From Flavobacteriales bacterium (GTDB taxonomy: Bacteria > Bacteroidota > Bacteroidia > Flavobacteriales_D > Sanyastnellaceae), in the NCBI GenBank assembly GCA_027491215.1, contig JAIXWP010000133.1, positions 1-33,057 of the forward strand: a DNA stretch of 33,057 nt, given 5' to 3'. Below the pieces are notes generated by a model. It saw only the letters and a program-made list of their open reading frames with translations. It had not been told where the DNA came from and ran no database searches. Positions 1-33,057 of this stretch are shown here, piece by piece (position 1 is the stretch's first letter; every line of letters begins with the position of its first letter). Made by a program: the position numbers and the translations under genes.

Positions 1-31
1 TAACCTGAACACAAAACTCGTAATCAAATTT

Positions 32-2278
32 TTGATTAAAATTCGAGTCAAAATGATTATTTTGCAAAAATTGAAATTTGATTATGATTTTGAAGCCTTC
101 TTTCCTCACGATGATCCTGAGACAGAGTTCTATCAAAACTTTCGAAAGAAATTCGAAACAGACAATGACTTCTTTATAGTTGTTCTTGAGAATAACGAAG
201 GAGTTTTTGAAAAGGAGTTTTTGGGGAAAGTAGACAGCCTAACTAATCAGCTTCGGAGAATAGAAAATATCGATGAGGCAAACGGCCCTACCCAGCTGAC
301 CGAATTCGTGCGCGATCCCTTACTGGGCTCTCTATTCACTAGACCAACTTTACGTTGGCAGGAACCAGAAAATTACGTCATCGACTCAACCAATATTTTT
401 AACTCAAAACATCTAGTTGATGTATTTTTTAGTCATGATGGCAAAAGTGTAGCCATCAATATGAAGCACAAGCAAAAGCTTGGCAAAAAGAAATGTGATT
501 TGATGTCATTGCAAATAGAGGAAGAGGTTGCGAAGTATGGTTTTGATAAAACACACGTTATTGGAAGGGCACTAGGGCAGCGTATTTATGTGGAGATGAT
601 GATTAATGAGTTAGCGCTCTTCATTGGTATCAGTCTTTTGCTCACTGTGGTTTTTCTATTTATTGCATTTCGATCTGGATGGGGAATCATCATCCCAACA
701 TTGGTGGTGGTGCTTGCAATTCTTTGGACACTGGGTTTTATGAAGCTTATTGGTAAGGACATTGATTTGATGATTACTGTTCTTCCAACGATCATATTTG
801 TAGTGGGGATGAGTGATAGCGTCCACGTTCTCACCAAGTATTTGCAAGAATTACGTAATGGAAGAAGTAAAAATGATGCGATCAGATATGCTTTCAAGAG
901 CATTCGCTTAGCAACGTTTTTAACTGCACTTACTACGAGTATAGGCTTCTTAACTCTTGTATTATCCAATATTCAACCGATATCTGATTTTGGGGTTTAC
1001 ACTTCAATGGGAGTCATGCTTGCTTATGGTCTTACGTTTACCATGTTGCCTGCGATTCTCTTTTTAGCGAAGCCAAAACGAATGTTTGAATTCAGCTCAA
1101 GCGATGATTTTTGGACGGCCAAATTGCACCGTGTTTTTCGATGGGTTTTGCGCAATCGCAAGCAAGTATTTTCAGGGGGAATAATTGCCATAGGTATCGG
1201 AATTGGTGGTATTTATTTACTGAAGGTGGATAATGTAATGCTCGAGGATTTGCGAGATGATCATATCCTGAAGCAGGAGTTCAAGTACATGGAAGATCAT
1301 TACAGTGGCGTTCGCCCATTTGAAATGGCTGTCATTCCCAAGCCGGGTATTGATCCTTTCGATCCAGCTTTCCTAAAAGCACTGGATAGCATTGATACTT
1401 TCTTGCAAAATGAATATAAGGTTGGAAGTTTATCTTCTCTTGCACAACTCACCAAGATGCTGAACAAAGGGCTAAACGGTGGGCAGAAAGAGTACTTTGC
1501 TATTCCTGATGAATACGGAATGCGACAAGTGAAAAGTGCATTCAAAAGAAAGGATACGAAGGAGTTTGTAAAACTTTTCTATAATGCTGAAGAGCGGGTA
1601 TTGCGAGTAAGCGGAAAAGTTGGAGATACCGGGCGTCTTCATTATGAGGCATTGAATGAAAGGCTCGCTGACTATGCCGCTGCACGAAAACTGAATCAAT
1701 ACTTCGATTATAAAATCACAGGAACTGCTCACCTAATCGACTTAAACAACAAATCTTTGGTGGACAACATGGTGCTTGATTTATTGCTATCAATAATGGC
1801 CATTGGTATCATTATGAGCATTATTTATAAATCATGGAAGATGTTTTTCTTAACCATTATTCCGAACATTATCCCATTGGTATTGGTAGCGGGAATTATG
1901 GGATTTACGGGGGTTCCAATTAAGATTAGTACCTCGATTATTTTCAATATTGCATTTGGTATTGCCGTGGATGATACCATTCATTTTCTAGCTCGAGTGA
2001 GAACTTTCTTGGGCGAAGGACTGACATTACGTTATGCTGTGAAGAGAACATTCTTAACAACAGGAAAGGCAATGGTCATCACAACACTCATCCTTTGCGG
2101 AGGTTTTATGACGCTCATTGCCTCTAATTTCCTTGGAACATTCTATATCGGAATCCTAATCACGCTTACTTTGATTATTGGATTGGTTACCGAACTATTA
2201 TTTGCACCATTGGTGGTGCTATTTTTCTTTAAACCAAAAGAAGAATCAAACAAGCTTATTTCACAAAGCGAGTTGTAG
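32..2278 (+). CDS. RND/MMPL-superfamily exporter, N-terminus incomplete or truncated
   Basis: Membrane exporter of the RND superfamily (MMPL/Patched-like branch), probably moving lipids or other hydrophobic molecules across the inner membrane with the proton gradient. The early motif LKFDYDFEAFFP is followed by a large extracytoplasmic loop. Five helices follow at about residues 193-346, including GMSDSVH at 259-265, then a seventh-type helix near 386, a second loop and five C-terminal helices including GIAVDDTIHF. That is 11 helices where the family has 12: the first one, which normally precedes LKFDYDF, is not seen. The frame is open to the window edge, so the gene may begin upstream. Possible starts inside the window are TTG at 32 and ATG at 53, both giving a protein without helix 1. 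The end overlaps the convergent neighbour by 23 bp. The family call is secure; the substrate is unknown. Confidence 0.85.
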   Translation: MIKIRVKMIILQKLKFDYDFEAFFPHDDPETEFYQNFRKKFETDNDFFIVVLENNEGVFEKEFLGKVDSLTNQLRRIENIDEANGPTQLTEFVRDPLLGSLFTRPTLRWQEPENYVIDSTNIFNSKHLVDVFFSHDGKSVAINMKHKQKLGKKKCDLMSLQIEEEVAKYGFDKTHVIGRALGQRIYVEMMINELALFIGISLLLTVVFLFIAFRSGWGIIIPTLVVVLAILWTLGFMKLIGKDIDLMITVLPTIIFVVGMSDSVHVLTKYLQELRNGRSKNDAIRYAFKSIRLATFLTALTTSIGFLTLVLSNIQPISDFGVYTSMGVMLAYGLTFTMLPAILFLAKPKRMFEFSSSDDFWTAKLHRVFRWVLRNRKQVFSGGIIAIGIGIGGIYLLKVDNVMLEDLRDDHILKQEFKYMEDHYSGVRPFEMAVIPKPGIDPFDPAFLKALDSIDTFLQNEYKVGSLSSLAQLTKMLNKGLNGGQKEYFAIPDEYGMRQVKSAFKRKDTKEFVKLFYNAEERVLRVSGKVGDTGRLHYEALNERLADYAAARKLNQYFDYKITGTAHLIDLNNKSLVDNMVLDLLLSIMAIGIIMSIIYKSWKMFFLTIIPNIIPLVLVAGIMGFTGVPIKISTSIIFNIAFGIAVDDTIHFLARVRTFLGEGLTLRYAVKRTFLTTGKAMVITTLILCGGFMTLIASNFLGTFYIGILITLTLIIGLVTELLFAPLVVLFFFKPKEESNKLISQSEL

Positions 2279-3095
2279 TTGATCCGTTTTCCACAGATGT
2301 AATGACAGCTGAATAATTTCCGCTTTCCAAACCACTAATATCGATTGTTAGTTTAGAAAGTGAAAGACCGTCCTTTGAGATAACAATTCTTCCAGTCATA
2401 TCAAACACTTCAATAAAGGCGATTTTGTTGGATTGGAAAAGCTCGATGGTTATAAAATCATTAGCAGGGTTAGGGAATACAGATGCTTTGAGTGATTCTA
2501 TTTCGTCAACGCTATTAATACACTCACCTTGTGTGAATGACGTCACACCTCCAGCATTTACCGCTTCGCAATCATTACTGTAAGTAACACCATCACATCC
2601 GCATACAGGAATGTAGACTGCAGGGCAAATTGCGTTTGGGTTAATCAGTGATGGATCGATACAAGCGGCACCACACGCTTGCTCACAAGCGGATTGATCA
2701 TTAAAGAAGTATGAGCTGTAATCAGTTCCATCAGAGGCGGTAGTTCCACAACCTGAAAGTGTTTGACAACCTACACCCTCGAGATTTGCAATTCCCAAGA
2801 CCATATCGCAATCTCCGAAATCAGCGCCTGATGGGATTTCAGGACAAACTACTGCGCAAGAGGCATTACATGTTTCCATTGAATCGAAAAAATATCCGCT
2901 GTAATCATTACCATCTGATCCGATGGAGCTGCACCCTGAGACGTAAGCGCATTCACCCGATTCGGTATATCCTATTCCCAATACCATTTGACATAGACCA
3001 AAGTCCACTCCTGTAGGAATGACAAGGCAATCGGAATTTTGAGCGTAAGTAATTTGACTAAATGCAAGTGCAGTAATGATGAGTAATTTTTTCAT
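2256..3095 (-). CDS. Secreted protein with two six-Cys (Kunitz-like) modules, a Kazal domain and a T9SS sorting domain
   Basis: Predicted secreted protease-inhibitor-like protein of 279 residues. A signal peptide covers about residues 1-18. Two tandem modules follow, with cysteines at 23, 35, 49, 55, 76, 80 and at 84, 96, 110, 116, 137, 141. Their spacing is identical (12, 14, 6, 21, 4), so this is an internal duplication. The cysteine order and the ending FF-x5-C-x3-C recall Kunitz/BPTI domains, but the spacing differs from BPTI, so that call is tentative. Residues 145-192 form a Kazal-type domain with the hallmark PVCGCDGVTYSN. The C-terminus, from VFPNPANDF near 206, is a type A T9SS sorting domain, so the protein should be exported and attached at or released from the cell surface. 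It is divergent from a protease-like T9SS cargo gene. The Kazal and sorting domains are clear; real inhibitory activity is inferred. Confidence 0.85.
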   Translation of the reverse strand: MKKLLIITALAFSQITYAQNSDCLVIPTGVDFGLCQMVLGIGYTESGECAYVSGCSSIGSDGNDYSGYFFDSMETCNASCAVVCPEIPSGADFGDCDMVLGIANLEGVGCQTLSGCGTTASDGTDYSSYFFNDQSACEQACGAACIDPSLINPNAICPAVYIPVCGCDGVTYSNDCEAVNAGGVTSFTQGECINSVDEIESLKASVFPNPANDFITIELFQSNKIAFIEVFDMTGRIVISKDGLSLSKLTIDISGLESGNYSAVITSVENGSTTTRFVK

Positions 3096-3133
3096 GTAGT
3101 GTCGAATTTGTACTCATTAAGATGATAGGAATC

Positions 3134-3215
3134 CAAAATAAGTTGCATAATGAGGTGAAAAGTTGCACTAAAATGATTGGGGAGTGCAACTTTTTATAAG
3201 AATTTCATATCTTTA
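3134..3215. promoter_or_regulatory. Divergent promoter region with three AAGTTGCA elements
   Basis: The intergenic region between the two divergent T9SS cargo genes contains AAGTTGCA at 3140-3147 and again at 3160-3167, a direct repeat with a 20-bp period (about two helical turns). An inverted copy lies at 3185-3192. The second and third copies sit in a perfect 12-bp inverted repeat, AAAAGTTGCACT at 3158-3169 and its complement at 3183-3194, with a 13-nt spacer. Near-consensus -7 elements lie on both sides: TATCTTTA at 3208-3215 for the rightward gene and TTATTTTG (minus strand, 3134-3141) for the leftward gene, the latter overlapping the first copy. This looks like a shared operator. The GTT core and two-turn spacing recall LytTR-type sites, but the match is imperfect and the regulator is unknown. 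Confidence 0.5.
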
Positions 3216-3250
3216 CCTTAACCTAGAACACTAGGAATAAACCTTCGAAA

Positions 3251-4816
3251 TTGCGATACCTCTCTTTTATATCGTGTTTTCTACTTTCACTAACTGTATT
3301 TGCACAGATAGGCAAGGAAGGTACGCCCCTCACATGGAGCCTGCCTGCAAATGGCTTGACCAATAATATTTGGAAGACGCTCCCTGAAATGGATGTCGAG
3401 GCAATTCTTGCTTCTGAAATTTCTGAAGGTGTTGTAAAAGGAAGACCTTATCAATTCGCAGTTGCTACAGATGTTGATTTCAACTTGACCAATTCAGGGC
3501 GTTGGACTAATCTTACCAACGGAGATCGCCTTTGGGTATTGGGACTTACTTCAACTTCGGCTCTTTCATTGAATGTAACGTTCAATCAATTGAATCTACC
3601 CGCAGGTTCTCGTTTATACGTTTATAACGCGGAAGAAACTGATTACATAGGACCTCTTAGTTCTAAAGACAATGTCAGTGATGCTCATTTAACACTTCTG
3701 CCACTCTTAGGAAACGAAATTATTATCGAGTACTTCGAACCCTTTGCTCAAAGAGGAAATGGTGCTGTTTCTTTGAGCTCTGTTGCACAAGGCTTTCGTT
3801 CTTTAGAGGTTCCAGAAACGGCAGATTACGCTTGTTATGAAGCATTCGATATCGATGCTTCTGGTGCTAGAGGTGAGGAGTTATCTTCTTCAACTCTATT
3901 GATGCTAGTTGATAACGGTCAGCGTATCTGCTCGGGTACATTTCTAAACAATACAAAATCTGACGGACGTCCTCTGTTTGTAACGACAGAAAAATCATTA
4001 ATAGGTGATCCTAGCTCGTGGGTTTTTGTAGTAGGTCTGAACAATGCAGCTTGTTCACTTGACGAAGCAGGCGGAGGTCTCACTTGTTGGAATAATGCAA
4101 TCAATGGTGCTCAAACACTCAAGATTAATGAAACTTCAGGATTGGCTTTATTAGAATTGAATCAGTCACCCAAAACAGACTGGCGAGTATTCTATGCAGG
4201 TTGGAGCATGGCTGAACCAGGCTTTGATCGATATAGTGTTTTTCAACATGCTCTTGGAAGAAATCAATCTTACTCTGAATGCAGCCAAGACTTAACAAAT
4301 GTCCAGGTTGGTAATCTCGAATTAGCAAAGGTGTCTCGATGGGATGTAGGAAATACTTTTAGTGGAAGTTTAGGGTCTCCTATTTTCAACTCGCTGGGTC
4401 AATATTGTGGAAGTTTTGCTGGAGGAAACTTGGAATGTGAAGGTATTGGAAATGATTATTTCGCGCTTTTAAACTCCGCTTGGAATGATTTCTCAGGTTA
4501 TCTTAATCCTGTAGGAGAAAGCGGAGCTAACACTCAAGGCTTTTACCCAATCTTTGTAGAGGAAGATTCAAGAGAAAGCAGCTCAGGTAGTGTTTTCGTT
4601 TTTCCTAATCCTGCTTCTGACTTTATTTATATCCAAAACGAATCAGAGGAAGCAATTGAAAGCGTTGAATTCATTGATGCGCAGGGTAGAAAAGTATCTC
4701 TTTATACACCTGATTTACCTTACATCAATGTAAGTGATCTTCCTTCGGGGCTTTATTATGTGACCATTAAAAAGACAACTACATCTGTTGTCTCTAAAGT
4801 GATGATTCGTCACTAA
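3251..4816 (+). CDS. Secreted lysyl-endopeptidase-like pseudoprotease with T9SS sorting domain
   Basis: Protein of 521 residues that starts at a TTG codon followed directly by a clear signal peptide (about residues 1-18). Residues 190-420 match the lysyl endopeptidase (Lys-C, family S1) pattern: CSGTFLNNTKSDGRPLFVT, then LLELNQSP, FYAGW, GSPIFN and a final domain ending SGYLNPV. The catalytic positions appear to be lost. The TANHC histidine motif reads TTEKS (His to Lys248), the Asp of the SDFTLLEL region is Gly297, and the serine of GSSGSP is Leu374 in GSLGSP. The Cys after the active histidine is also gone (Ser249). The reading frame is intact, so this looks like a kept pseudoenzyme rather than a decayed gene. 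The C-terminus from VFPNPASDF (about 449) is a T9SS type A domain. A binding, decoy or adhesive role is inferred only. Confidence 0.85.
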   Translation: MRYLSFISCFLLSLTVFAQIGKEGTPLTWSLPANGLTNNIWKTLPEMDVEAILASEISEGVVKGRPYQFAVATDVDFNLTNSGRWTNLTNGDRLWVLGLTSTSALSLNVTFNQLNLPAGSRLYVYNAEETDYIGPLSSKDNVSDAHLTLLPLLGNEIIIEYFEPFAQRGNGAVSLSSVAQGFRSLEVPETADYACYEAFDIDASGARGEELSSSTLLMLVDNGQRICSGTFLNNTKSDGRPLFVTTEKSLIGDPSSWVFVVGLNNAACSLDEAGGGLTCWNNAINGAQTLKINETSGLALLELNQSPKTDWRVFYAGWSMAEPGFDRYSVFQHALGRNQSYSECSQDLTNVQVGNLELAKVSRWDVGNTFSGSLGSPIFNSLGQYCGSFAGGNLECEGIGNDYFALLNSAWNDFSGYLNPVGESGANTQGFYPIFVEEDSRESSSGSVFVFPNPASDFIYIQNESEEAIESVEFIDAQGRKVSLYTPDLPYINVSDLPSGLYYVTIKKTTTSVVSKVMIRH

Positions 4817-5616
4817 TTCAATTTATTTTTTTCATCGCAAACAATCATCGTTGCTGCCACTGTGGTGGTCACCGTAGCCAATGTCACGCCCAATATCGGT
4901 ACCTTAACTAGCAATGAGTAGATTAGTCCATTTCCGACAGCGAGCCCTTTATTTGCGCGCATAAAGCTTATACTGCCTTTGAAGGTATAGCGACGATTTT
5001 CAAGAGGATAGTCTAGATTCGAAAAGCCACTGAAATAGGCCCCCACCAGAAATGACGCGATCATTGAAGCGGGGGTGATGATAAAGTCGAGCGGTGCAAA
5101 TAGAAGTGCAATAACGACATTGGCAAACATTATAGCCATGGTAATGCTAAGTTCTAAAAACAAATTTCTAATGCTCAAGGCGCTTCCTCTGATGATATCT
5201 TTCATCATTTGCCCAAAATCAAAGGGAAGTGATTTTCCTGTAAGAATCTCCTCGGTTCGTGAACTCAATATTGACATTACAGGCGACATGATGATAAGCG
5301 TTACGTACTTCGAAATTTTCCAAAAAACATAAAGCCCGCAAATCCAAGCAATAAACTGAATCACATTAGAAGCGAGATGATGAAAAAAGGATTGCCATGA
5401 ATCAAAAGCATCACCCATTGGCGCTCCAATCAAGAAGTGCACGTATGCCATCAGTTTATCCACTAAATGATCTATTAGCTTAGTTGCACTTAGATAAATA
5501 GCAATGGCAGCTAAGAAAGGATAGAGAAAAAAATGACTGAGTTTGTTCTTGAAAATGAAACTCCAAGCCTTGGGCCACATGCCTAAGGCATACTTAAACT
5601 GCTGATAGTTGGTCAT
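4813..5616 (-). CDS. EI24-domain (CysZ-like) inner-membrane protein
   Basis: Integral membrane protein of 267 residues resembling the EI24/CysZ family, some members of which are sulfate transporters. The family-typical N-terminus is YQQFKYALGMWPKAWSFIFK, followed by a helix near 30-45 and further hydrophobic segments near 90-110, 150-200 and 230-260, with a polar loop carrying LSSRTEEILTGK in between. I chose the ATG at 5616. An upstream in-frame TTG at 5631 lies in the T-tract of the preceding terminator and would add only MHLSH. The gene ends tail-to-tail with the pseudoprotease gene, sharing the bases CTAA. There are no sulfur-assimilation genes nearby, so the substrate cannot be inferred. 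Confidence 0.75.
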   Translation of the reverse strand: MTNYQQFKYALGMWPKAWSFIFKNKLSHFFLYPFLAAIAIYLSATKLIDHLVDKLMAYVHFLIGAPMGDAFDSWQSFFHHLASNVIQFIAWICGLYVFWKISKYVTLIIMSPVMSILSSRTEEILTGKSLPFDFGQMMKDIIRGSALSIRNLFLELSITMAIMFANVVIALLFAPLDFIITPASMIASFLVGAYFSGFSNLDYPLENRRYTFKGSISFMRANKGLAVGNGLIYSLLVKVPILGVTLATVTTTVAATMIVCDEKNKLN

Positions 5617-5632
5617 GTGCGAAAGGTGCAAA

Positions 5633-5663
5633 AAAAAACGCTTACTAAATGTAAACGTTTTTT
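5633..5663 (-). terminator. Rho-independent terminator after the acidic-protein gene
   Basis: Inverted repeat with arms 5633-5645 and 5651-5663, 12 of 13 positions pairing around a 5-nt loop, followed on the minus strand by a run of T. It starts 10 nt beyond the stop codon of the acidic protein and should end the transcript of that gene and the deoxyhypusine-synthase-like gene. The T-tract runs almost to the next gene, which therefore must use a promoter inside this stretch or rely on read-through. Confidence 0.75.
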
Positions 5664-5672
5664 AATTCGGTA

Positions 5673-6029
5673 TTAGTCTTCATCACCGCCGTCATCATCG
5701 TCGTTGGCGTCGTTGTCTGAAGTATCATCATCATCATCATCGTCAGAGTTGTCTGACGAATCATCTCCTTTGAAGTTATCAAAGTCAGAGATTGGTAGGC
5801 CTTCATTGTCTCCACCTTCTTCATCATCCACTTCCATGTTCTTGTCAATTTTGAAGAGATAGATGGTGTCCTCAGTTTTAATTTCGAGGGCTTTAATGAA
5901 TTGTCCCTTTGGAGTTACGAAAGAGATCAAGTTCTCATTCTCGAAACCATTAGGATAATGCTCATTAATCAAGTCAATGTGTTCTTGACCGATTGTTTTG
6001 TAATCTTTTATAATGCGCTTCAATGCCAT
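5673..6029 (-). CDS. Small acidic protein with poly-aspartate tail, function unknown
   Basis: Protein of 118 residues in two parts. An ordered N-terminal half (about residues 1-70) begins MALKRIIKDYKTIGQEHIDL and contains EIKTEDTIYLFKID. The C-terminal tail, from about residue 67, is almost entirely Asp, Asn, Ser, Gly and Glu, including seven Asp in a row. Similar short acidic proteins recur in Bacteroidota and are sometimes labelled DNA primase in databases, a label nothing in this sequence supports. It starts 10 bp after the deoxyhypusine-synthase-like gene and is followed by a terminator, so the two form an operon. The tail is encoded by GAT-rich triplets that could vary in length by slippage. 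Divalent-cation or protein binding by the tail is possible but only inferred. Confidence 0.7.
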   Translation of the reverse strand: MALKRIIKDYKTIGQEHIDLINEHYPNGFENENLISFVTPKGQFIKALEIKTEDTIYLFKIDKNMEVDDEEGGDNEGLPISDFDNFKGDDSSDNSDDDDDDDTSDNDANDDDDGGDED

Positions 6030-6039
6030 GGGGCGATTA

Positions 6040-7017
6040 TTATTGATTTAGAATCCATGCAAATATGAGGGGAGCAACGATAGTTGCATCACTTTCTACA
6101 ATAAATTTTGGAGTATTTATGTCCAATTTACCCCAAGTGATTTTTTCGTTTGGTACAGCACCGCTGTAACTACCATAGCTAGTAGTGCTGTCAGAGATCT
6201 GGCAGAAGTAGCTCCAAAATGGAACGTCATGCATTTCCATATCTTGATAAAGCATCGGTACAACACAAATCGGGAAGTCACCTGCGATACCACCACCGAT
6301 TTGGAAGAATCCAACACCTTTTCCAGCGCTGTTATCAGTGTACCACTTAGCCAACCAAGTCATGTATTCAATACCGCTCTTCATAGTTGAAGGTTTGATA
6401 TCGCCTTTGATGCAATAGCTAGCGAAGATGTTACCCATTGTGCTGTCTTCCCACCCAGGAACAATGATTGGGAGGTTGCGCTCTGCAGCTGCAATCATCC
6501 AAGAATTTTTAGGGTCTATTTGATAGTACTGCTCCAAAACTCCACTCATGATCATTTTGTACATGTATTCATGAGGGAAATAGCGCTCACCGCTTGTATC
6601 AGCATCTTTCCACAATTTGTGAATATGCTTTTGTAACCTTCTGAATGCCTCTTCTTCAGGAATACAAGTGTCCGTTACACGATTCCATCCTTTTTCTAGA
6701 AGGTCCCACTCATCTTGAGGAGTAAGGTCGCGATAATTAGGCACTCTCTTGTAGTGGTCATGTGCAACTAGATTCATTAAATCTTCTTCCAAGTTAGCAC
6801 CTGTGCATGAAATAATGTCCACTTTACCTTGTCGAATCATTTCTGCTAATGAGATCCCCAACTCTGCTGTAGACATCGCTCCAGCGAGTGTGATCATCAT
6901 TTTACCACCTTCCATGAGGTGTGTTTCATATCCCTTTGCCGCATCTACCATCGCCGCTGCATTGAAGTGCAGGTAGTTGGTTGACATGAACTCACGGATT
7001 GAACCGTATTTACCCAT
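6040..7017 (-). CDS. Deoxyhypusine-synthase-like NAD-dependent enzyme
   Basis: Protein of 325 residues with clear deoxyhypusine synthase (DHS) family features: MMITLAGAMSTAELGISLAEMIR near 40-62, ISCTGANLEEDL at 69-80, PIIVPGWEDSTMGN around 183-196 and ITWGKLDI near 293-300. Lys297 in WGK lines up with the lysine that forms the aminobutyl-imine intermediate in human DHS (Lys329), so the NAD-dependent aminobutyl-transfer chemistry is probably kept. Bacteria lack eIF5A, the protein substrate of eukaryotic DHS, and bacterial relatives are known or suspected to act on polyamines, as in homospermidine synthesis. The arginine decarboxylase and MscS genes lie upstream on the same strand, and the acidic protein is 10 bp downstream. 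The family is secure; the substrate is open. Confidence 0.9.
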   Translation of the reverse strand: MGKYGSIREFMSTNYLHFNAAAMVDAAKGYETHLMEGGKMMITLAGAMSTAELGISLAEMIRQGKVDIISCTGANLEEDLMNLVAHDHYKRVPNYRDLTPQDEWDLLEKGWNRVTDTCIPEEEAFRRLQKHIHKLWKDADTSGERYFPHEYMYKMIMSGVLEQYYQIDPKNSWMIAAAERNLPIIVPGWEDSTMGNIFASYCIKGDIKPSTMKSGIEYMTWLAKWYTDNSAGKGVGFFQIGGGIAGDFPICVVPMLYQDMEMHDVPFWSYFCQISDSTTSYGSYSGAVPNEKITWGKLDINTPKFIVESDATIVAPLIFAWILNQ

Positions 7018-7063
7018 TATTCCTTTTGTTGTTTATTGTTTGAAAAAAACGTTCTATTTCTTT

Positions 7064-7091
7064 CGTGCGGCAAATATTAAAAAATCGCACG
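7064..7091 (-). promoter_or_regulatory. Inverted repeat around a candidate -7 element of the DHS-like gene
   Basis: CGTGCG at 7064-7069 and CGCACG at 7086-7091 form a GC-rich inverted repeat with a 16-nt AT-rich spacer, standing out in an otherwise AT-rich 115-bp gap. The spacer contains AATATTTG on the minus strand (7071-7078), seven of eight matches to the TAnnTTTG promoter element, about 50 bp before the start codon at 7017. It could be an operator, or less likely a weak hairpin ending the MscS transcript, as no T-run follows. Confidence 0.35.
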
Positions 7092-7132
7092 GGTTATTTC
7101 TTTTCTTTTTTTAAGTTTTTGAAAAAAAATTA

Positions 7133-7984
7133 TTAGAAGTGAACGGACTCCTCGTGTAATAGTTTCACTAGCCCGCGGATAAAGAACTTTCTAATCTTTT
7201 TATCCAGCTCTTTATTCAAGGGTTCAATGAGGATATATTGAAACTTTAACTGAATCACTTCCTTCTTCACAGAAACGGTTTTGAGATTGCAAGTGCCAGG
7301 CTGAATCTCATGAATATGGGGTTGCAACATGTCGATCAACTTGCTTTCCAAGAGTGCTATATCAGATACCATCAAAGGATCAACCTCAAACTCTATAGAT
7401 GTTTTCTTGAGTTCACGTCGTGTATAGTTGATGATTTCACTAGAAAAGACTTTGTTATTTGGAATGTAAATGATGTCGTCATCATCATTTAACAAATGGA
7501 CATTGGTGAGTGTGATGTCCATAATTTTTCCCTTATTTCCATCAATCGATACTTGGTCACCGATACTCACCACTTTTACGAAGGTGAGGTACATCCCGTT
7601 GATGAGGTTGGAAATGTAATCCTTGGTCATCAAGACTACCGCTGCAGCTATAAGGGAAAGGGAAGTGAATGCTTCTTTTACCGAAATATTAAATAAAGAA
7701 AGCAATATCACCAATGCCAAAATGAAGTAAATCACCTTGGAAATATGACTGACTCCAATCGTGAAATTGTCTCTTTGATTATTATTTTTGATTTTATAGA
7801 CAATCAAGATGATTTGTCGAATGCTCTCCAATACAAGATAGGAGATAATCACTCGGTAGGAAGCATGCTCAAAGACCGGTGGGAGGTTGGTAATGGCAGT
7901 TAGATCCGCGTATTTCTGATGAAAGAATACTAAGAGCGTCAGTAGCCCCAACGTCAGTAATAGTCTAGGAATGCTTAATATCAT
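7133..7984 (-). CDS. MscS-family mechanosensitive ion channel
   Basis: Small-conductance mechanosensitive channel protein of 283 residues, expected to open under hypo-osmotic stress in the inner membrane. Hydrophobic helices lie near residues 5-22, 45-62 and 80-100. A pore-lining helix around 108-125 (SLSLIAAAVVLMTKDYISN) leads into the conserved beta domain FVKVVSIGDQVSIDGNKGKI and the IYIPNNKVFSSEIINYTR motif, followed by a C-terminal cytoplasmic domain. Length and motif order are normal for the family. The start codon lies 3 bp after the stop of the arginine decarboxylase gene, so the two are almost certainly co-transcribed. That link may tie polyamine metabolism to osmotic or membrane stress, but this is inference. 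Confidence 0.9.
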   Translation of the reverse strand: MILSIPRLLLTLGLLTLLVFFHQKYADLTAITNLPPVFEHASYRVIISYLVLESIRQIILIVYKIKNNNQRDNFTIGVSHISKVIYFILALVILLSLFNISVKEAFTSLSLIAAAVVLMTKDYISNLINGMYLTFVKVVSIGDQVSIDGNKGKIMDITLTNVHLLNDDDDIIYIPNNKVFSSEIINYTRRELKKTSIEFEVDPLMVSDIALLESKLIDMLQPHIHEIQPGTCNLKTVSVKKEVIQLKFQYILIEPLNKELDKKIRKFFIRGLVKLLHEESVHF

Positions 7985-7987
7985 TTG

Positions 7988-9388
7988 TTATTTGTCGTAA
8001 TACCCAAGGATTTCCAGCACTTCTTTCGGCTTTTGCTCTGGTGCAAATTCCTTGTAGCGCAACTTTCCTTTAGGATCTTTATCGATAAGAATGTGTCGTG
8101 GGGAAGGTACCAAACAATGGTGAATTCCGCCAAAACCTCCCAAGGTTTCTTGATATGCCGCAGTGTTAAAAAATCCTATATACTGATCTTGGTCGGGATA
8201 GTACTTCGGCAAATAAATGGCATTTGTGTGCTGCTCTGAATTGTAGTAGTCATCGCTATCACAAGTCAAACCACCTAAGAACACGCGCTCATAATTCTCA
8301 CGCCAGTTGTTGATAGGCAACATGATGAAACGCTTGTTGATTGCCCAAGTATCTGGTAGAGTAGTCATGAAAGATGAATCAATCATATTCCACTTCTCTC
8401 TATCATTCTGTTCTTTTTGATACAAAATTTTGAAAATCGCACCCCCGCTTTCACCAACAGTGAATGAGCCAAACTCAGTGTAGATATGTGGCACCGGCAC
8501 TCCCGCCTCATCGCATGCTGATTTCACTTGACGAAGAATTTCTGTTACCATATACTGGTAGTCGAAACTGAAAACAAGTGAGTTTTTAATTGGGAATCCG
8601 CCGCCTATATTCAAGCTGTCAAGTGTCGGGCAAAGCTCTCGGAGTTCGCAATACACTTTCAAACATTTTACCAATTCATTCCAATAGTAAGCAGTATCCT
8701 TGATTCCAGAGTTGATGAAGAAGTGAAGCATTTTCAGCTTTAAATTCGGATCTTCATGAATGTGTTTCTTGTAGAAACGAGTGATACTGCGGTATCCAAT
8801 ACCTAACCGAGAAGTGTAGAACTCGAATTTAGGTTCTTCTTCGCTAGCGATACGAATTCCAATATTCAAGGTTGACTTGGTCTTTTCCTTGAATGCATTT
8901 AATTCATATTCGTTGTCGATGACCGGCAGAATCTCATCGAAGCCATCTTCTTTCAGATCGAGGATACGTGTTACGTATTCTTCCTTCTTAAAGCCGTTGC
9001 AAATAATTTTCTGAGTCTTATCAATCTTCTTCATTTGAGCCAATCGACGAATCAAGTCGATGTCATATGCAGAAGAAGTTTCAAGGTGAACGTCATTTTG
9101 AAGCACCGTCTCAAGTACGTGGCGAAAGTGCGAACTCTTTGTGCAATAGCAATAGTGGTATTCTCCCTCGTAACCAACTTCGGCTTTCGCTGTAGCAAAC
9201 CATGCTTTCGCACGTTGAATGTTCTTTGAGATCTTAGGAAGATAAGTGAATTTTATTGGACTGCCATATCGACGAATCAAATCCATGAGTGGAATTTCAT
9301 GAAACATTAATTGGTCGCCATCCATTTTAAATTCCTCCTGTGGCCAATCAATTGTCTGCTCAATGAGGTCGATATATTTTGTTTTCAT
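7988..9388 (-). CDS. speA: PLP-dependent arginine decarboxylase (alanine-racemase-fold type)
   Basis: Enzyme of 466 residues of the fold type III decarboxylase family, in the form usually annotated as arginine decarboxylase in Bacteroidota. It would convert arginine to agmatine and CO2 in the cytoplasm. Lys84 in CYCTKSSHF is the expected PLP-binding lysine. GGGFPI at 262-267 matches the phosphate-binding glycine loop, TEFGSFTVGESG is at 304-315, and CDSDD at 376-380 matches the conserved Cys-Asp substrate site. It is the first gene of a minus-strand run with the MscS channel 3 bp downstream. No agmatinase or agmatine deiminase is in the window. Substrate specificity for arginine over another basic amino acid is inferred from family resemblance. 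Confidence 0.85.
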   Translation of the reverse strand: MKTKYIDLIEQTIDWPQEEFKMDGDQLMFHEIPLMDLIRRYGSPIKFTYLPKISKNIQRAKAWFATAKAEVGYEGEYHYCYCTKSSHFRHVLETVLQNDVHLETSSAYDIDLIRRLAQMKKIDKTQKIICNGFKKEEYVTRILDLKEDGFDEILPVIDNEYELNAFKEKTKSTLNIGIRIASEEEPKFEFYTSRLGIGYRSITRFYKKHIHEDPNLKLKMLHFFINSGIKDTAYYWNELVKCLKVYCELRELCPTLDSLNIGGGFPIKNSLVFSFDYQYMVTEILRQVKSACDEAGVPVPHIYTEFGSFTVGESGGAIFKILYQKEQNDREKWNMIDSSFMTTLPDTWAINKRFIMLPINNWRENYERVFLGGLTCDSDDYYNSEQHTNAIYLPKYYPDQDQYIGFFNTAAYQETLGGFGGIHHCLVPSPRHILIDKDPKGKLRYKEFAPEQKPKEVLEILGYYDK

Positions 9389-9421
9389 CTTTCTCTTCTG
9401 GGAATACTATTATTTTACTTG

Positions 9422-9429
9422 CAAATATA
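9422..9429 (-). promoter_or_regulatory. -7 promoter element of the arginine decarboxylase gene
   Basis: TATATTTG on the minus strand, a perfect match to TAnnTTTG, 33 bp before the ATG at 9388. No clear -33 TTG is seen. A 6-bp inverted repeat (TCCTAC at 9434-9439, GTAGGA at 9456-9461, 16-nt spacer) lies directly upstream of it and might be an operator. Confidence 0.5.
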
Positions 9430-9476
9430 TGTATCCTACGGGGTTAGAGGAGGGTGTAGGAAAAAGTTTTTGAAGC

Positions 9477-10523
9477 TCAAATCCACTTTTGTCTTTTGAA
9501 AAAAACAATCATCCCCATCACAATCAATATCATGAGCCCCCAAACGTAAAAATATCCATGTTCCCAGTATAATTCAGGCATGTGCTTGAAATTCATTCCA
9601 TATACCCCAACGATAAAGGTCAGTGGAACAAAGATGGTAGTAATGATAGTCAAAACGCGCATCACATCATTGGTTCTAATGGTAATGCGGCTATGGTACA
9701 AGTCGATTAAGTTGCCTAGCATCTCACGATACATCGCGATATTTTCTGACTCATATATGATATGGTCAAAAAGATCTCGGTAGTATTTTTTGTTTTCATT
9801 CTCTGTCTCGTTGTGAAGGGTGTTGATTGCTTCTTTCAACGGATCTACACTTCTTTTGAAGTGTATGAGCTCTTTGCGTAATGAGAGGATGCTATTGATG
9901 ACGGATTCCTTGGTAGTGCTGAGTACAAGAGGTTCAAGTGCTTCTATTTTTTCATAAAAGTCTTGAGAAAGTTTGATGTAATTGTCGACGATCACATCGA
10001 GCAGGAGATATGCTAAATATTCTGAATCCTTTGTTCTAACACGACCAGTGCTCATACGAATACGATCTCTAATCGGCTCAAAGTCGTCTCCAGGTCGCTC
10101 TTGAAATGTCAACAAAAATCCTTTGCCAATGATGAGCGAGAACTGCTCTTCATTAATAGTCTTAGTGGTGCTTTGGAAATCGAGCATTTTCAATGTCACA
10201 AAAGTGAAGTCTTCAAACACTTCAACTTTCGGGCGACTAGTGCTATTCATGATGTCTTCCTGGACCAAAATGTGAATTCCGAATATGGCTCCCACTTTCT
10301 CTACCATGCGAGGGTCATGGATTCCATCAAAATCTAACCAAGTAATGGTGTCCGGCGTGCGATATTGATGACACTCTTCTAAGTCGGTAATGGTGCGCTC
10401 TTCAAGGCTATCGCTTGTGTAATTCATCACGCGAATGCTAATTTGCTCATCGCGCTTTTTTCCCACGTGAATAAGCGATCCGGGGCCTAATCCTGCCTTC
10501 GCTGCTCTGTCTTTTTTATTCAT
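9477..10523 (-). CDS. corA: CorA-family magnesium/cobalt transporter
   Basis: Inner-membrane divalent cation channel of 348 residues. It has a large soluble N-terminal domain rich in helices and two C-terminal transmembrane helices. The signature YGMNF (Gly-Met-Asn at 309-311) ends the first helix, and the second helix is VWGLMILIVMGMIVFF before a basic end KRQKWI, the classic CorA layout. I chose the ATG at 10523 (MNKKDRAAKAGLG). The frame stays open to a TTG at 10580, but the extra 19 residues look non-conserved and would run into the promoter region shared with the divergent mpl gene. Length is normal. Transport of Mg2+ rather than Co2+ or Ni2+ is inferred from the family. Confidence 0.92.
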   Translation of the reverse strand: MNKKDRAAKAGLGPGSLIHVGKKRDEQISIRVMNYTSDSLEERTITDLEECHQYRTPDTITWLDFDGIHDPRMVEKVGAIFGIHILVQEDIMNSTSRPKVEVFEDFTFVTLKMLDFQSTTKTINEEQFSLIIGKGFLLTFQERPGDDFEPIRDRIRMSTGRVRTKDSEYLAYLLLDVIVDNYIKLSQDFYEKIEALEPLVLSTTKESVINSILSLRKELIHFKRSVDPLKEAINTLHNETENENKKYYRDLFDHIIYESENIAMYREMLGNLIDLYHSRITIRTNDVMRVLTIITTIFVPLTFIVGVYGMNFKHMPELYWEHGYFYVWGLMILIVMGMIVFFKRQKWI

Positions 10524-10627
10524 AGCGATATTGTTCTCTCTGTTGACGCCGAAAAGTAAGTGTATCTGTTGACAGTTCAATGCTCATATTAATTTTTTCC
10601 TGCTTTAGCGGAGATGTTTTGCACTTC

Positions 10628-10635
10628 TATTTTTG
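10628..10635 (+). promoter_or_regulatory. -7 promoter element of mpl
   Basis: TATTTTTG is a perfect TAnnTTTG match. A weak -33 region (TTTA at 10604-10607) sits about 20 bp upstream. The GTG start at 10654 is 18 bp downstream, giving a very short leader and supporting that start. Confidence 0.55.
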
Positions 10636-10653
10636 AAGTAAAATAGAATACAC

Positions 10654-12012
10654 GTGAAAGTCCATCTTATCGCCATCGGAGGAAGTGCCATGCATAATCT
10701 TGCAATCGCTCTTCATGAAAAAGGAATTCAAGTCACAGGAAGTGATGACGAAATTTTTGAGCCGAGCAAATCTCGACTTGAGAAACGTGGTATTTTACCT
10801 GCAACTATTGGTTGGTTTGAAGAAAAGATCACCAGTGATCTCGATGCTGTAATCCTCGGAATGCACGCAAGAAAGGACAATCCAGAATTGATTAAAGCAC
10901 AAGAACTCGGACTCAAGATTTTTTCTTATCCTGAATACATCTACGAACAAACAAAGGACAAGACTCGTGTTGTAATTGGAGGAAGCCACGGCAAAACAAG
11001 TATTACTGCCATGACTTTGCATGTGCTTCACCAAAACGCTGTAGACTGTGATTATATGGTCGGGGCTCAACTCGCAGGATTTGACTGCATGGTGCGACTT
11101 TCAAATACAGCAAAGGTCGCTATTCTTGAAGGTGATGAATACCTATCTTCTCCCATTGATCTTCGACCAAAATTTCACTTGTATCAACCGCATATCGCTC
11201 TAATCAGCGGAATTGCTTGGGATCACATTAATGTATTTCCAACCTTCGATATTTATGTGGAGCAATTCAAAATTTTCTTAGATAAAATAGAAAATAATGG
11301 AACGCTCATTTACTGTGAAGCGGATGAGGAAGTCAAGAAGCTCTCAGAAAAACATACGGGTAATTTTGAAAAAATAGCTTATCAAACGTACCCTCATCGC
11401 ATTGAAAATGGAGTAACGATTCTCGATACTCCAATAGGTGAGGTGGCTTTGGAAATTTTCGGTAAGCATAATCTTCAAAACCTGTTTGGATCTTACTATA
11501 TCTGTAAAAAACTCGGTGTCTCTGATGAAGGTTTTTTCAAGGCCATCGCAAATTTTAAAGGCGCTGCGCGCCGTTTGGAACTCGTTAAGAAGAACGACAA
11601 TACAGCGATTTATAAAGATTTTGCGCATTCACCTTCCAAACTTAAAGCGACTACTAGCGCATTGAAAGAACAGTATGATGATCGCAGCCTAATTGCCTGC
11701 ATGGAATTGCATACTTTCTCTAGTTTGAACGCGACATTTTTACAAGAATATCATGGCTCGATGGCCACTGCTGACAGAGCATTGGTGTATTTCAATCCCC
11801 ACACAATTGAACACAAGAAACTTCCTCCCATCTCAATCGATCAAGTGAAAGAAGCCTTTGGCTCTAGTAATGTTGAAGTATTTACAGATTCGAAACTTCT
11901 GCTTGCTGAATTGAAAAGCATTTCTTGGAATAAGAAAAACTTATTGATGATGACCAGTGGTAATTTTGATGGAATTGATTTCGCACAAATGGCGGAGGAA
12001 TTATTATCCTAA
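10654..12012 (+). CDS. mpl: UDP-N-acetylmuramate:murein tripeptide ligase (Mpl)
   Basis: Mur-ligase family enzyme of 452 residues. Mpl joins recycled L-Ala-D-Glu-meso-DAP to UDP-MurNAc, so peptidoglycan fragments can be reused. The N-terminal nucleotide-binding motif is HLIAIGGSAMHNLA, the ATP-binding P-loop GGSHGKTS is at 109-116, and the C-terminal Mur domain carries FKGAARRLELV and YKDFAHSPSKLKAT. The AHSP in place of the AHHP of MurC and the overall length fit Mpl. Start is a GTG that gives MKVHLIAIGG directly, supported by the promoter just upstream. The gene is divergent from corA and its end overlaps the convergent ZIP gene by 9 bp. Confidence 0.9.
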   Translation: MKVHLIAIGGSAMHNLAIALHEKGIQVTGSDDEIFEPSKSRLEKRGILPATIGWFEEKITSDLDAVILGMHARKDNPELIKAQELGLKIFSYPEYIYEQTKDKTRVVIGGSHGKTSITAMTLHVLHQNAVDCDYMVGAQLAGFDCMVRLSNTAKVAILEGDEYLSSPIDLRPKFHLYQPHIALISGIAWDHINVFPTFDIYVEQFKIFLDKIENNGTLIYCEADEEVKKLSEKHTGNFEKIAYQTYPHRIENGVTILDTPIGEVALEIFGKHNLQNLFGSYYICKKLGVSDEGFFKAIANFKGAARRLELVKKNDNTAIYKDFAHSPSKLKATTSALKEQYDDRSLIACMELHTFSSLNATFLQEYHGSMATADRALVYFNPHTIEHKKLPPISIDQVKEAFGSSNVEVFTDSKLLLAELKSISWNKKNLLMMTSGNFDGIDFAQMAEELLS

Positions 12013-12846
12013 GCCTACATCGAGCATCATCATGATTAAGAAGCCTCCAATAAATCCGAGTGTTGCCACATCGGTAAATTTATCTTGTTGTGTTTCTGGT
12101 ACTACTTCTTCGATGACTACATAGATCATTGCTCCAGCGGCAAATGCTAGAGCGTAGGGCAAAATCGGTTGCATCTGCATAACAGCTAGCGCTCCTATGA
12201 CGCCAGCTACGGGCTCAACTATGGCACTCAACTGACCATACCAAAAGCTTTTACCACGCGACAATCCTTGTCTGCGCAAAGGGAATGAAACAGCCATTCC
12301 TTCAGGGAAATTTTGCAATCCGATTCCGATTGCAAGCGCTACAGCACCACCGATACTTGCTTCTGGAATGCCAGCCGCAACTCCACCGAATAAAACTCCC
12401 ACTGCCAATCCTTCTGGGATGTTGTGTAATGTGATCGCAAGAACCAATAAAATTGTACGGTGCCAATTGGTCTGCACGCCCTCTGCTTTGTCGGATGGAA
12501 AATTGATATGTAGGTGAGGCAAAATTTTATCTAACCCAAAAAGAAAAAGCGCGCCGCAACCGAATCCTACTGCTGCAGGCATGGCCTTCATAAATCCCTC
12601 TCCAGGACTCATTTCAATCGCCGGAGCCAACAGTGACCAAAAGCTCGCCGCTATCATTACTCCGCCAGTAAATCCTAGCATTCCATCGAGTGTTCTGCGG
12701 CTTAAATCTTTAAAAAAGAAAACAAGGGATGCACCAGCTGCTGTTACAAGCCATGTAAAGGTGGTTGCTATCAGAGCTGCCCAAACGGGGTCGATGCTGT
12801 AAAAAAATTGAAGTAATGGACCGAAAAATGAAGAATTCTCTATCAT
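12004..12846 (-). CDS. ZIP-family metal transporter (GufA/ZupT-like)
   Basis: Membrane protein of 280 residues with about eight helices, predicted to import zinc or another divalent metal. The two family signatures are present: HNIPEGLAVGVLFGG in helix 4 and LQNFPEGMAVSFPL in helix 5, which together form the metal site. A histidine-containing loop (LPHLHINFPSDKAEG) separates helices 3 and 4. It lies 11 bp downstream of the SixA-like phosphatase gene on the same strand, so the two are probably co-transcribed. The end overlaps mpl by 9 bp. Family certain, metal not determined. Confidence 0.9.
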   Translation of the reverse strand: MIENSSFFGPLLQFFYSIDPVWAALIATTFTWLVTAAGASLVFFFKDLSRRTLDGMLGFTGGVMIAASFWSLLAPAIEMSPGEGFMKAMPAAVGFGCGALFLFGLDKILPHLHINFPSDKAEGVQTNWHRTILLVLAITLHNIPEGLAVGVLFGGVAAGIPEASIGGAVALAIGIGLQNFPEGMAVSFPLRRQGLSRGKSFWYGQLSAIVEPVAGVIGALAVMQMQPILPYALAFAAGAMIYVVIEEVVPETQQDKFTDVATLGFIGGFLIMMMLDVGLG

Positions 12847-12857
12847 AGTTTTCTCTT

Positions 12858-13349
12858 TTATTCTGTCATTTTTTTAGGAAAATCATAATCTATTAATCTT
12901 CCTATTTCACGACTAATTAATTCCCAAGATTCAATTTCAAGTTCTATGGTTGCAATAGCACATGTGGGCATTTGCACATGTTCACCAGTCAAATAGGCTA
13001 CTAACAAACTTACGCCATAGTTGTGGCCAATGAATGCAACATTGTCAAATTTATCATCTAGCTTTTCTACAACATTAATTAATGCTGATACCGGTGCCTC
13101 ATAAATGGACTCTTCCCATTGAATTTTGTTTTCGGGAAATGAAAAAGCAGCGGTAAAATGTTGCGCGGTCTGTCTCGTTCGTTTTGCTGGGCTTACTACG
13201 AAGTGATCAACTTTGGATTTCGCCTGCAGCCGCTCCGCCATCATTGGGGCATTTTTCTTTCCGCGCTCATTTAATGGTCGGTCAAAGTCTCGCATTCCTT
13301 CATCTGCCCAACTCGATTTTGCATGTCTTATAACGTACAAGTGTTTCAT
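12858..13349 (-). CDS. sixA: SixA-like histidine phosphatase
   Basis: Small cytoplasmic phosphatase of 163 residues in the histidine phosphatase (phosphoglycerate-mutase-like) superfamily. The catalytic motif RHAKSSW is at residues 8-14, followed by DFDRPLNERGKKNAPMMAERL and a later FIGHNYGVSLL carrying the second catalytic histidine. Length and the DxxRPLNxRG segment fit the SixA group, whose best-known member removes phosphate from histidine phosphotransfer domains. The actual substrate here is not known. It is the first gene of a two-gene unit with the ZIP transporter. Its start is head-to-head with the AI-2E family gene, 33 bp away. Confidence 0.85.
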   Translation of the reverse strand: MKHLYVIRHAKSSWADEGMRDFDRPLNERGKKNAPMMAERLQAKSKVDHFVVSPAKRTRQTAQHFTAAFSFPENKIQWEESIYEAPVSALINVVEKLDDKFDNVAFIGHNYGVSLLVAYLTGEHVQMPTCAIATIELEIESWELISREIGRLIDYDFPKKMTE

Positions 13350-13382
13350 GGGTCACGAAAATACACTATGATTGTAGTTAAT

Positions 13383-14501
13383 ATGAAACAAATTCATCTG
13401 GATAATAATTGGAAGATTATTTTTTCCATTCTCGGTGTCACAGCATTGCTGATGTTGCTGTGGTTCTTTAGGGTTATCATTGCATATCTACTGATTGCTG
13501 CGGTAGTATCATTTGTGGGTGAGCCTTTGATGAGGATTTTGAAAAAAATCACCATTAAAAAAAGATGCATGCCCTCATGGTTATGTGCTCTCATTACCCT
13601 TCTCACATTTGGTGTTGTGATTGTTGGACTAGTGCTCATGTTTACGCCACTGCTCATTGAGGAAATCAATATCATTTCACAAATAGACCCTACAATAGTG
13701 GCGGAAAGATTTCAAATGAAATGGAATGAACTGCAAGGAGTTGTGCAGTCGTCAGGTGCTGGACTTGATCAAAATGAAATAACTCAATTCCTTATCAATG
13801 AAGTCAAAAACTTAATGAGTTTTGGTTGGGTATCTAGTTTATTTGGAAATATTTTTGGCTTTGCAAGTAGCATTATCATTGGGTTTTTTGCGGTTTTATT
13901 CATCGCTTTCTTCTTTCTAAAAGATGGACTTTTATTCGCGAGAATGGTCTTTACTCTTACGCCTGATCGTCATATGGATAAGGTAAAAAATATCATGGAG
14001 CATTCTCACCATCTGTTAGGTAGATATTTTATTGGAATCGTACTTCAAAGTCTTATCATGACGGCAATGGTATCGATTAGTCTCTACATTCTTGGTGTTC
14101 AAAATGCTCTATTAATTGGGCTATTCGGAGGAATCATGAATGTGATTCCTTATTTGGGACCGCTGTTGGGTGGAACATTCGGAATTGTTGTGGCTTTGAC
14201 CACGGGACTGCACTTGGACTTCAATGCGGAGATGCTGCCCTTATTAGGGAAGGTTCTCGCTGTATTCGTTGTGGCTCAGCAAATCGATGGTTTTATCGTA
14301 CAACCGCTTGTGCTTGGAAATAGTGTGAAAGCACATCCTCTTGAAATCTTCATTGTAGTGCTAGCTGCTGGCACCATTGCAGGCATTATGGGAATGATCC
14401 TCGCAATTCCCGCTTATACGATTTTAAGGGTTGTGGCAAGAGAATTTCTCTCTGAATTCAAGGTTGTCGACTCTCTGACAAGAGATTTAAATGATGAGTA
14501 A
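13383..14501 (+). CDS. AI-2E/PerM-family membrane protein
   Basis: Polytopic membrane protein of 372 residues of the AI-2E family transporter (PerM/TqsA) group. It has two N-terminal helices (about residues 10-45), one further helix, a soluble stretch, and a C-terminal helical bundle containing GLFGGIMNVIPYLGPLLGG and QQIDGFIVQPLVLGNSVKAHP, both hallmarks of the family. Members export small molecules or sodium; the substrate here is unknown. I chose the ATG at 13383 (MKQIHLDNNWK). An in-frame ATG at 13368 is equally possible. The ATG at 13323 lies inside the divergent sixA start and is unlikely. No operon partner is evident. Confidence 0.85.
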   Translation: MKQIHLDNNWKIIFSILGVTALLMLLWFFRVIIAYLLIAAVVSFVGEPLMRILKKITIKKRCMPSWLCALITLLTFGVVIVGLVLMFTPLLIEEINIISQIDPTIVAERFQMKWNELQGVVQSSGAGLDQNEITQFLINEVKNLMSFGWVSSLFGNIFGFASSIIIGFFAVLFIAFFFLKDGLLFARMVFTLTPDRHMDKVKNIMEHSHHLLGRYFIGIVLQSLIMTAMVSISLYILGVQNALLIGLFGGIMNVIPYLGPLLGGTFGIVVALTTGLHLDFNAEMLPLLGKVLAVFVVAQQIDGFIVQPLVLGNSVKAHPLEIFIVVLAAGTIAGIMGMILAIPAYTILRVVAREFLSEFKVVDSLTRDLNDE

Positions 14502-14586
14502 TCGAAATAATCTCGGGTATTACCATATGAACTAGCCCTTTAGGTTTATTGTAAAACTTTATTTCATTCGAGGCGTGTCTTTGACA

Positions 14587-14594
14587 TACTTTTG
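14587..14594 (+). promoter_or_regulatory. -7 promoter element of pyrG
   Basis: TACTTTTG is a perfect TAnnTTTG match, 36 bp before the ATG at 14631. Transcription would begin near 14600, after the TTG at 14592 that could otherwise be read as an upstream start, so it supports the ATG at 14631. Confidence 0.6.
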
Positions 14595-14630
14595 TATCCC
14601 GTAAATAAGCTTTTCTCAAGCAATACGGGC

Positions 14631-16235
14631 ATGTCAGACAACACAAAATACATCTTTGTCACCGGTGGGGTGACCTCTTCCCTAGGTAAAGGAATCATCT
14701 CAGCTTCTCTAGCAAAACTGCTACAATCGCGTGGATATAAAGTTACCATCCAAAAACTGGATCCTTATATCAACGTCGACCCTGGTACGCTGAATCCCTA
14801 TGAACACGGAGAATGTTTCGTGACTGACGACGGTGCTGAAACAGACCTCGATCTTGGACACTACGAACGTTTCTTAAATGTGCCCACGTCTCAAGCAAAT
14901 AACATTACTACAGGACGCATTTATCAAAGCGTTATAGATAAAGAACGTCGCGGGGAATACCTCGGGAAAACAGTTCAAATTATCCCGCACATTACTGACG
15001 AAATCAAACGTTGTATTCAAATCCTTGGATCAAAAAATGATTTCGATTTTGTAATTACTGAAATTGGCGGTACCGTGGGCGATATCGAATCACTTCCATA
15101 CATTGAGGCTGTTCGTCAGATGAAATGGGAAAAGGAAGAAGATGTAATCGTAATTCACCTGACACTTATTCCATTCCTCACAGCAGCGGGTGAACTCAAG
15201 ACCAAACCTACACAGCACAGTGTAAAGATGTTGTTGGAAAATGGTGTTCAACCTGACATTCTTGTTTGTCGCACGGAGCATGAATTGAATGCTGCGATAA
15301 GAAATAAGATTGCTAAGTTTTGTAATGTTACTTCTAATGCAGTAATTCAAAGTATCGACGCAGAAACAATCTATGATGTTCCTGTCTTGATGCTCGAGGA
15401 AAAATTGGATGAGGTGGTTTTAGAAAAACTAAGTGTAAAGTCTCGCAAGAAGCCTGATCTCACTAAGTGGATGGATTTCTTGAAACGTTACAAGAATCCA
15501 AAGAAGCATGTTACAATTGCTCTAGTAGGAAAATATGTTGAGCTGAAGGATTCATACAAGTCAATTGCAGAAGCTTTCAATCACTCTGGTGCCGCAAACG
15601 AAGTACACGTTGATATTCGTTGGGTTCACTCGGAAGAAATCTATGCAAAGAATGTTGCAGAGAAATTAGGTGGAGTAGATGGAATCCTTGTAGCTCCAGG
15701 TTTTGGAAGTAGAGGTATTGACGGGAAAATCGAGGCCATCAAATTCGCCCGCGAAAATAAAATTCCATTTTTCGGTATTTGTCTTGGAATGCAAATCGCA
15801 ACGATTGAGTTTGCGCGCAACGTCCTAGGATTGGAAGACGCTCACTCTTCGGAAATGAAGGAATACACTAAGCACCCTGTTATTTGCTTGATGGCAGAAC
15901 AAAAGAGTATCGTCAACAAAGGCGGTACTATGCGTCTGGGATCATATCCATGTAAACTGGTGAAAGGCTCTAAAGCCTACAAAGCCTATGGTAAGGAGAT
16001 GGTTGAGGAACGCCACCGTCACCGTTTTGAATTCAATAACGACTACAAAGCGCAATTTGAGAAGGCTGGTTTCAGAGCAACTGGAATCAATCCTGATAGC
16101 GGACTTGTTGAGATTATTGAATTAGACGATCATCCATATTTCGTAGCAGCACAATTCCACCCAGAGTACAAGAGTACAGTGATGAATCCACATCCACTGT
16201 TCGTGAGTTTTGTGAAGGCAACTATAAAGGATTAA
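14631..16235 (+). CDS. pyrG: CTP synthase
   Basis: Makes CTP from UTP, ATP and glutamine, the last step of pyrimidine nucleotide synthesis. At 534 residues it has the usual length. The N-terminal amidoligase domain starts [17 protein letters not shown] (P-loop) and continues with [19 protein letters not shown] and GGTVGDIES. The C-terminal class I glutamine amidotransferase domain carries the nucleophile cysteine in FFGICLGMQ and the HPEY histidine/glutamate pair near the end. The ATG at 14631 matches the family N-terminus and sits behind a good promoter. It ends 9 bp from the convergent VWA gene with no obvious terminator between. Confidence 0.97.
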
Positions 16236-16244
16236 TCGTTTGAT

Positions 16245-17561
16245 TTAGTCAATACTTATTTTACAGCGACATTCGATGTCCTCAAAAGGGGTGCAGTCTT
16301 CGTAGAGATTCTTTGGATAGCCATTACTGTATTCAAACAAATCTCTTGAAGTATTGTAGTTGAATATTTCGTCTCCGATAGTAAGCATTCCTGCTGCTTT
16401 CGCCGAAGTGAAATCTGTTATCTCCACATCTTTTCCGTGAAGCGATCCGCCAGTGCGATAAGCGATGTTGATGTACTGTGGATTAATCCCAAGATGTGTT
16501 CCGCACAACAATACTTTGATAGGATCTTTGAGATTTTTTAGACAACAATAATCTCTCACACAGCTCTTGTTATCTGCAATCATTATAATCTCCGTATAGT
16601 CTGGATACATCAATGTTCCCTTCACTAAAGCTTCGATGTTGTTCTCAGGGTAATCACCTCCCATTCCATTGGTGCGAACGGTTTTTAGAAGACGTGTAAG
16701 CGATTTCAATTCGTTGGCCTCCTCGCCATAAATCCCCCCAGTCTTACCATATTTTTTCTTGGTACTTTGATCTCCATCATTGAAAAAGACAAAATATTTT
16801 ATTCCTGAAGAATCATAATTCTGAACATGCCAGTCCAGTGCTTGCGTGCCATATTGGTACATGCTGCCAGTCCAATCCATCACCAACAGCGAATTATTCC
16901 ATTCAGGGTGTTTATCAAAAACACGAATTACTGTGCTATCATTTACTCCGCCAATACTTCTTGCAAATCTCTTGATGCCTTGTTTTGAAGTTCTTTTTTC
17001 TGTTTTCAGTTTCCGTTCTTCTGGGGTCAACTTAACTACGGGTGTAACCGTTTTTGTAGAGGTTGAAGCGACTAGTTCTTTTTTCTCATAAATAATTTCA
17101 AAACCATGAAAGAGGCTTTGTGCTTGAGATTCAGAAGTACATTTGGTTTGAAGAAGTATGCCCCAAGAAATTTCTGTCGAGTTAAATCGAGGGTCAATAT
17201 TAAACAATGCCATCAATCGTTGTGCGAGCAGATCATAGTAGTCTGTGCGCCAGAGATCGCGATCAACGGGGTATTTACTGTAAATCAAATTAATTTCAAG
17301 AATCACGAGATTCGTGTCTTGTGCATTCCAGGCTGAAGCGTTTTTGATAATGGATCTAGCATAACCATTTTCAAGAAGTGTCGCCGTGTTTTCCGAATCA
17401 CGCTCGTAAACTTCAATCTCATTGAGATCAAATATTTCTTCGATTTCTTTTGAGAATCGTCGAGGTTCTGAAAGTAATTCGATGCTGAATTGTTGCTCTT
17501 GTGAAAATACCTGAGCGGCGCTGCAAATAAAGAAAAACAGTAGAAATAGCGCTCTCAGCAT
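16245..17561 (-). CDS. Secreted protein with C-terminal VWA-like domain
   Basis: Protein of 438 residues with a signal peptide (MLRALFLLFFFICSAAQVFS) and a probable periplasmic or surface location. The N-terminal half (about 20-180) has no recognised domain. The C-terminal half resembles a von Willebrand factor A domain: LLVMDWTGSM supplies a MIDAS-type metal site as DxTxS rather than the usual DxSxS (about residues 229-233). GGDYPENNIEAL near 302 supplies the downstream acidic segment, and IIMIADN a core strand. The ATG at 17561 was chosen over a GTG at 17588, which would overlap the upstream gene and precede the signal peptide. It starts 13 bp after the glycosyltransferase gene, so the two are likely co-transcribed. 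Specific function unknown. Confidence 0.7.
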   Translation of the reverse strand: MLRALFLLFFFICSAAQVFSQEQQFSIELLSEPRRFSKEIEEIFDLNEIEVYERDSENTATLLENGYARSIIKNASAWNAQDTNLVILEINLIYSKYPVDRDLWRTDYYDLLAQRLMALFNIDPRFNSTEISWGILLQTKCTSESQAQSLFHGFEIIYEKKELVASTSTKTVTPVVKLTPEERKLKTEKRTSKQGIKRFARSIGGVNDSTVIRVFDKHPEWNNSLLVMDWTGSMYQYGTQALDWHVQNYDSSGIKYFVFFNDGDQSTKKKYGKTGGIYGEEANELKSLTRLLKTVRTNGMGGDYPENNIEALVKGTLMYPDYTEIIMIADNKSCVRDYCCLKNLKDPIKVLLCGTHLGINPQYINIAYRTGGSLHGKDVEITDFTSAKAAGMLTIGDEIFNYNTSRDLFEYSNGYPKNLYEDCTPFEDIECRCKISID

Positions 17562-17574
17562 GAGGGAGTGAGTG

Positions 17575-19530
17575 TTAAGATTCACCACCTAATTTACGAA
17601 TGTTCTTGAGCACAATTCCAAGATCATTCGACAGTCGGTAGTCTTTCGCGTAAACGATATTGAGCTTCTGGATATTGTCATCTGTTCTCGATAATGCAGA
17701 CAGATGCGATAACGGATGCAATACGCTCGGCTTAAGACGTGGTAGTTTCATCGGAACAGAAGTGTTGTTTGCTGGTGCAAATCCAACCCAAGTTTTCTGT
17801 TGAATCAAAACTAAAAACCAATTTTTAATAAACGATAGGGGAGCTTTTTGTATAAAAAACAAAAAGGGTAGTGCGGGTGTCATGAGCAGGCTCAAACCGA
17901 TGTCAAACGAGCTTTTCACGCGTTGGTTGCTTGATTTGCTGATCGAGTTTACCTCGAGCATGTAGACGTCACCACTCGTGTCTATTGAGTTACTACCAAT
18001 GATGTAAAGCGTTTCAGGTGGTGCGATCTTAAACTCGATTTCGGAATTGCCGAAATTACTCATGGTGGAAATGATGGTGCTAGATGATAAGTCTTTCGCA
18101 CAAAATATCACACTATCCACATTGCGCACACGAACAATTTCCTCGAGCTGTGCAAGATGCCCTTGATATTGATTCCCCTCTTCTGGAGTGGCGCTGATAT
18201 AAATAACGTCTTCAACGGTGAAGAAGGTTTGTAGAATAATTCCCTTCACTCGTTCAATCTCATCTTTACTACCAACGATGGCAAAGCGACGGGTAACATT
18301 TTTTTTCCACGATACTTTTCCTTTCAATAGTAATTGAGAAAAAATACGTGTGAGGATAAATACAAAGGGTGCGGCGAGGGATGCGCTGAGTACAATAGCG
18401 CGCGAAAAGCGAAGCGATTCGGGTAAAAGGGAATAGGATAGCAAAATAAACAATGAGCCTAATATTGCCGCTTTAAATGGCCTTAAAGGGTTCACTGGCT
18501 TGTCATAGCCTCCCCCTAGCCATGAAGAAAAGATCCAAGTAATCGTAAATCCGATAAAAGCCGGAATGGTCAAATGACTCTCGATCGTTTTTTCTGTGAG
18601 CTCTGTGTAGATTTTTTGGGTAAACAGTAATGTGCCTAATAGCGCCGCTGCATCTACTAACGGCAATGCCAGTGCTTTAATGAATCTCGCTAAAATCGCT
18701 GCGGATGCGCGAAGCCAAATCGCTACTTGGATGAAGAAACTAAACAACTTTGCATTCGATTCGCTGAAGTGCTTCTTGGCGAAAATGACCATGGCGTTGT
18801 AAAAAACAAAGACATAGTTCAAGCTTCCTTTCTTGGTGCTTTCTCCTTTGTAATGAATGATACAGGTATCAGGATAGTAGTAGTTTTTCCAACCACCTTG
18901 AATAATTCGCCACGATAGATCAATATCTTCTCCATACATGAAGAATGCTTCATCCAAAAGCCCTACTTGATCTAAGGCTTTCTTGCGCATCATCATGAAT
19001 GCACCCGATAAAATTTCGATTTCATGGGTACTGTCGTTGTCTAAATTTCCGAGATGATAGCGATTGAATTTTTTTGATTTTGGTAAAAGACGCGATATTC
19101 CAAAGATCTTGTAGAATGAGGTTTCTGGAGTTGGTAAACCGCGTTTCGACTCGGGCAAAAATTTCCCTTTTCCGTCTACCATCTTCACTCCAAGTCCACC
19201 CGCATCGGGATGCTGATCCATGAAGTCTACAATCTTTACCAATGTGTCTTCTTCTATTACAGTATCTGGATTTAGCAACAATACATATTCTCCTTGTGCT
19301 ACGCGCATGGCTTGGTTGTTTGCTTTCGAAAACCCAGTATTGTCCTTGTTGGCAATCAATTTTACCCAAGGAAATTTTTCAGCAACCATCTCAATGGAGC
19401 CATCCACTGAGTTGTTGTCGACTACATACACTTCCACTGCCATCGTGCCTATCGCGCGTTGCACGCTTAGCAGACATTGTTCAAGAAAATACTGAACGTT
19501 ATAGTTGACGATGACGATGGTTAGTTTCAT
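17575..19530 (-). CDS. GT2 glycosyltransferase fused to degenerate polyprenyl phosphoglycosyltransferase region
   Basis: Protein of 651 residues in two parts. Residues 1-240 are a family 2 glycosyltransferase of the rhamnosyltransferase type: TIVIVNYN, VVDNNSVDGS near 37-45, LLNPDT at 85-90 and FMYGEDIDLSWRI around 197-209. Residues 260-400 hold several helices, and 415-530 a Rossmann-like domain starting RRFAIVGSKDE. Together these resemble the N-terminal part of WbaP/PglC-like sugar-phosphate transferases. The end keeps VKSSFDIGLSLL and YAKDYRLSNDLGIVLKNI, the two ends of a bacterial sugar transferase domain, but the catalytic DE and RPE-type segment between them is missing. It probably builds surface polysaccharide at the inner membrane. 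It lies 8 bp after recR. Confidence 0.8.
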   Translation of the reverse strand: MKLTIVIVNYNVQYFLEQCLLSVQRAIGTMAVEVYVVDNNSVDGSIEMVAEKFPWVKLIANKDNTGFSKANNQAMRVAQGEYVLLLNPDTVIEEDTLVKIVDFMDQHPDAGGLGVKMVDGKGKFLPESKRGLPTPETSFYKIFGISRLLPKSKKFNRYHLGNLDNDSTHEIEILSGAFMMMRKKALDQVGLLDEAFFMYGEDIDLSWRIIQGGWKNYYYPDTCIIHYKGESTKKGSLNYVFVFYNAMVIFAKKHFSESNAKLFSFFIQVAIWLRASAAILARFIKALALPLVDAAALLGTLLFTQKIYTELTEKTIESHLTIPAFIGFTITWIFSSWLGGGYDKPVNPLRPFKAAILGSLFILLSYSLLPESLRFSRAIVLSASLAAPFVFILTRIFSQLLLKGKVSWKKNVTRRFAIVGSKDEIERVKGIILQTFFTVEDVIYISATPEEGNQYQGHLAQLEEIVRVRNVDSVIFCAKDLSSSTIISTMSNFGNSEIEFKIAPPETLYIIGSNSIDTSGDVYMLEVNSISKSSNQRVKSSFDIGLSLLMTPALPFLFFIQKAPLSFIKNWFLVLIQQKTWVGFAPANNTSVPMKLPRLKPSVLHPLSHLSALSRTDDNIQKLNIVYAKDYRLSNDLGIVLKNIRKLGGES

Positions 19531-19538
19531 TCTCGTAA

Positions 19539-20156
19539 TTATCGTTTTAATGAAACTTCGTAAGGAGTTCTTAGGAGAATACTTCTGCCCAAGGTTACTT
19601 CATCAGTGTATTCTAATTCACCTCCTACCGCTACTCCTCGCGCGATAGTTGAAACTTTAATATTGAAAGCGCTCAATTTTCGATACAAGTAGAAACATGT
19701 CGTTTCTCCTTCCATCGTTGCGCTCAGTGCAAGAATTACTTCTTTCACAGCGCCAGATTCCGCGCGTTTTATCAATGAGTCGATTTGCAAATCAGTAGGG
19801 CCAATTCCGTCCATAGGAGAAATAATGCCGCCTAATACGTGATATCTTCCATTGTATTGCTCAGTGGCTTCAATTGCCATGACATCTCTGATATCACTCA
19901 CCACGCAAAGCACCTGTTCCTCGCGATTCTTGTTCTTGCAAATCGAACATTCATCTTGATCGGAAAGGTTGTGGCATGTCTTGCAGTACTGAATCTGCTC
20001 GCGCATATCCACCAATGCATCCGCAAAGCGACGAATCTCTTCGGGCTTGCGTTTCAATAGATCTAACACCAATCGCAATGCTGTCTTTTTACCAATTCCT
20101 GGTAAGCTCGACATCTGATCGACGGCGTTTTCAATAAGTTTTGACGGAATATTCAC
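19539..20156 (-). CDS. recR: Recombination mediator RecR
   Basis: Protein of 205 residues that works with RecO and RecF to load RecA at gapped DNA. The N-terminal helix-hairpin-helix (SSLPGIGKKTALRLVLDLL), the four-cysteine zinc finger YCKTCHNLSDQDECSICKN and a Toprim domain (CVVSDIRDVMAIE, then HVLGGIISPMDGIGP) are all present in order. Length is normal. Start is a GTG. The residues following it, NIPSKLIENAVDQ, match the family N-terminus, so it is not a later Met. A promoter-like element sits only 4 bp upstream, suggesting a leaderless message. The glycosyltransferase gene follows after 8 bp. Confidence 0.95.
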   Translation of the reverse strand: MNIPSKLIENAVDQMSSLPGIGKKTALRLVLDLLKRKPEEIRRFADALVDMREQIQYCKTCHNLSDQDECSICKNKNREEQVLCVVSDIRDVMAIEATEQYNGRYHVLGGIISPMDGIGPTDLQIDSLIKRAESGAVKEVILALSATMEGETTCFYLYRKLSAFNIKVSTIARGVAVGGELEYTDEVTLGRSILLRTPYEVSLKR

Positions 20157-20160
20157 GGTG

Positions 20161-20168
20161 TAAATATA
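20161..20168 (-). promoter_or_regulatory. Candidate -7 element of recR
   Basis: TATATTTA on the minus strand matches seven of eight positions of TAnnTTTG and ends 4 bp before the GTG start of recR. If used, the transcript would begin at or next to the start codon. Confidence 0.35.
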
Positions 20169-20185
20169 AGGATGACGAGGCAGGT

Positions 20186-20193
20186 TATATTTG
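20186..20193 (+). promoter_or_regulatory. -7 promoter element of the sodium:solute symporter gene
   Basis: TATATTTG, a perfect match to TAnnTTTG, ends 7 bp before the ATG at 20201. Transcription should begin within a few bases of the start codon, so the message is probably leaderless or nearly so. Confidence 0.5.
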
Positions 20194-20200
20194 TCCCACT

Positions 20201-21646
20201 ATGGAAGGTGCTATCTTATTTCTACTACTCATCTATTTTGCCGTTCTCCTAGGTGTATCCTACTACACTAGCCGAAAGGCCGATAACCAAACTTTTTTCG
20301 CAGCCAATAAATCTGCGCCTTGGTATCTCGTGGCTTTCGGCATGGTTGGAACATCGCTCTCAGGCGTCACGTTCATAAGTGTGCCAGGAACCGTCAACAC
20401 CGCTGGATTCACTTATTTTCAGGTGGTATTGGGATATTTTCTCGGCTATTTCGCTGTTGCGTTTATCCTCCTTCCGCTGTACTATCGATTGCAGCTAACT
20501 TCCATCTACACTTATCTGCAGGGTAGACTTGGAATGCAATCTTATAAAACCGGTGCATTTTTCTTTATCATTTCTCGAACACTTGGTGCTACACTGAGAT
20601 TATTCTTGGTTATCAATGTGCTTCAACTCTATGTGATGGAAGCATTACACGTTCCATTCTGGGCGACATCACTGCTTATCCTCATCATGATTTTGTTGTA
20701 CACATATAAAGGCGGGGTAAAGACTATAGTGTGGACGGATACGCTACAAACATTTTTCATGCTACTGGCGCTTGTAGTCTGTGTAGTTTTCATACTCGGA
20801 GATTTGAATCTAGGAGTAGGGGAGGCGCTCGCTCAAATGACTGACTTGGGCTACACCAATATTTTCAACGGTGATCCAAATGACAAACGATTTTTTCTAA
20901 AACAAATCATTGGCGGTGCCTTCATCACTATTACGATGACTGGTCTCGATCAAGAAATGATGCAGAAGAATATTAGCGTGAAAAATCTCGGTGATTCGCA
21001 GAAAAATATGATGTCATTCAGTGTGGTGATGGTCATTGTAAACTTCCTTTTTCTGTTGCTCGGTGGTTTGCTGTACCTCTACGCGCAAGCGCATGTGCCG
21101 GATTTGAAAGGCGATGAATTATTCCCTCGAATTGCTTTGGATTATCTGCCTACTGGCATTGGATTGATATTTATTATAGGATTGATATCTGCGCTGTTTC
21201 CCTCGGCTGACGGCGCCATTACAGCGCTCACATCTTCTTTCTGCATTGATATTTTAGGAATGCAACGAGATCAGAAAAGCACAGAAGAACAAAAAATGCG
21301 TCTGCGAAAAAATGTACACTTGGCTTTCGCTGGTGTCTTTTTGCTCTTCGTTTTTTACTTCAAATGGTTGGATGATAAAAGCATCATCAATGTGCTGCTA
21401 GATATTGCAGGATACACCTATGGACCGTTACTCGGACTCTTCGCTTTCGGTATTCTAACCAAGCGATCGGTGGTGGATAAACTAACTCCTGTGATTTGTG
21501 TGATTGCCCCATTGATCACTATCGGGCTCAGTTATATTCCTGCTGAAAAAATGGGAGGATATAAATTCGGATTGGAATTGCTCATCATCAATGGAGCTCT
21601 GACATTCTTAGGTCTCTATATTTTTTCTAAGAAAAAATTGGACTAG
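20201..21646 (+). CDS. Sodium:solute symporter (SSS family)
   Basis: Membrane transporter of 481 residues with about 13 helices. It should use the sodium gradient to take up an organic solute. Family features are the first helix ILFLLLIYFAVLLGVSYYTSRKADNQTFF, the stretch SAPWYLVAFGMVGTSLSGVTFISVPG, and ITMTGLDQEMMQKNISVKN in the middle with PSADGAITALTSSFCID later. I chose the ATG at 20201 because it begins the first helix. The frame is open to 20141, but those 20 residues are polar and overlap recR. The substrate cannot be told from sequence. Its end shares the four bases CTAG with the convergent Gre-like gene. Confidence 0.9.
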   Translation: MEGAILFLLLIYFAVLLGVSYYTSRKADNQTFFAANKSAPWYLVAFGMVGTSLSGVTFISVPGTVNTAGFTYFQVVLGYFLGYFAVAFILLPLYYRLQLTSIYTYLQGRLGMQSYKTGAFFFIISRTLGATLRLFLVINVLQLYVMEALHVPFWATSLLILIMILLYTYKGGVKTIVWTDTLQTFFMLLALVVCVVFILGDLNLGVGEALAQMTDLGYTNIFNGDPNDKRFFLKQIIGGAFITITMTGLDQEMMQKNISVKNLGDSQKNMMSFSVVMVIVNFLFLLLGGLLYLYAQAHVPDLKGDELFPRIALDYLPTGIGLIFIIGLISALFPSADGAITALTSSFCIDILGMQRDQKSTEEQKMRLRKNVHLAFAGVFLLFVFYFKWLDDKSIINVLLDIAGYTYGPLLGLFAFGILTKRSVVDKLTPVICVIAPLITIGLSYIPAEKMGGYKFGLELLIINGALTFLGLYIFSKKKLD

Positions 21647-22089
21647 TCTATTTCAAGAATCGTGTAACTTGTTTGTTGAAAGGTAACCACTTCTTTTTCT
21701 TTTTTACCTAAAAAAGCCTTTCCGATAGGCGATTGTGGAGAAATGACAAAAACAGTTTGATCCTTCCACTGTACTTTTCCGATTGCTGTAGAAATAAAAA
21801 ATATACCTCTATCGGTAGTGACTAAACTACCCGAATGAACGTTCGGTTGTGGGGTCACGTTTTTCAATCCAACAAGTTGTTGCATCTGATTGCGCCACTC
21901 TCCAAGTTGCTTCATGAGTTGTTCCTGCTCTAGATGCATCATGGCTCTTCCTGTCTCATGCTTATCACCTGAAGTGCTTTTGGATTCACTTTCTGCTCCC
22001 TCTCTTAATTCTTGCAATGCGCGCTCAATTTGCGAAGTTTTCTCTTCGATGATGCCAATGCAATGGTCGAGTAATTCTCTTTTATTCAT
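21643..22089 (-). CDS. GreA/GreB-like transcription elongation factor family protein
   Basis: Protein of 148 residues with the Gre layout: an N-terminal helical coiled coil (about residues 1-75) containing EGAESESKSTSGDKHETGRAM, and a C-terminal FKBP-like domain ending ISPQSPIGKAFLGKKEKEVV. Canonical Gre factors reactivate backtracked RNA polymerase through acidic residues at the coiled-coil tip. Here the region is acidic but differs from the usual DLSENAEY, so cleavage activity is uncertain. Relatives in Bacteroidota are often mislabelled 3-oxoacyl-ACP synthase, which the sequence does not support. A terminator separates it from the upstream pdhC gene, and its stop codon overlaps that of the convergent symporter. 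Confidence 0.75.
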   Translation of the reverse strand: MNKRELLDHCIGIIEEKTSQIERALQELREGAESESKSTSGDKHETGRAMMHLEQEQLMKQLGEWRNQMQQLVGLKNVTPQPNVHSGSLVTTDRGIFFISTAIGKVQWKDQTVFVISPQSPIGKAFLGKKEKEVVTFQQTSYTILEID

Positions 22090-22101
22090 TTTGAAAAAAT
22101 G

Positions 22102-22130
22102 AAAAGGGCCTTCCTGAGGAAAGCCCTTTT
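22102..22130 (-). terminator. Terminator after pdhC
   Basis: Stem AAAAGGGC at 22102-22109 with GCCCTTTT at 22123-22130, extended inward by TTCC/GGAA after one mismatch, followed on the minus strand by CATTTTTT. It lies 21 bp beyond the pdhC stop and just ahead of the Gre-like gene. Confidence 0.8.
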
Positions 22131-22150
22131 ATATTTTACAAGTAAAGCGC

Positions 22151-23392
22151 TTATGCAAGCATCATTACTGGGTTCTCTAAATAAGACTTCAAAGTCTGTA
22201 GGAAAGCCGCTCCAGAAGCGCCATCCACTACACGGTGATCACAGCTCAATGTTACTTTCATAACATTACCTGGAACCACTGCACCTTTCTTTACAACAGG
22301 TACTTGCTTGATTGCACCTACTGCAAGAATACATGCATCTGGCGGGTTGATGATAGCGGTAAATTCGTCGATACCGAACATTCCAAGATTAGAAATGGTG
22401 AATGTATTTCCCTCCCAATCGGATGGTTGGAGTTTCTTCGATTTTGCTTTTTCAGCGAATGATTTCACCTCAGCACCGATTTGCGCAAAGCCTTTTGAAT
22501 CGGCAAAACGAACCACTGGTACAAGAAGACCTTCTTCAACTGCGACAGCTACTCCTATATGCACGTGCTCGTTGTAACGAATAGTATCTCCTCTCCAAGA
22601 AGAATTGATTTTTGGGTGTTTGCGAAGTGCAAGAGCACAAGCTTTCACCACCATATCATTGAACGAAATTTTAACATCACCTGACGCATTAACAGAAGTT
22701 CTTGCAGCCATTGCACCGTCCATATCAATCTCCATCGTGAGATAGAAGTGTGGCGCTGAGAATTTACTTTCTGCTAGACGACGAGCGATTGTTTTTCTCA
22801 TTTGAGAAACGCTCTCTTCTGTATAGCTTTCTACTCCAGATGTCACATTATAAGTGCGACCAGCGCTAGCTGCAGCTGGAGTGAATGATTCGATATCTCT
22901 ACGAACGATACGTCCGCCATCGCCGCTTCCAGCTACTTGATAAATATCGATGCCTTTGTCTTCTGCGATTTTCTTTGCAAGCGGAGAAGCTTTCACACGA
23001 CCATTAGAAGATGGTGCTGGAACTGTTACAGGCGCTGCCACTGCCACGGGTGCTGGAGCCGGAGCCGGCGCTGCTACAGGTGTTGGTTCTGCCTTAGCCG
23101 CTGGAGCTGCTGCAGGCGCAGGCGCGCCGCTCAGCAATGCAGAGATATCTTCACCTTCTTTTCCAAGAATAGCTAGCAACGAATCAACGGGAGCTGATTT
23201 TCCTTTTTCTACACCAATGTGCAAAAGGACACCATCTTCAAAAGATTCGAACTCCATTGTAGCCTTATCGGTTTCGATTTCAGCTAGCAATTCGCCAGAC
23301 TTTACTTTATCTCCAACTTTCTTATGCCATACTGCAACTGTACCATCTGTCATGGTATCACTTAGTTTCGGCATGCGAATAATTTCCGCCAT
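22151..23392 (-). CDS. pdhC: Pyruvate dehydrogenase E2, dihydrolipoamide acetyltransferase
   Basis: Core subunit of the pyruvate dehydrogenase complex, passing the acetyl group to CoA. At 413 residues it has one lipoyl domain (about 1-78, lipoylated Lys43 in ETDKATME), an Ala/Pro-rich flexible linker (about 90-130), a peripheral subunit-binding domain (VKASPLAKKIAEDKGID to GRIVRRDIESF, about 133-170) and the catalytic domain ending with DHRVVDG (His386, Asp390). It lies 37 bp after pdhA on the same strand and is followed by a terminator. E1-beta and E3 are not in the window, an arrangement common in this phylum. Confidence 0.95.
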   Translation of the reverse strand: MAEIIRMPKLSDTMTDGTVAVWHKKVGDKVKSGELLAEIETDKATMEFESFEDGVLLHIGVEKGKSAPVDSLLAILGKEGEDISALLSGAPAPAAAPAAKAEPTPVAAPAPAPAPVAVAAPVTVPAPSSNGRVKASPLAKKIAEDKGIDIYQVAGSGDGGRIVRRDIESFTPAAASAGRTYNVTSGVESYTEESVSQMRKTIARRLAESKFSAPHFYLTMEIDMDGAMAARTSVNASGDVKISFNDMVVKACALALRKHPKINSSWRGDTIRYNEHVHIGVAVAVEEGLLVPVVRFADSKGFAQIGAEVKSFAEKAKSKKLQPSDWEGNTFTISNLGMFGIDEFTAIINPPDACILAVGAIKQVPVVKKGAVVPGNVMKVTLSCDHRVVDGASGAAFLQTLKSYLENPVMMLA

Positions 23393-23429
23393 AGTATCTT
23401 TTTTCTTAAAACGATTTATGAATGTCTAA

Positions 23430-24479
23430 TTAGTCCTTCACGTATGGATAGTCATCGTGAGAGTAAACGTCTTTGTAGAGCTCATCAGCTTCTGGAAGAG
23501 GTGACTCTTCAGCAAACTTCACAGACTCTTCAACAATACGCTTGATGTCAGCTTCAACTGCTTCGATTTCTGCTTCAGTCATCCACTTATTTTCGCGAAT
23601 CATGCGCAATACGTGCTCGATAGGGTCTTGCGCTTGGTATTCGGCTACCTCTTCTTTGGTGCGATACTTCTGAGGGTCAGACATCGAGTGTCCTTTGTAT
23701 CGATATGTTTGAATATCTAACAAGGTTGGACCTTCACCTGCTCTTGCTCTTGCTGCAGCTCTTTCAATTGCTTCGCAAACTGCCTCAGGTCTCATACCAT
23801 CGACAGTTTCACTTGGCATTTCAAATGAAAGTCCAAGCTTGCTCAAATCAGTAACGTTTGAAGTACGTTCAATAGAAGTACCCATTGCGTACTGGTTATT
23901 TTCAATGATGAAAATGACTGGAATTTTCCATGTCATTGCCATGTTGAATGTTTCGAATAATGCACCCTGACGCGCAGCACCATCTCCGAAGAAAGTTAGT
24001 GTTACACAGTCATTGCCTTTGTATTTATCTGCGAATGCAATACCAGCACCCATTGGAATTTGTGCTCCTACGATACCGTGTCCACCAAAAAGGTTATTCT
24101 CTTTGTCGAACATGTGCATCGATCCACCTTTTCCTTTTGATGTACCAGTCGCTTTGCCATACAATTCAGCCATTACTAGCTTTGGGTCTGTACCCATCAC
24201 CAATGGATGTGCGTGGTCGCGATATGCTGTGATTACTTTATCATCTTTGCGGATAGCAGCCATCATTCCTGAAAGAATGGCTTCCTGTCCGATATACAAG
24301 TGGCAAAAGCCACCAAATTTCTGTTGGATATAGAGCTGACCGCATTTCTCTTCAAACTTGCGCATCAACAACATCTCACGGTGCCACTTGATATAAGTCT
24401 CCTTGGTAAACTTACTCGCACCCTTCGAAGTACTAGCCTTCGCTTCCGTTTTTTTCTTTCCGGCGATTTCTGTAGCCAT
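23430..24479 (-). CDS. pdhA: Pyruvate dehydrogenase E1 component, alpha subunit
   Basis: Thiamine-diphosphate-dependent subunit of 349 residues that, with E1-beta, decarboxylates pyruvate. After a basic, low-complexity N-terminus of about 24 residues come EMLLMRKFEEKCGQLY, HLYIGQEA, the thiamine motif starting GDGAARQG at 165-172 and closing with ENNQYAMGTS, and the regulatory-loop region YRYKGHSMSDPQKYR. All are normal for the family. A perfect -7 element lies 20 bp upstream. It is first in an operon with pdhC; the partner pdhB gene must be elsewhere. Confidence 0.95.
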   Translation of the reverse strand: MATEIAGKKKTEAKASTSKGASKFTKETYIKWHREMLLMRKFEEKCGQLYIQQKFGGFCHLYIGQEAILSGMMAAIRKDDKVITAYRDHAHPLVMGTDPKLVMAELYGKATGTSKGKGGSMHMFDKENNLFGGHGIVGAQIPMGAGIAFADKYKGNDCVTLTFFGDGAARQGALFETFNMAMTWKIPVIFIIENNQYAMGTSIERTSNVTDLSKLGLSFEMPSETVDGMRPEAVCEAIERAAARARAGEGPTLLDIQTYRYKGHSMSDPQKYRTKEEVAEYQAQDPIEHVLRMIRENKWMTEAEIEAVEADIKRIVEESVKFAEESPLPEADELYKDVYSHDDYPYVKD

Positions 24480-24499
24480 TCTATTTGTTTGTATGGTGA

Positions 24500-24507
24500 C
24501 AAATATA
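24500..24507 (-). promoter_or_regulatory. -7 promoter element of pdhA
   Basis: TATATTTG on the minus strand, a perfect TAnnTTTG match, 20 bp before the ATG at 24479. No convincing -33 element is visible. Confidence 0.55.
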
Positions 24508-24543
24508 AGACAAGAGCGGTTTAACTCTGCCTTTTCTTGAATG

Positions 24544-24564
24544 TTAGTGTAATTTATACACTAA
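24544..24564. repeat. Perfect inverted repeat between pheS and pdhA
   Basis: TTAGTGTA at 24544-24551 and TACACTAA at 24557-24564 with a 5-nt spacer. It starts 11 bp beyond the pheS stop but has no T-run on either strand, so it is a weak terminator candidate. It also lies about 37 bp upstream of the pdhA -7 element, where an operator for the pdh genes could sit. Confidence 0.4.
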
Positions 24565-24575
24565 GTCTTGTTTTC

Positions 24576-25595
24576 CTAAACTAATTGGTCGAATTGCTTC
24601 AAGAAACGAACATCGTTCTCGAAGTACATTCTCAAATCGTCAATTTGGTAGCGAAGCATGGTGATTCTTTCGATTCCCATCCCAAAAGCAAAGCCTGAAT
24701 ATTTTTCAGGATCGATGCCAGAGGCAGAGAGAACATTAGGATCTACCATTCCGCATCCCAAAATTTCGAGCCAGCCTGTACCCTTGGTAATTCGATAGTC
24801 TGCTTCACTATTCAATCCCCAATAAACATCCATTTCTGCACTAGGTTCCGTAAATGGGAAGTAGGAGGGACGCAGTCTGATCTTTGCTTTCCCAAAGAAT
24901 TCTTGAGCAAAATAGAGGAGCGTTTGCTTCATATCTGCGAAGGAAACTCCTTCATCGATGTACAAACCTTCGATTTGATGGAATTGGCAGTGCGCGCGTG
25001 AACTGATCGCTTCATTGCGAAATACTCTTCCTGGCATTACTATTCGTAATGGAGGTTTGCGTGTTTCCATCGCTCTCACTTGCACACTACTTGTATGAGT
25101 GCGAAGCACCATATCTGGATCTTTTTCGATGAAAAAAGTATCCTGCATATCGCGAGCAGGGTGTTCTGGAGGGAAATTGAGCCCCGAGAAAACGTGCCAA
25201 TCATCTTCGATTTCTGGCCCATCAGCAACTGTGAAGCCGATGCGTTCAAAAATCTCCAGGATTTCTCTGCGCACTGTTGAAAGGGGATGTCTTGTTCCTA
25301 CGCCCCAATCGCCCGTTGGACGGGTCATGTCGAGCGACGGATCCTTTGAAGCACTGCCTGTCGAAGTTGCAGACTGTAGGGCATCAATCTTTTCCTGAAC
25401 TGCTGTTTTTAGCTTGTTCAGTTCCTGACCCATCACCTTTTTTTGGTCGTTAGGAATTTGTTTGAAATCTTCAAACAAATCATTTAAGATTCCCTTTCGG
25501 CCAGCGAAACGTATTCTGAAATTTTCAATATCCGTTGGATTTGAAGCTTCGAATGCCGCTACTTCCGCTAGGAAACTGTCAATTTTTTCCTTCAT
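24576..25595 (-). CDS. pheS: Phenylalanine-tRNA ligase alpha subunit
   Basis: Catalytic subunit that charges tRNA-Phe. At 339 residues it has the normal length: an N-terminal coiled coil for tRNA binding (about 1-85), then DWGVGTRHPLSTVRREILEIF and the class II motifs, including FRNEAISSRAHCQFHQIEGLY (motif 2), IRLRPSYFPFTEPSAEMDVY and GMGIERITMLRYQIDDLR (motif 3). The start codon overlaps the stop of the upstream cyclophilin gene (TAATG), implying translational coupling. The beta subunit gene pheT is not adjacent; its start is about 7 kb away at the end of the window. Confidence 0.96.
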   Translation of the reverse strand: MKEKIDSFLAEVAAFEASNPTDIENFRIRFAGRKGILNDLFEDFKQIPNDQKKVMGQELNKLKTAVQEKIDALQSATSTGSASKDPSLDMTRPTGDWGVGTRHPLSTVRREILEIFERIGFTVADGPEIEDDWHVFSGLNFPPEHPARDMQDTFFIEKDPDMVLRTHTSSVQVRAMETRKPPLRIVMPGRVFRNEAISSRAHCQFHQIEGLYIDEGVSFADMKQTLLYFAQEFFGKAKIRLRPSYFPFTEPSAEMDVYWGLNSEADYRITKGTGWLEILGCGMVDPNVLSASGIDPEKYSGFAFGMGIERITMLRYQIDDLRMYFENDVRFLKQFDQLV

Positions 25596-26386
25596 TATTT
25601 TACAATCTCCATGCTCATGATCACGTCTTGTTGTGGACGGTCACCAGCACCTGTTGGTTGTGAGTTGATTTTATCAATGACATCAAGCCCTTCTACTACT
25701 TCTCCGAATACGGTATAGTCCATATCCAACTGAGGCGTTCCGCCTACGTTTTGATAGATGGTCTTTTGTTCTGGAGTATATGTAAATCCAGGGTTTTTCT
25801 GCTGCACATAGCGCTCATATTGGGCTAATTGTGCTTCGTTGTAGAATGTACCTTGCACAATGTAGAATTGGCTGCCGCTTGATTTTTTCTGAGGATTCAC
25901 CATATCTCCTTGGCGAGCTGCTGCAAGAGCTCCTTTCTTATGGATCAAGCTAGGATTAAACTCTGCATCTACGTTGTAACCAGGTCCACCCACGCCAAGC
26001 TGCACTCCAGGAGCTGCTCCGCGGCTATTTGGATCTCCACCTTGAATCATGAAATTGCGAATGCAACGGTGAAAAAGTAGGCTATCATAGTATTTTTCCT
26101 CAACTAACTTCACGAAGTTATCGCGGTGCTTTGGGGTTTCATCATAGAGTCTAACCACCATTACGCCGTGGGTGGTAGTGATTTTAACGTGTACGTTTGT
26201 CATAGGTATCTTTTTTTCTTCGGGTTTTACTGGGGCAGGAGCAGCAGGCTTGGCCTGTGCTATCTCTGTTGTTTTATCAATGGTTTCAGTGGTTGTTGTA
26301 GTACTTTTCTTACCTTTACAAGAGGAGAGGCTAAGACCTGTTCCAATTAATAAGCAACCAAGGATGTAAAATAAAAGTCTTTTCAT
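25595..26386 (-). CDS. Cyclophilin-type peptidyl-prolyl isomerase lipoprotein
   Basis: Protein-folding isomerase of 263 residues anchored in a membrane as a lipoprotein. Residues 1-22 are a lipoprotein signal ending LSS with Cys23 as the lipid-bearing residue. A Thr/Pro/Ala-rich linker (about 28-60) leads to a cyclophilin domain with FHRCIRNFMIQGGDP (active-site Arg), GSQFYIVQG and FGEVVEGLDVIDKI. An insertion between the last two blocks (TFYNEAQLAQYERYVQQKN) is typical of this bacterial group. No acidic export signal follows Cys23, so it probably faces the periplasm. It is co-transcribed with pheS, the two sharing one base. Confidence 0.9.
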   Translation of the reverse strand: MKRLLFYILGCLLIGTGLSLSSCKGKKSTTTTTETIDKTTEIAQAKPAAPAPVKPEEKKIPMTNVHVKITTTHGVMVVRLYDETPKHRDNFVKLVEEKYYDSLLFHRCIRNFMIQGGDPNSRGAAPGVQLGVGGPGYNVDAEFNPSLIHKKGALAAARQGDMVNPQKKSSGSQFYIVQGTFYNEAQLAQYERYVQQKNPGFTYTPEQKTIYQNVGGTPQLDMDYTVFGEVVEGLDVIDKINSQPTGAGDRPQQDVIMSMEIVK

Positions 26387-26465
26387 TTAGCTAAAATTTA
26401 CTTTCTTTGTAACGCACTACTTTTTTATTCGTAGAAATGCAGTGCGAAATTAAGCAAACCTTCCC

Positions 26466-26849
26466 ATGACAACCACCAAAGCATTAAAGCTCTTTTTACT
26501 ACTTCTTTCAACAGCCTCTGTTGTAACTCTTTCATCATGTAAAAAAGATGAGGAAACAATTGCAACTGTTCTAGTTTTAGACAATACAGGTAAGCCTGTA
26601 CCGGGTGTAAGTGTTCGCCTCTTTGGAGAACCATCCGAGCCATGCGAAACATGTGTTATTCGATTTGACACTCTTGCTGTAACCAACGGTACTGGCAAGG
26701 TTACTTTCGACTTCAGTGATTTCTACAAGTCTGGCCAAGCTGGATTCGCCGTATTAAACATTGAGGCTACCAAAGGTTCTCTTTTTGGAGAAGGTATTAT
26801 CAAAATCGAAGAAGAGAAGACTACAGAAGAGTCTATTACCATTGAATAA
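26466..26849 (+). CDS. Small lipoprotein with predicted surface-export signal, function unknown
   Basis: Protein of 127 residues. A lipoprotein signal peptide ends TLSS with Cys25 as the lipidated residue, followed directly by KKDEE. This fits the lipoprotein export signal described in Capnocytophaga (X-K-(D/E)2-X after the cysteine), so surface exposure is likely. The rest looks like one small beta-sandwich of the carboxypeptidase-regulatory-like type: VLVLDNTGKPVPGVSVRLFGE, then FDTLAVTNGTGKVTFDFSDF. Two close cysteines (CETC) could form a disulfide. The end is acidic. It is divergent from the cyclophilin gene and followed by a strong terminator, so it is a single-gene unit. Confidence 0.75.
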   Translation: MTTTKALKLFLLLLSTASVVTLSSCKKDEETIATVLVLDNTGKPVPGVSVRLFGEPSEPCETCVIRFDTLAVTNGTGKVTFDFSDFYKSGQAGFAVLNIEATKGSLFGEGIIKIEEEKTTEESITIE

Positions 26850-26871
26850 TCTTCAATTATCATGATACTCA

Positions 26872-26901
26872 AGACCTGCCGATAGGCGGGTCTTTTTTTT
26901 T
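26872..26901 (+). terminator. Rho-independent terminator after the small lipoprotein gene
   Basis: Stem AGACCTGCC at 26872-26880 with GGCGGGTCT at 26885-26893 (one G-T pair), GATA loop, then a run of nine T. It lies 22 bp after the stop codon and insulates the tRNA promoter that follows. Confidence 0.9.
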
Positions 26902-26902
26902 C

Positions 26903-26932
26903 TTGGAAAAATGGGGGTAATCAGTATTTTTG
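26903..26932 (+). promoter_or_regulatory. tRNA-Pro promoter (TTG-N19-TATTTTTG)
   Basis: TTG at 26903-26905 and a perfect -7 element TATTTTTG at 26925-26932 with a 19-bp spacer, the consensus form for Bacteroidota housekeeping promoters. It ends 16 bp before the tRNA and is the clearest promoter in the window. Confidence 0.8.
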
Positions 26933-26948
26933 CGCTCCTCAATTTCAA

Positions 26949-27021
26949 CGGGATGTAGCTCAGTTGGTAGAGTACACGTCTGGGGGGCGTGTGGTCGCAG
27001 GTTCAAGTCCTGTCATCCCGA
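26949..27021 (+). tRNA. tRNA-Pro (anticodon GGG)
   Basis: A 73-nt cloverleaf can be drawn in full. The acceptor stem CGGGATG pairs with CATCCCG, the D stem is GCTC with GAGT, and the anticodon stem CACGT with GCGTG encloses the loop CTGGGGG (anticodon GGG). The T arm is GCAGG-TTCAAGT-CCTGT, and the discriminator base is A. C1 in the acceptor and A73 fit proline identity. It would read CCC and CCU codons. CCA is not encoded and must be added after transcription. It is a single-gene unit with its own promoter and terminator. Confidence 0.95.
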
Positions 27022-27025
27022 CAAT

Positions 27026-27058
27026 AAAAAACCCAAAGCGAAAGCTTTGGGTTTTTTT
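27026..27058. terminator. Bidirectional terminator between tRNA-Pro and the TonB-domain gene
   Basis: Perfect 14-bp inverted repeat, AAAAAACCCAAAGC at 27026-27039 and its complement at 27044-27057, with a GAAA loop. The A-tract and T-tract make it work in both directions, ending the tRNA transcript and the convergent minus-strand gene. Confidence 0.9.
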
Positions 27059-27138
27059 ATTCTATTCCCTAAATTTTATTTGAAGGATATGTCTTTAAAA
27101 GTTATACCAGAACTTAATCAACCGCGAAGCGGAATTTG

Positions 27139-27164
27139 AGAATCTCGAATTAAGAATCTCGAAT
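27139..27164. repeat. Short direct repeat AGAATCTCGAAT
   Basis: AGAATCTCGAAT occurs at 27139-27150 and 27153-27164, a 14-bp period, just downstream of the TonB-domain gene and next to a small CCGCGAAGCGG hairpin at about 27122-27132. It may be a trace of an intergenic repeat element; other copies cannot be checked here. Confidence 0.5.
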
Positions 27165-27167
27165 CTT

Positions 27168-27881
27168 CTACTGTCCCTTATTTGTCCCGAAAGTAATCGG
27201 CATAATAAAGTTACTGTCCACTGGCGAGCCGTTTCGTGTTGCTGGTGTCCAAGTAGGCATCGTAGACACGAAGCGCAATGCTTCTTCATCCAATAAATAG
27301 TGCACGCTACCAGTGACCTCTGCATTACGAACATCACCCGAAGTATCTATGACGAATGTTACATAGACTGTCCCTTCAATTTTACGTTCGATTGCTTCTG
27401 CTGGATATACGAGGCTATCGTTAACCATTTGCTGTAAAGCTGTCATTCCTCCTGGGAATTTTGCTGAAGCAGTAGTTCTTGTTGATTTTTTGAAATTCTC
27501 TTCGGCATATTGGCGGTCTGGCTTTGGATTCCCATCATAGCTCCAACGGTTCCAAACACCCACTTTATTTCCATTTGCATAACGACCTTGTGACTCAACT
27601 ACGCCATTTGCATAGAAATACTTGAATTCACCGTGTTCTGTGCTGAGAGCCTTGTCTTTGTAGGCTCCAGTCATCATCAATTCACCTGTTCTGTAATTGA
27701 TTCGAACATTATAGGTAGTATCAGATACTAAGGTTGTTGTTCTAATAAATTTCGAAGAAATAGAATCGCGAACTACATTGAGTTGCGCATCGAGAAAATC
27801 GATCGAAGTTTGTCCGTAGGTTATAGTGTTAATAGCTAAGGAGATAACTATCAGAGCACAACCTCTCACCATCCAATTCAT
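27168..27881 (-). CDS. Exported protein with MORN-like repeats and TonB C-terminal domain
   Basis: Protein of 237 residues with an N-terminal signal or anchor helix (about residues 3-23). The middle part (about 60-125) has MORN-like phrases such as GEFKYFYANGVVESQGRYANGNKVGVW, found in many Bacteroidota TonB-like proteins. The C-terminal part (about 140-235) is a TonB C-terminal domain: YPAEAIERKIEGTVYVTF, DTSGDVRNAEV, LDEEALRFV and MPTWTPATRNGSPV. It lacks the long Pro-rich spanning region of classical TonB, so energy transfer to outer-membrane receptors is uncertain; it may only bind peptide or envelope partners. It is a single gene with a shared bidirectional terminator about 110 bp downstream. 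Confidence 0.8.
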   Translation of the reverse strand: MNWMVRGCALIVISLAINTITYGQTSIDFLDAQLNVVRDSISSKFIRTTTLVSDTTYNVRINYRTGELMMTGAYKDKALSTEHGEFKYFYANGVVESQGRYANGNKVGVWNRWSYDGNPKPDRQYAEENFKKSTRTTASAKFPGGMTALQQMVNDSLVYPAEAIERKIEGTVYVTFVIDTSGDVRNAEVTGSVHYLLDEEALRFVSTMPTWTPATRNGSPVDSNFIMPITFGTNKGQ

Positions 27882-27999
27882 ATAGCTCAGATCTACGTTA
27901 GGTAATTTATGGCGCTAATTTAACAATAATAAGACGAAATTAAATCACCTAGGTTGTGTTGTTTTTTTGAACATTTGCCAAAATATTGAATTCCAAATT

Positions 28000-28335
28000 A
28001 TGGATTACGTCTTCGAAAAAACGTGGAATGAGACTGTGGCGAAAGTTTCCGAGCAATTCGGTGAGAAGCTAGATTATACAGCAATCATTTTTCTAATAGG
28101 TCTGCAAGAACTCGGAAAAGACCACCAGGCCTACAAAAAGGACCAAAAGATTGAGATCATGCACATTGGTATTTGTTCTCTTTTGACTCCCTTTGGGTAC
28201 TACCATTATGAGGGAAGGGACCCCGATGGATGGCCACACTTTACTCGTGTTGAAAACCTTCCACCGTTGTCCCCTCCGGAACAAGAGCTTTTAATAAAAA
28301 AAGCTATTGTAGCATATTTCGACGAAGAAGCTTAA
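28000..28335 (+). CDS. Small conserved-looking protein of unknown function
   Basis: Protein of 111 residues, starting MDYVFEKTWNETVAKVSEQF at the ATG at 28000; an upstream TTG at 27967 would add 11 unremarkable residues. It appears globular and cytoplasmic, with no signal peptide or membrane helix. A helical N-terminal half (YTAIIFLIGLQELGKDHQAYKK) is followed by an aromatic stretch, FGYYHYEGRDPDGWPHF, and a closing helix. I do not recognise a domain of known function. Its stop codon overlaps that of cphA (TTAA). Its placement next to the cyanophycin genes may be chance, since it is convergent with them. Confidence 0.65.
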   Translation: MDYVFEKTWNETVAKVSEQFGEKLDYTAIIFLIGLQELGKDHQAYKKDQKIEIMHIGICSLLTPFGYYHYEGRDPDGWPHFTRVENLPPLSPPEQELLIKKAIVAYFDEEA

Positions 28336-30962
28336 ACGCTCAACCCTGTTGGACGCTCTTCAGCCTCTTTGTATTTCATAATTTGATCTAAAGCATCAGG
28401 AATCACGTCTGAGCAGATGGTGATAAAACTCCCTGCTTGCGCGTTGCTGAGTGCATACTCGATTGCAGCTGTTTCCTTAGGGATAACAGTCACTTTTCGA
28501 TCCTTGCCGACGCTGTGAATTCCTTCTGTCATTAGGTCGATGATCTCCTGCTCGGTACGTCCGCGTAAGTTTTTGTCTTGACGGATGATGATTTCATCAA
28601 ACATTCCAGCGGCCACGCGCCCAAGGTTGCGGATGTCTTCATCTCTGCGATCACCAACCCCAGCAATGACGCCAACCTTTTGAGTAGCATCAACCTTCGA
28701 TAAGAAATCACTGATGGCCATGAATCCGTGCGTATTGTGCGCATAATCCACCATTACGGTGTAATTTTTAATGTGGAACATATTCATTCGACCAGGAGTC
28801 TGAACAGGACTTGGGATAAATGTTTCCAAGGCCATTTTCATATCTTCTATCTTGAAGTTGCGAATGAATCCTGCAAGAAGACAAGGAAGAATGTTGGAGA
28901 TATTGAATGTGGCTCTTCCGCCATAAGTCAATGGAATGCTTGATGCTTTGTCTACTCGGATTTTCCAAGTGCCTTTGCAAATCGTCACGAACCCACTTTC
29001 ATAAATGGCTGCCAGGCCACCCTTTTTGATATGTTCAACAATAATTGGATTGTTTTCATCCAGTGAGAAATAAGCAATCTTGCAATGAAGGTTTTTAGCC
29101 ATCGCTGCAGTGTACTTATTGTCAGCATTGAGAATGGCATATCCCCCAGGGAACACACTTTCCGGAACAACAGCTTTTACCCGCGCAAGCTGATCAAGAG
29201 TTTCGATATCTTGGAGTCCTAAGTGGTCTTCAGCCACGTTGGTTACAATAGCGATGTCGCAATTGTGGAAGCCTAATCCTGCACGAAGAATTCCACCTCG
29301 CGCGCACTCCAGTACTGCGAAATCAACTGTTGGGTCTTTCAAAACAAACTCTGCTGAAATCGGCCCTGTGCAGTCGCCTTTCATCATCAATTGGTTTTGG
29401 ATATAAACACCATCTGTGGTGGTGTATCCCACTTTGTGCCCCATCTGCTTGACTATATGGGCCATTAGTCGAGTAGTGGTAGTTTTACCATTGGTTCCTG
29501 ATACAGCAATGATTGGAATTCTCGCAGTGCTGCCAGGAGGATAGAGCATATCGATGACAGGCTCTGCTACGTTTCTCGGCAGTCCTTCCGTTGGTTCGAT
29601 GTGCATTCTGAATCCTGGAGCCGCATTCACTTCTAGTATTGCTCCACCATTATCTTTTACAGGAGTAGTAAGATCTTCTGCCATGATGTCGATACCGCAG
29701 ATATCAAGACCTACGATACGCGCGATGCGCTCGCACATGAAAATATTATCAGGGTGAACCATGTCTGTCACATCGGTAGCAGTTCCACCTGTGCTGAGGT
29801 TGGCGGTTGGCTTTAAAAATACCTCACGTCCAGACTCTGGTATGCTTTCTAATGTCAGGCCTTCACGATTGAGCATTTCCATTAAGAAATCATCAATTGA
29901 AATTTGAGTCAATACTTTCTCATGGCCATAACCTCTGCGAGGATCTTGATTGGTGATGTCGATCAATTCTTTGATTGAATGCTTACCATCGCCCATAACT
30001 GCTGCTGGCTTGCGAATAGCAGCTGCTACGAATTTGTAATTGATCACCAATACGCGGTGATCTTTTCCAGTAATGTACTTTTCTACAATAACTCCTCTTG
30101 AATATTTTTTGGCAGCAGCAAGTCCAGTTACAGCGCCTTCCCAATCGAGAATGTTTGTAGTGGCGCCTTTGCCGTGATTACCATCAACAGGCTTGGTTAC
30201 AATAGGGTATTTAATGCTGTCAATAGCATCTTTAAGACCTTCTTCTGAATATACAATTCTTCCTTTTGGAACTGGAATTTCAGCAGCTCCTAAGAGGTTT
30301 TTAGTTTCTTCTTTGTCACATGCAATATCGACAGCAATGCTGCCCGTAGTGCTTGCAATAGTAGCTCTGATGCGGCGTTGATTGATGCCATAACCGAGCT
30401 GAACGAGTGAATGTCTGTTTAATCGAATGTATGGAATACCACGCGCTGCAGCTTCTTCGACAATGCAGCCGGTAGATGGACCCAAGCGCTCATCTTCTCT
30501 GATTTCGCGAAGCGTTTGGATGTCGGCAGCCAAGTCATAATCTCTGCCTTCAATCAATGCCTCTGCAATTTTAACAGATGCTTTCGCTGCAAAAATCCCC
30601 GCTTTTTCTTCCATGTAGCTGAATACTACATGATAAACACCACTCTTCGCGGTTTCACGTGTGCGGCCAAAACCACACTGCATTCCAGCAAGGGTTTGGA
30701 TTTCCAAAGCAATGTGCTCAATAACATGGCCCATCCAAGTGCCATCTTTTACGCGTTGGAAAAATCCACCTGGCTCACCAATGCTACAGCGATGACTGAA
30801 CATAGATGGAAGAAGTGCTTCTAATCTTTCTAAAAATCCAGGGATTTTGTTGGTGGGCTTTTGCTCCATATCTTCCAGATCTAACTTCATCTGGATTACT
30901 TTATGTCTTCTGATAGACCAATAGTTTGGTCCCTTCATCACTTTAATGTCTATAATCTTCAT
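28332..30962 (-). CDS. cphA: Cyanophycin synthetase
   Basis: Makes cyanophycin, a storage polymer with a poly-aspartate backbone and arginine side chains, using ATP. At 876 residues it has full family length. An N-terminal domain (about 1-160) contains WMGHVIEHIALEIQ. An ATP-grasp domain (about 160-480) carries the glycine-rich loop in VTKPVDGNHGKGATT and the ILEVNAAPGFRMH motif; it adds Asp. A Mur-ligase-like domain (about 485-876) has the P-loop GTNGKTTTT at 489-497 and MVDYAHNTHGF; it adds Arg. The HVIEH motif at 79-83 corresponds to the metal site of the primer-making hydrolase described in some cyanophycin synthetases. It is divergent from cyanophycinase and an isoaspartyl peptidase gene. 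Confidence 0.95.
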   Translation of the reverse strand: MKIIDIKVMKGPNYWSIRRHKVIQMKLDLEDMEQKPTNKIPGFLERLEALLPSMFSHRCSIGEPGGFFQRVKDGTWMGHVIEHIALEIQTLAGMQCGFGRTRETAKSGVYHVVFSYMEEKAGIFAAKASVKIAEALIEGRDYDLAADIQTLREIREDERLGPSTGCIVEEAAARGIPYIRLNRHSLVQLGYGINQRRIRATIASTTGSIAVDIACDKEETKNLLGAAEIPVPKGRIVYSEEGLKDAIDSIKYPIVTKPVDGNHGKGATTNILDWEGAVTGLAAAKKYSRGVIVEKYITGKDHRVLVINYKFVAAAIRKPAAVMGDGKHSIKELIDITNQDPRRGYGHEKVLTQISIDDFLMEMLNREGLTLESIPESGREVFLKPTANLSTGGTATDVTDMVHPDNIFMCERIARIVGLDICGIDIMAEDLTTPVKDNGGAILEVNAAPGFRMHIEPTEGLPRNVAEPVIDMLYPPGSTARIPIIAVSGTNGKTTTTRLMAHIVKQMGHKVGYTTTDGVYIQNQLMMKGDCTGPISAEFVLKDPTVDFAVLECARGGILRAGLGFHNCDIAIVTNVAEDHLGLQDIETLDQLARVKAVVPESVFPGGYAILNADNKYTAAMAKNLHCKIAYFSLDENNPIIVEHIKKGGLAAIYESGFVTICKGTWKIRVDKASSIPLTYGGRATFNISNILPCLLAGFIRNFKIEDMKMALETFIPSPVQTPGRMNMFHIKNYTVMVDYAHNTHGFMAISDFLSKVDATQKVGVIAGVGDRRDEDIRNLGRVAAGMFDEIIIRQDKNLRGRTEQEIIDLMTEGIHSVGKDRKVTVIPKETAAIEYALSNAQAGSFITICSDVIPDALDQIMKYKEAEERPTGLSV

Positions 30963-31095
30963 ACACTGGTTAAGGTTTTGTTTTTGCGATCACTAATAAC
31001 AAACATCAGCAAACTTTTGATTGGTTCGACGCTCATACGTTGAAAAAAAGGTAGAAAGTATGAATTCTTTCAAGTTCAGATGTTTGGTTACATCC

Positions 31096-31103
31096 TATTT
31101 TTG
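31096..31103 (+). promoter_or_regulatory. -7 promoter element of cphB
   Basis: TATTTTTG is a perfect TAnnTTTG match 26 bp before the TTG start at 31130, in the 167-bp gap between cphA and cphB. The -33 element is weak. It probably drives cphB and the downstream peptidase gene together. Confidence 0.55.
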
Positions 31104-31129
31104 TCCTTCGAATTTTAAAATTTACCATT

Positions 31130-31999
31130 TTGCAAAATCCAACAGGACGCCTCATCGCCATTGGCGGTGCAGAAGACAAAGGGACCGAAAGCGAAGGTTA
31201 CTACTCACAACAAGGTAACTTGAATTTCTTTGAATTAGGAATTCTAAAACGCGTGGTTCAAGAAATGGGGGGGGTAGACGCAAGAATTGAGGTCGTTACA
31301 ACGGCAAGCAGCATTCCAGTGGAGGTCGGAGAAAATTATTCTACCGCTTTCGCGAAAATCGGCTGTACCAATTTTGGAATCATGAATATCAAGAATCGGG
31401 AAGATGCAAAGTCTCCTGAATTCGAAGAACGCATCAGCAAAGCTGCAGGAGTGATGTTCAGTGGCGGGGATCAATTGAGACTGACTACCATTTTCGGGGG
31501 GACTACTTTTCTCGATATCATTCATGAGCGTTATAAAAATGATGGTCTTGTAATCGCAGGTACAAGCGCTGGCGCGATGGCCATGAGCAATACTATGATT
31601 TTTCAAGGTCGCAGCGATCTGGCTCACTTGAAAGGTGAGGTTAAATTGACTGCAGGACTATCATTCATGCCAGATGTGATTATCGATTCTCACTTCGACA
31701 AAAGAGGTCGTTTCAATCGACTTGCACAAGCGGTTTCTAGCAATCCAGCATGCACTGGAATTGGTTTGGGAGAAGATACAGGTGTCATAGTGACAAACGG
31801 AAATCACCTTGAAGCAATCGGAAGTGGAGCGGTGGTAATCATCGATGGAAGAGATATCAAACATTCAAATATCACTGAAGTAGGGCTAGGTACGCCTATT
31901 GCTGTTGAGAATATTCGTGTACATATTTTAGTGCATGGAAATCACTACCTCGTAAAAGAAAGACAATTCATTCCTAGTGAGGAATTATCTGAACAATAA
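31130..31999 (+). CDS. cphB: Cyanophycinase
   Basis: Serine exopeptidase of family S51 that cuts cyanophycin into beta-Asp-Arg dipeptides. The protein has 289 residues, of usual length. The catalytic serine is Ser146 in GTSAGA (144-149). FSGGDQLRL near 110 and DSHFDKRGRFNRLAQA are further signatures, and it opens with RLIAIGGAEDKG. Start is the TTG at 31130: no ATG in frame precedes the conserved N-terminus, and a promoter lies just upstream. The next gene starts at the base after its stop codon, so the two form an operon that degrades the polymer made by the divergent cphA. Confidence 0.93.
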   Translation: MQNPTGRLIAIGGAEDKGTESEGYYSQQGNLNFFELGILKRVVQEMGGVDARIEVVTTASSIPVEVGENYSTAFAKIGCTNFGIMNIKNREDAKSPEFEERISKAAGVMFSGGDQLRLTTIFGGTTFLDIIHERYKNDGLVIAGTSAGAMAMSNTMIFQGRSDLAHLKGEVKLTAGLSFMPDVIIDSHFDKRGRFNRLAQAVSSNPACTGIGLGEDTGVIVTNGNHLEAIGSGAVVIIDGRDIKHSNITEVGLGTPIAVENIRVHILVHGNHYLVKERQFIPSEELSEQ

Positions 32000-32917
32000 A
32001 TGAAATTTTCAATTGCCATTCACGGTGGAGCGGGTACCATCACTCGTTCAATGATGACTCCAGAAAAGGAGGCGGCCTATACAAATGCGTTATCTGATGC
32101 ACTTGCTGTGGGTGAAGAGATTCTCCGCAATGGAGGTAGTTCTCTAGAAGCTGTAGAAAAGACAGTGATGGCTCTTGAAAATAATCACTTGTTCAATGCA
32201 GGTAAGGGTGCTGTTTATACCAACTCTGGAACACACGAAATGGATGCGTCCATTATGTGTGGAAAAACGCTTGAAGCAGGAGCTGTGTCTGGTATTTCAA
32301 ACATCAAAAATCCAGTTGCTCTTTCAAGAGTGATTATGGAAAAATCGGGACATGTGTTTTTGCTTGGCTCACAAGCGGAAGAATTTGCGAAGCTTCATAA
32401 TGTAGCTTTTGAATCTCCTGAATACTTCCATGATGATTTCAGATATCGTCAATGGCAAGAAGTGAAGGATGAAGAAACCTATCAGTTGGATCATGCAAAG
32501 GATAAAAAATTTGGTACCGTAGGAGCAGTTGCTCTTGATCAACACGGAAACCTTGCAGCAGCAACATCCACAGGTGGTATGACTAATAAAAGATGGGGAA
32601 GAGTTGGAGATAGTCCTATTATCGGAGCGGGCAACTACGCGAATAATAATACATGCGCCATCTCTTGTACAGGTCATGGCGAATATTTTATCCGCGCTGT
32701 GGTGGCTTATGACATCTCTTGCTTGATGGAATACAAAGGACTCTCCTTAAACGAGGCTTGTGAATTGGTGGTAAATGATAAACTAGTAAAATTTGGTGGA
32801 GAAGGTGGATTGATTGCTGTGGATAAAGAGGGCAATATTTGTCTTCCTTTTAATTCGGAAGGAATGTACCGCGGCAAGGCCAATCAAGACACACGCTCTA
32901 TTGAGATATACAAATAA
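32000..32917 (+). CDS. iaaA: Isoaspartyl peptidase / plant-type L-asparaginase
   Basis: N-terminal-nucleophile hydrolase of 305 residues that splits isoaspartyl (beta-Asp) dipeptides and may also hydrolyse asparagine. It should self-cleave before Thr173 in KKFGTVGAVA, freeing the catalytic threonine. Other signatures are AIHGGAG near the start, NAGKGAVYT at 66-74, MDASIM, and STGGMTNKRWGRVGDSPIIGAG after the cleavage site. In this position it most likely finishes cyanophycin breakdown by splitting the beta-Asp-Arg released by cyanophycinase into Asp and Arg. It begins directly after the cphB stop. Confidence 0.92.
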   Translation: MKFSIAIHGGAGTITRSMMTPEKEAAYTNALSDALAVGEEILRNGGSSLEAVEKTVMALENNHLFNAGKGAVYTNSGTHEMDASIMCGKTLEAGAVSGISNIKNPVALSRVIMEKSGHVFLLGSQAEEFAKLHNVAFESPEYFHDDFRYRQWQEVKDEETYQLDHAKDKKFGTVGAVALDQHGNLAAATSTGGMTNKRWGRVGDSPIIGAGNYANNNTCAISCTGHGEYFIRAVVAYDISCLMEYKGLSLNEACELVVNDKLVKFGGEGGLIAVDKEGNICLPFNSEGMYRGKANQDTRSIEIYK

Positions 32918-32928
32918 CGGGGACATAT

Positions 32929-32936
32929 TATCTTCG
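32929..32936 (+). promoter_or_regulatory. Candidate -7 element of pheT
   Basis: TATCTTCG matches seven of eight positions of TAnnTTTG and lies 22 bp before the pheT ATG, in the 41-bp gap after the isoaspartyl peptidase gene. Read-through from the cph operon is also possible. Confidence 0.35.
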
Positions 32937-32958
32937 CGATTCTTATTTTTTTTGACTT

Positions 32959-33057
32959 ATGAAAATTTCCTACAACTGGCTTAAAGAATATATTTCATGT
33001 GATCTTTCTCCTGAAAAAATTGGAGAAGTTCTTACTGCAATTGGATTAGAGGTAGAA
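32959..33057 (+). CDS. pheT: Phenylalanine-tRNA ligase beta subunit, 5' end only
   Basis: The first 33 codons from an ATG, reading MKISYNWLKEYISCDLSPEK and ending at the window edge with IGLEVE. This is the characteristic start of PheT, in which NWL and a later GLEVE precede the B1 and tRNA-binding domains. The beta subunit pairs with PheS to charge tRNA-Phe. The rest of the gene lies beyond the window, so its completeness cannot be judged. Confidence 0.9.
   Translation, partial: MKISYNWLKEYISCDLSPEKIGEVLTAIGLEVE

Follow-up and report, generated by a model that had tools for sequence, protein, structure and literature searches.

Lysyl endopeptidase, described as Achromobacter protease I and as Lys-C of Lysobacter (1arb, 4nsy), is made with a propeptide. 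We take it to cut itself at a site of the basic-Gly type before its protease domain, and its Asp225 is presumably the S1 acid that gives the enzyme its lysine specificity. The protein described here has in common with it the fold, the equivalents of Cys6 and Cys216, an acid at the Asp225 position and an N-terminal region ahead of the protease domain. It differs by the absence of His57, Asp113, Ser194, Cys58 and the basic-Gly junction, and by the presence of a T9SS tail. On the basis of its sequence, we refer to this protein and its orthologs as dead.

Inactive relatives of proteases are known from several other lineages. MamO of magnetotactic bacteria, found at rank 36 among the Foldseek matches, resembles the dead clade by its bacterial serine-protease fold, its degenerate site and a function that is non-catalytic, but it stems from another protease lineage and has another location. 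The scabies mite inactivated protease paralogues (SMIPP-S, 3h7o) have a trypsin fold and reach a Z of 18.2 against the model of the dead protein; they belong to an animal lineage, however, and many ordinary enzymes of the trypsin fold align at least as well. NF052323, the T9SS-dependent M6-like inactivated metalloprotease, is by its name inactivated cargo of the same secretion system. Its metalloprotease-like catalytic domain is nevertheless unrelated, and the sorting tail of the neighbouring Kazal protein was all that it matched. Among the titles listed by searches of the open-licence literature, which most subscription journals lie outside, none concerned a Lys-C without activity or a pseudoprotease exported by the T9SS, and no paper there combined pseudoproteases with type IX secretion. 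Within the already known kind of bacterial pseudoproteases, a clade of dead Lys-C proteins carried by the T9SS appears to be new. Inactive proteases kept by selection show a catalytic scaffold turned to another use, and the presence of dead and active paralogs in the same genomes allows a direct comparison of constraint for each domain.

The window, by which we mean the whole stretch of 33,057 nucleotides analysed here, comes from a Flavobacteriales bacterium and carries the dead gene with two neighbours of interest (Table 1). The frame, which a sequence-only reading had called intact, is indeed open, and no internal stop occurs in any of the 24 clade matches presented below. Its start codon is a TTG, and the nearest ortholog (L016) has an ATG at the aligned position. 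Residues 450-519 score 49.8 bits with Por_Secre_tail (PF18962, Pfam cut-off 27) and the protein scores 40.9 bits with TIGR04183 (NCBIfam cut-off 23). With both profiles above their curated cut-offs, this tail is a T9SS type A sorting domain, as that reading had proposed, and it is kept in the full-length dead members.

Table 1. Features of the dead Lys-C gene and its neighbours, in window positions.
Feature	Positions	Strand	Basis
Whole gene: Lys-C homolog, predicted T9SS-exported and catalytically dead, 521 aa, TTG start	3251..4816	+	ORF reading, Pfam, NCBIfam, phmmer
Putative signal peptide, residues 1-19	3251..3307	+	read by eye; helix 2-16 in AlphaFold2 model
N-terminal domain, residues 20-192; counterpart of the N-terminal region of active homologs	3308..3826	+	CUB-like beta sandwich in model
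Lys-C-like protease-fold domain, residues 193-434	3827..4552	+	phmmer alignment, model, structural alignment
Lys248 at the catalytic His57 position	3992..3994	+	sequence alignments
Cys268 to Cys279, likely rewired disulfide	4052..4087	+	alignment columns; Cys268 invariant, usual partner column empty here
Gly297 at the catalytic Asp113 position	4139..4141	+	sequence alignments
Leu374 at the catalytic Ser194 position	4370..4372	+	sequence alignments
Asp402 at the Asp225 position (S1 acid)	4454..4456	+	phmmer alignment; acidic in 24/24 dead members
T9SS type A sorting domain, residues 450-519	4598..4807	+	Pfam and NCBIfam
Divergent neighbour: protein with a T9SS tail, one Kazal inhibitor domain and two Cys-rich modules that match no Pfam family	2256..3095	-	Pfam (Kazal domain); cysteine pattern (modules)
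Convergent downstream neighbour: EI24/CysZ-like membrane protein, locus marker	4813..5631	-	Pfam

The fold of the central domain is that of Lys-C. Lysyl endopeptidase (4nsy) is the best match of the protein among PDB sequences (phmmer, E 1.9e-8), and an AlphaFold2 model built from 18 sequences, with a mean pLDDT of 83.7, aligns through its residues 185-434 with 4nsy over 234 residues (Z 30.8, rmsd 2.4). The fold segments recognized in the sequence-only reading were correctly assigned, and so were the substitutions: both the phmmer alignment to 4nsy, along which the triad sites were located by hand count, and a MAFFT alignment place Lys248, Gly297 and Leu374 at the His, Asp and Ser positions. 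The cysteine following the active histidine is also gone, Cys58 facing Ser249 in the MAFFT alignment and a gap in the phmmer alignment. The Pfam Trypsin_2 profile gives 14.2 for the dead protein, below its cut-off of 27.6, versus 50.2 and 47.3, both above, for the two paralogs in the same genome. The alignments confirm a protein with the Lys-C fold in which all three positions of the His57-Asp113-Ser194 triad are replaced, and as far as residues at these sites can tell, loss of catalysis in the clade is established.

Searches with profiles, proteins or patterns of the dead clade found a dead-type ortholog in 24 of the 114 genomes of the taxonomic family, many of them incomplete, representing 12 of its 21 genera; a sample of 399 genomes of the order gave the same 24 carriers and none outside the family (E 1e-119). 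As every query came from the dead clade itself, independent losses may have occurred elsewhere. Scanning GTDB genomes with alignment A3 yielded 59 loci, namely 18 of the dead type, 39 with His-Asp-Ser, L117, which has His and Asp and ends before the Ser site, and L131, too short to read. All 18 dead-type loci come from metagenome assemblies already in the 24-genome set, annotated as Flavobacteriales (15) or Chryseobacterium gleum (3). Contig ends truncate three of the 24 members (L149, 347 aa; L148, 432 aa; L137, 493 aa). A further ortholog (L206, genome G026) is partial, with only its C-terminal part present where a contig begins; it can be read at the Ser site only, where Ser is kept, and is not counted among the 24.

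No ortholog with an intact triad was encountered. Seventeen of the 24 members keep no triad residue, seven keep one and none keeps two. The His site is occupied by Ser (6), Gln (4), Lys (3) or His (3), then by Asn, Ala, Glu, Thr and others; the Asp site holds Gly in 17 and is still Asp in two; the Ser site holds Leu (9), Val (7) or Thr (4) and is still Ser in two. Since the loss is common to the whole clade, it reflects neither a sequencing error nor chance.

The relationships were examined with 74 chosen sequences, 24 without the triad and 50 with His-Asp-Ser. The former make up one clade with a support of 1.0 in FastTree. With an IQ-TREE mixture model and the triad columns left out, the clade receives an SH-aLRT of 100 and a single change separates dead from active sequences, in a quick search without bootstrap, rooted at the midpoint and containing one long branch (L136). 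We infer that the dead clade descended from an active enzyme. No particular active group emerges as its sister or source, groups A, B and C each being separate under a midpoint root. In the window's own genome, two full paralogs (L002, 756 aa; L003, 560 aa) have His, Asp and Ser in place.

The neighbourhood is another feature common to these genes. A gene for a Kazal protein lies 5' of the dead gene in 21 of the 24 genomes, on the opposite strand in 20 of them (the exception being G003), and a convergent CysZ-like gene lies downstream in 16. The h118-DHS group is directly downstream in six (G029, G074, G076, G077, G078, G079). Altogether, 23 of the 24 loci display at least one marker of the common neighbourhood, which extends over 12 genera and supports the orthology of the dead genes. 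The three genomes without a nearby Kazal gene are G027 and G018, whose loci are near contig ends, and G022, where 6.7 kb of other genes are found; a different contig of G027 has a tail piece next to CysZ.

Selection on the dead gene can be soundly estimated from one pair, L139/L074, the only dead pair with a low dS (0.43). Its dN/dS of 0.034 is to be compared with 0.027, 0.064 and 0.024 for three active paralog pairs from the same two genomes. Elsewhere dS is saturated or nearly so, and the values that could be computed at high dS range from 0.086 to 0.222 for dead and from 0.040 to 0.133 for active pairs. Seven genome pairs offer active controls for dN: the value of the dead gene exceeds that of the active paralogs about 1.5- to 5-fold in six of them and is 0.9 to 1.9 times theirs in the closest. 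In the one informative pair, purifying selection acts on the dead gene. It evolves faster overall, and the comparisons of dN and dN/dS show a looser constraint than on the active paralogs. Decay of the window copy alone is ruled out by the 24-member clade and by the closest-pair dN/dS. The gene is maintained by selection over lineages, as one clade of 12 genera with open frames, with dN/dS from one close pair.

The two domains have not followed the same course. We compared their identities in 19 matched dead/active comparisons, involving 13 different dead pairs and not independent of one another. In active pairs, the protease domain is more conserved than the N-terminal domain in 19 out of 19 cases, by 0.07 to 0.43, versus a difference of -0.08 to +0.04 in the 13 dead pairs. 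Protease domain identity is lower in dead than in active pairs in all 19 comparisons, by 0.14 to 0.44. For the N-terminal domain, it is lower in 16 of the 19, by up to 0.21, and lies within 0.08 in 13. Column entropies agree with this, at 1.77 (N-terminal) and 2.01 (protease) in the dead set and 2.22 and 1.57 in the active set, two sets that differ in breadth. The special constraint on the protease domain has been lost, and the N-terminal domain has lost much less.

The junction between the domains has changed as well. A [KR]G pair at most 14 residues before the first Cys of the protease domain is present in 31 of 50 active homologs, the other 19 having no such junction, and in 0 of 24 dead members, so that the latter probably retain their CUB-like N-terminal domain. 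Any Lys or Arg at most 12 residues before this Cys occurs in 46 active proteins out of 50 and in 16 dead ones out of 24; given this and the active homologs that have no [KR]G, dead proteins may still be cut there. Modelled alone from 16 sequences, the N-terminal domain is a beta sandwich (pLDDT 85.7) whose structural alignments are led by Neto2 (Z 9.9), Kremen (9.5) and a spermadhesin (9.4); with 1spp_B, 102 residues align at a middling Z of 9.4 and an rmsd of 2.9. CUB-domain proteins fill most leading rows of these matches, and we take several of the leading matches to carry CUB domains. As the Pfam CUB profile gave no match on the dead protein at E up to 1 and residues 20-192 contain zero cysteines, the predicted domain is called CUB-like in fold only, at middling Z scores. 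Its best match among PDB sequences has an E of 0.55.

Within the dead protease domain, Cys195 and Cys396, equivalent to Cys6 and Cys216 of Lys-C, are present in 24 of 24 members, and so is Cys268. The usual partner column of Cys268 contains Cys in 10 members and the Cys279 column in the other 14; the two are never both filled and never both empty. The 14 members of the Cys279 type sit together on the tree, amounting to about one switch, and the alternation suggests that the Cys268 bond matters to the dead proteins. Of the Cys36-Cys58 pair, found in 50 of 50 active homologs, the first is kept in 8 and the second in 2 of the 24. The column of Asp402 is Asp in 22 and Glu in two of the dead members, and Asp in 46 of 50 active homologs. 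The acid may have a structural role; in the explanation favoured below, the dead domain would be a scaffold that may still dock basic side chains.

The explanation that we favour, with a probability of about 0.58, is a pseudoprotease kept as a non-catalytic two-domain binding protein, at the surface or secreted. An active T9SS-exported protease of the Lys-C type would have been copied, and the triad of the copy would have been lost no later than in the ancestor shared by part of one Flavobacteriales family. The basic-Gly junction, the probable removal site of the N-terminal domain in active homologs, would have disappeared from the copy, leaving the CUB-like domain attached as the putative main binding surface, for a ligand that could be an extracellular protein or a glycan. 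The fold, the export and the constraint on the gene all point to binding. The broken triad in 24 of 24 members and the purifying selection (dN/dS 0.034) make a non-catalytic role well supported, as the sequence-only reading had suggested. Among the roles that it proposed, the evidence favours binding over a decoy for inhibitors, and pairing with the neighbouring inhibitor is unsupported. If the N-terminal domain is indeed the working part, the same region in many exported Lys-C-like proteases of Bacteroidota may bind too.

A more elaborate version, possible but less likely than not, would see the protein as an uncleaved proform. The former propeptide would act as a CUB-like surface receptor or adhesin of Flavobacteriales, and the dead Lys-C domain, with a Lys-binding pocket still at work, would offer a second site capturing peptides, the whole being displayed through the T9SS and encoded beside the gene of an exported inhibitor.

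Other explanations give the dead protein a partner among proteases or their inhibitors. As a regulator, it would pair or compete with active Lys-C paralogs from the same cell. At least one further homolog of the protein family is present in 21 of the 24 carrier genomes (E 1e-70), and a bacterial precedent exists in MamO, which, according to PMC4794232, binds metal and promotes MamE-dependent proteolysis. However, at the same threshold such homologs, whose triad was not read in each case, also occur in 78 of the 90 family genomes without a dead copy, so the active enzymes do not need the dead protein. The paralogs are moreover encoded on other contigs or far off on the same contig, and we regard a regulatory role as unlikely.

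Slightly less likely still is a dock or decoy whose dead domain would bind serine-protease inhibitors, either foreign or encoded by the nearby Kazal gene, the acidic pocket receiving a basic P1 residue. The T9SS-tailed Kazal protein encoded 5' in most carriers speaks for this, with 13 genes less than 1 kb away, and so does the S1 acid, kept in all 24 members. In the remaining eight genomes, however, the two genes are about 3 to 5 kb apart (3.6 to 4.9 kb when measured, as all these distances were, to the best-matching piece), and the intervening genes, identified by eye in two such loci, are ABC-transporter-like and others. Furthermore, at the scored position of the Kazal motifs, which we take to be the P1 of Kazal inhibitors, neither Lys nor Arg occurs in any of 50 motifs from 21 partner proteins, the residues found being Thr, Ala, Leu, Pro, Asp, Met, Phe, Asn, Ser and Gly. 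The motifs thus give no support to these domains fitting directly into a pocket that prefers Lys.

The distribution of the Kazal proteins also weighs against the decoy. They occur in 82 of the 114 family genomes, including 61 outside the 24 carriers, at a threshold (E 1e-20) that misses G013, G018 and G032, two of which have the Kazal gene at the locus. Eleven Kazal loci were read on contigs without a dead gene: six of them (L153 to L156, L158, L159) are beside the same markers and five are not, one of these five being in G026, which carries a dead piece elsewhere. An obligate, strict pairing of the two genes is ruled out by the Kazal genes of non-carriers, and the linkage may be plain synteny reflecting the shared ancestry of the locus.

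At the bottom of the scale, we consider it very improbable that the gene is a functionless relic in slow decay: its faster dN in six of seven genome pairs and the many different residues at its His site are what a relic would show, but the uninterrupted frames of all 24 matches, the sorting tail of full-length members, the low dN/dS of the close pair and the single neighbourhood across the carrier genera are not. Equally improbable is a cryptic enzyme using a metal site or other residues, such as the Ser beside the lost nucleophile, for although S373 and H333 are found in 20 and 23 of the 24 dead members, all 50 active homologs have them too, so neither arose as a replacement, and at least eight different residues occupy the His site; a search for an alternative triad among the conserved residues of the 24 dead versus the 50 active homologs, including one built on H333 and S373, brought out none, in agreement with the sequence-only reading.

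On other aspects, the locus and its surroundings offer several observations. Complete Kazal proteins (2256-3095 here, 4852-6171 in L143, and others) contain two to four copies of a Cys-rich module, with six cysteines mostly spaced by 11-12, 13, 6, 20-21 and 3-4 residues and a consensus FG.C.M.LG ... SGC ... DYS. The module has no Pfam match and a single, unrelated PDB match (E 0.72), and is possibly an undescribed small domain; an assignment to the Kunitz family, an impression given by the cysteines, was abandoned on these grounds. Between the divergent Kazal and dead genes, positions 3158-3194 form a perfect 12-bp inverted repeat, AAAAGTTGCACT, with a 13-base loop. A shared control region was considered and rejected, the longest inverted repeat being 8 bp in nine related intergenic regions delimited by approximate gene ends.

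In nine genera of the family the dead Lys-C was not found, and their genomes, many of them incomplete, are smaller on the whole, measuring about 1.4 to 3.1 Mb, whereas the 24 carriers have 2.4 to 4.6 Mb; a loss through genome reduction is possible there. Further along the window, positions 6040-9388 include a gene of the deoxyhypusine-synthase family (PF01916, 140.2 bits), next to which are an MscS-like gene and one of the Orn/Arg decarboxylase family. This block, which may be tied to polyamine metabolism, is kept next to the locus in some genomes of the family. Finally, positions 28332-30962 encode a full-length cyanophycin synthetase (TIGR02068, 1263.7 bits for a cut-off of 850).
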